53,905 nt of DNA, from positions 1-53,905 of the forward strand of contig JAFGQN010000016.1 in NCBI GenBank assembly GCA_016935665.1. The letters run 5' to 3'. This stretch comes from Deltaproteobacteria bacterium. Its GTDB lineage: Bacteria > Myxococcota_A > Polyangia > JAAYKL01. Of the stretch, positions 1-53,905 are shown one piece after another. The notes beneath the pieces are model-generated. The model saw only the letters and a list, made by a program, of their open reading frames with translations. It ran no database searches and had not been told where the DNA came from. A program made the translations under genes and the position numbers. Position 1 is the stretch's first letter, and each line of letters begins with the position of its first letter.

Positions 1-90
1 AGTGTCCTCAGTGTCCTCAGTGTCCTCAGTGTCCTCAGTGTCCTCAGTGTCCTCAGTGTCCTCAGTGTCCTCAGTGTCCTCAGTGTCTTC
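1..90. repeat. 9-bp tandem repeat encoding Thr-Glu-Asp units
   Basis: Nine perfect tandem copies of agtgtcctc are followed by a tenth copy with one mismatch (agtgtcttc); the array continues beyond the window. On the minus strand each unit reads Glu-Asp-Thr in frame with the lipoprotein, so copy-number change would lengthen or shorten the acidic tail without a frameshift. Confidence 0.95.
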
Positions 91-2040
91 TCCCGTGCCC
101 GTATCGATCCCCGTATCTATTCCGGTGTCCGTATCTTCGGTAATCTCCTGCTCTGCAGTAATAGAGAAACTGTCAATAGCGACAAAACTCACAGATCTCC
201 TGCACAAATTGTGAACAATAAAGCGGAAATACACTTCCTCCCAGTCAAAACACGGCGATATATCAACACCAGCAACCAATGCTTTTTGGAACGTCGTCAG
301 CGGCGCGACATAGTTTTCTGAATCCACCACAGACCAAAGCTCTGTCCAATCGTCTCCCGCGCCACATTCCAACGCGATCTTTGTATCCGGCGAACAGGTT
401 GGACTCTCATCCTGCATGGTAAAATAAAATGAAGCCGTTCCGGTGGTGCACGCAAACAGTGCCAATGGCGGAGAAATCGCAGAGGCTTCCTCTTCGGAAA
501 ATCCGGCTTCCGCGATGGTTAATCGCAGATATGGAGCCGGTGCGCTCACGTGCCATGGCCATTCACTGGTTCGAACCCACTTGTTCAATGTCCAACCCTC
601 ATCCCCCGATTTCCAGGTGAAGGCCCTGTCTCTCTCGCCTGGCTCACAGGTGTATTCTGTACAAACACCGTCCACGCAATTGGTGCTGCCGTCCGTGTTC
701 AATGCACAATTCACTTTTATTGGATCGTATGTGCACTCCGGGGTCCCGCCGCTGGTTGTACAGTACCCGGAGGGATCATAGCTGGCGGCCACTTTACCAA
801 TGCACTCACTCAATGGTTTCTGGTTACATTGTATACATTCGGCGTAAGATGTCCCGTTGCTGGTACAGACCTGACTGGTCGCGCAGGGCGCACTCAAATC
901 TTTCCATTGCGGTCCCGATTCAGCACAGGTACCGGAAGCACAGGCCCACCCCAGAACCTGACGCTGTGGAGTGGCCGAACAGTCTGTGTCGGAGCAGCGA
1001 TACACCACTGTGCTTTGGTCCACGTTACAAACGGTACCGTCTGGTATCAGATTGGGTTGACACACGCCAGCCACACAGCTGTCAGGCTTGTCGCAATCAC
1101 TGGTGGCGTCGTCCCCGCACGCCGTTTCATCCGGTAGCACTCGCGGATCACACACACCCTCTGCATTACATTGATCCGGCAGATTGCACTCACTTTCCGT
1201 CGCATCGCCACAAAGCGTTCCAGCCGGTTGCAGATTGGGCGCGCACACGCCGCTGCCATCGCAGCTATCGGCCAGATTGCATTGCGTCACCGTGGCAACA
1301 TCACCACAAGCTGTGCCCACCGCCGCAAAATTGGGCTGACAAACACCCGCCAGACAGCTGTCCGGCGCGTTGCACGCCGTCGTCTCGGTATCCCCACAGG
1401 CAGTTCCATCCGGCACATTCATTGCACTGGTACACAGCCCCGCGCCATCACAGATAGGGTTGACTTTGCAAAACCCGCTTTCATCCGTGCACACGCCACC
1501 AGCTGCCTCATAATTGGGCTGACAAATACCATTGGGATCACAGCTATCCGGATTATCACAATCATTGTCGGTTGGATCGCCACAGGCGTCTCCCAGGCCT
1601 TTCATCACATCGTCCGGACAGACTTTGGCAGTCCCGTCACACACCTCTGCCGCGTCACAGGCCGATGCCTCGAGACGACAGACCGTTCCCGCGCCAAGGG
1701 CGGTACAATGCCCTTCATATCCCGGCAAGACGCAGGATGAACAGGCGCCGGTGCACTCTTCCCTGCAACACACCCCTTCCACGCAAAACAGTCCCGAACC
1801 ACAATCGGCGAGGGCGGTCAACGGATCGCACACTTTTCCCACAAACCCATTGTCTGCGTCCCCATCCGTATCACTGTCAGAATCCCCATCTGCATCACTG
1901 TCACCGTCTGCATCCGAATCCGCATCACCACTACTGGTTTCGTCTTTACTGTCAAGGATGGGCGCTTTTTTTTCCTTTTCGCAAGCGGCGACGAAAATAG
2001 TAATCAAAGAAAGCAGGCCCAGGATAATAAAATTACGCAC
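1..2040 (-). CDS. Cys-repeat surface lipoprotein, 3'-truncated by window edge
   Basis: The reading frame stays open from a GTG start at 2040 to the left edge (680 codons, no stop), so the C-terminus lies outside the window. AAAGGA lies about 10 bases upstream of the GTG. The N-terminus is a lipoprotein signal ending in the lipobox VAAC. An Asp/Ser/Ala/Gly linker follows, then about five Cys-rich repeats of roughly 40 residues (positions 1020-1610; pattern ACGD..CD.PDSC..GVC.PN), then a beta-sandwich-like segment (about 180-650) with WTLNKW near its start. A Thr-Glu-Asp tail is encoded by a 9-bp tandem repeat. It is probably an outer-surface protein that binds a ligand through the sandwich domain; the ligand cannot be told. 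The Cys repeats suggest disulfide-stabilised extracellular modules. Confidence 0.85.
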   Translation of the reverse strand, partial: MRNFIILGLLSLITIFVAACEKEKKAPILDSKDETSSGDADSDADGDSDADGDSDSDTDGDADNGFVGKVCDPLTALADCGSGLFCVEGVCCREECTGACSSCVLPGYEGHCTALGAGTVCRLEASACDAAEVCDGTAKVCPDDVMKGLGDACGDPTDNDCDNPDSCDPNGICQPNYEAAGGVCTDESGFCKVNPICDGAGLCTSAMNVPDGTACGDTETTACNAPDSCLAGVCQPNFAAVGTACGDVATVTQCNLADSCDGSGVCAPNLQPAGTLCGDATESECNLPDQCNAEGVCDPRVLPDETACGDDATSDCDKPDSCVAGVCQPNLIPDGTVCNVDQSTVVYRCSDTDCSATPQRQVLGWACASGTCAESGPQWKDLSAPCATSQVCTSNGTSYAECIQCNQKPLSECIGKVAASYDPSGYCTTSGGTPECTYDPIKVNCALNTDGSTNCVDGVCTEYTCEPGERDRAFTWKSGDEGWTLNKWVRTSEWPWHVSAPAPYLRLTIAEAGFSEEEASAISPPLALFACTTGTASFYFTMQDESPTCSPDTKIALECGAGDDWTELWSVVDSENYVAPLTTFQKALVAGVDISPCFDWEEVYFRFIVHNLCRRSVSFVAIDSFSITAEQEITEDTDTGIDTGIDTGTGEDTEDTEDTEDTEDTEDTEDTEDTEDTEDT

Positions 2041-2247
2041 GGTTGTTCATCCTTTCACATTAAGTTTCAACGCCGCGTTCCACGGTTCCAGGATGAATCG
2101 CTGCATCTGCCACTATTGTGGTATAACAAGAAAAAAAATTCTATTTTCTGTCCTTTTAGTAAAAATCAAAGGAAAGGTAAATCACCTTTTGTGTAAAAAT
2201 ACAGTTTTGATGATTTTTTCAGATGAAATGATTCCTGCCAGATATAT

Positions 2248-3462
2248 TCACTCGCCTTTGGCGTCCTTTTCATCCACGTGAGGGGACCCGGTGATAAACC
2301 GAAGGATTTCGCTGCCAACAGGCGGGCACCCTTTAATAAAATTTCCAAGATTTTTAAATTTTCGCGTACAGTTACCAATGCAGTACGTATTGTTCGGCAC
2401 CTCTTCGTGCCCCTTTCCGATAGCAAAATGATATCGGGTATCTTTGGGCAGATAGTCCAGAATGACATCGCCATACCTTTTTAAAAACAGGAGCAGGGAG
2501 GACTGACAGGCACTGCAGGAGTTTTCGTCCAGAATGCCAAACTCGGGAAATCCAATGGAAATGTCGGTGGGGGGATCCGCAAAGGGCTTGGCAAATTCCC
2601 GCCAAATGGCCGGGCTAACGGAAATGTGTTCCAGGTCAATTACTCCAAAACCCCGCTCGGCGCCAATTCGGAGGTGGGGTATATTGTACGCATCTTTTCC
2701 CATCAGCACACAGGATACCGCATCTGTCGCAAATGCATCCGCTCCCACAACCACCACATCCAGCGGTTTGGGCAGGCCGGCGCTGGGACCAATACCCTCC
2801 ATCCCCACAGTGCCATCCACAATAGTAAAATGTGGCCGCAAAATGCCGGACATGTCGGCAATGGCCAAATCCAGCGGTTTATCATCGTACCCGTCGATTT
2901 CTGCCAGCATGTGCAACACCACTTTACTGCGGCGCCACAGACACCCCTTCATATTTTTTACCCCAAGGGTCACGCCCGTATGCATGTGCGTCTTCATAAC
3001 GGGAATCGAGATATATAAATCATATTCCATCATTTCGGGACAAAGCTTCAATGATTGAATAGCCACTCCATCCAGCGCCACCTGGACAAATTTTCGTTCG
3101 TCCATATCGACCAGCGGGCAATCCCTCTGCCGCGCCACCGCTGCGATACCCGTTATTTCAAATGCTTCCAGTGTATTGACGCCAGTGATGGGACTTTCCC
3201 CCACCGACACAATCCCGCCCGCCTCTCTGAAAACATCAATCGCCGCCGCCACCACCTGTGGATGGGTACAGATACCGGACTCCGGTTTGGCCAGACGGCC
3301 GGCGTTGGGTTTAAGCAACACCCTCTTGCCTTTCACCGGACTCAAATCTATATGTCGAAGCGCATCCACCGTATTTTGATACGGTCCTTTGCCCGCGGTC
3401 ACGAACACTGTGGGATTGTTTTCGTCGAGAAATGGAGATTCTGATAATGTAAATTTTTCCAT
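2248..3462 (-). CDS. DUF362 domain protein with C-terminal Cys cluster
   Basis: 404 residues. The N-terminal and central part match the DUF362 family: the segment around KPNAGRLAKPESGICTHP, a GES turn near residue 89, PVMKTHMHTGVTLGVKN around 155-170, and IVDGTVGMEG near 214. DUF362 proteins are of uncertain function and often sit near iron-sulfur proteins. The C-terminal 90 residues carry five cysteines (C316, C319, C361, C365, C379) as CxxC, CxxxC and a lone Cys, which could bind a metal or Fe-S cluster (inference). There is no signal peptide, so it is probably cytoplasmic. It is transcribed away from the gene at 3770. The upstream ribosome site is weak (GGAA). Confidence 0.85.
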   Translation of the reverse strand: MEKFTLSESPFLDENNPTVFVTAGKGPYQNTVDALRHIDLSPVKGKRVLLKPNAGRLAKPESGICTHPQVVAAAIDVFREAGGIVSVGESPITGVNTLEAFEITGIAAVARQRDCPLVDMDERKFVQVALDGVAIQSLKLCPEMMEYDLYISIPVMKTHMHTGVTLGVKNMKGCLWRRSKVVLHMLAEIDGYDDKPLDLAIADMSGILRPHFTIVDGTVGMEGIGPSAGLPKPLDVVVVGADAFATDAVSCVLMGKDAYNIPHLRIGAERGFGVIDLEHISVSPAIWREFAKPFADPPTDISIGFPEFGILDENSCSACQSSLLLFLKRYGDVILDYLPKDTRYHFAIGKGHEEVPNNTYCIGNCTRKFKNLGNFIKGCPPVGSEILRFITGSPHVDEKDAKGE

Positions 3463-3769
3463 GATAATTTCCGAAAGACAATTTAGTGAAACTGAGCCCG
3501 CATATCAACCAGAAGATTTCCCGAAATGCAACTGTTAAATGGTTCGGCACTGTTTCGGGCCGGTTGCAGTGAAATCTTCGGCGCCCGGCCACCGGACCTT
3601 CCCCGGAAATCGATACGGGTCCCAAACAATCCAACAGCCCGCCCTGTATTCAAAAAACTTTCCACTGGCAAGGGTTCTTGTGATATGGCACCTTGACATC
3701 TGAAGGGAAGTGCGGCAAACACGCCCGTCCCCGGTTATCGACCAGGCATCAGCAAGAGGACACACGACC
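3463..3769. other. Divergent intergenic region
   Basis: About 307 bases separate the divergent DUF362 gene and the 379-residue gene. A TTGACA lies at 3693-3698 on the plus strand, but no credible -10 box follows at 16-18 bases. I see no hairpin or repeat that I would call a regulatory site. Confidence 0.4.
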
Positions 3770-4909
3770 ATGGAACATCCGGTACAAATTGAAGGGTTAG
3801 CGCCTCAGGCCGCCAGAATTCTGGCTCCCAATGCCCCAATACCCGCTAAAATGATGGCCGCATCGGGAATGGCGCCATTGCCCCCCAAAGAATTGGTTTC
3901 CGTCCTGTACACCCTGGCATACGGCGCCGATGCCGCCATTGGCGACAAGGCCCGTGCCACGCTTTTGGGCTTGCCCCCCAACATTCTGCTGGACACCATC
4001 TCCGGACCACTCCATCCTGGCGTTCTCGATGGCGTGGCGCTTTTACTCGTTCAACGCGAAGACGCCATGGAGCGCATCGTGCTGAACCGGGCCACCGCGC
4101 CGGAGACCATCGTGGCACTGACCAAAAAAATCACTTCCGAAAAAATCCTTGAAATGATTTGTGCCAACGAACATCGATTACTGGCACACCCCGCCATTAT
4201 TGAGGCGCTCTATCACAACAAGAATTCACGCATGTCCTCAGTGGACCGCGCTGTGGAACTGGCCATCCGCAACGGTATCGAACTAACGGGCATTTCTGCC
4301 TTCGAAGAGGTTAAAAAGGCGCTGGAAGGCGAGCTTATATTTGAACCTTCAAAAGAGCCCACTCCCGACGATTTGGATTTTCAGTCGGCTGTGCAAACCG
4401 CCGAGAAGCTTGCTGTGGATACCGACACCATGGAAGACGCTCTAATGGCCATGGCGGAAAATGATGGCAATCCGGTGGAAGCCGACACAGTAAAGAAAGT
4501 GGCCACTCTCAGCGCCAGTCTCAGTGAAATGAACATTTCGCAAAAAATCCGTACCGCCACACTGGGCACTGCCTCTCAACGCTCCGTGCTCATTCGCGAT
4601 TCCAACAAACTGGTCATCATGGCCGTGCTCAAATCCCCGGGTGTCAATGAATCTGAAGTTCGGCGATACACCATGCTCAAGTCTCTTCCCGAAGAAGCCA
4701 TTCGCTTTATTGCCAACAAACGGGATTGGACCAAGCAATACGGCGTCAAATTAAACCTCGTTATCAATCCCCGCACACCGGTGGAATATTCACTTCGATT
4801 TTTAACACATCTTCGGCCCAATGATCTGCGTGGTATCGAGCGCAGCAAGGATGTACCCGGAGTTGTGCGCAACGCGGCCATTGAGCTGCGAAAGAAACGG
4901 ACCAAATAG
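3770..4909 (+). CDS. Helical-repeat protein of unknown function, coupled to rRNA methyltransferase gene
   Basis: 379 residues from the ATG at 3770. This start is chosen because AAGAGGA lies 9 bases upstream; an in-frame GTG at 3710 has no such site. No catalytic motif is visible. The protein is soluble, has no signal peptide, and is rich in amphipathic helices with repeated Leu/Ala spacing, suggesting a HEAT-like scaffold. Its C-terminus is basic (RKKRTK), as in nucleic-acid-associated proteins. The stop codon is three bases before the start of the THUMP methyltransferase gene, so the two are probably co-translated and may share a role in ribosome or RNA maturation. I do not recognise a named family. 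Confidence 0.8.
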   Translation: MEHPVQIEGLAPQAARILAPNAPIPAKMMAASGMAPLPPKELVSVLYTLAYGADAAIGDKARATLLGLPPNILLDTISGPLHPGVLDGVALLLVQREDAMERIVLNRATAPETIVALTKKITSEKILEMICANEHRLLAHPAIIEALYHNKNSRMSSVDRAVELAIRNGIELTGISAFEEVKKALEGELIFEPSKEPTPDDLDFQSAVQTAEKLAVDTDTMEDALMAMAENDGNPVEADTVKKVATLSASLSEMNISQKIRTATLGTASQRSVLIRDSNKLVIMAVLKSPGVNESEVRRYTMLKSLPEEAIRFIANKRDWTKQYGVKLNLVINPRTPVEYSLRFLTHLRPNDLRGIERSKDVPGVVRNAAIELRKKRTK

Positions 4910-4912
4910 CAG

Positions 4913-6094
4913 ATGGCACGCCCCACAGTCGTAAAACGGAAAAAGAAACCGGCCGCACCGAGTTCATCCTCGGAAACATTCTTTGCCACCACTTTTCAGG
5001 GAGTTGAAAAGGTGCTGGCAGAAGAATTGAAAGCCATTGGCGCTCAAAATGTCAAATCCGCCAATCGCGGCGTCAGCTTCCAGGGCGATTTGGCCACCTG
5101 TTACAAAGCCAATCTATGGAGTCGCACCGCCCATCGCATTTTGTGGCAAATCGCCACATTTGATGCGACTGACAAAGACGCGCTGTACGATGGTGTTCGG
5201 CAAATCAATTGGTTGGACCACACTACACAGCACGCCACTTTGGCGGTGGATACCGTAGGCACCAACGACAATCTCATTCACACACAGTTTACATCACGGG
5301 TCGTAAAAGACGGCATCGTGGACTGGTTCCGCGACAACACCGGCAGTCGTCCGGATGTGGATTTGCAAAACCCCGAATTTCGCGTCAGCGCGCGCATTCT
5401 GGGCAACGAATGCACACTAAGCTGGGACACTTCCGGCGAAAGGCTGCACCGGCGCGGGTATCGCAGTGAGATTGGCGGTCCTGCACCGCTCAAGGAAAAT
5501 CTGGCCGCTGCCATGCTTATCATGAGCGGATTTAAAGGCGAGGGGATGCTGGTAGATCCCATGTGCGGCTCCGGCACCATACTGGTGGAAGCGGCGCTCA
5601 TGGCCCAGAACAGAGCGCCGGGACTGCTGGGGCGACATTTTGCATTTGTAAAACATCCCACTTACGAAATGCGCACCTGGCACAACCTGCAGGGCGATGC
5701 TCGAACGGAAATTATCGAAGTGGAAGGGTGCCCTATTGTTGGGTACGACATTAACGAAGACGCCATCCGCCGGACACAGGCTGCCGCCATCGGTTCGGGC
5801 ACAGACGATATGATTCGGATTCGCAGACAACCGATAAAGAAAATGTCCCCCATCGATAGTGGCATGCTGGTGACCAACCCACCGTACGGCGAGCGTCTTG
5901 GGGATATCAATCAACTCGCCGGCGTTTACCGCCAACTGGGCGATATCCTGAAAAGTTGCGGTGCAGGGGTTTCGGGGCACGTCATCACCAGTTCTAAATT
6001 TCTGGCTCAGAAAATTGGTCTATTGCCTCAAAGACAGGACCCACTGTGGAACGGCGCGCTGGAATGCCGCCTGTTGCATTATGATGTGTTTTAG
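4913..6094 (+). CDS. rlmL: THUMP-domain class I SAM-dependent 23S rRNA guanine-N2-methyltransferase (RlmL/YpsC type)
   Basis: 393 residues. A basic N-terminal tail precedes a THUMP RNA-binding domain (about 22-165) and a Rossmann methyltransferase domain. The SAM loop DPMCGSGTILVEA is near residue 214, the acidic residue after beta-2 is in GYDINEDA, and the catalytic TNPPYGERLGD is near 320. NPPY is typical of enzymes that methylate an exocyclic amino group, here predicted to be guanine N2 in 23S rRNA. The length matches the single-domain YpsC type rather than the longer E. coli RlmKL fusion. It acts in the cytoplasm on ribosomal RNA. Which guanine is modified cannot be told from sequence. 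Confidence 0.9.
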   Translation: MARPTVVKRKKKPAAPSSSSETFFATTFQGVEKVLAEELKAIGAQNVKSANRGVSFQGDLATCYKANLWSRTAHRILWQIATFDATDKDALYDGVRQINWLDHTTQHATLAVDTVGTNDNLIHTQFTSRVVKDGIVDWFRDNTGSRPDVDLQNPEFRVSARILGNECTLSWDTSGERLHRRGYRSEIGGPAPLKENLAAAMLIMSGFKGEGMLVDPMCGSGTILVEAALMAQNRAPGLLGRHFAFVKHPTYEMRTWHNLQGDARTEIIEVEGCPIVGYDINEDAIRRTQAAAIGSGTDDMIRIRRQPIKKMSPIDSGMLVTNPPYGERLGDINQLAGVYRQLGDILKSCGAGVSGHVITSSKFLAQKIGLLPQRQDPLWNGALECRLLHYDVF

Positions 6095-6103
6095 TCGAAT
6101 TAT

Positions 6104-6895
6104 TTAGAGCGCCATTTCATCAACGGTGTGCCCCGTTACTTTTTCATATAATCGGTCGTACATTTCCTCGATCAGCAATGCATCGTCGCCCCGCCTGGAA
6201 AAGTAAACGGTCGATGAAACAGTGCCATCTTCCTTCTCTTCAATAAATCCCTGGCTGGGACCGTTGATTGCATCGCGTGACGCCACATCCCTGAACTCAA
6301 AAAGCGCATCTCTGTTTTCATGGGCGAACTGAGCGCGGCACAGGGTCTCATAACACTTCAATTCGTTCACATTTGTGGCAGTGCCGTTCATTTTTTTTAA
6401 TACATCATTGATAGCGGTGCTTATTTCGCTGGTCCATTCCATGTCTGATTCCTGCTCACCTATCATCTGTTCATAGATGGATGGCGCTTCCCTGCTGACA
6501 TGGTCATTAATAACGCGGTTGCGATGATTGATTTTCTTCTTTTCATCTTCAGGAATTTTTGACTCTTCCACCAGTTTTTGCAGTCGCTCCTTCTCGTCGT
6601 TAAGATTGCTGTTTTGGGCCATCAGCGCCATCGCTTGAGCGATTGCCCACTGTCGGCGCTGACGACGCTCCAGACGGCGAATGCGCATGGCATCTTTCGA
6701 AGGCGCAGAACATGTCGACGCATGGTCAGAAGAGAAATCGCATATTTGTGACGGCGCATCCATTCTCTTTTCACCGGCATTTTTATCCCTATTTTCATCT
6801 GTTTTCCCCGAAGAAAAAGCGGTTGTGCAAATCGTTGCACCTGCGGCTGTCATCAAGGCAACTATCCCCAAAATACAGATATTCTTTTTAAACAT
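6104..6895 (-). CDS. Secreted charged helical protein of unknown function
   Basis: 263 residues from the ATG at 6895, chosen because GAGGAG sits 9 bases upstream and the protein then begins with a clean signal peptide (MFKKNICILGIVALMTAAGA). The frame can be extended upstream to 7051 but would then overlap the next gene. After the signal the chain is highly charged. An Arg-rich segment (RRLERRQRRQ) is followed by probable coiled coil and three cysteines, two of them in CYETLC. No known domain is recognised. It is probably periplasmic. It ends 9 bases from the convergent rlmL gene and lies downstream of another small secreted protein on the same strand. Confidence 0.75.
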   Translation of the reverse strand: MFKKNICILGIVALMTAAGATICTTAFSSGKTDENRDKNAGEKRMDAPSQICDFSSDHASTCSAPSKDAMRIRRLERRQRRQWAIAQAMALMAQNSNLNDEKERLQKLVEESKIPEDEKKKINHRNRVINDHVSREAPSIYEQMIGEQESDMEWTSEISTAINDVLKKMNGTATNVNELKCYETLCRAQFAHENRDALFEFRDVASRDAINGPSQGFIEEKEDGTVSSTVYFSRRGDDALLIEEMYDRLYEKVTGHTVDEMAL

Positions 6896-7008
6896 GGCAT
6901 TGACTCCTCTTCCACTTCCTGGTGTAACACTATATAAACACTGTTTTTTTGTGGAAACCTGACATCGAACGGAACGATACGCCGTTTTCTGCACGACCGT
7001 ACAACCGC

Positions 7009-7473
7009 TTATTCGCAGGGGGCCACTGCATGAAACAGAAACGTTATCCAATCGGAATTCGAGTTCAACAGATACTCAAAAGACATGTAGTTTGCAGATT
7101 CACAATTTTCATACGCAAAATCCGTGGTGTTCCAATAGGATTCCTGTACCAGCCGTTCTCTGGATATGTATTCATGTGAATTCAACGCGCCACAATTCAA
7201 ACATCTTTTCCATACTTTGGATTGATACGGAGCCGGACTGTCGTCTTTGATTACAAGCGCCTTTGAAGTAAGTACTATGCCATCACCGGTCACATAGGTA
7301 TAAAAATTAAAAATATCTCCAGGGGATTCGGTTATCTCATCGTATGTCGTTCGGTTTACCCACCCATCACTGGTGGTTTGCAACTGCACTCCGTAAAAAT
7401 CTACCTTGGCGAAAGCGTTGAATGCTACAAGAATGTGAATAAGTGTGGCCAATACAACAATACTTTTTTTCAT
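7009..7473 (-). CDS. Small secreted protein of unknown function
   Basis: 154 residues with a typical Sec signal peptide (cleavage probably after AFA, near residue 22) and an AAGGGG ribosome site about 9 bases upstream. The mature part is beta-rich, with four to five cysteines (CLNC, CES, a terminal Cys) that could form disulfides. There is no recognisable domain. It lies between the large lipoprotein gene and the 263-residue secreted protein on the same strand, so co-expression is possible, although the upstream gap of 167 bases leaves room for its own promoter. Confidence 0.75.
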   Translation of the reverse strand: MKKSIVVLATLIHILVAFNAFAKVDFYGVQLQTTSDGWVNRTTYDEITESPGDIFNFYTYVTGDGIVLTSKALVIKDDSPAPYQSKVWKRCLNCGALNSHEYISRERLVQESYWNTTDFAYENCESANYMSFEYLLNSNSDWITFLFHAVAPCE

Positions 7474-7640
7474 AGGTAATTCCCCTTCTCCGTCTTTTTT
7501 TTGTGGTGTCTGCCATTCAATACGGAGGGGAATGGACGTTTCAGCGATTTTTTTTAAAAAAAAGTTTTTTTAAATCAGGGAATTGTTCAGGGCTAAAAGA
7601 GTCGACGAAACGCCACCCCTGGGGCAAAAAGGCGCCCCGT

Positions 7641-10600
7641 CTACTTGCAGAATCCACATCTATTGGTCACCGTATTCGTGCACTGCTCGGCCCAGTTGTC
7701 TGTGCAGCAGGATGAATCAATGGCACATACACATGCTGTAACCGCCGCGGAATCGCATAATGGCGTGGCATGGCTTTCGCAACAGTTCGCAGGGGCAACC
7801 TCATCTGTCATTTTCCATAAAAACGCGCTGCTATTCGGCGTCTTTGAAGCCTTCTTCGAAACCAGAACAGCTGCTCCCATACAGGCATCGTTGTAGGCGA
7901 TTTCGGAAGCCAGCGATAAAGTGCCGGAACCCGGGATGGGCAGATCAAAACATCGACCGTGAGGCGACCCCACCGGACAAATCGCCTCGCCACCTGCCGC
8001 ACTGGTTACCCGAACCGTTGGCAGGGTTGACCGGGGCTCAAGCGAAATTTGGCCGTCGGTCCACAAGACCTGATGACTCAATTTTTTTCCTTCGAGGGTA
8101 GACATCAGGGAACTGGCCGCGGTCTGGTATATCACCCAAAGGTTTCGTTCCCGCGGGCTGGATATAAATATTGGTTCGGCCGCCAAATTCGTCGCAAGAG
8201 GCGCCAGTGCAGCACCATTCACTGCATATAGCTGCCAGCCCGTACCTGTACGCCCCGAAACGTAAAAACTATTATCTTTGTGATTTTCACTGAAACGGGG
8301 AACAGTTGAGAATTCAATCACCGGATTGGTAAACACGCCATCACACCAGTTCAATAGGACATACCTATTGGTGTCTTCCTGAACATAAAACCAACTGCAG
8401 GGACTGTTTGACAATACGTCCGAAGCGAAAAGCATCTGGGGCTCAGCTGAAACACCAACAGAGTTTACCGACATTCCGTTGGTGATGGAAACCATCTGAG
8501 AGTTGGATGAAAGCAGCCAGTTTCCAACGCCATCATCGAGCAATTCTATATCATAGGTATCCAGGTTGCCCTGTTTAATACAATCAACCGCTGCAATTTC
8601 ACTGTTGATAAGTTCGCATGAGTAAACAGCCGATTGGAATCCGTCGGTTGTAGGGGAGATTGTAAACCAAAATTTTCCCCAATTATCCATCCAGGTTCGT
8701 CCAATTGAAATATCGTAGCTGGTCACGCCCTGCATCTCAAAATAGTACCCGGAAAGCGTCCCGGCGCTCATCCATACGGTTACCAAATCCGGCACTCTAT
8801 CGGCTTTCGTTAGTTCAATTGCCCCCATCCTTCCATCATTGTTGGTTCGCAGGGTTTCATGCACCAGCAACGACCCGGGCATCCATTTCCAATCTCCGTC
8901 GGCATACCGAATCATCTCAAAATCACCATCGGGTGCTGCACCAACGTTTATTGCCAAATCGGGAGTATTGTCATTGTATGCATCTCCAACGTACGTGAAA
9001 TCCCCGGCGGGCCATACATAAATCACTGAATCGAAAGTGAAATCCCCCAGAATATCTTTGCAGTTGCCTGTTTCAATTGAACAGCGCTGAAGGATATTCT
9101 GCTCGTTGTGCAAATAAAACCAAATATATTTTCCGTTATCAATGTATCCGACATTTTCTCCCTGATGTCCCCTTACCTGCACGAGTTGGCCATCCGATAC
9201 ACCGGAGGCCTTGTCAATTCGGGTACGGGTATCCACCACCCCGTTCACATATCCCGTCAACACAATTCTATCTTTGTCCGTCGTCTCATCGTCACTAAAA
9301 AACCGAAACCACACCCGATCATCGGATATGGCGCCAGTACCCATCTCAACTCGCGTTATTTCCGTCCAGCCAGACTCACGAAGCAGCTCTTCTCCTGCTT
9401 CATCGAGCCAGACAAGAGACATGCCCGTATCGTCTTTCACGATGAACCAGGCGGAGTCGCCCGCCTTTGATCCACAGCCGTATTCCACAATCCTGACATC
9501 CGTTAACAGACTCTCCAGTTCTCCCGACACCTCTCCCAGCAGGATAGCACTGTCATCACCGCCGGCTTCACCCAACACTGCCAGAGCACGCCCAAATTGT
9601 CGTGCACACACATCCATCACAGGCGAGGAACGCACATCTGAAAATTTTTCGCGCGTCGCAGACATCAAACCGCCATTCCCAAAGTCAAGCCAGGCCACCT
9701 GTTCATCAAACATGTGTATGCTTAATTCGCTTGTGGTTGCAAAAACAGCGTCGTTTCCGGACACCGTTTGTTTCTCGCTGGCCCAAAATCCCGCTGCACC
9801 AACATCCCCAAACGCCGACGACGAACCATCCCGAGTCCCAGCCAGAACGACCACTGAATTTCCCCTTGTCCCAGTGGCATACACCCGCGTCGCCAAATCG
9901 GAAGCGCTGTCGGTGTCTTTGCCTAACAGAAACTCGGGAAGGGCAATCAGTGGATCACACAGCATTCCCACATTGTCGCTGTCCAGATCGAGCTGCACGT
10001 TGTTGGCCACAAGGGGACAATTGTCGTCCGTATCGGCAAATTTATCCCCATCCATGTTGCTATGAACGCGAACCTGCACATCCAGCCGGCCATGCCCCAG
10101 CGGCTTCGATTGGTCGGCCACAACTGTGAAAACCACTTCTTTGTCGCGTCCCACATGGCCAATTGAACCTGGCGCCGGCGTCCAGTTAACGCTGCCGGAT
10201 GCGCTATCAATAACTGCATCCAACGGTGCAGCGGACAGTGAGTAAACAACACCTTCTGGCGCTCCATTTTGCACTGTCACAGAAAAAATAATCTCTTCAC
10301 CTTCCATACCGCTCGGTTCTTCAGCTGTCTCAAGTATCAACTCAATCGCAACGGGCGCTGTGTCCGAGTCGGATACCGTTCCCGTATCAATCGACGTTCC
10401 TGTATCCAATGCCGTTTCGCAGTCCGGCTCTGTTCCCTGTTCTGAACTGGAATCATAATTTTCATTTGAATCCGACGAGATTTCAGTATCAATCCCTGTA
10501 TCCGAGCCACTCTCCGAATCGTAAGGCGTATCTGTTTCCATTTTATAGGAAATGTCCGTATCGCTATCGAAAGCGACGATACTGTCGAAGCTCCTGTCGA

Positions 10601-10805
10601 ATGTATCGGAGCCATCTGACGGCTGAAAGTTCAGTCCCGCCGAACCCGTCCCCGTATCCCATTCCGTTTGTGTATCGCCACGCTGACGCGTATTTGTATC
10701 CCGCATGTTCTCATACGGATTGTCATACTTAAAATCGCACGCCACCACCTGCAGCCCCATAAGCCAGATGGCAATTAATCTCCATCGAATGCGTTGTGTA
10801 TTCAT
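7641..10805 (-). CDS. Large surface lipoprotein: Asp/Ser/Thr linker, Ig-like, TSP3 and C-terminal Cys motif
   Basis: 1054 residues. A lipoprotein signal ends in LQVVAC. An acidic, low-complexity linker (about 35-150) is followed by a cadherin/Ig-like segment (about 153-250, with SVNWTPAPG). A thrombospondin type-3 calcium-binding repeat (DGDKFADTDDNCP, about 253-290) comes next, then a long beta-rich region with repeated W and GxW motifs that could be a propeller. The C-terminus is a compact Cys motif (CVCAIDSSCC..NWAEQC), a type seen repeatedly in exported proteins of Myxococcota and Planctomycetes. It is predicted to be anchored in the outer membrane and displayed on the surface; the ligand is unknown. 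It follows the caspase gene by 63 bases on the same strand. Confidence 0.85.
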   Translation of the reverse strand: MNTQRIRWRLIAIWLMGLQVVACDFKYDNPYENMRDTNTRQRGDTQTEWDTGTGSAGLNFQPSDGSDTFDRSFDSIVAFDSDTDISYKMETDTPYDSESGSDTGIDTEISSDSNENYDSSSEQGTEPDCETALDTGTSIDTGTVSDSDTAPVAIELILETAEEPSGMEGEEIIFSVTVQNGAPEGVVYSLSAAPLDAVIDSASGSVNWTPAPGSIGHVGRDKEVVFTVVADQSKPLGHGRLDVQVRVHSNMDGDKFADTDDNCPLVANNVQLDLDSDNVGMLCDPLIALPEFLLGKDTDSASDLATRVYATGTRGNSVVVLAGTRDGSSSAFGDVGAAGFWASEKQTVSGNDAVFATTSELSIHMFDEQVAWLDFGNGGLMSATREKFSDVRSSPVMDVCARQFGRALAVLGEAGGDDSAILLGEVSGELESLLTDVRIVEYGCGSKAGDSAWFIVKDDTGMSLVWLDEAGEELLRESGWTEITRVEMGTGAISDDRVWFRFFSDDETTDKDRIVLTGYVNGVVDTRTRIDKASGVSDGQLVQVRGHQGENVGYIDNGKYIWFYLHNEQNILQRCSIETGNCKDILGDFTFDSVIYVWPAGDFTYVGDAYNDNTPDLAINVGAAPDGDFEMIRYADGDWKWMPGSLLVHETLRTNNDGRMGAIELTKADRVPDLVTVWMSAGTLSGYYFEMQGVTSYDISIGRTWMDNWGKFWFTISPTTDGFQSAVYSCELINSEIAAVDCIKQGNLDTYDIELLDDGVGNWLLSSNSQMVSITNGMSVNSVGVSAEPQMLFASDVLSNSPCSWFYVQEDTNRYVLLNWCDGVFTNPVIEFSTVPRFSENHKDNSFYVSGRTGTGWQLYAVNGAALAPLATNLAAEPIFISSPRERNLWVIYQTAASSLMSTLEGKKLSHQVLWTDGQISLEPRSTLPTVRVTSAAGGEAICPVGSPHGRCFDLPIPGSGTLSLASEIAYNDACMGAAVLVSKKASKTPNSSAFLWKMTDEVAPANCCESHATPLCDSAAVTACVCAIDSSCCTDNWAEQCTNTVTNRCGFCK

Positions 10806-10868
10806 TGGGTATCACCATATGCCTTCTGTCCGATGACAAAAGGACTGCTTACAACCTGATATTTACTG

Positions 10869-12605
10869 TTAAAACGTTCCAGTCACTCCGGGAAACAACG
10901 CCCCATTTCCCATCCAGTGAAACTGAACCGCATTTTGCGCGGTGACCCGTTTTCTCATTTTGCGCTGCACAATTCGCTGCCGAATCAACAATGCGCCCCC
11001 AAGTACAGCCAGACCTGCCCCCGTTGCCCAGAACACGCGTGACGCGGTAAGCAGTTTTTCGCTGGAATCGCGGTGAGTTTTAATATCATCCAGTGCCGTG
11101 GCCTTTTTATAGTCATGCCACTCCGAGCGCCCCATGCCATAAAAAACGGTACCCATCACGCCAAAGACAAGGCCACTGCCCAGGCTGAGAACACCCATTC
11201 TGCGCTGAAAGACAAGGCGTTTGTCGACAGGCAAATCTGCAGGGCGAACGACCTCCACTGTGGTGACGCTGGGGCTGGCCGTTTCCACTTTCGCGGCGGA
11301 AGTATCCACTTTGGCGAGCTGCATTCCTGGCTCGGGGCGTTCGTCGGCAGTATCGTCCCGTTGCAATGATGCGTCGCCGGATTCCTGCCGCTGGGCCATA
11401 ACACCTCTGTAAAAGCCTTGACCGAATGGCAGCGAAAACAATTTTTTTCGAAACGTTTCTTCCACACTGCCGCGATGTCCATTTTGAGACGCTACAAATT
11501 GCAGTGAACTCAATTCAATCTGTAATACATCGGCTCCCACCATGGCCTCGTCGTTTTTTGCTGTTCGGATATAAAAGGGCGCCTTGCCCACCAACTTCAA
11601 CACAACGGGTTGCTCGGTAGAGTAATGCAAGTCGGCAAGCCGAACCCCACGCGCATCCTCCACATAATATTTTCCGGCAAACGATATTGGCATATTGAGA
11701 GTGGGCGCCTTTTTAAAATCGCTGATTCCCAAAAGAGGAACATCCACTTTCTGTTGAGGTGGGCGAAAAAAAACTTTAAGCCGGGCGTTGGGTACATCGA
11801 TAGCGGCATTGGCGGCATCCACACACGCGGCGGCCTCCGAATAACTGATGAAGCCATCATTGTTCACATCCCCGGCCCCCACCATTGCACTGCGAATTTC
11901 ATGAGAAAAAATACCCGATTCAAACCGTTGCCATTCGTGAGTTTCCGATTCATTTGAGGCCGCCAGAATAACCCCTGTATTGGGATATCGCGTCAGCATT
12001 TCCTTTTCAAGAAAATCTCTGACGTGCATTTTGTAGTCGCCGGATTTGTCGTTTCCCCCCCCGCGTTTGTTCACCATATAATACGCATGGCAGGCATCCA
12101 GAATAATATGATTGAAGGATGCCGGGGATTGGGCCACAATTTCCGAATACAATTCAGACCGCGTAAAGCGATGATCGAGTAGATTCAGGTACCCTTCCTG
12201 ATTGGCGCCAACATCGCCATGACCGGCATAAATAAAGTAGAAATGAACCTCACTGCCGCTCTGAACTGCTGATTCCATACGCGTAAAAAGTGTTTTCAGT
12301 GTCGCGCGCAGATTTTTATATGACGGGGGCACTGCCGCTTTTGCCGCTTCGATATAGCGACGCTGTTCCTCTGCCCCCAGGACGGTCAGCAACGACACCT
12401 CAACGCCGGCAGAGGTGAACATTTCAAAATATCGCGCACCATCATCGTCGGCATATCGCAAAGGGGGGACACCTTCATCCAGACTGTTATTATTGGCAAC
12501 AATAATCGCATAGCGACTCACATTGCTCGCATTCAAATCTTTCCCCGCAGCAATCCCGCAAAAAAGTACTACAATTCCAGTGATAAAAAAAGTAAACAAT
12601 CGCAT
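10869..12605 (-). CDS. Caspase-family (C14) peptidase with EF-hand loop and C-terminal membrane segments
   Basis: 578 residues from the ATG at 12605, chosen because it starts a signal peptide (MRLFTFFITGIVVLFCGIAA) and lies downstream of a promoter candidate that excludes the longer frame starting at 12683. The caspase p20 fold carries a catalytic dyad, His129 in YAGHGD and Cys172 in LDACHAYY. A canonical EF-hand loop (DVNNDGFISYSE, about 246-257) follows. A Ser/Pro/Thr-rich stretch and two hydrophobic segments near the C-terminus suggest membrane anchoring. The enzyme should cleave after basic or acidic residues in periplasmic targets, perhaps under calcium control (inference). It lies downstream of an ECF sigma/anti-sigma pair on the same strand, with its own likely promoter. 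Confidence 0.88.
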   Translation of the reverse strand: MRLFTFFITGIVVLFCGIAAGKDLNASNVSRYAIIVANNNSLDEGVPPLRYADDDGARYFEMFTSAGVEVSLLTVLGAEEQRRYIEAAKAAVPPSYKNLRATLKTLFTRMESAVQSGSEVHFYFIYAGHGDVGANQEGYLNLLDHRFTRSELYSEIVAQSPASFNHIILDACHAYYMVNKRGGGNDKSGDYKMHVRDFLEKEMLTRYPNTGVILAASNESETHEWQRFESGIFSHEIRSAMVGAGDVNNDGFISYSEAAACVDAANAAIDVPNARLKVFFRPPQQKVDVPLLGISDFKKAPTLNMPISFAGKYYVEDARGVRLADLHYSTEQPVVLKLVGKAPFYIRTAKNDEAMVGADVLQIELSSLQFVASQNGHRGSVEETFRKKLFSLPFGQGFYRGVMAQRQESGDASLQRDDTADERPEPGMQLAKVDTSAAKVETASPSVTTVEVVRPADLPVDKRLVFQRRMGVLSLGSGLVFGVMGTVFYGMGRSEWHDYKKATALDDIKTHRDSSEKLLTASRVFWATGAGLAVLGGALLIRQRIVQRKMRKRVTAQNAVQFHWMGNGALFPGVTGTF

Positions 12606-12678
12606 GATAACAAGATGCCCATTCACCCAGCACAGCTCGATATTTTCAGCCGATATGTTAGTATTCCAAATGAACCGA

Positions 12679-12708
12679 ATCATAACATAACTTTTTTATG
12701 ATTGTCGA
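12679..12708 (-). promoter_or_regulatory. Sigma-70-like promoter for the caspase gene
   Basis: On the minus strand TCGACA (12708-12703) is followed after 18 bases by TATGAT (12684-12679), with TG one base upstream of the -10. Transcription would start near 12672, about 67 bases before the chosen ATG at 12605. Confidence 0.5.
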
Positions 12709-12896
12709 GCGTTTGCAGCTTTTTCTGTCGATTGTTGATAAAAAGTTGCCAACTTGTTTATCCCAACCTTGCGAATTCCGGCCGATTCCTGTTGCAGTTG
12801 ATTGAATGAAAACATGGGGACTCAATAGGACAAATAACGCCGATACATCAGCTGAAGAATGACCGGCTCCACCACAAACGTTACCGAATCATGCAC

Positions 12897-13796
12897 TCAT
12901 TTTGTTGCGCCCACCGATGTGGTCCCGTTGATGTTAAATAAAAGAGAATACTCCGTTACTTCAATATTTGAAATTTTTAGAGGCAACGGTTTATTCACAT
13001 CGAGCATCTGCCCAGTTTGCCTCAATTCCAAAACGGCCCGTTCCACATCGTTCACCTGAATCGGGGTTTTAGAAAACAACGACAAAATGCGAAGTGGTCC
13101 TTCCTGATGATTTACCGCAAGCCGGATTCCGTCTCCCAACGGCTCATCCACACGGTCGCCAGCCACAGAAATACTCCTTTTCTTCCCGTAATCGGGATAA
13201 TACCAAAGCGGTTTTGCCACGTTCTCCTGAAGGCCAAACAACATCATATATCCCTTCTCCTTCTTTGCGTACGTGTACGTAAAAGTAATGGTATCACCTA
13301 TATCCAGACGGCTTTTCTCTCCAATTCCATCGTCTCCCGTGTTCACTGTAAACACCCTGAATCCCACATAAGAAGCCGACTTCCGGGATTCTCCACGCGC
13401 CGCCAACTGTTGCATTCCAGTAATGCGCACCTCGGACAAATCCACGCGATGGGATGCCGGATGCGCGGGCAACAGCAGCAGCAATACAAGAGTTGCAGCC
13501 ACTGCCCCCGCCACCGGAGCCAACCACTTGATGACACGTACGCGCCTTTGCTGGGCCCCTTCGTTGAGTTGGCCAAAAATCGCCTGCCCAGCGCGTTCCA
13601 CCGAAAAGTGGGAGACCGTGCCCCCCCGACCGGCCAATGCGCTCTCCAAAACAGAATATCGCTCATATATTTTTGCGCACGATGGGCATTCATGAAGCGA
13701 CTTCCACAATCGGACCATACTCCTGCCTTCCAGACCCCGGGCAAACAGCCGTCGGATCTGTTTTTCAGTGCGTCGATGGCTGTGGCTAAGTGACAT
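12897..13796 (-). CDS. Anti-sigma factor, membrane-bound, with DUF4384-like C-terminal domain
   Basis: 299 residues. The ATG shares one base with the sigma gene stop (TGATG) behind a strong GGAGG, so the two are translationally coupled. The N-terminal cytoplasmic part holds HECPSC, a zinc-finger-like site that departs from the usual anti-sigma Hx3Cx2C spacing. A membrane helix follows (VAGAVAATLVLLLLLPA, about 93-110), then a periplasmic beta-rich domain with WYYPDYGKKRSISV. That domain resembles the DUF4384 type found with bacterial caspases and is similar in style to the protein at 29996. The predicted role is to hold the sigma factor at the membrane and release it on an envelope cue. Confidence 0.78.
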   Translation of the reverse strand: MSLSHSHRRTEKQIRRLFARGLEGRSMVRLWKSLHECPSCAKIYERYSVLESALAGRGGTVSHFSVERAGQAIFGQLNEGAQQRRVRVIKWLAPVAGAVAATLVLLLLLPAHPASHRVDLSEVRITGMQQLAARGESRKSASYVGFRVFTVNTGDDGIGEKSRLDIGDTITFTYTYAKKEKGYMMLFGLQENVAKPLWYYPDYGKKRSISVAGDRVDEPLGDGIRLAVNHQEGPLRILSLFSKTPIQVNDVERAVLELRQTGQMLDVNKPLPLKISNIEVTEYSLLFNINGTTSVGATK

Positions 13797-14527
13797 CAGC
13801 AAAACCTCCCGTACGTCAGCAACGTTGCGACAATTAATTTCTCCACCCCTCTATCCCTGAAGGAATACCCTCCGAAATACCCACAGCTCTGCATAAATTG
13901 AAAAAACTGTTTTCGAATCTGCTGCTCATGTCGTTTCACCCGATAATCGGTCAGTTTGAGCGCAATAGCGGCGTCTTCAAGCGAACGTCCCTCAACAAAT
14001 CGAATCTGAAAAAACGTATTTAAGTCCGGGGCCAACCCCTCAAGAAACTGCTTAACCTGTTCTTCCAATTCCCTGTCGCCCGATAGCTGCTCCGGGGTTT
14101 TTGCCTCTCCATCCTTCACAAACTCACTGTCATCCACTTCGTTCAATTCCCGAACATCAATCCGACCCGGTTTTTCCTTGCGAAACAAATCCATCACCCG
14201 ATTTCGGGCAATGGTAAACAAATACGTTTTATATGGCCTTAAACCATCATAGGCCTGGCGGGCTTCATCTTTAAACGCTCGCATAAAAATATCCTGCACC
14301 GCATCCTCAATCTGCCAACTGGCCTGGTAGCCATTAAAGGCAAAATTTCGTCCTCTGGAATGAAAGGAAAATCCCTTTTTCAGAAAGGCAAACAACGCTT
14401 CCGCGTACTCAAAATACACCTGACGCAAGGCCACTTCATCGCCGCGCCTAAATGCATCCAATAGACTTCTATTATCTCGTAGCAAATCCATCTGATTCAT
14501 TCGTTTCACCGCAGTGTACCGGTTCAT
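13796..14527 (-). CDS. ECF-type RNA polymerase sigma factor
   Basis: 243 residues from the ATG at 14527. Other in-frame starts at 14551 (TTG), 14500 and 14491 are possible; none has a strong ribosome site. Region 2 is seen in DEVALRQVYFEYAEALFAFL and EDAVQDIFMRAF, with LFTIARNRVMDLFRKEK as the promoter-melting end. Region 4 is a helix-turn-helix ending in LKLTDYRVKRHEQQIRKQ. An insert of about 20 residues (SFHSRGRNFAFNGYQ) interrupts region 2, which is unusual. It is coupled to the membrane anti-sigma gene by a one-base overlap, and a caspase gene follows. Confidence 0.88.
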   Translation of the reverse strand: MNRYTAVKRMNQMDLLRDNRSLLDAFRRGDEVALRQVYFEYAEALFAFLKKGFSFHSRGRNFAFNGYQASWQIEDAVQDIFMRAFKDEARQAYDGLRPYKTYLFTIARNRVMDLFRKEKPGRIDVRELNEVDDSEFVKDGEAKTPEQLSGDRELEEQVKQFLEGLAPDLNTFFQIRFVEGRSLEDAAIALKLTDYRVKRHEQQIRKQFFQFMQSCGYFGGYSFRDRGVEKLIVATLLTYGRFC

Positions 14528-14744
14528 CCCGGCATTTTCTGCGGGTTTCAAAAAGCAATACGTTGCTGTAATGCGGTTCCAGCGATCTTTTTATTTTTTG
14601 CCATAAAATCGGCAAATCTTCATTTGTTTCATTAAAAAGCCCCAAACGCTTCACATGAGCCACTTTTTGTCCCGGCAGATACTCCATTCATGGTGGGCCA
14701 TTTGGCCCCGACAGGGAAAGTCACTAAATAAGGAGTATTCCCCA

Positions 14745-16178
14745 ATGCGACCAGGTTTCACGCTCAAACTTCACATGTTCCGCATCATCATCTGTCTCAT
14801 GGCGACGGTTTCAGGATGCACCAAATCAAAATCGCACGCCACTGCGACCGATTCCGCAACAGCATCGTCTGATGAACACCCATCTGATGCGGAAGATTCC
14901 GATTCCAACACAGGCCAAAGCACCGACGATGTCATCATCGACGGTAGAGATTGTCTGACCAATCCGGATTCATCTCTGGAAGAACTTGATGCACAACAAC
15001 TGTTTGATTTTGACCATGTACCCGCTTTCGACTTTTACCTGCCCGAGGACCAATGGGAATCTCTGCAGGCCAACGCCATGGATGAAAAGTACACTGCGGT
15101 GGATGCCTGCTTCGAAGGAAAGTATATCGGTAAAATCGGACTTCGGTTCAAAGGCTCCTTTGGCACATTATACGGATGCTTCGATGAAGAAACCGGAGAC
15201 CTGATTTGTCCGCGATTGAGCATGAAGTTGAAGTTCAGCAAGTATGATGACGATTTGCGCTTCTATGGACTGAAACGGCTCAATTTCAACGCCCATCGAT
15301 ACGATGACACCATGATGAGGGAAAAACTGGCGTACGACCTGTACCGCTCGGCAGGCGTAATGGCGCCGCGGTCCGCCTGGTCGGTGGTGCGCGTCAATGA
15401 TCGGTCGTATGGGCTGTATGGCATGGTGGAAGAACTGGATGGCCGCTTTACCCAGGACCGATGGCCCGATTATCCCAATGGCAATCTGTACAAGGAAATG
15501 TGGCCCACCGATGCAGATGAAACGCAATTGACAGATAGCCTGCGCACCAATGAAGACAACGCAGATGTCAGCAGTTTTGTGGAATTCGCAGAGGCGATTA
15601 ACGCCGCAAAGGACGACGCCGAGGTGCTCGATGTTCTTAGCGATTACACCGATCTCGATTTATGGGCCAGATACATGGCTGTGGATGAAGCCATCCTCAG
15701 TTATGACGGCGTAACGTATTTCTTCACGGACGACGGTGTATGGAGTCACAATCACAACTACTACTTTTATGAGGATGCACCTGGACACTTCGCCCTTCTT
15801 CCCTGGGATGCGGAATCCTCTTTCTGGATTAATCCCGATCACGCCACCCCCCATTGGACTGAAATTCCAGATAACTGCCTGGACACTTACCCGTACTGGG
15901 GGGGATTGGCCACAGCGCCTGGATGCAATCCCATATTCCGCGCGCTGCAAACCGATTTGCCCAGATGGCGCAGCGCCGCCCGCAAACTGCTGGACGGTCC
16001 ATTTGACCAGGACACCATGATTTCCAGAATCGACAAATACGAAGCCTTCATCGGTAAATTTGCCGAAGCTAAAGAGACCCCAAAAGAATACGGCACATTT
16101 AAACTATCCGTCGATGACCTGAGACGAACCGTTAAAGAACTGTGGTCCCGACTGGATGCGCAGTCAGAAGAGGAATAA
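14745..16178 (+). CDS. CotH-kinase family lipoprotein
   Basis: 477 residues from the ATG at 14745, chosen for AGGAGT 8 bases upstream and a lipoprotein signal that then ends in TVSGC (C25). A short Ser/Thr/Asp linker leads to a CotH domain: Arg/Lys-rich strands GLRFKGSFGTLYG and KLKFSKYDDDLRFYGLKRLN, REKLAYDLYRSAGV, and the family's metal/ATP site in ALLPWDAESSFW. CotH proteins are atypical kinases, best known in spore coats but common on the surface of Myxococcota, where they phosphorylate secreted proteins or polymers. An exported kinase needs extracellular ATP, so its real substrate here is uncertain. Confidence 0.88.
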   Translation: MRPGFTLKLHMFRIIICLMATVSGCTKSKSHATATDSATASSDEHPSDAEDSDSNTGQSTDDVIIDGRDCLTNPDSSLEELDAQQLFDFDHVPAFDFYLPEDQWESLQANAMDEKYTAVDACFEGKYIGKIGLRFKGSFGTLYGCFDEETGDLICPRLSMKLKFSKYDDDLRFYGLKRLNFNAHRYDDTMMREKLAYDLYRSAGVMAPRSAWSVVRVNDRSYGLYGMVEELDGRFTQDRWPDYPNGNLYKEMWPTDADETQLTDSLRTNEDNADVSSFVEFAEAINAAKDDAEVLDVLSDYTDLDLWARYMAVDEAILSYDGVTYFFTDDGVWSHNHNYYFYEDAPGHFALLPWDAESSFWINPDHATPHWTEIPDNCLDTYPYWGGLATAPGCNPIFRALQTDLPRWRSAARKLLDGPFDQDTMISRIDKYEAFIGKFAEAKETPKEYGTFKLSVDDLRRTVKELWSRLDAQSEEE

Positions 16179-16229
16179 TAGACAACACCGCGTCGCACCC
16201 GGACCCGGACGACCATCCCAATCAACATC

Positions 16230-16265
16230 AAAAAAAGAGGCAATTCCCAAATAAGGAATTGCCCC
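16230..16265 (-). terminator. Rho-independent terminator of the transporter/acs unit
   Basis: A perfect 9-bp stem, GGCAATTCC (16239-16247) with GGAATTGCC (16255-16263), has a 7-base loop. Read on the minus strand it is followed by TCTTTTTTT. It lies about 30 bases after the acs stop codon. Confidence 0.9.
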
Positions 16266-16292
16266 TTTCATACTAAAAAAAACAGTCAGTGA

Positions 16293-18245
16293 CTATTTGC
16301 GTGGGTCGCGGGCGATGAGGTCTTCCACAACAGACGGATCGGCCAGTGTGGAGGTATCACCGATTGTGCCGGTATCGTTTTCAGCAATCTTGCGCAGAAT
16401 ACGGCGCATGATTTTGCCGGAACGGGTCTTGGGCAGACCGGGCGCCCAGTGAATCACGTCGGGACTGGCGATTGGTCCAATCTCCGTACGAACGTGTGCA
16501 ACCAACTCTTTTTTCAACGCATCCGTATATTCCTCGCCAACAATCAGAGTCACGTAAGCGTAAATGCCCTGGCCTTTGATGTCGTGGGGGAAACCAACCA
16601 CTGCCGCCTCAGCCACTTTGGGATGAGATACCAGTGCGCTCTCAACTTCAGCGGTTCCCATGCGGTGACCGGATACGTTGATAACATCGTCTACACGACC
16701 GGTAATCCAGTAGTAGCCATCCTCGTCACGACGGGCGCCGTCACCGGTGAAGTAGAACCCTTTGTACATGTCGAAATAGGTTTCTTCGAAACGATCGTGA
16801 TCGCCGTAAACCGTACGCATCTGGCCAGGCCAGGGCTGGCTGATGGCAAGAACGCCCGAAGCCACGGTTTCGGTAATCTCTTTACCGCTTTCGGGCTCAA
16901 GAATAACGGGTTTCACCCCAAAGAAAGGCAGTGTGGCGCTGCCGGGCTTGGTTGCCCATGCACCGGGCAGGGGCGTAATCAGAATGCCACCGGTCTCGGT
17001 CTGCCACCAGGTATCCACGATGGGACATTTTTCATTGCCCACATTTTTATGATACCACATCCATGCTTCGGGATTGATGGGCTCACCCACGGATCCCAGC
17101 AGTTTAAGACTGGAAAGGTCGTGTTTTTGAGTCCAGCTTTCCCCCTGAGCCATCAACGCGCGAATCGCGGTGGGCGCAGTGTAGAACTGATTCACTTTGT
17201 GTTTGGCGCACACTTCCCAGAAACGATCGGGCTCGGGATAAGTGGGAACGCCTTCGAACATGATAGAGGTGGCGCCGTTTTGCAGCGGTCCATACACGAT
17301 GTAGGAGTGACCGGTTACCCAGCCAATGTCAGCTGTACACCAGTAAATATCGCCATCGTGATAATCGAAAATGTATTTGTGGGTAATGGCGGTGTACACC
17401 ATGTAGCCACCCACGTTATGCTGAACACCTTTGGGTTTGCCAGTGGAACCGGAGGTGTACAGGATGAACAAGGGATCTTCGGCATCCATTTCTTCGCAGG
17501 GACAATCGGCGGATACTTTGGCCATCTCGTCTTCCCACCACATATCGCGACCTTCCTGCATGGGAACTTCAACGCCGGTACGTTTTACAACGATAATTTT
17601 TTTAACGCAGCTTGCTTTGTCAGCGGCTTTGTCGGCATTGGTTTTCATGGGCACATTGTTTTTGGTGCCGCGCAGACCGGTGTCCTGAGTTACAACAATT
17701 TTGCAGTCCGAGTCGGTGCAACGGTCTGCAAGGGCGTCTGGAGAAAAGGCGCCAAAACAAATAGAGTGAACAGCGCCAATACGGGCACAGGCCATCATGG
17801 CCACAGCCAGCTCGGGGATCATCTGCATGTACAGAGAAACACGGTCGCCTTTTTTTACACCATTGGCTTTAAGCACATTGGCAAACCTGCTCACCTGCTC
17901 GTGCATCTCTTTGTAGGTAATCTTTCTTACTTCAGAGGGGTCATTGCCTTCCCAGATAATGGCAACCTGGTCCCCACGGGTATCCAGGTGTCTATCGAGG
18001 CAGTTGTAGGTAATGTTGGTTTTGGCGCCGGCGAACCACTCAATCTTGATTTTGCCTTCGCGGCGATCGTAATTGTAGTTCCATACCTTGTCCCATTTTT
18101 TAAACCAGTGAAAATTCTCGGCCTGCTCTGCCCAGAAGCTTTCGGGGTCATTAATGGACTTGTCGTACATTGCCTTGTACTCGTCCATACTTTTAATCCA
18201 TGCTTTCTCACGAAATTCTGCAATCGGTTCGAATTTATCTGCCAT
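16293..18245 (-). CDS. acs: Acetyl-CoA synthetase (AMP-forming)
   Basis: 650 residues, the usual length of Acs, from the ATG at 18245 behind GAGGAG with 7-base spacing; the longer in-frame start is not supported. The family motifs are all present: [11 protein letters not shown] (P-loop), [28 protein letters not shown] hinge region, and the C-terminal TRSGKIMRR whose Lys is the catalytic residue and the usual site of regulatory acetylation. It converts acetate, ATP and CoA to acetyl-CoA in the cytoplasm. It is the second gene after an OFA-family transporter on the same strand (82 bases apart), consistent with joint uptake and activation of acetate or a related acid. Confidence 0.97.
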
Positions 18246-18327
18246 GAGTCGACTCCTCTTTCTCCGGGGGTATCTCCCCCTTCTATTTACAATTCCGTAT
18301 CGCAGCAAACTGCGAAAAGTAACAAAT

Positions 18328-19581
18328 TCAAGCGACCTGTTTAGCCGGCTTAATCAGCGCGGCAACAACAGCGGCTGCCAACACCGCCACACCGCAAATG
18401 GTAAATGCCAGCGGGAAGTTCCCCATATCGCCGAGCTTACCCCCCATGATGGGACCGGCGATGCCGCCAACACCGTATGCCAAAAATACCCAGGGGTAGT
18501 TCTGACCAACAAATTTATTTCCAAATGTATCTGCGGTAATCGAGGGAAAAAGTGCAAAGTTACCGCCAAAGTTAAATCCGATAATGGTGGCGCCCAGATA
18601 CAGCAGATATTCGCTGCCGGCCATCATTGGGAACGCCAGAACGACGACACCCTGCGTTGCCAGCATAATAATAATGGACAGTTTTCGGCCCAGTTTGTCA
18701 CTCATCGCTCCCCAAAGAATTCGCCCCAAACCATTAGCGATGGAAAAGAAGTACGCCATGGCCGCTCCGGAAATGGCACTGGACTCCGCTTCTGAATAGC
18801 CATTTTTACCAAGGGCCTCCATTGGGAACAGCTTCATTAGGCCAATACTCATCAGACCGGCGCCGCCACCTGCCACAAAGCACAGAAAAATCATGTAGAA
18901 TTGTGGCGTTTTCAGCATTTCGCCAGACGTAAAATCCAGCGCACCGGACGCTAATTTACCTTCTTTGGGGATAGGTGGATTCCAACCTGCTGGTTTCCAC
19001 CCGTCGGGAGGAAACACCATAAAAATACCGCCGATAACAACCATTAACATGAAAGCAATGCCGTAAATGAGAAATGTCTGAGACAATCCAAGGGTCGCAA
19101 TCAGGTTACCAACCGAACCGGCCAACTTTACCCATAGCATAGCTCCAAAACCAAAACCCGCCACCGCCAGCCCCATTATCAGGCCTTTTTTATCGGGAAA
19201 CCATCGAGTTCCCACAGCAATAGGCACCACATAGGCAAGACCTATTCCAGAACCGCCAATCACACCAACTAAAATCAGAATTGCCCAATAGCTGGTACCT
19301 CCCACAAGACCGGCCAGTACGTATCCCAATCCAAGTACGATGCCACCGGTAATCGCCAGTTTCCTCGGACCGACTTTAGGCATCAGCCGCCCGGCAAATA
19401 CCATTACAACTGCAAAAAAAGCCAGCCCTGCCGCAAAAACATTCTGAGTCTGACCTTTTTCCCATCCTTTCAAAACGAGTTCCGGTGTAAATACGGACCA
19501 GGCGTAAATAGCCCCCAGCGCCAGCTGAATTAAAATTGCCCCAACCACCGCGAGCCAGCGGTTCATTACTTTTTCCGACAT
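18328..19581 (-). CDS. OFA-family (oxalate/formate) major facilitator transporter
   Basis: 417 residues with about 12 hydrophobic segments. The MFS signature [13 protein letters not shown] lies after the second helix and SDKLGRKLS in the cytoplasmic loop after helix 8. [20 protein letters not shown] at the N-terminus is characteristic of the OFA subgroup, which moves small monocarboxylates such as formate, oxalate, acetate or pyruvate. An AAAGGA ribosome site is 9 bases upstream. Its place directly before acs suggests acetate or another acid that feeds acetyl-CoA. Confidence 0.9.
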
Positions 19582-19842
19582 TTATGCGTTCCTTTCAATT
19601 GCGAATCTGGATAAAAAATCAGGTGTGTATGAACAGAATCCATATTGAACAGTACCTCAGTAGCACTCAAAAATTTTTCATGAACCTACTCCTAAAAATG
19701 GTTTCTATCAAACGCTAATCAGAGTTTTTCAATCATTATTTTTCATCGATGCATCAGCAAACGTGACAGGGAGAAAATGGACTTTGGCCACGTGGGAACC
19801 CTTTAGGAATTTGTTCACTTACAATGATTTAGAGATGAAACA

Positions 19843-20997
19843 TCAGGGGCTGGCTGTTTTTTCGGGCGACATGCTGCTGGTGGGAACAACCACCGGATTG
19901 GACTGAGGTTCACGCATGGTCAGCATCAACCACGCGACCACCCCAAGCAAAACTATTATTATAGCCAACAGTGCGATGACCAACCCTTTTCCCTGTCGCT
20001 GACGACGGCTGGCGGGATGGGCTCCGGACGCAGATAACCGTCTCTCGGACGGATTCGATGACGTTCGCGACTGAGCGACGGATTTTTCCACATGGGGCAC
20101 TGCGTGCATGGGCCCGGATTGCTCCTCCACCGGCAAGAGCACCTGAAGCGCCTGTGCAAATTCCGCGGCAGACTGATACCTGTGTGTTTTGTCTTTTTCC
20201 AGCGCTTTGCCAATAATGGCGTTCAACTCTTTGGGAATATTCAACTCCGGTCGACGCTCTGTCACGGGAATGGGCGGTGTATTAATCTGATGGGTAATGT
20301 ATTCCATCGGTTTACAACGGGGGAACGGCAGGCGACCGGTGATCATTTCATAGAGGATAATCCCCAGCGAATAGATGTCGGAGCGGGCATCCAGTTCTTC
20401 TCCGCGCGCCTGTTCCGGTGACATGAATTCCGGTGTGCCAAACACCATCCCCTGGCGCGTTAACACCATGGAACCAGGGCGCATTTTGGAATCGTGAATC
20501 TTGGCGAGCCCAAAATCCAGGACTTTGGGCGTATCCTCAATGCCCCCCTGTGTGGTAAGCAGAATATTTTCGGGCTTCAAATCCCGATGAATAACCCCCA
20601 CATCATGGGCTTCTTCCAGCGCTCCCAGCACCTGAATCATGATTTTGGCAGCGCGCTGCACATTCATGGGGCCTTCCACCCGGGTGTGTTTGGCAAGGTC
20701 CATCCCATTCAGATATTCCATGGCAATATACAGCTGACCGGTTTCTTCAAGCTGTCCATACAGAAATACCCGCACGGTATTGGGATGCGAAAGACGACTC
20801 ATGGCTCGAGCTTCCCTACGAAATCGGGATACCAAATCTTTTCGGCCAGCCAGTTTCTGATGCAGAATTTTAATGGCAACCACCCGATCCATCGCTGGCT
20901 GTTCCGCTTTGTACACCGCCCCCATTCCGCCTCTGCCGATTTTCTCAACGATACGAAACTGCCCGAGAATTTCTTTACCGATCAGGTCATCTGTCAT
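19843..20997 (-). CDS. Membrane-anchored Ser/Thr protein kinase
   Basis: 384 residues. An N-terminal kinase domain (about 13-275) has the glycine loop GRGGMGAVYKA, Lys43 in VAIKIL, HRDLKPEN with catalytic Asp139, DFG at 161-163, and the activation-loop end TPEFMSPEQARG. A Ser/Pro linker leads to one membrane helix near 341-361 (VIALLAIIIVLLGVVAWLML) and a short outside tail. All catalytic residues are present, so it should be active. It has no PASTA or other sensor domain. It is transcribed away from the SctQ-like gene, from which it is separated by under 100 bases. Confidence 0.93.
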   Translation of the reverse strand: MTDDLIGKEILGQFRIVEKIGRGGMGAVYKAEQPAMDRVVAIKILHQKLAGRKDLVSRFRREARAMSRLSHPNTVRVFLYGQLEETGQLYIAMEYLNGMDLAKHTRVEGPMNVQRAAKIMIQVLGALEEAHDVGVIHRDLKPENILLTTQGGIEDTPKVLDFGLAKIHDSKMRPGSMVLTRQGMVFGTPEFMSPEQARGEELDARSDIYSLGIILYEMITGRLPFPRCKPMEYITHQINTPPIPVTERRPELNIPKELNAIIGKALEKDKTHRYQSAAEFAQALQVLLPVEEQSGPMHAVPHVEKSVAQSRTSSNPSERRLSASGAHPASRRQRQGKGLVIALLAIIIVLLGVVAWLMLTMREPQSNPVVVPTSSMSPEKTASP

Positions 20998-21086
20998 AGT
21001 TGGTTTATATATGCTTGCTTGACAACGGGCAAGAAATTCGGTTCAGATTTCATGAAATAACGGGCATTCAAACCTCGGAGGTCGAT

Positions 21087-22229
21087 ATTACAACCACCCG
21101 ACAAAATACAATAGACACGCAATCCACGGTAGCCGTGACGCCTTTGCCCCTCAAACTGATTCAAAAGGCCAGCGATGAGTTCCGATTGCTTACCGCATTG
21201 CAGACACGCGTGTGGGGGATGCGAGCGCGTGTTTTGCTACCGTCGCTGGCGTTTCCCGATGCGACGCAACTCAGTGGGTTCATAACAGAACGGATAGGTG
21301 TTCATTGGCCACCGCTTCCCGAAAATTTTGTTGCGGTAGTCCTGCGACAACATCCGGCCGCACACCTGTTTGCGCTGATTCTGGACAATTCCGATGCGCA
21401 AGCCGTCGTCGATGGCATTTTGTCAAGGTCTGCTTCCACAGCCAACAAAACAATGTCGCCATTTGACCGAGGCATCCTCCTCCAACTGGTGGCCATGGTC
21501 ATGTCGGACATTCTGCCCGTCGAAAATCGGGATTTCGAAGTCGCCGGGATTCTGGATTCTCAGATGCAACTGCAAATGATTTTTGGCGGCCCGTCACCCG
21601 GCATGTGGCATGTGCGCGGACACATTTTTGCCAACGATCGCAAATCGCCGTGGATTCTAGTGGGAGTTGGCATGCCTTTCTCCAGGGTAAAATCAACTCC
21701 CAGAGAGACGCTTCCCGCAGCGATGACGGCTTTGCTCCTGGCGCCACTGGACATTGAAATCGGCGGCACAACTCTGCCCGCCAATTCTTTAAAACGCCTT
21801 GAAAAAGGCGATGTGATAACGCTGGATCGCATTCATTGTCCCCCGTGCCGACAAAACCGCGATGCTCCCTTTAACGATGAAATCCATTTGCGCAATGGTT
21901 ACCTTACTATTGCCGCCACCTGGGATGGCGGCGGCGCCATCCAACTGAAAGAAAAAACAGTAATGAGTGATTCAACTGAACAGACACATATTCTCCACCC
22001 CCCAATTTTGCAATCTGCAAGCCAGGTTCAAGTCCCCTGCACTGTGGAGATTGGCCAATTGCGACTGAGTGTGAACGAAATCGCTTCACTTGTCCCTGGC
22101 CAGATTTTAAAGCTCAATCAGCCACTGACGGATGCCGTGTATCTGAAAGCCGGGGATCAGGTAATCTGCAAAGGGCAACTGGTTGAGGTGGAGAACGAAA
22201 TCGCCCTGGAAATTCTGGAGGTCCCATGA
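21087..22229 (+). CDS. SctQ/YscQ-like protein with two SpoA (FliN) domains
   Basis: About 380 residues. The C-terminal 70 residues are a SpoA domain (VQVPCTVEIGQLRLSVNE..LVPGQILKLNQPL..VYLKAGDQVICKGQLVEVENE). A weaker SpoA domain lies before it (PLDIEIGGTTLPANSLKRLEKGDVITL). This two-SpoA architecture is that of SctQ, the cytoplasmic sorting-platform protein of type III secretion systems, and of FliM/FliN. The start is unclear: a strong GGAGG (21077-21081) is followed only by an in-frame ATT at 21087, while other in-frame options are TTG at 21000 and GTG at 21135. No other secretion gene is seen nearby. An internal ATG at 21963 could give an 88-residue SpoA product, as in YscQ-C. It overlaps the lipoprotein gene by four bases. 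Confidence 0.75.
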   Translation: MTTTRQNTIDTQSTVAVTPLPLKLIQKASDEFRLLTALQTRVWGMRARVLLPSLAFPDATQLSGFITERIGVHWPPLPENFVAVVLRQHPAAHLFALILDNSDAQAVVDGILSRSASTANKTMSPFDRGILLQLVAMVMSDILPVENRDFEVAGILDSQMQLQMIFGGPSPGMWHVRGHIFANDRKSPWILVGVGMPFSRVKSTPRETLPAAMTALLLAPLDIEIGGTTLPANSLKRLEKGDVITLDRIHCPPCRQNRDAPFNDEIHLRNGYLTIAATWDGGGAIQLKEKTVMSDSTEQTHILHPPILQSASQVQVPCTVEIGQLRLSVNEIASLVPGQILKLNQPLTDAVYLKAGDQVICKGQLVEVENEIALEILEVP

Positions 22230-22711
22230 ATTTTAAACACACAGACGCGGTGCGCCCATGGACGCTGCCGTTCATTTTCTCATTCTGTTTTGCAGCCTTT
22301 GGCTGTGGTGGCGAGTCTCCCCAGAACACAGACGCCGCATCTCCCACGCCGCAGAGCACCATAAAAACAGGAGATGGTTCCATCGCGCCCAGGACGACGA
22401 CCAAACCAGCCGCTGGCCCCAAACGGGCGCTTTTTGCCAACGGCGTCACCGAAAACGGCAAGTCGGTTCAACTGAACGCCACCGTCCAGGATAATAATGT
22501 CACCGGGACCCTGCAGATTGACGGCATCGCACTGCAGGCGGTGGGCATGCACGACGGAGACACCATTCGCTGCTGGTTGAAAGGCGACGGAGAAAACGGC
22601 GTGTACCGGGGCAATCTGGTGGCACAACTGCTGGATTCCAAACTAAACGGTCACTTCACCGTATCCGGCAACGCCGGTATTAATGTAATCCAGGGAAGTG
22701 TATCAAATTAA
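22226..22711 (+). CDS. Small lipoprotein coupled to the SctQ-like gene
   Basis: 161 residues. ATG overlaps the previous stop (ATGA) behind GGAGG, so translation is coupled. The signal peptide ends in the lipobox FGC (AAFGCGGES). After a Ser/Pro/Thr-rich linker the C-terminal 85 residues form a beta-rich segment (VTGTLQIDGIALQAVGM, GHFTVSGNAG). No known family is recognised. Coupling suggests that it works with the SpoA protein, perhaps as an envelope partner, but this is inference from position alone. Confidence 0.75.
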   Translation: MNFKHTDAVRPWTLPFIFSFCFAAFGCGGESPQNTDAASPTPQSTIKTGDGSIAPRTTTKPAAGPKRALFANGVTENGKSVQLNATVQDNNVTGTLQIDGIALQAVGMHDGDTIRCWLKGDGENGVYRGNLVAQLLDSKLNGHFTVSGNAGINVIQGSVSN

Positions 22712-22856
22712 AACACAGACTGTTAAAAGTTATTCGACAAAAAATAGCCTTACACATCACCTATATGGACGATGTTGCATATGTTCCTATCTTATTTTCT
22801 GTCTTGCAAAGAATTGGGGAAGGGGGATTTTCAGCGCCTCTTTATTTGGATGTTCT

Positions 22857-25010
22857 CTATAAAACGTTTCCGGGCAGGACCGTATCTCCCTGCCCACTGC
22901 CGGCGGTCTGGATTTGATTGCGGCCGTTTTCCTTGGCGCGGTACAGACATTCATCGGCCACTTTAAACAGCTGATCAAACGTGGCTGCATCCCGTGGGAA
23001 AGTGGCCACTCCAGACGAAAAGGTCACCTGAAATGACTCCCCTCCGTCGCCGGTGAACTCCAGTTTCCGAAGGGCTTTGAGCGCTTCATAAAGCAATCGC
23101 TTCGCGTTGGCGCCACCCTCATTGTAAAACACAACAGCAAACTCTTCGCCTCCCCAGCGGCAACGCACATCGGTATTTCGGAAACGGGAAAGCAGGAGCT
23201 TGCCCATGGCTTTAAGCACGCGGTCCCCCGCCAGGTGGCCAAAGGTATCATTCACGTGCTTGAAATGATCGAGATCGATGATACACAGACTGACTGGCCT
23301 GTCAAAATGCGCCGCTTCGGTCATTTTGGCCTGCACTTCCTCAAGGAACGCCCGTCGATTCAGCAAGCGGGTCAACGGGTCCCTGTCTGCGCGTTCTTTG
23401 AAAAGTCGAATGCGCTCCAGGCGAACATTGATACGCGCCAGCAACTCCTCTTTGATCACCGGCTTTTGAATGTAGTCGTCGCCGCCGACATTAAAACATT
23501 CAATCCGCACTTTCACATCTGATTCGCCCGTCAAAAAAAGCACTGGGAGATTGCGCCATCTGGGTACCGAACGTATCATGCGACTCACATCAAAGCCGCT
23601 TATCTCCGGCATCTGCACATCCAGCAGCAAAATATCAGGATTGCTCACATCCAGCGTTTCGAGAATGCGTTGCGGCTGGTCCAACTCCTGCACCTCCAGG
23701 TGCTCCGATGCCAGAATATTGCTGATGTGTTTTCTAAAAAACGGGTCGTCATCCACAATAAGAATCCGCGCAGTGATTTGAGACTGCTGAGTCGCGAACT
23801 CCCTGGCCACTTCCACCAAAATGTCATCGGTGAGGGGTTTACCCAAAAACAGCATGGCTCCCGCTGACGCAGCGGCGATGCGCCGATCGACAGAATCCAC
23901 GTTGGACATAAACGCCACCTGCAGCGACTCATGACCCTCCATGGCGCGCAAATCCGCCACCAGCGACACAGGATCCAGATTTCGCATATCCTGGTCGATA
24001 ATCACTCCGTCAATATCATTGGCGATGATCTCCGCCAGCGCTTCCACCCGGGTACTTGCGGGAATCACTCTGACCTGATTGAGTCGACCAATATCCTGCA
24101 GGATCATCAGCGACGCGCGGTCCTCCCCCAAAACGAGCAAGGTGGCCAGATCCTGGGCGGCGGCGGGTCCCACCGGCACCAGAGAACTTCTTTCCGGAGT
24201 ACTGATGGCGCGATCCACCAGATAAAAAAGATTCTCCCATTCTTCATTAGTACCATTCCCCCGGCTCTGAATCTTTTTTATTTTGTCGTTTATCTGGTGG
24301 ACAATTTCACTGATTTCCATAAACCCCAGGGTGCCCGACGTGCCGCTGATAGTATGGGTAATACTCCGGATTTCCCAAATAGCGTCCTCGGCGTCAAAGG
24401 ATTGCTGCGCTGTGGTAATCAGGTTCCTCAAATGGCGCAATTCCGTGGGCAGTGTTTTCTGATACTCTCTGGCCAGCCGCATAATCTCCAGCTGCAGTGT
24501 ATCTTCCTCAGTACCGACCTCCATGGAATGCTGCCGGGGGGCAGGTGGCACCGGCAGCGACGTGCCTGCACGACGGGGCATCGAAAACGGACTTCCCGCG
24601 GCCATGGAGTGTACGGCGCCTGGAATCCGAGTCATCGGTGGTGCAATTCCGGCCAGTCTTGCCGCTATCAGCGCAACGTCATCAGATTTGTAATTCGGGG
24701 CGCAAATGTAATCGATTTTTTTCGTGCTGGAAATGAATTCATAGTTCTCCCTGCCCAGAGAACCATCATCCAGCATCAGCACCTTGGTATCCGCCCAAAT
24801 TCCTCGCACTCTGGCCAGTAATTCAAAGCCGCTGCGCGTCTCAAACGTGGCTGGCAATATCGCCACCCCATAAACACCGGCATCTATCGCCTCCAGTGAA
24901 TCTTTAGCTGTGGTTGCCGATATAACAAAGTACCCACTGCGATTCAACGCATCGCTAATCTCGCTGCAAAAGGATTCCGATGAATTTACCAGTAGTATCG
25001 GGTAGTACAT
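22857..25010 (-). CDS. Multi-receiver, HPt and GGDEF diguanylate cyclase
   Basis: 717 residues from the ATG at 25010 (a TTG at 25058 is the alternative). Order: a degenerate receiver (about 1-120) in which the phospho-acceptor Asp is absent (AILPATFETRSG), an HPt domain (about 180-280) with His in SITHTISGTSGTLG, a second receiver-like domain (about 300-425), a canonical receiver (about 430-545; LLLDVQMPE, FLTGES, KP), and a GGDEF domain (about 555-700). The active-site motif is RWGGEEF, preceded five residues earlier by RNTD, which matches the inhibitory c-di-GMP site RxxD. It should make cyclic di-GMP in response to phosphorelay input, with feedback inhibition. No partner histidine kinase is adjacent. 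Confidence 0.93.
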   Translation of the reverse strand: MYYPILLVNSSESFCSEISDALNRSGYFVISATTAKDSLEAIDAGVYGVAILPATFETRSGFELLARVRGIWADTKVLMLDDGSLGRENYEFISSTKKIDYICAPNYKSDDVALIAARLAGIAPPMTRIPGAVHSMAAGSPFSMPRRAGTSLPVPPAPRQHSMEVGTEEDTLQLEIMRLAREYQKTLPTELRHLRNLITTAQQSFDAEDAIWEIRSITHTISGTSGTLGFMEISEIVHQINDKIKKIQSRGNGTNEEWENLFYLVDRAISTPERSSLVPVGPAAAQDLATLLVLGEDRASLMILQDIGRLNQVRVIPASTRVEALAEIIANDIDGVIIDQDMRNLDPVSLVADLRAMEGHESLQVAFMSNVDSVDRRIAAASAGAMLFLGKPLTDDILVEVAREFATQQSQITARILIVDDDPFFRKHISNILASEHLEVQELDQPQRILETLDVSNPDILLLDVQMPEISGFDVSRMIRSVPRWRNLPVLFLTGESDVKVRIECFNVGGDDYIQKPVIKEELLARINVRLERIRLFKERADRDPLTRLLNRRAFLEEVQAKMTEAAHFDRPVSLCIIDLDHFKHVNDTFGHLAGDRVLKAMGKLLLSRFRNTDVRCRWGGEEFAVVFYNEGGANAKRLLYEALKALRKLEFTGDGGESFQVTFSSGVATFPRDAATFDQLFKVADECLYRAKENGRNQIQTAGSGQGDTVLPGNVL

Positions 25011-25159
25011 AAACCTGCCGTCCGTATAATCAGATCCGGTTGTAAATTCAGCATACAACCAAAATGAAACAACGGCATTCCCTGGTTTAATTTTAGACCA
25101 TCTCAGAATTCTAAAAGAATCCCTGCACCAAAAAATCTCATTTTGAACAATTTACGAAA

Positions 25160-25188
25160 TTGACACTCCCAACATCGTAATGTAAAAT
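25160..25188 (+). promoter_or_regulatory. Strong sigma-70-type promoter
   Basis: TTGACA (25160-25165), a 17-base spacer and TAAAAT (25183-25188) make a near-consensus housekeeping promoter. Transcription would begin near 25195, giving a 28-base leader before the small membrane protein gene at 25223. Confidence 0.75.
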
Positions 25189-25222
25189 TTTCAGACACTA
25201 CAAAAATGAACGAGGGGGCGCC

Positions 25223-25390
25223 ATGAGAACACCAAGACGCAAAGGCGAATTTGTTTTTCTGTTTCTTTTGCTGTTTATTCTGTCACTGCTGATCACGCAG
25301 ATTGTGATGGCCATTCGGGAAGCCAGTGGCTCCCCTCACATAAACACCACCACACAAAACGCCTCGCGGTATCCCTCCCTGAAAAAGTAG
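25223..25390 (+). CDS. 55-residue single-pass membrane protein
   Basis: ATG at 25223 with AGGGGG about 6 bases upstream and a near-consensus promoter. The N-terminus is basic (MRTPRRKGE), followed by one strongly hydrophobic helix (FVFLFLLLFILSLLITQIV) and a polar, Asn/Thr/Ser-rich tail, so the predicted topology is inside-N, outside-C. There is no known family. The strong promoter and ribosome site argue for a real, well-expressed small protein. The decayed phosphodiesterase gene is convergent with it. Confidence 0.6.
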   Translation: MRTPRRKGEFVFLFLLLFILSLLITQIVMAIREASGSPHINTTTQNASRYPSLKK

Positions 25391-25429
25391 CCCCCACCAC
25401 CTGTATCGTTGTGCCAATGCACACCCATG

Positions 25430-26391
25430 CCCCTGCACCCAGGAAGTGCCCATAGTATCATTCGGAACCGGCAAATTGAGCGCGGTGAGTACGGTGGCAA
25501 AGACATCGTAAATCTGTTTTTGTCCCTGAGCCGGCCCTCTCTGTTTGCAGCGCCAGATACCGCAATAGTCTAGATCTGCATCGTCGGCACCGCGATCATT
25601 TCCGGCTATCTGCAGCGCATGATGGCCCACGGCGCCCACCGCCCGATAGTTCAAATGGTCGACTGTTCAGCAAAACAGGCATCTTTGGATAGGCCTCATC
25701 CAAAACCGGGCAACCGTTGCGAATCAGGATTTCATTGATGCAAATGCTTCCCAAAAGCAGCTTGATACCGTGATTGGACACCACCATTACCACCGTGTCG
25801 GGCCCGGTCAGAGAAACAGTTTCTCCGATTTCATCGTCCAGCAATTTATTGGAACGTTTTCCCAGAGTTGCATCCTGGAACGCCGGGTGTTCATTGGAAA
25901 TATGCCGCAATGCCCCATGGTGCAGACGATCCGGTCCCAAATCCACCATCATGCAAACCGGGGCGCCTCCTTTTTAATCAAATGCCTAAAAATGGCAAAA
26001 TGCTGACGGGTAAAAACAGCGCATTCTTCTGCTATACGCTCGGCCTCACCGCTGCGAAAGTTTGCCATATCGATAATGTATTCGCCGAAAAGGGACACCA
26101 GTTCCCGTGCCATGGATGGCCGCGTGGCCCATTTGCTCCGTGTGGACGGCGTTAAAAAACAGGACGTCATTGAAATCAGTGGATGCGCAGATGCGGGGCT
26201 TGTTGCGGGGACTGAAACCACCACGCTCTTTGGGCCGTACTGCGCAACCACATCCCAAATCCGTGGAACCGAGACATCCGCCAGACTGGCACAGAGCGGT
26301 CAGATTGGGCATCTCATTTTCTAAACTGATGAAACGCAAGGTGGGGCGATACGGAATCCCGTCCGATGATGATGACGCGCGGCACCGTCAT
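25430..26391 (-). pseudogene. Decayed alkaline-phosphatase-superfamily phosphodiesterase
   Basis: Pieces of one protein occur in order in several minus-strand frames: the N-terminus RVIIIGRDSVSP in frame with an ATG that overlaps the ctpA-type stop (ATGA), then EMPNLTAL, then KSVVVSVPATSP with FLTPSTRSKWAT, then TVVMVVSNHG, and finally TVLTALNLPVP. These match the type I phosphodiesterase/nucleotide pyrophosphatase family, where the SNHG motif is normally SDHG and binds metal. About 960 bases remain of an expected 1500, with at least three frame changes and missing central blocks. It was the last gene of the folding/proteolysis operon and is now non-functional. Confidence 0.8.
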
Positions 26392-27680
26392 TTTCCTTCA
26401 CGCGCCGCTCTCGAACGCACCATTCCCTTTAAAATCTGAAATCCCATACGCAACTGATAATCCGACAGCTCCGGGCTTTTCGCTTCGGTATTGCTCTTTT
26501 TTTCCTGCTGCAGGTGCCCCGGAAGCTCCCCCTCGGTGGGCATTTCGCTAATGGCTTGCGTCATTTCATCCGGTACCGGGGGATTTAGCGACTCCACCAC
26601 GACATCGGGCATAATTCCCTCTGCCTGAATGCTCCGCCCTGCGGGTGTGTAATATCTGGATGTGGTCAATTTCAAGGCAGCGCCATCCCGAAGCGGAATA
26701 ATGGTCTGTACAGAACCTTTGCCAAAACTTTGCATTCCCACCACCATGGCGCGTCCGCTGTCCTGCAGTGCGCCTGCCACAATCTCGGCTGCCGACGCAC
26801 TGGCACCGTCGATGAGAACCACCAGCTCAATATCGTCGAATGTACCCGCGCGATGGGCATCAAAGCTCTCAATGACCACCCCTCCGCGGCTCTTGGTGGA
26901 CAGCAGCATTCCCTCGGAAACAAAAAGGTCACTGACTTTAACGGCCTCATACATCAGTCCACCGGGATTGCGACGCAAATCCAGAACCACGCCTTTGAGT
27001 CCGCCGCCAATCAACTTCATGTGGCGCAGCTCATCACGCACCTGAGCCGATGTCTCTTCCTGGAACGCTTTGATGCGAATATGGGCATATCCGGGTTCCA
27101 GCAACTCGGCCGCCACGCTTTGCACCTCAATGACAGCCCTCGTCAACACCACTTCAAACGGCTCTTCGGATTCCCGTTTGACCGTAATAGTCACATCGGT
27201 GCCCTCCCGACCCCGCATCCGTTGCACAGCGTCCATCAAATCAATGGTCGATGTGGGCACACCTTCAATTTTCAAAATTCGGTCGCCAGGTAAAATTCCG
27301 GCTTTTATCGCGGGTGAATCGGGGATGGGGGTAATGACGGTCAATTCCCCCTCCTTGATGCCCACCTCCATTCCCACACCACAAAAATTGCCCTCGGTAT
27401 CCTCTTTCAGGATTCGAAAATCCTCGGGAGACAAATACGAGCTGTGGGGGTCGAGGGCGCGCAACATTCCCTGGATGGCCCCCTCAATCAGCTTACCCTC
27501 GTCGATAGACTCCACATGGTTTTGTTCAATAAGCGACAGAACCCGGGCAAACACATCCAGTTTTCGGTACGGCCCTTTGACAGATTGCGCCAACGCCATT
27601 TGCGAAAACAGCACGGACCCCAGCAGGAGACCAATGACGCCCAATCTGAATAGCGACCCTTTTTTTTGAATCCACATCAT
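26388..27680 (-). CDS. ctpA: S41-family C-terminal processing protease (CtpA type)
   Basis: 430 residues with a signal peptide (cleavage near AQS, residue 31). A short helical region (GAIQGMLRALDPHSSYL) precedes a PDZ domain (about 95-175; GILPGDRILKIEG) and a peptidase domain with the Ser/Lys dyad in DGASASAAEIVAGAL (Ser296) and SFGKGSVQ (Lys321), 25 residues apart as in the family. It cleaves periplasmic substrates from their C-termini. The start codon lies 3 bases after the SurA-like gene, in one operon with two parvulin chaperones, so envelope protein quality control is the shared role. Confidence 0.95.
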   Translation of the reverse strand: MMWIQKKGSLFRLGVIGLLLGSVLFSQMALAQSVKGPYRKLDVFARVLSLIEQNHVESIDEGKLIEGAIQGMLRALDPHSSYLSPEDFRILKEDTEGNFCGVGMEVGIKEGELTVITPIPDSPAIKAGILPGDRILKIEGVPTSTIDLMDAVQRMRGREGTDVTITVKRESEEPFEVVLTRAVIEVQSVAAELLEPGYAHIRIKAFQEETSAQVRDELRHMKLIGGGLKGVVLDLRRNPGGLMYEAVKVSDLFVSEGMLLSTKSRGGVVIESFDAHRAGTFDDIELVVLIDGASASAAEIVAGALQDSGRAMVVGMQSFGKGSVQTIIPLRDGAALKLTTSRYYTPAGRSIQAEGIMPDVVVESLNPPVPDEMTQAISEMPTEGELPGHLQQEKKSNTEAKSPELSDYQLRMGFQILKGMVRSRAAREGK

Positions 27681-27683
27681 GAA

Positions 27684-28655
27684 TCAGATGCGTACCTTGA
27701 TAAAAGTCTTTTTACGAAGTTCCTGCAGCCACAACTCCTGTTGTCGTTCCATTTCCTTCTGAGTCAGCTGCCCAATGATGATATTTTTCACTTCACTGAA
27801 CGGTTTCACACCGGTATCTTCTCTGCTAATCAATTTTAAGATATGAAATCCAGCCGGGCTTTTCACTGGCCCCGTCAACTCTCCGGGCTCCATATCGAGA
27901 AAAACCGAATCCAGGACTTTGGGAATCTCGCCGGGCATGCGCTTTCCAAGACGCCCACCCCACTGAGCCGTCACCTTGTCATCGGATTCCGACATGGCCA
28001 TTTCTTCAAATGAGGCGCCGCCTTTAATCCGCTGGACCAGCGCCACCGACTTTTCCCGCAATTTGGCCACATCAATGGCCCTGGCATCCGCAGGCACGCG
28101 AATCAGAATATGTGCCCCTTCAAATTCAGCGGATCGACGCACATCGCGCACCTGAGAGTTGTAAAACTCCCGTGCTTTTTCCTCTGAAATATTTACGCGG
28201 GATCGCACCCGCATGTTCATCACCTTGTACTTGAGCAAATCGCTGCGCATGGATATCTTGTACTGCTCCAGAGTGGTTCCCTGTGATTCCAGGGCCGCCC
28301 GAAACGTCTCCAAATCCATATTGTTTTGCGCCGCCATGTTGGCAATAGCCGATTCCACTTCCTGATTGGTGACGGCCACCTGCATTTCCTTTGCCTGCTG
28401 AGCCACCAGTGCATCGTCAATCAAATTATTCAGGGCTGCCTTTTCCACTTCCGCAGGTGGCGGCGCCGTCTGTCTTGTGGGACTGATTTGCATTTCCTGC
28501 ACTGTAATGTCCATGCGGCGATGCACATCGCTCAGTAAAATAATTTCGTCCCCCACGATGGCGGCGATGCCGTCTGCCGGCAACTCATCACTGCGGGCCG
28601 AAGCGGCAAAAAACAACAAACAACACAATAACGGTAATAATGTCTTACGAATCAT
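27684..28655 (-). CDS. surA: SurA-like periplasmic chaperone/peptidyl-prolyl isomerase
   Basis: 323 residues with a Sec signal (cleavage after ASA). The N-terminal SurA-N type helical domain (DGIAAIVGDEIILLSDVHRR, about 28-165) is followed by a single PpiC parvulin domain (about 175-280; AHILIRVPADA, GGRLGKRMPGEIPKVLDSVF, SPAGFHILKL). E. coli SurA has two parvulin domains; here only one is present. It assists folding of outer-membrane proteins. It starts 5 bases after the PrsA-like gene and ends 3 bases before the protease gene. Confidence 0.9.
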   Translation of the reverse strand: MIRKTLLPLLCCLLFFAASARSDELPADGIAAIVGDEIILLSDVHRRMDITVQEMQISPTRQTAPPPAEVEKAALNNLIDDALVAQQAKEMQVAVTNQEVESAIANMAAQNNMDLETFRAALESQGTTLEQYKISMRSDLLKYKVMNMRVRSRVNISEEKAREFYNSQVRDVRRSAEFEGAHILIRVPADARAIDVAKLREKSVALVQRIKGGASFEEMAMSESDDKVTAQWGGRLGKRMPGEIPKVLDSVFLDMEPGELTGPVKSPAGFHILKLISREDTGVKPFSEVKNIIIGQLTQKEMERQQELWLQELRKKTFIKVRI

Positions 28656-28660
28656 TTAAC

Positions 28661-29776
28661 TCAGTCACTCATTTCTCTGGCATTGGTGTCAGATGATACC
28701 ATATCTGACGCAGCAGATTCCGGAGCATCCAGTTCCATAACATCCCCGGATTGCGATGCATTGGCGGCAGCCTCGCCGGCCTTCGGCAGTTCCAGTTTCA
28801 GTTTGTCCAGATTTTCCTGGTAAATTTTTACATTTGCCTTCTTGCGTAATGTGGCAACAAATTCATCCATTTTTTCGCGCTTTATTTCCCGAAGCACGCG
28901 ATTTTCAATTAGTCGCTTCACACTGTTATAAGATCGATTCAAGGCGGGCTTCACTGTGGACAGCATCAACACATGGTATCCCAAAGCCGTTTTCACCGGT
29001 TCGGCGTACAGCTGATTGGGACGGGTTAGCGTCCAGGTGGCTGTGGCCACCGCTTCAGAAACCCCGGGGGCCTGCTCAAACGCCCGACCGGGCCCGTTTT
29101 CTTTGCTCGCGGCAATATCTTTGGGATTGGTGACATATCCCACATCACCCGCACGATTTCTGCCTGCTTCATCGATGGAAATCGTTCGGGCCAATTCGCG
29201 AAAACGGGCTCTGGGATCCGACGACTTTTGAATATCGGCAATGATTTCTCTGGCTTCATTTTCTGTGGCCAGCACAATCTGGCTCACACGGCGCTGCTCG
29301 GGACTGTGGTACTTCAACCACTCCTTTTCGTATTCTTTTTTTAGCCGGGACTCATCCACACTGGCGGGAAACAATTCATCCTGCAGGTCATTTTTAACCA
29401 TCAGCCGAACCATTACCTGTTTCACGGCGCGCTGAACTTCCGGAGATTCATCCAGACCATTGCGAATGGCTTCCTGAGACAACAGCTCAATCTGAATCAG
29501 TTTCTGTAAAAACTCTTTGCGCTTCTCCGGCGTGGCCCAGCGGCGTTTAATGTATGGCGATAAACGATTTATCTGTTCCGTGACATCGCCCACAGTAATG
29601 GTCTCTTCCCCGACTTTGGCCACCACTTTGGCCGCCTGGGCCGCTGTCAATCCATTAGTGAGTTCCTCTTTGGGCTTTGGGTTGTCGTCCTTTGACGGCG
29701 CTGCAGCTTTGTTTTTGCATCCCAGCACAGCCAGCATACACAGCAGCAACATCGAATTTTTCAACAAAAGGGGCAT
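28661..29776 (-). CDS. PrsA-like parvulin lipoprotein
   Basis: 371 residues from the ATG at 29776, behind GGAGAG and starting a lipoprotein signal with lipobox VLGC (near residue 20). The frame stays open a further 116 codons upstream, and part of that looks coding-like, so the start is likely but not certain. After a Pro/Lys linker come a SurA-N-like helical part and a PpiC domain (about 185-290; RRVSQIVLATENEA, GDVGYVTNPK, TALGYHVLML). The tail is acidic and rich in Ser/Ala. It is predicted to fold exported proteins at the membrane, and is the first gene of the surA/ctpA operon. Confidence 0.88.
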   Translation of the reverse strand: MPLLLKNSMLLLCMLAVLGCKNKAAAPSKDDNPKPKEELTNGLTAAQAAKVVAKVGEETITVGDVTEQINRLSPYIKRRWATPEKRKEFLQKLIQIELLSQEAIRNGLDESPEVQRAVKQVMVRLMVKNDLQDELFPASVDESRLKKEYEKEWLKYHSPEQRRVSQIVLATENEAREIIADIQKSSDPRARFRELARTISIDEAGRNRAGDVGYVTNPKDIAASKENGPGRAFEQAPGVSEAVATATWTLTRPNQLYAEPVKTALGYHVLMLSTVKPALNRSYNSVKRLIENRVLREIKREKMDEFVATLRKKANVKIYQENLDKLKLELPKAGEAAANASQSGDVMELDAPESAASDMVSSDTNAREMSD

Positions 29777-29995
29777 TTCATTACTCTCCAAATGGGCGTA
29801 AATGACCACAATTTTATCGGTTTTATCGCACAGGAGTCCGCCTCGCGCAAGCCAACATTCGTAGCCATTCATATCTTTTAACACGCGGTAACACTTTTGC
29901 AGTGAATTGGTGTTCCATTTTTCAGGATGCGCATCACACCTAAAAACAATACGCCGTCTGTACGCCACGTTGGACCCTTCCTCCAAAGAGGCACA

Positions 29996-30586
29996 GTGCG
30001 GCGGATTGTGCTTTTGTCCTGGTTGGGCCTGATAGCCACAGGATTCGCGGTGTGGGGTGAGTCCTGTTTCAAAACATCCACATCCGGTGGAAAAACCGTC
30101 CCCAAAAAGCGCCACGCCATCCACACCGAAAAAAGGGCAACGGACGAAGAACGCATTTCCGCCACATCCTCAAATAGTATTCCGGACCTTCGACTGTATC
30201 AGAATACGCACGCCGGTGTGCGCCAGTTGCAAAGCGGGCATACCGTACTGGAAGGCGACACAATTCAAATTCAGTATTCGACTCAAGCCCAATATGGCAT
30301 AATCATCTCGGTGGATGGGCGAGGAACCGTCTCTCAGCACTTTCCAGACGAAGGCATTCAAAGCACGCATATTCAGAGCGGCCGCCACGTACTGCCATTC
30401 GCATTTGAACTGGACGATGCACCCGGATACGAGATATTTTTTTTCATTTCTTCCAATAAATCTATTTCGCTCGAAGATATTCGCAAAGAAGTTCAGAAAA
30501 CAAAAACGGTCCACGATACGCCACAGATAGCGGGAGATGGTATTCACATAAAACGGGTTGTGCTACACAAGATGCCCAGGGAGTGA
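29996..30586 (+). CDS. Exported DUF4384-like protein
   Basis: 196 residues from the GTG at 29996, chosen because AAAGAGG is 4 bases upstream and a signal segment (RRIVLLSWLGLIATGFAVWG) follows at once; an ATG at 29927 without a ribosome site is the alternative. The C-terminal half (about 85-175: LEGDTIQIQYSTQAQYGII, DGRGTVSQHFPDEG, GRHVLPFAFELDD) resembles the DUF4384 domain that bacteria often pair with caspase-like peptidases, and it parallels the periplasmic domain of the anti-sigma factor at 12897. It is transcribed away from the PrsA-like gene, 219 bases off. The next gene on this strand is frameshifted. Confidence 0.72.
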   Translation: MRRIVLLSWLGLIATGFAVWGESCFKTSTSGGKTVPKKRHAIHTEKRATDEERISATSSNSIPDLRLYQNTHAGVRQLQSGHTVLEGDTIQIQYSTQAQYGIIISVDGRGTVSQHFPDEGIQSTHIQSGRHVLPFAFELDDAPGYEIFFFISSNKSISLEDIRKEVQKTKTVHDTPQIAGDGIHIKRVVLHKMPRE

Positions 30587-30591
30587 CGGGA

Positions 30592-30823
30592 ATGAATACA
30601 GACAAGCGACCATTTTTAGTTTTATTGTGGCCACTGTGGCTTTTATTGGCCTCAGCCTCGCTGATACCCACTTCGGCTCACTCACGCAGATGACGATTTG
30701 ATTTTGTTCACAGATGCACAGCGACAGGCCCTGCAGGCCGGATTAGACCCAATGACCTGCATACTGGAACCCACCCGGAAAAACAGAGACAAGGCCGAAA
30801 TCAATTGGGTGCGGATCTTTTAG
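30592..30823 (+). pseudogene. Frameshifted small exported protein gene
   Basis: ATG at 30592, 5 bases after the DUF4384-like stop, opens a signal-peptide-like frame (LVLLWPLWLLLASASLIPTS) that stops at 30693 after 33 residues. A one-base shift in the codons just before that stop continues into an open, protein-like frame (ADDDLILFTDAQRQALQAG) to 30823. This reads as a single gene of about 75 residues broken by a frameshift. Product and function are unknown. Confidence 0.45.
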
Positions 30824-31122
30824 TCCGACACAATAATAAAAAAAAACAGCACATTGCAGCTGATAAGTTGAAAAAAAATGGGGCTTCCGAGTTACTTGTG
30901 AATTGCATAACACAATAATTAAGGAAACCCCGGATGGGGGTATGCACAGGGGTGTCGAGTTCTGTTTTATCTCGATTGCCCTGGTCACACACGGACGACA
31001 AATTGAAAATTGCGCCAAGTACGATATACAGACGAAATGGCTTTTTTTTTTCCTAAAGGTCGACTAAAAAAGTTCAGAACAAAACTTCAAATTGACGACG
31101 ATTGATTTTCAAGGAGGCCTGA
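30824..31122. other. Gene-poor spacer upstream of Cys-rich lipoprotein
   Basis: About 300 bases with A/T runs near 30838-30848 and 31042-31051. A 41-codon frame at 30940 looks weakly coding but has no ribosome site. I see no clear promoter. Confidence 0.3.
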
Positions 31123-31998
31123 ATGCTGCGACTCAGTTTATTTTGTTTGTTCGTTGTTTTTTTACTGACAGTGATGTCTGGATGCAAAGAGGACGATGGC
31201 GGGAACGATATTTCCAATGACACGGGTGATACCTCTTCGGTTGACAAAACCAGCGATGACATATCAACAGAATCGACAGACAATGGGAAAAACGATACGG
31301 GCGAGGAGGACTCAAACGCCTGGCTCGAAAACTTTGTCGCGCCTCTGGAATGGACGCTCCCCACGGATTGTGGAACGGTTGGAGAATCCTGCGAAAATCT
31401 CAACGGCTGTGGCGATGACAGCATTTGTCAGACCGAAGGTTGGGTGTGTACGCCGGACTTTACCGAAGAAGAAAGAACCCGTAGCGAAGCCTATCCTTAC
31501 TGCATGTCGTATGCGTGCATGAGCTACGAGGAAGCGTCGTGCTATTGCACGGGTAAAGGAGCGGAAGTGAATGCGGCCAAATGCAGCGGGGGCCCCAGGG
31601 CAGTTTTGGGCCAATGCGCAATGGAAAACAAATTGTGCACAGAACTAACATGCTGTGGAGATTTGGAGTGCATTGAGGTGATACCCAGAATCAAAAAATG
31701 TCAGCTACGTTGTGAAAACAACGATGACTGCGAAACCGGCTGCTGCTCTGATTTGCTGGGAATCGGCGTAATGGTCTGTGCGCCGGCATCCGAGTGTGAA
31801 GACCCGTGCGTGCCCCATGGCGGAGCATGCGAAGACACGCCAGATTGTTGTACATCAATGTGCGTCTCGTCACCGGATGACCGCATCGCGGGATGCCGAC
31901 ATTACTGCTATGAGGACGAAGACTGCGGTTTTGGCTGCTGTCTGCCATTTGACAGCGGCGGCGGTTTCTGTGCGGATGATATTTTTTGCGGTAAATAA
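31123..31998 (+). CDS. Cys-rich lipoprotein with short Asp/Ser/Thr linker
   Basis: 291 residues. AGGAGG lies about 9 bases before the ATG. The lipoprotein signal ends in VMSGC. A Thr/Ser/Asp/Asn linker (about 22-66) is followed by a region with around 30 cysteines, many in pairs (ELTCCGDLECIEV, CETGCCSDLLG, TPDCCTSMCV, EDCGFGCCLPF). The spacing is like the small disulfide-knot repeats of secreted deltaproteobacterial proteins. It is probably displayed on the surface; binding partners are unknown. It is monocistronic as far as can be seen. Confidence 0.85.
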   Translation: MLRLSLFCLFVVFLLTVMSGCKEDDGGNDISNDTGDTSSVDKTSDDISTESTDNGKNDTGEEDSNAWLENFVAPLEWTLPTDCGTVGESCENLNGCGDDSICQTEGWVCTPDFTEEERTRSEAYPYCMSYACMSYEEASCYCTGKGAEVNAAKCSGGPRAVLGQCAMENKLCTELTCCGDLECIEVIPRIKKCQLRCENNDDCETGCCSDLLGIGVMVCAPASECEDPCVPHGGACEDTPDCCTSMCVSSPDDRIAGCRHYCYEDEDCGFGCCLPFDSGGGFCADDIFCGK

Positions 31999-32012
31999 AA
32001 ATTGCATACGGA

Positions 32013-32046
32013 CACCCGGCGATACAAAAGGATTCGGGTGCGGCTC
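32013..32046 (+). terminator. Possible terminator after Cys-rich lipoprotein
   Basis: CACCCG (32013-32018) can pair with CGGGTG (32035-32040) across a 16-base loop, followed by CGGCTCTTTTT. The stem is short and the loop long, so this is only plausible. Confidence 0.35.
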
Positions 32047-32089
32047 TTTTTAAGACGACGGATTGAGTTTTCATTTTACGTGCCTCTGT

Positions 32090-32274
32090 CTATTTAGGAT
32101 AGATTCTCAGCTGTTCTTTTTGAAAATGAAAATCCAAATATTCGTCGAGGTCATCCGGGCTCAGGGGGATGGTCTCCAACTGTTCACGAATTACTGTTCT
32201 CCGGTGGTTTTTAAATCCGGAGCACAGACACGGTGTTCGACTCTGGAAGCATTCGATTAATTTTGTGAAAGGAA
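32090..32274 (-). pseudogene. Coding-like remnant without a start codon
   Basis: A minus-strand frame of about 60 codons reads as convincing protein (PFTKLIECFQSRTPCLCSGF, then LETIPLSPDDLDEYLDFHFQ) and ends in TAG at 32090. An in-frame stop lies just upstream and there is no usable start, so it is probably the 3' end of a lost gene. The family is not recognised. It lies downstream of the exporter gene in the AT-rich island. Confidence 0.35.
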
Positions 32275-32364
32275 CACCATTTTTTCAACTGTATAATTCG
32301 CATTTTTGATGAACTTCTAAACACCGTCTCCATTTATTCATTCCGTCCACTTTGATAAAGAGAC

Positions 32365-33234
32365 TTAACGGGATACTGCTTTCATCGTTTCCCGCCTGTC
32401 AGCCACCATAATGTAAAGCGTTCCGCCAACAATGACAATTCCTCCAATGATAGTTGTCACATGTGGGGTTTCTCCGAACACCGCGTACCCCATTACAACC
32501 GAAAAAACGATCTCCAGGTACATGAACGGCGCCAGAAAGGAAGCATCTTCCAAAGATAGTGCCTTCAACAAAAAAAACAGAACAATGTTGAACATCAGAC
32601 CGATAACAAAAAGCCCAATCATGTGCATGGAAGAGGGTGTCTTCCATACACTGATAGCCGGTCCAAGGGTAAGCAGTGACGCAAACAGTGAAGCGTACAG
32701 AATCATCGTTACGATGGATTCCGTCTCCAGATGCTTCTTGTTCATTATTTCCAGTAGCGCATAAAAAAACGCGCCGAGCAACATGATGGAAACCATCGGA
32801 TCGAATGATGGCGTAAACGGTCCAACAACAATTAAAACACCTATAAATCCAATCATCGTAGCCACTACTCTTTTTATTCCAACTTTTTCTTTCAATATCA
32901 ATGACGCCAGCGGCAGCAAAAATAGCGTAATGGAAAAACTTATCACGGTAGCTGCGGTGATTTGCACAGTTTCGAGCCCCCAATACCAACACAGAGTAGC
33001 GGCAAACAAAACGGCTGACCGTAAAAAATGAAATCCTGTTGTTTGAGTCCTGAAAGTCCCCATCCCCTGAAAAAGCGCCACTGGCACAATGGTGACAAAG
33101 CTGAAAAAGAAAAGAAAGAAAGATACTTGCAGAAAAGGGAGTTCCTGTTCGAGATACTTGGCATAAATATCATTTGCATTCACCAGCCAAAGGTGAATGA
33201 CAAAAGAAACAATTCCCAGAGACCTATTGCTCAT
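32365..33234 (-). CDS. EamA/DMT-family transporter
   Basis: 289 residues, ten hydrophobic segments in two halves, the EamA (drug/metabolite transporter) layout. Typical features are the Pro/Gly-rich ends of helices and LILKEKVGIKRVVATMIGFIG at the end of the first half, repeated in style by YAVFGETPHVTTIIGGIVIV in the second. EamA proteins usually export amino acids, amino-acid derivatives or other small metabolites across the inner membrane. It follows the alpha-oxoamine synthase gene by 128 bases on the same strand and could export that pathway's product (inference from position). Confidence 0.88.
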   Translation of the reverse strand: MSNRSLGIVSFVIHLWLVNANDIYAKYLEQELPFLQVSFFLFFFSFVTIVPVALFQGMGTFRTQTTGFHFLRSAVLFAATLCWYWGLETVQITAATVISFSITLFLLPLASLILKEKVGIKRVVATMIGFIGVLIVVGPFTPSFDPMVSIMLLGAFFYALLEIMNKKHLETESIVTMILYASLFASLLTLGPAISVWKTPSSMHMIGLFVIGLMFNIVLFFLLKALSLEDASFLAPFMYLEIVFSVVMGYAVFGETPHVTTIIGGIVIVGGTLYIMVADRRETMKAVSR

Positions 33235-33362
33235 TTTGTATCCGTAAAAATAACTCTAAAGACTGAATTCATGCAATCTTCAGCTGTTCATGCCAAGGCG
33301 ATTCATGCTAAGAAAATGCGTCTGCGTGTCTTTCTGCACAAGCTGCCATTTACTGTTTTTAA

Positions 33363-34628
33363 CTATTTCGTTTTTAAAAAACGTTTTTCTGTGAGGCAGT
33401 CCTTTACGTCGGAAAATGCGGCAAGTAATTGATCGACTTCTTCATGGGTGTTTGCCGCGGTAAGAGTGATTCGGTGCCCTTCTTCACCTCTAATGACCAT
33501 GGGATAAGGAGATACGGTCACCAGAATACCTTTTTCATACAACATATTTGCGGAATCAATTAACGCATCATTGTCCCCAATAAGTGCATACACTATGGGA
33601 AAGCCGCTCTTATTGAACACCGTGTATCCAAGCGCCCGCAGTCCTTTTATCGTCCTGTTCGTCAATTCCCATAATCTCTTTCTGTACTGGTCTCCTCGTG
33701 CTTTGTTTATTTTTAATCCATTTGCAAGTGTCGACAGAGATGCTGTTGGACAAGGTCCCGACAGGTCGTATGTTGTGGCGAACGCCTGAAGAAATGTCTT
33801 CATTTCATGCGAACAACCGACAAAAGCGGCCATCGAGGAATATGCTTTTGAGCATCCGCCCACATAAATTATATTTTCGTAGTCGAGCCCATAGTATTTT
33901 ACGATGCCATTGCCATTGAATCCGTAAGGCATATCACTGGTTGGATTCTCGCCAACGATACCGAATCCATGGGCGTCATCGATATACAATATGGCATCGT
34001 ATTTTTTTGCGAGTGAGACCAGCTCCGGAATTCTGGCAAAATCGCCGGACATGGAGTAGACACCATCCACCATAATGACTTTACGTGGGTTGTCTTTATG
34101 TTTCTTCAGCATGGTTTCAAGCGTCTCGAAATCGTCCTGTCTGAAGCTCTCTAATGTCGCACCGCTGTCCCGAGCGATTTTTGCGCCTTCATACATGGTC
34201 TCATGCCCGGACTTGTCGAGAATCAACACACCATTTTTTCCAACCAGCGCCGGCAACACACTGATTGATATCAACGTGACAGTAGGAATGATAAGCGTCG
34301 TTTCCGTGCCTATCAATTCGGCGAGTTCTCGTTCCAGCGCATCATATATTCCTGGGCTGGCCACCAGTCGGCACCAGCTGGGGTGTACGCCCCAGTTTTT
34401 TATCTCTTTGTCAATATCATTGCTGGTTTCCGAATCCAAATCCAGTCCCAGATAATTGCACGAAGCGAAATCCACCACCCAGTGCCCCTTCTCAACTTCT
34501 ACCTTTCTGCCATCAATGCCTGACACAATGACATTGTACTGTTTCATTTGATTGAACATGGTTCGAATCTGCGATCGCCGATGCTCGTTCATTGTTGCTT
34601 CTATCAATCTCTTCTCTGCTGAGTTCAT
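33363..34628 (-). CDS. Alpha-oxoamine synthase (BioF/KBL/CqsA-like PLP enzyme)
   Basis: 421 residues. The fold-type I motifs are in place: His142 in KSGHETMYE (ring stacking), DDAHGFG with Asp218 and His220, and the PLP lysine Lys261 in GGCSKAYS. Enzymes of this family condense an acyl thioester with an amino acid and release CO2, as in 7-keto-8-aminopelargonate, sphinganine or CAI-1 synthesis. There is no biotin gene nearby, so a specialised product such as an alpha-aminoketone is more likely. It starts one base after the GNAT stop with AAAGGA upstream. The acyl donor cannot be told. Confidence 0.88.
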   Translation of the reverse strand: MNSAEKRLIEATMNEHRRSQIRTMFNQMKQYNVIVSGIDGRKVEVEKGHWVVDFASCNYLGLDLDSETSNDIDKEIKNWGVHPSWCRLVASPGIYDALERELAELIGTETTLIIPTVTLISISVLPALVGKNGVLILDKSGHETMYEGAKIARDSGATLESFRQDDFETLETMLKKHKDNPRKVIMVDGVYSMSGDFARIPELVSLAKKYDAILYIDDAHGFGIVGENPTSDMPYGFNGNGIVKYYGLDYENIIYVGGCSKAYSSMAAFVGCSHEMKTFLQAFATTYDLSGPCPTASLSTLANGLKINKARGDQYRKRLWELTNRTIKGLRALGYTVFNKSGFPIVYALIGDNDALIDSANMLYEKGILVTVSPYPMVIRGEEGHRITLTAANTHEEVDQLLAAFSDVKDCLTEKRFLKTK

Positions 34629-34629
34629 C

Positions 34630-35451
34630 CTAAATGTCCTTTGTTAATGGTCGTCGAAAAAGCCTTCGACGAAAAAACGCGTTGAAACCAGTTTTCAAAC
34701 AGGCCTGATTGCTGAATGCATCACCGTCACAGTTGACAAACGCGTGCGAACATCCGAGTTTTGTGCTGAAGTTAATGCAATGCATCAACATCGTGGAATA
34801 CAGCCCTTGGCAACGATACGGCGTCAATACTGCGGCTTCGGAAAAGAATGCGAATGGACCACATACACTTACGGCGCCCGTCATTACCGGGATTCCGTCC
34901 AATCGTCCAAGGAAAAAGCTGTGTTCGTTTTTATTGTCTATTTTTAAAGCATGCGCTCTTTTTCTAAAAAAAGCCCCAAGCGCATCCGTTATGTCGTTGC
35001 ATGCAGTATCTATCTCCCAGAAAACATGCATATCCGGGCTATTCGGATGCACATTTTGAATGTGGAGTCTTCCAGCATCGATTTTAATGTGGCTTTCAGT
35101 TTCCATTAACTTGTTGCTGTCCAGTTTTTTTTGATACCAGACCTCCAGCTCTGACGCATCCTCTTTATATCCGCAGTCTTTGAGCGAATCCTCCAGCGCC
35201 AAGGGAGAACAAGGGTCAACATACACGCATGATGCTGTCCCTCTTTGCTCAAAAAACTGCTCAATTTCTCCCAATGTATCCCTGTCATCACTCGCCAGAG
35301 TGTGAGCACAGTTGTAATATTTTCTGTCTGCAATCGCGTTAAACGAGATCAAAAATCGCTGTGTGTCCACCAGTTCTTCAAAATACAATGAGTGCATTGT
35401 TCGGTAATATGCCCTCAATATGTCACGAATATAAGGACGGGAGATTTTCAT
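34630..35451 (-). CDS. GNAT-like acetyltransferase
   Basis: 273 residues. The C-terminal half has the GNAT pattern: EAAVLTPYRCQGLYSTMLMH matches the acetyl-CoA loop (Q/RxxGxG/A, here RCQGLY), followed by FVNCDGDAFSNQACLKTGF, which fits the final strand and the usual N..A...Y/F KxGF motif. The N-terminal half is a second, weaker domain. The expected reaction is acyl transfer from CoA to an amine. It lies between the adenylating enzyme (5 bases upstream) and the alpha-oxoamine synthase (1 base downstream), behind AAGGAG, so it probably modifies the amino substrate or product of the same pathway. Confidence 0.8.
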   Translation of the reverse strand: MKISRPYIRDILRAYYRTMHSLYFEELVDTQRFLISFNAIADRKYYNCAHTLASDDRDTLGEIEQFFEQRGTASCVYVDPCSPLALEDSLKDCGYKEDASELEVWYQKKLDSNKLMETESHIKIDAGRLHIQNVHPNSPDMHVFWEIDTACNDITDALGAFFRKRAHALKIDNKNEHSFFLGRLDGIPVMTGAVSVCGPFAFFSEAAVLTPYRCQGLYSTMLMHCINFSTKLGCSHAFVNCDGDAFSNQACLKTGFNAFFRRRLFRRPLTKDI

Positions 35452-35456
35452 AATGG

Positions 35457-37049
35457 CTAAACTCCTTCTCTGTTCAGGATCTCCTTTTGCAATAAAATGC
35501 GATCTATCTTCCCGGCTGAGCTCATGGGCATTTCTCTTTTTTGTATGTACCTATAAGGCATCATGTAGGCGGGAAGATGTTGAAAAAGGTTTTTTTCAAC
35601 ATCTTCTTCGTTGTATGAAGCGCCGTTTAAAGAAGTATAGAAGCAATACAATCTGTTCCCGTATTTGCTGTCCGGAATCGCAACAACACACGCCTTGTCC
35701 AGGTTATTGTCCTTTGCCAACGCGGATTCCACTTCACCGATTTCTATTCGAAATCCTTTCACTTTAACCATATGATCTCGTCTTCCACAATAATGCAGAA
35801 TGCCATTTGAATCCCGATATCCGAAGTCTCCGGTTCGCCAAAAATAGGCGGGAGATTTATGAAACGGACTTTTTACAAGGTGTTTTTTGGTTTGCTCCTC
35901 CATCCCGAGATATCCCAAAGTAACAGTGCCGCCTCTGCACCACAGTTCTCCGGTCTCTCCGATGTCACACAACTGTTCAGAATTTTCGGAAACGACAATA
36001 ATTTCTGTATCGTCCACTTCTTTTCCAAGGGGAATGGGTTCATCATTCTTTGGTGGTTTGCGAATCCACTGACATGTAATAATATTTGTTTCCGTGGGAC
36101 CATAAATATTCGCTACTGGAACACCAGGGATTGTATTCATAAACCGGCGAAGAAACGGTGTTGGAAAAGGCTCACCTGCATACATCACCTTTTTTAAATT
36201 AAGTCCTTCTCTTCCCAGATTTCCCCGGTTCATGAGCGATATTAGTGTTGACGGTGTCGTATAAAGGGTCGTCGCTTTTTCCCGGATCATTAAATCCACA
36301 TATGCCGCATGTTTATTGTCTCTTTTACTGAACCAGTCAAAACAAACGAGCGTTGCACCTGCACCAAGGGTATTAAAAATGTCAAAAACCGACAAATCGA
36401 ATTTAAATGGCGCCCTCGACATAACCACATCATCAGATGTCAGCTGAAACGTCTTCTGCATCCAGTCCACGAAGGTTCTTGCATTGCGATGGCTCAACAT
36501 AATCCCTTTGGGGACACCCGTGGATCCAGAGCTGTGAAGAATGTATGCCAAATCGTCAGACACCTGATTTGACGGCGTTCGTTCTTCGATGCGCGTCAAA
36601 AGGACAGTAGAGAAATCAATATGGTCTGCGGCCGGCGTACAGGGATGTGGATGCAGCAACACAAAGAGAATCTTTTTATTGGCTTCAATCAGTTCCCTGT
36701 GTTTTTCATAAAAACGGGGATCCAGGGCAATCACATCCAATCCCGTATTGTCGATAATTTTCTGAAGTCGCTCTCCGGGAGAGCTTTCATCCAAAGGAAC
36801 ATAAGCCAGCCCAGATTTCAGAGCGCCGAAAACAGCTGCAATACTGTGAATGTGAACGTTGGACAAAATTCCCACATACGGAGAAAGTTGTCGGGAGCTT
36901 TTTCGTTTTAAAAAAATATTCGCATATTTATTCGCCATTTTTTCCAGCTCGTCATAGGAAATGGTGTGGCCGTTCTCCTCAACGATTGCCGTTTTATCTG
37001 CAAACTGCAAAACAGCATTTTCAAATACATTATGTAACAATCTACTCAT
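35457..37049 (-). CDS. Stand-alone amino-acid adenylation enzyme (NRPS A-domain type)
   Basis: 530 residues, one complete adenylation domain: SSGSTGVPKG (A3), FKFDLSVFDIF (A4, with the Asp that binds an alpha-amino group), NIYGPTETN (A5), GELWCRGG, YFWRTGDFGYRD (A7), GRRDHMVKVKGFRIE (A8) and SSAGKIDR (A10 lysine). No carrier protein or condensation domain is attached, and none is seen nearby. It should activate an amino acid as an acyl-adenylate; the partner is unknown. It overlaps the SAM-enzyme gene by 8 bases, with GGAG upstream. The substrate cannot be predicted safely by eye. Confidence 0.9.
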   Translation of the reverse strand: MSRLLHNVFENAVLQFADKTAIVEENGHTISYDELEKMANKYANIFLKRKSSRQLSPYVGILSNVHIHSIAAVFGALKSGLAYVPLDESSPGERLQKIIDNTGLDVIALDPRFYEKHRELIEANKKILFVLLHPHPCTPAADHIDFSTVLLTRIEERTPSNQVSDDLAYILHSSGSTGVPKGIMLSHRNARTFVDWMQKTFQLTSDDVVMSRAPFKFDLSVFDIFNTLGAGATLVCFDWFSKRDNKHAAYVDLMIREKATTLYTTPSTLISLMNRGNLGREGLNLKKVMYAGEPFPTPFLRRFMNTIPGVPVANIYGPTETNIITCQWIRKPPKNDEPIPLGKEVDDTEIIVVSENSEQLCDIGETGELWCRGGTVTLGYLGMEEQTKKHLVKSPFHKSPAYFWRTGDFGYRDSNGILHYCGRRDHMVKVKGFRIEIGEVESALAKDNNLDKACVVAIPDSKYGNRLYCFYTSLNGASYNEEDVEKNLFQHLPAYMMPYRYIQKREMPMSSAGKIDRILLQKEILNREGV

Positions 37050-37722
37050 TACCTGCTCCTGCTTTTACAACGATGAATTCGCAAACGTCGTTCTCTATCT
37101 TCTGCGCATGCTTGAAATCTCGAATCTCCTGCAAATCCTTTAATGATATTTCTCTATTGAGATCGCCAACCAGCGTCGCGCAATCAGGCATTAACGTCTT
37201 GAGATAGCTAAAATAGTTTTGTCTTATTTTTTTGGATTTCTCGCTGTTTCCCCATTTGGAAATAACGAGAACATCTCCGTTTTTAAGAAGCTTATTCAAA
37301 TGGTATTGAAAACCATCGATATAGGCCGCCACATTGAAATGAAAAATAAGTACGCAAGGCGATGACGGAATATCAAATGAATCAATGGCGCAAAACGGCT
37401 TGTCCACCAGATGAACAGCAATGCTTCCCGAAGAGGCAATAAGAGATTTGACCGAGCTGTTGACATACAAATGAATTAACGGGTCGATTGCCGTATAGGA
37501 CAATGAATGCTTTTGAGCGACATCCAGATACATCAAAGGCCCCGCGCCCACTACAACAAGATGTTTTCCATGTACCAGCCGAGACAGAACCGCTCGCTCT
37601 TCCGTCAAATACGGTTGCGCGTTGCTTAACGCCAGAGGAGAAAACATGTAATAAAATCTCTCGGCGTCATTCTGAATTGCTTCTTTTAATTGCATGGGTA
37701 AAAAAACATTACTTTTCGACAT
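37042..37722 (-). CDS. SAM-dependent methyltransferase-like protein
   Basis: 226 residues from the ATG at 37722, which overlaps the stop of the small upstream ORF (TGATG); a TTG three bases earlier is also possible. The centre is a Rossmann nucleotide-binding loop HLVVVGAGPLMYLDVAQ (about 55-70) followed by an acidic residue after beta-2 (YTAIDP), as in class I SAM-binding enzymes. The loop GxGPL also recalls nicotianamine-synthase-like aminobutyryl transferases, so aminobutyryl transfer from SAM is an alternative to methylation. It overlaps the adenylation gene by 8 bases and is clearly in the same operon. Confidence 0.72.
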   Translation of the reverse strand: MSKSNVFLPMQLKEAIQNDAERFYYMFSPLALSNAQPYLTEERAVLSRLVHGKHLVVVGAGPLMYLDVAQKHSLSYTAIDPLIHLYVNSSVKSLIASSGSIAVHLVDKPFCAIDSFDIPSSPCVLIFHFNVAAYIDGFQYHLNKLLKNGDVLVISKWGNSEKSKKIRQNYFSYLKTLMPDCATLVGDLNREISLKDLQEIRDFKHAQKIENDVCEFIVVKAGAGNE

Positions 37723-37910
37723 CAATCCGACATCCTTTTCCCTAACAGGCGAAACAGCAAATACATAAAGGCGCTCGCATGAATTTTGTTTTCCCGTGGT
37801 TCAGCAATAAAAATGCCAAAAAAAAAAAATGATATTTTCTCAAGTTCCCGGCAGCCGTTTATGGTCAGAGAATCATTTCGAATGTCACCTTCAGAGAGCA
37901 ACAATCGCAT
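37722..37910 (-). CDS. Small protein at the head of the biosynthetic operon
   Basis: 62 residues from the ATG at 37910, behind GAGGAG with 6-base spacing, ending in TGA that overlaps the next ATG by one base. Longer starts at 37949 or upstream are open and look coding-like. The middle is a run of four Phe encoded by 12 consecutive T on the minus strand (37818-37829), a slippage-prone homopolymer. No known family. It could be a regulatory leader, a peptide precursor or a remnant of a longer gene; strong translation signals favour expression. Confidence 0.5.
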   Translation of the reverse strand: MRLLLSEGDIRNDSLTINGCRELEKISFFFFGIFIAEPRENKIHASAFMYLLFRLLGKRMSD

Positions 37911-38287
37911 TGTATTCTCCTCAACATGCAACCCGGACATGGCATGCACCGACAGACAGAGGTTTTGAACTTCAAAGTCTCGAATGAACGCCCAGTCCTG
38001 GACGTGAATCTCTTTTTTTTACGAAAAGACAAAAAGCAGCAGATGAAACCGTTTGAAGGACAACAATTTGTGAAATTTCGGTTTTCTATGGCGGGGATGC
38101 GACTTTGGACCTGGAAAAGGTTTCTCCAGATTCACGCACACGGCCATCCATCTGTATGCCTTGCGGTTTCACCTGCCTCAATCCCTTAAGGTGAATGGAC
38201 GCGCTTACTACGTTCCGCTTATGATACATGAATTGTGACTTAGGCCCATCCTGTTCACCGGAGGTTAGCGGATTTTTGATATGAATT
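37911..38287. other. Structured spacer between VOC gene and operon
   Basis: On the minus strand GGTGAA (38258-38253) can pair with TTCACC (38194-38189) with additional pairing inside, and CTGGA..TCCAG forms a second hairpin near 38101-38130. The sequence between carries gaacgtagtaagcgcg, in the style of group II intron domain I. No stable coding frame is convincing on either strand, although an 87-codon plus-strand frame (37926-38189) exists. It may be mobile-element debris; no promoter for the downstream operon could be fixed. Confidence 0.3.
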
Positions 38288-38605
38288 TTACTCTTTTACA
38301 AATTCTAAAAACTCCACAGGCGCTCCATTCTCAACTATAAATGCTACCGAAACGCCTTTACCAGGGCTATTGGGTTCAATTAATATTTGCTTTCCCTTTA
38401 GCGCCTCATTAAGATCATCAACTTCAAAAGCTACATGGGCAATTTCTTTTACAAGTTCAGGCAGCTTACAATTTTTGCCGTATCGCATCCATTGAATGTT
38501 GTAGGGATTGGATGCATGGTCCGTACAATGAAAATCGAATTTTTCAATATACACTTCACCTTTTTGAGGTGATTGTGTCGGTATGCCAATATGATGGAAT
38601 TTCAT
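38288..38605 (-). CDS. VOC (glyoxalase/bleomycin-resistance) family protein
   Basis: 105 residues, shorter than the two-repeat glyoxalases and about the size of one VOC half with both beta-alpha-beta-beta units. The metal-ligand positions are seen in FHHIGIP at the N-terminus, HVAFEVDDL near 70 and PVEFLEF at the C-terminus (His and Glu). VOC proteins include dioxygenases, epimerases and resistance proteins, so activity is open. Its codon use is AT-rich like the downstream operon, but about 380 bases of possible element debris separate them. Its start is immediately after the group II intron 3' remnant. Confidence 0.8.
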   Translation of the reverse strand: MKFHHIGIPTQSPQKGEVYIEKFDFHCTDHASNPYNIQWMRYGKNCKLPELVKEIAHVAFEVDDLNEALKGKQILIEPNSPGKGVSVAFIVENGAPVEFLEFVKE

Positions 38606-38639
38606 AGTTCAACAGTTTCCTATAGTCCGTCCAGGTAAA

Positions 38640-38800
38640 TCAGGGAGGCTTTCTGTCGCCCCCCGTCGCCTTATAAAGCAGGGTCGAGGACTGGCGCGGT
38701 TATCTTTTGACTCCGTTTCCAGCCCCCGTCACGTCAAACGCGGCATGCGGATTTCCCGCACTGCGCTTTCCTGTCTGCTTCGCATCAACGTTTATGCGAC
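38640..38800 (-). ncRNA. Group II intron 3' RNA remnant (domain V-like hairpins)
   Basis: Downstream of the maturase remnant the minus strand carries a 6-bp hairpin, GTGCGG (38761-38756) with CCGCAT (38750-38745) closing GAAAT, and soon after GGCTGGAAACGG with a GAAA tetraloop. Conserved text of this kind follows maturase genes in many bacterial group II introns. The 5' half of the intron is not present here, so it cannot splice. The exact 3' end is not determined. Confidence 0.5.
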
Positions 38801-39075
38801 CTATTGTACAGGAAGCGCTTTCGGCGATGTGGTCTCCCGATTCAGTTTATAAACAAAAAAAACAACTATATCATATAACCATTACCTACTCCACCTCTTC
38901 CAGCCAACGCCAAAAAGTTTACGCACTTTCATCAGATGTATCCTTGCTTACTTTTCAACCCAATCTCTGATGTATCCAAAAACATGCGATGAGTGACCAA
39001 TTGCAAAGTAGTTCACCCAGCCACTCAGTATCGGGTTAATCAGATACACCATCCGATCAAGTGGCTGAGAACGAA
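38801..39075 (-). pseudogene. Group II intron reverse transcriptase/maturase, C-terminal remnant
   Basis: One minus-strand frame reads the maturase-specific (GIIM) domain, LINPILSGWVNYFAIG and YIRDWVEK, then HLMKVRKLFGVGWKRWSR, WLYD, and the usual ending PKALP. Two in-frame TAA codons interrupt it, after VEK and after RWSR, where working copies have Lys and Gln. The reverse transcriptase core is absent: upstream sequence switches to an IS4-like transposase fragment. It is therefore a dead, truncated element. Confidence 0.8.
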
Positions 39076-39079
39076 ATCG

Positions 39080-39400
39080 TCGGAATATCTCTTTGATTGC
39101 TTTTCAGCGTGTCCTTACCAACTGTATTCCAAACTATGGGAATTGCTCGGCCATGTTTCATTATGAGTGACAATACCAGCATGGTTTGGCCGTCATTGTC
39201 GAAATCCGTCCAGTCCATGGTGACATCGATACTTTTTTGCTGCCCACTATCGCCCTGACAAGGCAATGCATTATTTCCACAGGACAACGGTTCTGGTTTG
39301 ACATGAATCGGTCAACCTGTTTGATGCCATGTTTTGTGCTGCCGCGACCACGCCTCTTTGCCATGGCTGCCCAATGTCGGGAATTGTCATTCTCACGGTA
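39080..39400 (-). pseudogene. IS4-like DDE transposase fragment
   Basis: Two overlapping minus-strand frames give transposase pieces in the right order: RHWAAMAKRRGRGSTKHGI then KQVDRFMSN, and after a frameshift DVTMDWTDFDNDGQTMLVLS with RAIPIVW and KDTLKSNQ. These match the region around the first catalytic Asp of IS4-family transposases (WTDFD). The other catalytic residues are missing and no terminal inverted repeats were identified. The fragment joins the group II intron remnant at about 39060-39100. Confidence 0.75.
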
Positions 39401-39490
39401 AAGATAATATCAGGCGTTACAAGCGCGATGTTGATACAAGTGGAAAAACATTGTCATTGCAGTCGCTGGTGCGGCTGCGCTCGGATTAAA

Positions 39491-40534
39491 TCAATCTAAA
39501 TAGAAGTAGGCATAGTCGGCCTGCGTTCCTGTGCCCGCGTTATTTTTCGCCTTTACCGTCCAGGCATAATATGTATCGTGATAAACCGGCCATACTGACA
39601 GGGAAGTGCCTGTGGTATTCCAGGTATAGTATTCCTTCCATGAAGCGCTGTTCCAGTCCCAGTACCAGAACAGAACGTCGTAGTTGGTGGCCCCTGTTGC
39701 GGCATTCCATCCGAGCGATACGCCGCTGCTTCCAACATTGCCCCATCCATCCGGAGAAAGGCCGGTCACTTTGGGCGGAGGCTGTTGTGTTCCGGAACAG
39801 GAACCTGGTGCTGTCGAAACGTAGATGTCCGCGCCATAATAGAATCTCAGGATATTCATGTAGCTGTATCCTTGATTCTCCAGACAGATAGAACCGTTTT
39901 GGCTCAAACATCCGCGATTCTGGCCGTATCCAAAATCAGAAGGTGAATGCACCCATCCCAATGTTGTCTGCTCAACGTTTGTACCGGTTTTTCCCTGATT
40001 GTAGGTCACATAGTATTCGGTCCCTGACGAGCTGCTGCTGACACATGACGGGCTGGGCGTTGAGGGATCTCCGGCCACATAAAAACCATATGTGAGAGTA
40101 TCGCTGTAGTTGAGGTATTGACCGGCTGTCGCCGCAGCAGCCTGATAATGTCTGGTTTGCGGGCTGGCGCTGCAACTATAGACCTGACACGCCTGGCCAT
40201 CGCATATCCTGCCATCCTGGGCCATGTAGTAATAGGCCGTGGATCTCGCTGCAATCGCCAGCGCCTTCAGTGCCTCATACTGCGCTGAAAAGTTCTCGCA
40301 GGCCAGCACATGTGGAAGATAATCGGTTTCCATGTTTTTCTGTGTATCCACCCCGTTGATGGTTACAACTGCAGTACAATAGGCCGATGAAAGGGGCGCT
40401 ACCACCCGTTGCGGCATTGAAATGGATTCAAAAGACGCCTCTTCGACCGAAGTGCAGGCGACCGCCACCAACGCCAAAATTGACAATAAAACACCTGTTC
40501 GTTTCATAATGTCGCAGATTGGATTGCAATACAT
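39491..40534 (-). CDS. SpoIID/LytB-domain lipoprotein with fibronectin type III domain
   Basis: 347 residues from the ATG at 40534, chosen for AAAGGAG 7 bases upstream. Lipoprotein signal with lipobox VAVAC. The SpoIID/LytB domain (about 45-250) shows LPHVLACENFSAQYEALKAL and AIAARSTAYYYM, the family core, with an unusually Cys-rich middle (CDGQACQVYSC). A fibronectin type III-like domain (about 262-347; VTGLSPDGW, VSLGWNAATGATNYDV) ends the protein. SpoIID proteins are peptidoglycan lytic transglycosylases, here perhaps acting on denuded glycan strands in the envelope. A near-consensus promoter lies upstream. Confidence 0.88.
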   Translation of the reverse strand: MYCNPICDIMKRTGVLLSILALVAVACTSVEEASFESISMPQRVVAPLSSAYCTAVVTINGVDTQKNMETDYLPHVLACENFSAQYEALKALAIAARSTAYYYMAQDGRICDGQACQVYSCSASPQTRHYQAAAATAGQYLNYSDTLTYGFYVAGDPSTPSPSCVSSSSSGTEYYVTYNQGKTGTNVEQTTLGWVHSPSDFGYGQNRGCLSQNGSICLENQGYSYMNILRFYYGADIYVSTAPGSCSGTQQPPPKVTGLSPDGWGNVGSSGVSLGWNAATGATNYDVLFWYWDWNSASWKEYYTWNTTGTSLSVWPVYHDTYYAWTVKAKNNAGTGTQADYAYFYLD

Positions 40535-40589
40535 GGTACTACTCCTTTGTTTACACAAATTTACACAATACGCCTGAATGGATGCGACT

Positions 40590-40618
40590 ATTATTAAGCG
40601 CATTCGGGAAGTTGTCAA
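40590..40618 (-). promoter_or_regulatory. Sigma-70-type promoter of the SpoIID-like gene
   Basis: Minus strand TTGACA (40618-40613), 17-base spacer, AATAAT (40595-40590). Transcription would start near 40583, about 49 bases before the ATG. Confidence 0.65.
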
Positions 40619-40936
40619 AAAAAAGATGTAACTGATTTGTTTATGCTGTTGTCCGATGTGCGAGTTTCGCGGAATTCGAAAAAGTACTCTGCCCGCTCAA
40701 TGAAATGCAGTCCATCCAAAACAACACAGAAAAACAACCGCTTTTTCCGATGCAGATTTTTCCAAAGATACAGAGCAACACTCCAAATCAATTAAGCACA
40801 CAAAATTGAGCGTCGGATGCGCGCAAGCGCTGGCGTTTGGAATTCCCGAGAAAAATGCGTGGAGTCTTCCCATTTGTTCGAGGAAGACCGGGGCTTTTCC
40901 CCACAGACTGTTGACTGTTTGAATCCATTATCCGAA
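40619..40936. other. Intergenic region downstream of the GH5 gene
   Basis: No coding frame is convincing. On the minus strand GTCTTCC and GGAAGAC can pair about 11 bases apart (40870-40895), but no T-tract follows closely, so a terminator for the GH5 gene is only possible. Confidence 0.3.
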
Positions 40937-42676
40937 TTATTTTTGCATTTTTTCTTTCAGCACCTGCAAAAGGGCATCGTTGGCATTGGCTTCGTCGGGC
41001 AGCTCTTCGTCGCCAAAATAAATACCAAACGAATTTTCGTGCCAGGAGTGGTAAGTAAAATGCAGGTCATTTGCCAGAATCAAATCGAGCATGTCCGCCA
41101 CCCATTTTTCACCGCCGCGATTTTCCTGAAAGCTGCCGGCGATGGCACCGAATTCCCCAAGGTACAGCGGGACATCGTGTTTTTTGCCCCATGCCACATA
41201 GTCGGCCAGTTCCTGCGCCAAAAAGCCTTTATCCCAGCCGTGCAATGGCACACTGGCACTGTTGACGTCGAGGCGAATCATGCAGCGGGCCCCTTGTGGA
41301 ATCTGTTCGCCCTTCATCCAGCCGCTCACCCGATAGCGCTTGCCGTCTTCCATTTTCACCATGTAAATATCAGCGCCCAGATTACAGTCACCAGTGTTGC
41401 CGCTGATGCTTAAGGAAGAATCATCTTCGTGTCCCACCGATTCCAGTCTGGCGTCGCCGTCACCGGACGGATTCCAGAAGAACCATCCGCGCGTTGTGGT
41501 GAGATTAATGGTGCGCAACACCTTTTCCACCTTGTCATCGGCATCGATTTGCTCAATCACAATGTCATCAAAATACGCTTTGCCGCTGTTGGTATTGCAG
41601 GTAAGCGCCGGTTTGGCCAAAATGTTTTTTGTCCCCACGGCGGTGTAAAGGGCGCCTTCGTAATACGCCCAGTCACTGTCGCCGACAGGCAGGGTGGGAC
41701 TGGAAAATGTGGCGGTTTCCCAATTCATGAAAAACCATTCTACCCCCACGCGACTCTCATCGGGCCAGCTGGTTTTTGACGCGGCAAAATCTACCCAGGG
41801 CGCATCCTGATGCGTAAAATGAAACGGTTTGTAAAAATGAAATTCGTAGACAACGTTCGGGTCATCCACCAGAAAGAAGTTTCGCTGTGCGTCTTCTTTC
41901 CAGTCGCCATCCACCGCATTTACCCGCTCCACAAACAGCATATGATACGCATCCACCTTGCGCACTGCCTTTACCAATCTATCCGCAAGGTCGTGCCACT
42001 GCCCCCGGTTTTTAGTCACAATGGGTTCGTTTAAAAAATCGTAACCGGCAATGATGGGTTCATCCCGATACCGTTTTGAAATGGCCATCCACAGCCCAAT
42101 GAGCCGCTCCCTTGCAGATGCATCCTCCCACAACGCCTTGCCTTCACCCAGAGACTGAAATCCTCCCTGAGGCACATGCATATTTAAAATAAGATAGATG
42201 CCATGTTTTTTCGCCCAGGCCACATTGTCATCCAACCATTGCCAGCCAGTGTCTTTGTATGTCCCAGGCGCGGCGTCATCCTCAAAGGTTTTGTAATTCA
42301 TATAAAACCGAATGGCGTTGCCGCCCATGGCCGCAAGACGTTCGTAATCGGTTTCATTGTGATGCTTGCGGGGCAGTTCGTCGTCCACCCATACCCGGTT
42401 GCCAAACGCCACGCCGTGAAACTTCACAATGTTGCCATGGCCATCCACCACCTGATTGTCTTTCACCCGCAGCATTTCCGGGTTGGAACTCTGGGGTACT
42501 TTTCGGGTCGTCTTTTGGGTCAGCGCAGCCGTTTTGGGCGCTTCTTCAACTGTCTTTTCCGGAATCGCTTTTTTTATCTCCAGGGTGGCCACAGGGCCCT
42601 TCGCATTTTCAGATGCCGCACCGCAGGATGCCAGCAGCAATGCCAGAAGCCCGATGGTTACATATTGTTGTCGCAT
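40937..42676 (-). CDS. GH5-family glycoside hydrolase lipoprotein with inserted beta-sandwich domain
   Basis: 579 residues from the second ATG at 42676 (GGGAG 9 bases upstream; the first ATG, 42682, is too close). Lipobox LASC. A Lys/Thr/Pro linker leads to a GH5 barrel: VVDGHGNIVKFHGVAF, GGNAIRFYMNY, acid/base Glu217 in YDFLNEPIV, YEFHFYKPFHFTHQ, and nucleophile Glu508 in LYLGEFG. Between the last two elements, about residues 310-475 form a separate domain (GKAYFDDIVIEQID, RYRVSGWMKGEQIP) that resembles family 4/9-type carbohydrate-binding modules. So the catalytic barrel is split by an insertion. Likely substrate is a beta-glucan or mannan outside the cell. Confidence 0.9.
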   Translation of the reverse strand: MRQQYVTIGLLALLLASCGAASENAKGPVATLEIKKAIPEKTVEEAPKTAALTQKTTRKVPQSSNPEMLRVKDNQVVDGHGNIVKFHGVAFGNRVWVDDELPRKHHNETDYERLAAMGGNAIRFYMNYKTFEDDAAPGTYKDTGWQWLDDNVAWAKKHGIYLILNMHVPQGGFQSLGEGKALWEDASARERLIGLWMAISKRYRDEPIIAGYDFLNEPIVTKNRGQWHDLADRLVKAVRKVDAYHMLFVERVNAVDGDWKEDAQRNFFLVDDPNVVYEFHFYKPFHFTHQDAPWVDFAASKTSWPDESRVGVEWFFMNWETATFSSPTLPVGDSDWAYYEGALYTAVGTKNILAKPALTCNTNSGKAYFDDIVIEQIDADDKVEKVLRTINLTTTRGWFFWNPSGDGDARLESVGHEDDSSLSISGNTGDCNLGADIYMVKMEDGKRYRVSGWMKGEQIPQGARCMIRLDVNSASVPLHGWDKGFLAQELADYVAWGKKHDVPLYLGEFGAIAGSFQENRGGEKWVADMLDLILANDLHFTYHSWHENSFGIYFGDEELPDEANANDALLQVLKEKMQK

Positions 42677-42933
42677 AAACATTTACTCCCTTTCGTGTTG
42701 ATATTATCGATGTGTTGCGAGCCGCTGCCATATTTTGCCAAATCGCAAGCGCTTCAACCAGCCGATAATAGAGTGGAAACCAAAATGGCGCTTTGGCTCA
42801 GAAAAAGGACCGTTATGTCATTCCATCGCGATAGAACATTCGCACAACTTTTGGGATGCATCCCCCTGATTGATTACTAAATTTGTTGGCGAACCTGAAT
42901 CCAACCCCTTTTATTTGGCCAAAGGAACCGAAA

Positions 42934-43719
42934 ATGACAAAAAAAGCAAAAGAGGGTCACGTTGAAACCCGTACGCTGGAGCGACGCACCGTGCTTGAAT
43001 GGTTTGGGAAAGCGGCGGTGCTGGGATTGAGCAGTCCCCTGCTGGCTGCGTGCCTTGAAGAGGAACAGACACAAGCAAACGGCGCCTCAAAAAGCAGAGA
43101 TTCAGCTGGCGACACCGATATTGAACCGGATAGCGAGTTTGCCGAGTATCCGTTTTCGCCGGGGGAAGGACATTCACTGCTGGACCAGTTTGTGGTCTTC
43201 ACTGTAGATGAACAGAATCTGGCCGATATTTTAAAAAACTGGTCGCTTCAAATCGATGGGCTGGTGGAAACGCCAGTCACCCTCACATTTGCTCAATTGC
43301 GGGAGATGACCGTTACCAGGCAGGTCACCGACTTTCATTGCGTTACCGGATGGTCGGTACACGATATTCCATGGGTGGGGGTATCGTTGGCAGACCTGCT
43401 GGATTTGGTGAGCCCCAAAGACAGCGCCACCCACATCACGTTTCACTGTCAGGGGGATATTTACACGGAGTCCACCCCCATCGACGAGGCTCTTCAACCC
43501 AAAACCATCATGGCGTATGGCGTGGGCGACAGCACCCTGCCGCTGGACCACGGGTTTCCGCTCAGACTCATTATTCCACGCAAACTGGGGTACAAAAATG
43601 CCAAGTACATCTATCGCATCGAACTGACAGACGCCCCGCACCTGGGGTACTGGGAGCAACTGGGGTACCCTTACGACGCCGATGTTCCAGATAGCCGGCT
43701 GCGAAAGGGTAAGTATTAA
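42934..43719 (+). CDS. Tat-exported molybdopterin-dependent oxidoreductase (sulfite-oxidase/MsrP fold)
   Basis: 261 residues from the ATG at 42934, behind AAAGGA with 7-base spacing. A twin-arginine signal (ERRTVLEWFGKAAVLGL) is followed by LLAAC, so it may be a Tat-exported lipoprotein. The oxidoreductase molybdopterin domain shows TLTFAQLREM, the cofactor-binding Cys136 in DFHCVTGWSV, and DHGFPLRLIIPRKLGYK. The family includes sulfite oxidase, YedY/MsrP (protein methionine sulfoxide repair) and sulfite dehydrogenases. No MsrQ-type haem partner is adjacent, so the electron partner is unknown. Confidence 0.9.
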   Translation: MTKKAKEGHVETRTLERRTVLEWFGKAAVLGLSSPLLAACLEEEQTQANGASKSRDSAGDTDIEPDSEFAEYPFSPGEGHSLLDQFVVFTVDEQNLADILKNWSLQIDGLVETPVTLTFAQLREMTVTRQVTDFHCVTGWSVHDIPWVGVSLADLLDLVSPKDSATHITFHCQGDIYTESTPIDEALQPKTIMAYGVGDSTLPLDHGFPLRLIIPRKLGYKNAKYIYRIELTDAPHLGYWEQLGYPYDADVPDSRLRKGKY

Positions 43720-44903
43720 ATGAATGGTGCAAACGTGGATTGTTTGCGTATCATCCCCCATTCCACCACGGTGAAGCCGTTCCGGAAAAATTCGGCTGGT
43801 GTCGGCGCAGAAATATCTGAACACGTACTGGCGCCCTCCAGCATGAGCCACAGCCGAAGAACACTTTGCGGCGTCGGGGATACATCGAGCGTCATATTCG
43901 CGTCAATGGTGGCATCCGACTGCAGGTAAATGTTGTAACAGGGCGCATACGGCAACGCAGATTTCCAGTAATCCATAAAGTCCACCACCTCGCCATTGTT
44001 GAGTCCCATCAATGGGAGATTGTCTTCAAACCATTCAAAAACAATGGGTTCGGGCACCGACCATCCCAGCTGACGATCCGATGTGGCATACACTGTGGAT
44101 TCGTAAAACAGGAAATCGTAACGGTCATCGATACGACCATCCGGGGATGCCAGCACATTCCAACCGTCGGTGTACTCGGGGATTGACGCCACAATGGCCA
44201 GGTCTTCACCGGGGGTCAATGTCACGGAAACCTGGCGGGGCGTCTCGGGATAAAGATAAACGTAAGGCGCATCCACAAGTATCTCATACATTTTTATATC
44301 CAGCTGCGTCATTTCACCGGAAACCACCTGTACATTGCTCGCCGACCCCTCATAGCAGCTATCTGCGGCATATACATTGTATGTATCTTCCGGTAAATCG
44401 CGCAGTTCATAGCGGCCGTTGGCGTCCGATATAACCGGACCGTACACCGTTTGTGTGGAATTGCTCACCACGGAAACCGACGCATTGGGAAACGCGTCGG
44501 CCGTCACACTGTCGGTGATATCCCCAAAAATGCCGGTGGGTGCGCCAGTGTCACTTTCTGTTTCAGATTCCGTTTCTGTTTCTGTTTCTGTTGCGGTGTC
44601 GCTTTCCGTATCCGTCACCGATTCAGAATCTGTCTGGGAATCCGATTCCGTATCCAACCCGGAATCGCTGTCACCGTCGGAATCCCCATCAATATCTGAA
44701 TCCCCGTCTCCGTCCCCATCCGAGTCTCCATCCCCATCGCTGTCTCCATCTGAATCTCCATCCCCGTCGGAATCCCCATCCCCGTCAGTCGAAGCCCCCG
44801 TCTCTGTGTCCCAATCGGGTACGCCTTGCTGCGTGGCGCAACCCGACGACAGCAACAGGGAAAGAAATAAAATTAAGAGTACGATACAATTAGTCTTGCA
44901 CAT
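43716..44903 (-). CDS. Surface lipoprotein with long Asp/Ser/Gly linker and carboxypeptidase-regulatory-like domain
   Basis: 395 residues from the ATG at 44903, behind AGGAG with 7-base spacing. Lipobox SSGC. A strongly repetitive acidic linker (about 25-130; Asp-Gly-Asp-Ser units turning to Thr-Glu-Ser units), encoded by 6- and 9-base DNA repeats near 44540-44790, leads to a carboxypeptidase-regulatory-like beta domain (about 135-210; VISDANGRYELRDLPEDTYN) and a C-terminal beta-rich part (YLYPETPRQVSVTLTPG). It is predicted to be on the outer surface. The stop overlaps that of the convergent molybdopterin enzyme by four bases. Confidence 0.85.
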   Translation of the reverse strand: MCKTNCIVLLILFLSLLLSSGCATQQGVPDWDTETGASTDGDGDSDGDGDSDGDSDGDGDSDGDGDGDSDIDGDSDGDSDSGLDTESDSQTDSESVTDTESDTATETETETESETESDTGAPTGIFGDITDSVTADAFPNASVSVVSNSTQTVYGPVISDANGRYELRDLPEDTYNVYAADSCYEGSASNVQVVSGEMTQLDIKMYEILVDAPYVYLYPETPRQVSVTLTPGEDLAIVASIPEYTDGWNVLASPDGRIDDRYDFLFYESTVYATSDRQLGWSVPEPIVFEWFEDNLPLMGLNNGEVVDFMDYWKSALPYAPCYNIYLQSDATIDANMTLDVSPTPQSVLRLWLMLEGASTCSDISAPTPAEFFRNGFTVVEWGMIRKQSTFAPFI

Positions 44904-45102
44904 GGTTAATCTCCTGATGTTTTTACATTCTTTCAAGTGTTATTCGGCACGGAATACATATCGTTCACACAAGCACAAATGGTTCCCCAAAAAAACATCT
45001 TAAAAAAAAATTGGGCGCAAAAGTAACACATTGCCCATTATTCGGTGTTTCATCGTTTCGGGCGCACCACAATCAGCTATATTTCTCCCGGGAGAATGCG
45101 AA

Positions 45103-47451
45103 ATGCACATAATGAAAAATATAAACCAGTTCACAGTCCCGCTCATGATGTTCCTCATCACTTTCGGTGTGAGCGCCGTATCCGCGGACAATGTAATTAA
45201 AATTCGACGCTTCGCCTTTGTGGTGGGCACCAACGATGGCGGCCCAAAACGGTTGAAACTGCGATTCGCCAACTCCGATGCTGAGGCAGTGGCCAACGTG
45301 CTTACGGATTTGGGGGGCGTCCAGAAAAAGGATTTGCTGCTCATCACCAATACCAGCAAAACGTCGCTCAAAGACGGATTCGCAAAAATAACAGGAATGC
45401 TCAACGCCGCCCGAAACCAGGGCAACCGTACGGAATTGCTTTTTTACTATTCGGGGCATTCCAATGAACAGGGACTTTTGCTGGGCAACGATGTGTATAC
45501 TTATCGGGAAATGAAGGCGCAAATTGAGGCGCTTCCCGCCCGTGTGCGCATCGGCATTCTGGATTCGTGTGCATCCGGAACTCTGGTGCGCACCAAAGGC
45601 GGCACGCGAACCGCTCCGTTTCTGGTGGACGCTTCCTCTGAGGTAAAAGGCGTTGCGCTGCTCACATCGTCGTCGGCCGATGAAGTGGCTCAGGAGTCCG
45701 ACCGGGTCGGCGGTTCCTATTTTACCCACTATCTGGTTTCCGGTATGCGGGGGGCGGCGGACAGCGACAGAGATGGTCGGGTGACTCTCAACGAATCCTA
45801 CACATACGCATTCGATGAAACCCTGCGTCGCACCACGGACTCTCAGGCGGGCGCTCAGCACCCCAACTACGATTTTCGTCTGGTGGGCGCCGGCGATCTG
45901 GTCATGACCGATTTGCGCAACACCGATGCCATGATTCTGTTTGCACCGGAAGTGGAAGGCCACATTTTTGTGCGCGACAACAAAAACAATCTCATTGCCG
46001 AAATCAATAAACGCTCGGACCGCCCCATCAAACTGGGGGTACCGCCGGGACGGTACCACGTCACCATTGACTCCACGACGCTGGGACTCCACAAAGGCGC
46101 CATTCGGGTTTCCGGAAACAGGCCAACACGCGTCAACGGCGATTCGCTGCCCAGGGCGCGCAAAAAAGATGCCGTGGCGCGAGGTGATGGCACAACCGGC
46201 GACGATGACACCACGGTGCGGCATTTTCCGTTGGCGCTGGGCATTGCGCCGGGACTAACCACCAACGGACACCGGCCCACCCGGAATAATTTTGCCTTCA
46301 ACTTTGTGGGTAAGGGGCATTCGGTGGACGGCATGGAAGTTGGTGCGTTCGCCAATATTCGCACGCACGATGTGAATGGCATCCAGGTCTCTTCGTTTTT
46401 CAACTACGCGGGAACCCTCAACGGCGCACAGATTTCAATGGTGAATGTGTCGCGCCACCATACTGTGGGTCTGCAGGCATCGCTCATCAACACCAGTCAT
46501 ACCACCATTGGCCTTCAAGCTGCGCTCATCAATATGAACGGAGACACTTTCAACGGTGGTCAGTTGGGACTGATCAACTATTCGGCCGCCATGACCGGCC
46601 TGCAGGCGGGCATGGTGAATCTGCAAAAAGAAGACATGCGCGGTTCTCAACTGGGGCTGTTGAATATTGCGGCGTCCCTTCATGGAGCCCAGGTGGGGAT
46701 GGCCAATATTAACGCGTTTGTGCAAAAGGGGGCGCAAATTGGTTTACTTAACTACAGCAAGTCCACGACCGGAACACAGACCGGTATGTTAAATTTGGCA
46801 GCCACTGAACAACTCGGCGCGCAGATTGGCCTGTTTAATTACAGCCATTCCACCAAAGGGGCGCAAATTGGTTTGGTGAACATTGCCAGCGGCGATGTGT
46901 CCGGTGCGCAAATCGGCCTCATCAGTTACGCCGGAGATGGAATTCTGGCCCCCACCGCGTGGATGTCTGATACGGGTTTGTTCAACCTGGGTTTCAAAAT
47001 GGGCAACCGGTATACCTACGGCATCTTCGCCACCGGGTCGGATGGCAAACACATGGCGCTTTGGGATAATATCATCGGCGGGTTTGGATGCCATTTTGAA
47101 CTTCACCCCCTGTGGATGGAAGTGGATGCCCTCTACGAATGGATTCCCGAAAAAGATGATGACGAATATGCCTACGATGCCATCTCAAAAATCCGATGGA
47201 CCATAGGGATGCGTTTTTTCGATCAGCTCTCCGTTTACGCCGGTCCCGCCGTCAATTATCTGGTATCTGAAAAGCGGCGCAGCGTGGCGCTGTTTGATGG
47301 GTTATCCTTCTTTAAAAATCAGGTTGGCGGCATGAACCACGAATTGTCGCTGGGAATGTTTCTGGGGATTCAATGGGAACCCAAACTGGGCAATCACAAC
47401 AACTGGCGCGGCAATCGCAATGTGCGCCCAAAGACCGATTCCAGTTTATAA
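45103..47451 (+). CDS. Caspase-family peptidase fused to GxQxGxxN surface-repeat domain
   Basis: 782 residues from the ATG at 45103 (GGGAG 8 bases upstream). A signal peptide precedes a caspase domain (about 33-290) with catalytic His119 in YYSGHSNE and Cys156 in ILDSCASG, and an EF-hand loop (DSDRDGRVTLNE, about 220-231). A beta-rich linker region follows. Then come about 13 repeats of 14-15 residues (46378-46934), such as GAQIGLLNYSKSTT and GAQIGLVNIASGDVS, as in Leptospira LA_2272-type surface repeat proteins. The last 160 residues alternate hydrophobic and polar residues and may pack as outer-membrane strands. It is probably a surface or periplasmic peptidase, with the repeats as the displayed part. 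Confidence 0.9.
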   Translation: MHIMKNINQFTVPLMMFLITFGVSAVSADNVIKIRRFAFVVGTNDGGPKRLKLRFANSDAEAVANVLTDLGGVQKKDLLLITNTSKTSLKDGFAKITGMLNAARNQGNRTELLFYYSGHSNEQGLLLGNDVYTYREMKAQIEALPARVRIGILDSCASGTLVRTKGGTRTAPFLVDASSEVKGVALLTSSSADEVAQESDRVGGSYFTHYLVSGMRGAADSDRDGRVTLNESYTYAFDETLRRTTDSQAGAQHPNYDFRLVGAGDLVMTDLRNTDAMILFAPEVEGHIFVRDNKNNLIAEINKRSDRPIKLGVPPGRYHVTIDSTTLGLHKGAIRVSGNRPTRVNGDSLPRARKKDAVARGDGTTGDDDTTVRHFPLALGIAPGLTTNGHRPTRNNFAFNFVGKGHSVDGMEVGAFANIRTHDVNGIQVSSFFNYAGTLNGAQISMVNVSRHHTVGLQASLINTSHTTIGLQAALINMNGDTFNGGQLGLINYSAAMTGLQAGMVNLQKEDMRGSQLGLLNIAASLHGAQVGMANINAFVQKGAQIGLLNYSKSTTGTQTGMLNLAATEQLGAQIGLFNYSHSTKGAQIGLVNIASGDVSGAQIGLISYAGDGILAPTAWMSDTGLFNLGFKMGNRYTYGIFATGSDGKHMALWDNIIGGFGCHFELHPLWMEVDALYEWIPEKDDDEYAYDAISKIRWTIGMRFFDQLSVYAGPAVNYLVSEKRRSVALFDGLSFFKNQVGGMNHELSLGMFLGIQWEPKLGNHNNWRGNRNVRPKTDSSL

Positions 47452-47459
47452 TACCTGAA

Positions 47460-48974
47460 CTATTTTTTTTTCGAGGGCGCCGAATAAATGGACGCGTCAC
47501 CGGTCTTGCCCGACTCAATATAGTGGGCATCTTCATTCACCTGCCACGGATCGTATCGTTGAGAATGCGTCACAATGTTTTCCACGGTAAGCATGGCGGT
47601 CACCATGGAGTGATCCTGATTATTGTAGCGATGCATACCGTTTCGCCCCACCATGAACAATCCTGGACAACGGGCGTGAATAAACGATTTGATGGTGTCC
47701 ACATGGGTGGCGTACGCATCATCATACACCGGATACGCCTTTGGCATTCTAACCACTGCGCCGTCGCGAATATCACCCTCGTGAGCCAGCCCCAGTGAAA
47801 TCAACTCTTTGGTGCCCAGTTCAATGAGTTTGGCGTCTTCCTCTTCCCACAGGGGATCCCCCTCGGTACAGAAGTACTCCAGACCGTAACAATTAAGCTC
47901 TGCAGACGGCACCATTTCGGGGGACCAGGCCTTGAAATTCTGAATGCGGCCCACCACTGTTCCGGGGTCCTGAATATAAATCCAGTTGTCATCGAACAGC
48001 TGACGATCTTTGACCACCAGCGCCACAGTCAAAAAATCGCGATATCGCAGTCCATTGGCCGCGGCCACGATATTATCCGGAACCACCGGAGTCACCGCCT
48101 TAATGGTTTCGGACAGCGGAGCGGATGAAATCACATAATCCGCACTGAAATTGTGCTTTCCCCCATCCGCATCCAGCGTGGACACGTTCCATTTGCCCCC
48201 ATCACTCATTTTCAGCCGTGTGACCCGGTGCCCCATTTTGATTTCACCGCCCCCGGCGGCAATCTTTTCAGCGGCCGCTTCCCACAGCATCCCCGGTCCT
48301 TTGCGTGGGTATCGAAATGTATCAATGAGCGTGGTCACCACGTTTTGGGTATCTGCGGGTTTCTTTTTTGTGAGGCGCTTTTTCAAGGGCGATGTAAATG
48401 CGTCCAACACCGCCGCACGCAACGACAATCCTTTAATGCGCTGCTTTGCCCAATCCGCCGAAATCTCCGAACAGGGCATGCCCCACACTTTTTCGGTGTA
48501 CGTTTTAAAAAAGTGCTCAAAAAGCCTGCGCCCAAAACTGTTTACAATAACGTCTTCGAAGTTGGCGGGCGATGCAATGGGATGAATTTTGGATTCCAAA
48601 TAGGATTTTGCGCACAACGCGGCTTCCAAAGGTCCCAGCGCCAAAAACGCATCCACCGGCTTCAAGGGATACGCCAAAAATTTTTTGTTAAAATAAATTC
48701 GGGATTTACGCTGACGCTCCAGCATATCGTCTGGCAAAATCTCGCTCCAGAGACTTTCCACTTCCTTCGCCTTTGAAAAAAAGCGATGACCGCCAATGTC
48801 AAAATTAAATCCTTTGTATGACGCCGTTCTGGAGATGCCACCCACATAAGTGGAATCCGCCTCGAGAACCAGAGGCGTGTACCCCTTCTTCATGAGCATA
48901 TACGCTGCGGTGAGACCGGCCGGTCCGGCGCCTACCACAATCACTTTTTCTTTTTCAACGGATTGTTTTGTCAT
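47460..48974 (-). CDS. FAD-dependent oxidoreductase, UDP-galactopyranose-mutase-like
   Basis: 504 residues, cytoplasmic. The N-terminal dinucleotide fold is VIVVGAGPAGLTAAYMLMKKGY with the acidic residue in LVLEAD, followed by GGHRFF, a flavin-site motif shared by UDP-galactopyranose mutase-like and protoporphyrinogen-oxidase-like enzymes. It ends with a second FAD contact, GLFMVGRNGMHRYNNQDHSM. Members often act on nucleotide sugars or related lipids for surface glycans. It is convergent with the caspase-repeat gene, and the guanylyltransferase gene at 52672 also fits glycan synthesis. The exact substrate is not certain. Confidence 0.85.
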   Translation of the reverse strand: MTKQSVEKEKVIVVGAGPAGLTAAYMLMKKGYTPLVLEADSTYVGGISRTASYKGFNFDIGGHRFFSKAKEVESLWSEILPDDMLERQRKSRIYFNKKFLAYPLKPVDAFLALGPLEAALCAKSYLESKIHPIASPANFEDVIVNSFGRRLFEHFFKTYTEKVWGMPCSEISADWAKQRIKGLSLRAAVLDAFTSPLKKRLTKKKPADTQNVVTTLIDTFRYPRKGPGMLWEAAAEKIAAGGGEIKMGHRVTRLKMSDGGKWNVSTLDADGGKHNFSADYVISSAPLSETIKAVTPVVPDNIVAAANGLRYRDFLTVALVVKDRQLFDDNWIYIQDPGTVVGRIQNFKAWSPEMVPSAELNCYGLEYFCTEGDPLWEEEDAKLIELGTKELISLGLAHEGDIRDGAVVRMPKAYPVYDDAYATHVDTIKSFIHARCPGLFMVGRNGMHRYNNQDHSMVTAMLTVENIVTHSQRYDPWQVNEDAHYIESGKTGDASIYSAPSKKK

Positions 48975-49112
48975 TCCCTGTTTCCTCTGCCTCTCTCGGC
49001 GTACCTGACGATTGAATCATTTGTTGACACCTCGATACAAATGCACGAATGAGTCGCGAACATAAGGTAATCATTTCCAACACGAGCGTAAAGGCAGCGC
49101 TGTGCTGAAGTC

Positions 49113-50645
49113 CTATTCCGGCAGATTCTGCAGCAGTTTGCGCGCCTCCATGGCGGCCGCGGTGGCGGCGTGTTCCCGGATAACTTCGGTTAAATGCGCG
49201 CGTGCCGCAGACGTGTCGCCAAGGGAGATTCTGGCCCTGCCAAGATGCAGCAGCGCCTCTGCCCTCAACAGCTGCGGCTCTGGCGACGCCAGGTAATCTG
49301 AAAAATGCCTGGCCGCATCCAGGGGCCGCCCGAGGCGATTCTGATATATCAGCCCCGTTTTATATCTGGCTGCATTGGCCACCGGTGCGGACGCCAGTCG
49401 GATGACGTGCTGATATGCATCGACGGCCTCCCTGTAGCTGCCTGTCTTTCGTCTGGATTCGGCCAGCAGGCGCCACAACTCACCGTTCTGTGGTTCCGAT
49501 TTCAACCGCTGTTCCAGGGCTGCAATGGCGTCCACGTGTTGCCCTGACACAATCCAGCGTTTTATTTCATCCACTTTGGGCGACGGAGTTTCAGCCGTGT
49601 CGGACCTGCGCGCGTTTCGTTGCAACCATGGGCGCAACGCCCCTATCGTTTTGTCCGATGCACTTTTCTTTGCAGTTTCCCCATCCGTCGATGAACCCGC
49701 AGATATGGCGTCTTGAGGTTTTATTCCCAAATCAGCAGTGGCAAACGGCGACGGCGAGAGCAGTTGCGTTACAATCTTTCGATTCATCCTGGACAATGAT
49801 GTGACCATTGCTGTGCCATCGGGCAACACCACCAGCTGATTTTGGGCGGACACCATCCATTGTCCGCCACTGTTCCCGGTCACCAGGACCAGCCCTTCGG
49901 TGACCGCCACCAGCAAATGAGGCGCGTCGCTCTTTGCAACGCTGCCATCCCGTTTTGGGTATTGAACCCCAAAGCGCGTCCCCTTAACCTCGATTGAAAA
50001 GCGGTCATCACTCGTTCGCGTCACAAACACGTCATCCGCTTTGCGTTTGGACACGCGACAGGCTACCCACCCGTGGCTAAGCACCACCCGCGGCGTGCGC
50101 TTCACCCGATCATTCAGTTTTATTTCGGCACCGGGACCCACGGCCACCCGATCGTCGTCCACATCTGTCTGGAGACTTTCATTCGTTCCGGCACTGAGCA
50201 CCGCATCCGGCCGCTGGGTGGACGTTCGTATCGATCCGTCCTGCCGATAATGCGTCACATTAACCGTTTTCGCCCGGCTGACATTTGCTGCGCTTTTATC
50301 CATGCTGGAAAAAAACCAGTGCCCTGCCATAAACAGAACCCCTGAAGCAGCCATCGCCACCAACGCCACTCGCCAGGCCGGATGATACCAGAACGGCAAC
50401 GCCCGATGCTGCTCAAAAGATGCCATCAGCTGTTGTCGCTCCATGCAAACCTGTGCCGCTGTGCGCTGAGCCCATTGCATCGCATCGGCTTTCATCTCGC
50501 AGGCGGTCTTTTGCCACATCCGGATTCCGTCGCCACACGCCGCACACGTCTTCAGGTGCTGTTCAAAATGCACCGCTGCATCTGCCGACAGTTCACCATC
50601 CAGATAACCGTTGAATTGGTTACATATGTGTTGTTCTCTTCTCAT
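49113..50645 (-). CDS. Anti-sigma factor with zinc finger, FecR-like and TPR domains
   Basis: 510 residues; ATG overlaps the sigma-factor stop (ATGA). The N-terminal zinc-finger domain has the canonical HLKTCAAC (Hx3Cx2C, about 28-35). One membrane helix (about 93-113, WRVALVAMAASGVLFMAGHW) leads to a FecR-like beta domain (about 165-285; RVAVGPGAEIKLND, VEVKGTRFGV-like stretch). The C-terminal third holds TPR repeats (about 365-505; AIAALEQRLKSEPQNGELW, YREAVDAYQHV). FecR-type anti-sigma factors respond to outer-membrane signals. Confidence 0.87.
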   Translation of the reverse strand: MRREQHICNQFNGYLDGELSADAAVHFEQHLKTCAACGDGIRMWQKTACEMKADAMQWAQRTAAQVCMERQQLMASFEQHRALPFWYHPAWRVALVAMAASGVLFMAGHWFFSSMDKSAANVSRAKTVNVTHYRQDGSIRTSTQRPDAVLSAGTNESLQTDVDDDRVAVGPGAEIKLNDRVKRTPRVVLSHGWVACRVSKRKADDVFVTRTSDDRFSIEVKGTRFGVQYPKRDGSVAKSDAPHLLVAVTEGLVLVTGNSGGQWMVSAQNQLVVLPDGTAMVTSLSRMNRKIVTQLLSPSPFATADLGIKPQDAISAGSSTDGETAKKSASDKTIGALRPWLQRNARRSDTAETPSPKVDEIKRWIVSGQHVDAIAALEQRLKSEPQNGELWRLLAESRRKTGSYREAVDAYQHVIRLASAPVANAARYKTGLIYQNRLGRPLDAARHFSDYLASPEPQLLRAEALLHLGRARISLGDTSAARAHLTEVIREHAATAAAMEARKLLQNLPE

Positions 50646-51250
50646 GGCGACTTCTCACTTATCGCTGCCTGCCAAACCGGCGCCAGACGATGCTGCAACA
50701 CCGCATTCCGGGCGCGATGCATCCGAGTGCGTACTGTTTTAGGCCGTATATTTAAAATGGCGGCAATTTCTTCGCAGGTAAACCCCGCGACCACATTGAG
50801 CACCAGCACTTCCCGGTGAGACCAGGACAGACTGTTCATCACCTGACGCACAGTTTGACTGAGCTCGGTATGTTGGGACGGCGTGGTTTGGGTGTGTTGC
50901 GCCGGCGCCGCGGTTTCGACTTCGGGAGCGCCGCAAAAAAAAAGCCATCGCACACCTGCGCGACGTTGCCAGTCCCGGGCGCGATTGGTGGCAATGCGAA
51001 ACAGAAACGCGTTGAACCGGGACTGATGCCGATAGTTTTTGGCCGCCTTGCCCAGGGATAAAAAAACATCCTGTATCACATCGTCCACGTCATGCCGCGC
51101 CATCCCCGGTATCACATACCCAATCATGGCGCGGACCGCGTTGTTGTGTCGCACGTACAGTTGCCCCAAGGCAACGGAATCCCCGTTTGCCACATCCGCC
51201 ATCAGCGCTTCATCGCTTTTTTCCTGTGTCTCAAGTTTCATCAACGGCAT
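50642..51250 (-). CDS. ECF-type RNA polymerase sigma factor
   Basis: 202 residues. Region 2 is GDSVALGQLYVRHNNAV, DVDDVIQDVFLSLGKA and FLFRIATNRARDWQRR. Region 4 is SWSHREVLVLNVVAGFTCEE with IAAILNIRPKTVRTRMHRAR. The linker between them is Gln/Thr-rich. Start options are GTG at 51256, ATG at 51250 and ATG at 51241; none has a clear ribosome site. It is coupled to the FecR-type anti-sigma gene by ATGA. Confidence 0.9.
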   Translation of the reverse strand: MPLMKLETQEKSDEALMADVANGDSVALGQLYVRHNNAVRAMIGYVIPGMARHDVDDVIQDVFLSLGKAAKNYRHQSRFNAFLFRIATNRARDWQRRAGVRWLFFCGAPEVETAAPAQHTQTTPSQHTELSQTVRQVMNSLSWSHREVLVLNVVAGFTCEEIAAILNIRPKTVRTRMHRARNAVLQHRLAPVWQAAISEKSP

Positions 51251-51298
51251 CGTCACATGACATAATCGAACAACACGTTAAAAAGGTTCCATCAAATA

Positions 51299-52414
51299 CT
51301 AATTTTTTATGATGATACCCAGATTGAGTCCGATGTCGACGCGCGGATTTCGAACAATGCTGCGATGGGTGCTTTCGGTGTAATAGCGTTTTTTATCGGC
51401 CCAGAATCCAACATCGGGCGACAGATAGAGCGCCAGCTTGTCCAACAGGTGAATGCGAACGGAAAAGACCATTGACGTCCGCACATTCCAATCGTGGTAA
51501 AGGTGCGTACCGGTACCTGGCAGTGTAATTGCGGTTTCCTGCCAGGGAACAGCCACGCCAATTGCTCCGCCAAAGGATATTCGCCCCAGCGGATGCAGCA
51601 GATGAACGGAAAGGGACGGTTCCAGCGCCAGCCGTCGAATTTTTTGAATGCTGGATGATTCAAACGGTCCCCCCATGGCATTAAAGCCGCCACTGATGAA
51701 AATACGCTGAGTCAATTGCACCTCAAGTCCCACTCCACCGCCCAGGGTCCAGCGGGGGCCCTCCGCGCCGGCCACGCCTGCGCGGGCAATACCGCTGGCA
51801 ACCAGCGCTCGGCTAAACGGACTGGGAGGCGGCGCCACACACGGCGAGCGTTCCGGGCATTTTTTCGCGTTCTCTGTATCGGCAGCCGTTGCGCCGGTGT
51901 CGGTGGTGGCGGGTACACCTTTGCGCGCATCAAAAAGCCAGGTCTGATTGACCAGCTCATCCACCGCCATGGCCAACGTAACTTCGTTGCCGGGATCTTC
52001 GGCCACCTCCACAATGCGAACCAGTGATCGCCCCATACTCAGCGACACCAGGTGGAGCAGCGTGACCCCTCGCTTACCGGCTTCGAGCCAAATCGTGGCC
52101 ACGGCATTGTCCCGCCTGGAGAGCGCTCGAATACTGGCGAGGCGCCTTTCGAGGCTCTGTGAAGCAAAATCCATCAGTTGCGGCGCGGATACATCATCCA
52201 GATGCACCACCCGCCAACCATCCAGAGTCAGTTCGAGCTCCGCAACAAATTCCCTCTCCCGCTCTCGTTCCGGTGTGGTACGCGCAACAGACAGGACCAG
52301 CAGCACCGGTTTGCCGGCATTTGCGACGGATGTTTCAGCGCCAAAGGAACGGTGACCCAACAACGTCACTGCCCCCAAAAGCCACATCCCGATAATCTGG
52401 TACTTCATTTGCAT
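51299..52414 (-). CDS. Exported protein with predicted outer-membrane beta-barrel C-terminus
   Basis: 371 residues from the ATG at 52414, the third of several tandem ATGs, best spaced (6 bases) from AGGA. A signal peptide (cleavage near SFGA) is followed by an alpha/beta domain (about 30-150) and a Thr/Pro/Cys linker. The last 160 residues alternate hydrophobic and polar residues (LGGGVGLEVQLTQRIFISGG, VRTSMVFSVRIHLLDKLAL), as in small outer-membrane barrels. It is 42 bases upstream of the sigma gene, so it may be the envelope sensor or the regulated product of that module. No named family recognised. Confidence 0.78.
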   Translation of the reverse strand: MQMKYQIIGMWLLGAVTLLGHRSFGAETSVANAGKPVLLVLSVARTTPEREREREFVAELELTLDGWRVVHLDDVSAPQLMDFASQSLERRLASIRALSRRDNAVATIWLEAGKRGVTLLHLVSLSMGRSLVRIVEVAEDPGNEVTLAMAVDELVNQTWLFDARKGVPATTDTGATAADTENAKKCPERSPCVAPPPSPFSRALVASGIARAGVAGAEGPRWTLGGGVGLEVQLTQRIFISGGFNAMGGPFESSSIQKIRRLALEPSLSVHLLHPLGRISFGGAIGVAVPWQETAITLPGTGTHLYHDWNVRTSMVFSVRIHLLDKLALYLSPDVGFWADKKRYYTESTHRSIVRNPRVDIGLNLGIIIKN

Positions 52415-52671
52415 CATCATTCCTGCTGTATGGTCTCCACGCCGATGGTCGATTTTTATCAACCAATTGCCGCCAACAATCAATCCAAAGTTTTGTTTTC
52501 GGATTTCTCCTGGCACATCCAACAGAATTATTTTGCGAAGCGCCAATCATTTTTTTGGGGGATTTCACCGGAAGAATTCTATCGAATGTTGCTTTTTTTT
52601 GAATTGCAGACAAACTGCGACTGCACTGTTTTGTTGTAAACGAAGGAAAAAGGTAAGGAAAAGGTACAGTT

Positions 52672-53742
52672 ATGGAAAACACATATGCCGTTATCATGGC
52701 GGGAGGCGTCGGGTCGCGATTCTGGCCCGCCAGCACCTCTCAAAGCCCCAAACAGCTACTCGATTTAACGGGCAGCGGAAAAACCATGATCGCTGCCACT
52801 GTGGAAAGATTGGCGCCCCACATTCCCCCCAAAAGAGTCATTGTGGTCACCGGGCGCATTACGCAAAAAGCGGTACAGGACGCGCTGCCCCATGTTCCCA
52901 AAGAAAATATCCTGGCCGAACCCATGGGCCGAAACACCGCACCGTGCATTGGCTGGGCCGCGGTTCACGTGCGCCATCGCTGCAAAAACGGGGTGATGGC
53001 CGTCATGCCCTCAGACCATCTGGTGGCCAACAAAGACGCGTTCCACGCATCTGCCAGGCTGGCAATCAGCGCGGCTCAAAAGGGATCTCTGGTCACGTTC
53101 GGTGTGCGTCCCAATGCCCCGGAAACCGGGTTTGGCTACATTGAAACCGGAGACGAAGTCTCCCTGGGCGTTAATCAGGCCATTCGCTTCGTTGAAAAAC
53201 CCAATCTGGAAAAAGCCAAAGAGTATTTGAAAGCCGGCAACTTCATGTGGAATTCCGGCATGTTCTTCTTTACAGCCGAAAAAATCCTCAGCGAAATCGA
53301 AAAACAAATGCCCGACTTAAAGGCCGGACTCGATAAAATCGAAGGAGCACTGCAATCGGGAAACGAGAGTGCCGTGCTGGAGCAGGTGTTCCCCACGCTC
53401 CCGTCCGAGTCCATTGACTACGGCATCATGGAGAACGCTGGTGGCATCCTGTGCGTTCCTGTGGATTTTGGCTGGTCCGACCTGGGTTCGTGGGCCGCGG
53501 CATTCGAGCTGAGCACCAAAGATGGCAACAACAATGCGATTAGCGCCGATGCCGTTGCGATTGACAGTAAAAAATGTCTGGTACGCGCTCCCAAAGACAA
53601 ACTGGTGGCGCTGGTGGGTGTGGAGGATTTGGTAATTGTCGATACCGGCACCGCACTGCTGATCTGTAAAAAGGACCAGGATCAACACGTAAAAAAAGTC
53701 GTTGAAACCCTCAAAGCGAAGGGTCGAACAGATCTGCTCTAA
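52672..53742 (+). CDS. manC: Mannose-1-phosphate guanylyltransferase
   Basis: 356 residues, the length of the single-domain (non-isomerase-fused) form. Nucleotidyltransferase signature AGGVGSRFWPAS is at the N-terminus, with PKQLL, EPMGRNTAPCI, MPSDHLV, RFVEKPN, NFMWNSGMF and FGWSDLGSW, the last typical of GDP-mannose pyrophosphorylases. It makes GDP-mannose from GTP and mannose 1-phosphate in the cytoplasm for surface glycans. There is no phosphomannose isomerase domain. A purine-rich ribosome site (GGAAAAGG) lies upstream. Confidence 0.95.
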   Translation: MENTYAVIMAGGVGSRFWPASTSQSPKQLLDLTGSGKTMIAATVERLAPHIPPKRVIVVTGRITQKAVQDALPHVPKENILAEPMGRNTAPCIGWAAVHVRHRCKNGVMAVMPSDHLVANKDAFHASARLAISAAQKGSLVTFGVRPNAPETGFGYIETGDEVSLGVNQAIRFVEKPNLEKAKEYLKAGNFMWNSGMFFFTAEKILSEIEKQMPDLKAGLDKIEGALQSGNESAVLEQVFPTLPSESIDYGIMENAGGILCVPVDFGWSDLGSWAAAFELSTKDGNNNAISADAVAIDSKKCLVRAPKDKLVALVGVEDLVIVDTGTALLICKKDQDQHVKKVVETLKAKGRTDLL

Positions 53743-53819
53743 TCCGCGCACGCCTTGCCATTGTCATCTTTTTTTGAAAGGTCACACATCTTTTCCCTTC
53801 CCATTTTGTACACCTGGCC

Positions 53820-53840
53820 ACTTGACCAGTCTGGTCAAGT
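53820..53840. repeat. Perfect inverted repeat, operator-like
   Basis: ACTTGACCAG and CTGGTCAAGT are perfect 10-base arms around a single T. There is no following T-tract, so it is more like a dimeric regulator's operator than a terminator; the next gene lies outside the window. Confidence 0.6.
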
Positions 53841-53905
53841 TTACGAACGTCTGCTTTCCATCATACCGATAACAGGGCAATCGCAAGAATGAAATGTTTT
53901 CTAAA

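Follow-up and report, generated by a model that had tools for sequence, protein, structure and literature searches.

We report a compact operon at positions 32365-37910 of a 53,905-nucleotide stretch of contig JAFGQN010000016.1 from a Deltaproteobacteria bacterium (the window, that is, the whole stretch analysed). A SAM-binding enzyme, a stand-alone adenylation domain (A-domain) and an alpha-oxoamine synthase (AOS) form its core, which is, on balance and by a little, probably a cassette that has spread horizontally and makes a small aminoketone with an azetidine ring. A narrower reading holds that the cassette is free of carrier proteins: the A-domain would hand activated azetidine-2-carboxylate (AZE), as adenylate or CoA ester, to the AOS, giving a new class of azetidinyl aminoketones made by mobile cassettes, including those of candidate-phyla (CPR) bacteria with their small, reduced genomes. 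This we consider a serious possibility falling somewhat short of an even chance.

The five operon genes all lie on the minus strand. The first is a small ORF (37722-37910, 62 aa), a candidate leader peptide; its start at 37910, behind a good ribosome site (GAGGAG), had been correctly placed by the earlier note. It is followed by genes for the SAM-binding enzyme (37042-37722, 226 aa from the ATG), the A-domain (35457-37049, 530 aa), a GNAT-like protein (34630-35451, 273 aa) and the AOS (33363-34628, 421 aa). As previously noted, these genes overlap or abut. The small-ORF stop overlaps the ATG of the SAM-enzyme gene (TGATG at 37722), an arrangement pointing to translational coupling, the SAM-enzyme and A-domain genes overlap by 8 nt, and the two remaining gaps are 5 nt (A-domain to GNAT) and 1 nt (GNAT to AOS), so that no gap exceeds 5 nt; all five genes possess plausible ribosome sites. 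A gene for an EamA (drug/metabolite) transporter (32365-33234, minus strand) does come next, after 128 nt, in line with the exporter proposed there. Pfam matches were obtained for AMP-binding (1e-69), Aminotran_1_2 (1e-29) and EamA (7e-27); the GNAT match is weak (1.2e-3) and under the cut-off, neither the small ORF nor the SAM enzyme matches any Pfam model, and the latter matches no NCBIfam model either. No relative of the small ORF was found. Its DSL...FGI segment looks carrier-like by eye, but we rejected it as a carrier protein, with no Pfam match, no relatives and helix 1 missing. A run of 12 T within it (37818-37829) is a possible slippage or assembly-error site.

The operon region has a GC content of 43.7%, against 51.4% in the rest of the window (z = -5.4 relative to equal-length stretches of the window, every one of which outside the island has at least 49.3%). 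The AT-rich island seen by the earlier note is thus real and the operon foreign in composition, whereas the 57-63% quoted there for comparison holds for the chosen lines only, 60-base lines outside the island having median GC of 52-53%. Mobile DNA has left a trace close upstream of the operon, in the form of a vestigial group II intron maturase (GIIM domain, 1e-12; 38948-39103, minus strand). A glyoxalase-like ORF (38288-38605) was discarded as an operon member, having no relative in any cassette. On the other side, the operon is adjoined by a gene on the opposite strand for a cysteine-rich putative lipoprotein without Pfam match (31123-31998). A SpoIID-domain protein is encoded at 39491-40618, next to a GH5-family hydrolase (40937-42682). 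Rfam gave no match anywhere in the window.

In other genomes the core genes proved to stay together and were not scattered over separate contexts, a pattern that, like loss of catalytic residues, would have spoken against the earlier note. The SAM enzyme-A-domain pair was found at 15 loci besides the window, and in 16/16 loci the SAM-enzyme gene stands directly upstream of the A-domain gene (gaps about -8 to +21 nt). An AOS gene lies beside the pair in all other loci but three, of which L038 and L040 are cut by contig ends; for the third, in Embleya (L031), no AOS was found within 12 kb on either side. Because the gene set recurs across phyla as a unit, the operon is beyond chance. Scanning genomes for the A-domain pocket region yielded 11 of these loci: two in Parcubacteria, one each in Levybacteriota, Roizmanbacteria and a 0.9-Mb bacterium of the Parcubacteria phylum, four in Alphaproteobacteria, and those of Nocardia paucivorans and Klebsiella sp. 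BIGb0407, the last two being named, non-MAG genome records. Family searches added loci in an alphaproteobacterium (L050) and two Enterobacteriaceae (L054 and L055). The distribution is very sparse, with 2/380 genomes sampled in the phylum of genome G565, 1/118 in the genus Nocardia and 3/295 in the Klebsiella family. Within the class, the SAM enzyme was present in 1/290 genomes, which is that of the window.

The identity matrices of the A-domain and the AOS agree (Mantel r = 0.85, 1/2000 permutations), implying that these genes mostly travel together. In the plasmid collection, just one SAM-enzyme match is convincing; it is found on a megaplasmid of Embleya, where the best A-domain match follows directly downstream. 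A 61-residue piece of VioH had no match among the plasmids. Cassettes L041 and L054 occupy what we take to be a common site, between ilvC and ppiC/rep, and L055 (5584-10100) lies directly downstream of glmS, before phosphate-transport genes, presumably the usual Tn7-type insertion site. None of the E. coli genomes matches the cassette DNA of L041 or L055. Single in-frame stops occur in the A-domain genes of L031 (about 12985), L054 (about 7750) and L055 (about 8840) and in the SAM-enzyme gene of L036 (about 8771), suggesting either frequent loss after transfer or assembly errors.

The SAM enzyme shows its closest relationships to AZE synthases. A profile of two SAM-enzyme sequences retrieved VioH (6e-4) as the sole match below 0.3 among PDB sequences, and a 12-member profile searched against all PDB sequences retrieved VioH (5e-7), AzeJ (0.003) and 29ST (0.006), with nothing further below 0.4. 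AzeJ and VioH are AZE synthases; 29ST is named just "Methyltransferase family protein" in the PDB, and AZE-synthase motifs are present in its alignment. Consistent with the sequence search, the top seven PDB fold matches of the AlphaFold model (pLDDT 84) are all AzeJ chains, VioH ranking 29th (TM 0.63). In AzeJ, mutation has shown that Phe134 and Tyr175 matter (PMC11794875). Both positions are invariant in the alignment of the SAM-enzyme family, Arg172 is retained in most members, and an invariant Met26 may correspond to AzeJ Met28. The full published signature is, however, absent from the window enzyme. The PFNxxGN motif reads HFNVAAY, with Phe and Asn kept and Pro, Gly and Asn139 replaced; RxxYYxxC reads RQNYFSYL, keeping Arg172 and Tyr175 and lacking Tyr176 and Cys. 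The two residues that hold the carboxylate of SAM in AZE synthases, Asn139 and Tyr176, are thereby Tyr and Phe. The FY motif (Tyr18) was not found in the window enzyme; an FY at residues 23-24 takes a different position once aligned with L055, whose canonical FY falls in an unalignable N-terminus.

Cassette L055 supplies a link, for there homologous AOS and A-domain genes (about 40% identical) flank a canonical AZE synthase, which matches VioH at 1e-26 and bears the full signature (FY, PFNCFGN, RMAYYAKC). By hhalign, the window SAM-enzyme family aligns to this enzyme with an E-value of 1e-10 and a probability of 97%. At L032, a methylthioadenosine-nucleosidase-like gene follows 10 nt after the A-domain gene, as would fit methylthioadenosine (MTA) as a by-product. 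With Asn139 and Tyr176 replaced and FY not found, the window enzyme is non-canonical by the published signature, a diverged relative of the AZE synthases with plausibly the same activity. These same replacements could instead be read as marks of a true methyltransferase that tailors an ordinary A-domain/AOS aminoketone lacking any azetidine, and the fold is that of class I methyltransferases, a thousand chains of which likewise match the model. We think this unlikely: AZE synthases alone score below 0.01 in the all-PDB profile search, a canonical AZE synthase holds the same place in L055 and the A-domain pocket is proline-like. Both sequence comparison and the structural model thus predict that the enzyme is not an ordinary methyltransferase. 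Still less likely, in our view, is that the cassette makes some other SAM-derived block for the A-domain and AOS, such as an aminocarboxypropyl unit that is transferred or cyclised in another way. In favour of this, the carboxylate-binding residues differ from those of AzeJ, whereas those near the reacting amine and sulfonium are retained; L055 and the prolyl-like pocket favour AZE.

The A-domain possesses the core motifs, the alpha-amine-binding Asp and the A10 Lys of amino-acid-activating (ANL/NRPS) domains. Its pocket code, DLFYMAIIIK, is identical in the window and in every cassette covering all ten positions, Asp and Lys included, although the A-domain proteins are just 37-94% identical; the truncated L038 agrees at 9/10, and the L055 code is DLFYLAIIVK. 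Between the fixed Asp and Lys, stand-alone prolyl A-domains follow the consensus L(L/F)YLALVC (PMC3874040). Compared with it, LFYMAIII is identical at 4/8 variable positions and exchanges hydrophobic for hydrophobic residues at the other four. Among PDB entries, the pocket region matches the prolyl ligase PltF best (39-40% identity, against 25-30% for Txo1 and LgrA). The predicted pocket thus appears prolyl-like. A model of CcbC places proline in contact with three of the variable residues, those at code positions 236, 301 and 330 (PMC3874040); the window A-domain has Leu, Ala and Ile there. With Ile in place of Val, position 330 would narrow the pocket, as a four-membered ring needs. Acceptance of AZE by a prolyl A-domain is documented (PMC11794875).

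In the AOS, the stacking His, the Asp/His pair and the PLP Lys align with those of solved AOS enzymes, with no loss of these catalytic residues. The earlier view of a single small-molecule operon built on a stand-alone A-domain and an AOS is supported. The analogy with CAI-1 drawn at the same time did not find specific support. AOS enzymes such as CqsA and LqsA do make quorum-type signals, but the window AOS scores 102.5 bits against the CqsA-type model (NCBIfam NF005526; curated cut-off 428), among those cassette neighbours that were read, none was recognised as a sensor kinase or receptor, and the distribution is very sparse. We therefore regard an amino-acid-derived signal like CAI-1 as a very improbable product. 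The AOS is also below the cut-off of the BioF model (TIGR00858; 220 bits against 426). A genome scan with a single AOS sequence gave no match. Two AOS genes of different clades lie in tandem at L033 (7439-9934); their products share 47% and 68% identity with the AOS of the window, and the first resembles that of L042. Locus L005 (G460:C24) encodes a polyketide synthase that ends in a carrier domain plus an AOS domain, the latter sharing 45-46% identity with the window enzyme, and is followed by an amine-oxidase-like gene.

The absence of a nearby carrier, already remarked on from the sequence, holds for the whole window contig, in which no carrier domain was found, and for every cassette. Elsewhere, the window genome contains 16 PP-binding hits and 3 phosphopantetheinyl transferase (PPTase) hits, whereas neither the carrier (PF00550) nor the transferase (PF01648) was matched in 5/5 cassette-bearing CPR genomes, which may be incomplete. 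Missing genome parts could hide one carrier, less easily five, and both families turned up in most of the control genomes and in the three remaining cassette genomes for which both searches were made. As the five CPR genomes show neither a carrier domain nor a PPTase, carrier-less operation is probably literal, the activated acid probably going to CoA or straight to the AOS. Free amines can serve in vitro as acceptors for an aminoacyl adenylate supplied by an A-domain (PMC5811625). The hits in the window genome, and the occurrence of the related AOS of G460 behind a carrier, would suit a scheme in which the A-domain loads a fatty acid or NRPS carrier encoded elsewhere, as in the pyoluteorin and prodigiosin pathways, and the AOS uses the thioester. 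Given the five CPR genomes and the carrier-free cassettes, such a scheme appears improbable.

The genes around the core vary. A two-domain GNAT is encoded in the window, L033 and L042, another GNAT in L041 and L054, and a formyltransferase in L032 and L037, so that 7 cassettes have one or the other; further extras are a cystathionine-synthase-like PLP protein (L034) and the second AOS of L033. The EamA gene was found at the window locus only and in no other cassette, which makes it optional or incidental. The core is accordingly the SAM enzyme, A-domain and AOS, with EamA and GNAT optional. The likely role of the GNAT-like protein is to cap or detoxify an amine. A cap would make a free alpha-aminoketone more stable, or would detoxify AZE, the latter having been suggested in the AzeJ paper (PMC11794875). 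A saxitoxin-like MT-GNAT-ACP-AOS order was dismissed as a model: the cassette lacks a carrier, its SAM enzyme groups with AZE synthases and not every locus has a GNAT. In L036 (10977-12092), a 371-aa gene on the opposite strand, sulfotransferase-like by eye and without Pfam or NCBIfam match, lies between the A-domain and AOS genes.

For the azetidine cassette we propose the following pathway. The SAM enzyme, judging from homology, would cyclise the aminocarboxypropyl part of SAM to AZE, releasing MTA. The A-domain, from its pocket, would activate AZE, a ring-contracted proline analogue, as the adenylate, to be passed to CoA or straight to the next enzyme rather than to a carrier protein. By the chemistry of its family, the PLP-dependent AOS would condense activated AZE with a primary alpha-amino acid under loss of CO2, giving an azetidin-2-yl alpha-aminoketone. 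Being a secondary amine, AZE is unable to form a PLP aldimine and must therefore enter as the acyl donor. In a last step differing between loci, a GNAT or formyltransferase would cap the amine (N-acylated or N-formylated product) and an exporter would remove the product. CPR bacteria have few known biosynthetic pathways. If the proposal is correct, a three-enzyme cassette needing SAM, ATP, PLP and an amino acid could run in them without carriers or phosphopantetheinylation, an azetidine aminoketone scaffold would be added, and the AZE synthases would gain a diverged branch whose carboxylate site differs. The cassette would also serve to test the carrier-free supply of an AOS by an A-domain.

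In the open-licence literature we found no paper pairing an azetidine with an oxoamine synthase, and the product looks new. The AzeJ/VioH clusters share with the window a SAM-binding enzyme of the same family; the AzeJ paper reports azeJ-like genes beside stand-alone A-domains, N-acetyltransferases and DMT transporters, also in CPR bacteria and with signs of mobility (PMC11794875). Enzymes of the window type have diverged further and do not show the complete signature, and the A-domain and AOS without a carrier are core here, whereas the main text of that paper names no AOS (PMC11794875). PltF, CloN4, RedM and CcbC resemble the window A-domain in the pocket (LFY.A followed by hydrophobic residues) and in being stand-alone, but load a carrier with proline (PMC3874040); the window cassette has no carrier, and its pocket differs from the CcbC model in having Ile for Val at a proline-contacting position. 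The AOS of G460 is similar to the window AOS but forms the C-terminal domain of a polyketide synthase, following a carrier domain. In prodigiosin synthesis, PigI is a prolyl-type A-domain that loads a carrier, PigH has an AOS domain with its own carriers, and an oxidase and a ketosynthase are needed. That pathway, like the window cassette, combines a prolyl-type A-domain with an AOS, but the cassette contains no carrier, oxidase or ketosynthase. BioW with BioF, or the fused BioWF, sets a carrier-free precedent in coupling ATP-dependent acid activation to an AOS; BioW activates pimelate to its CoA ester, whereas the window has an NRPS-type A-domain for an amino acid (PMC9544090).
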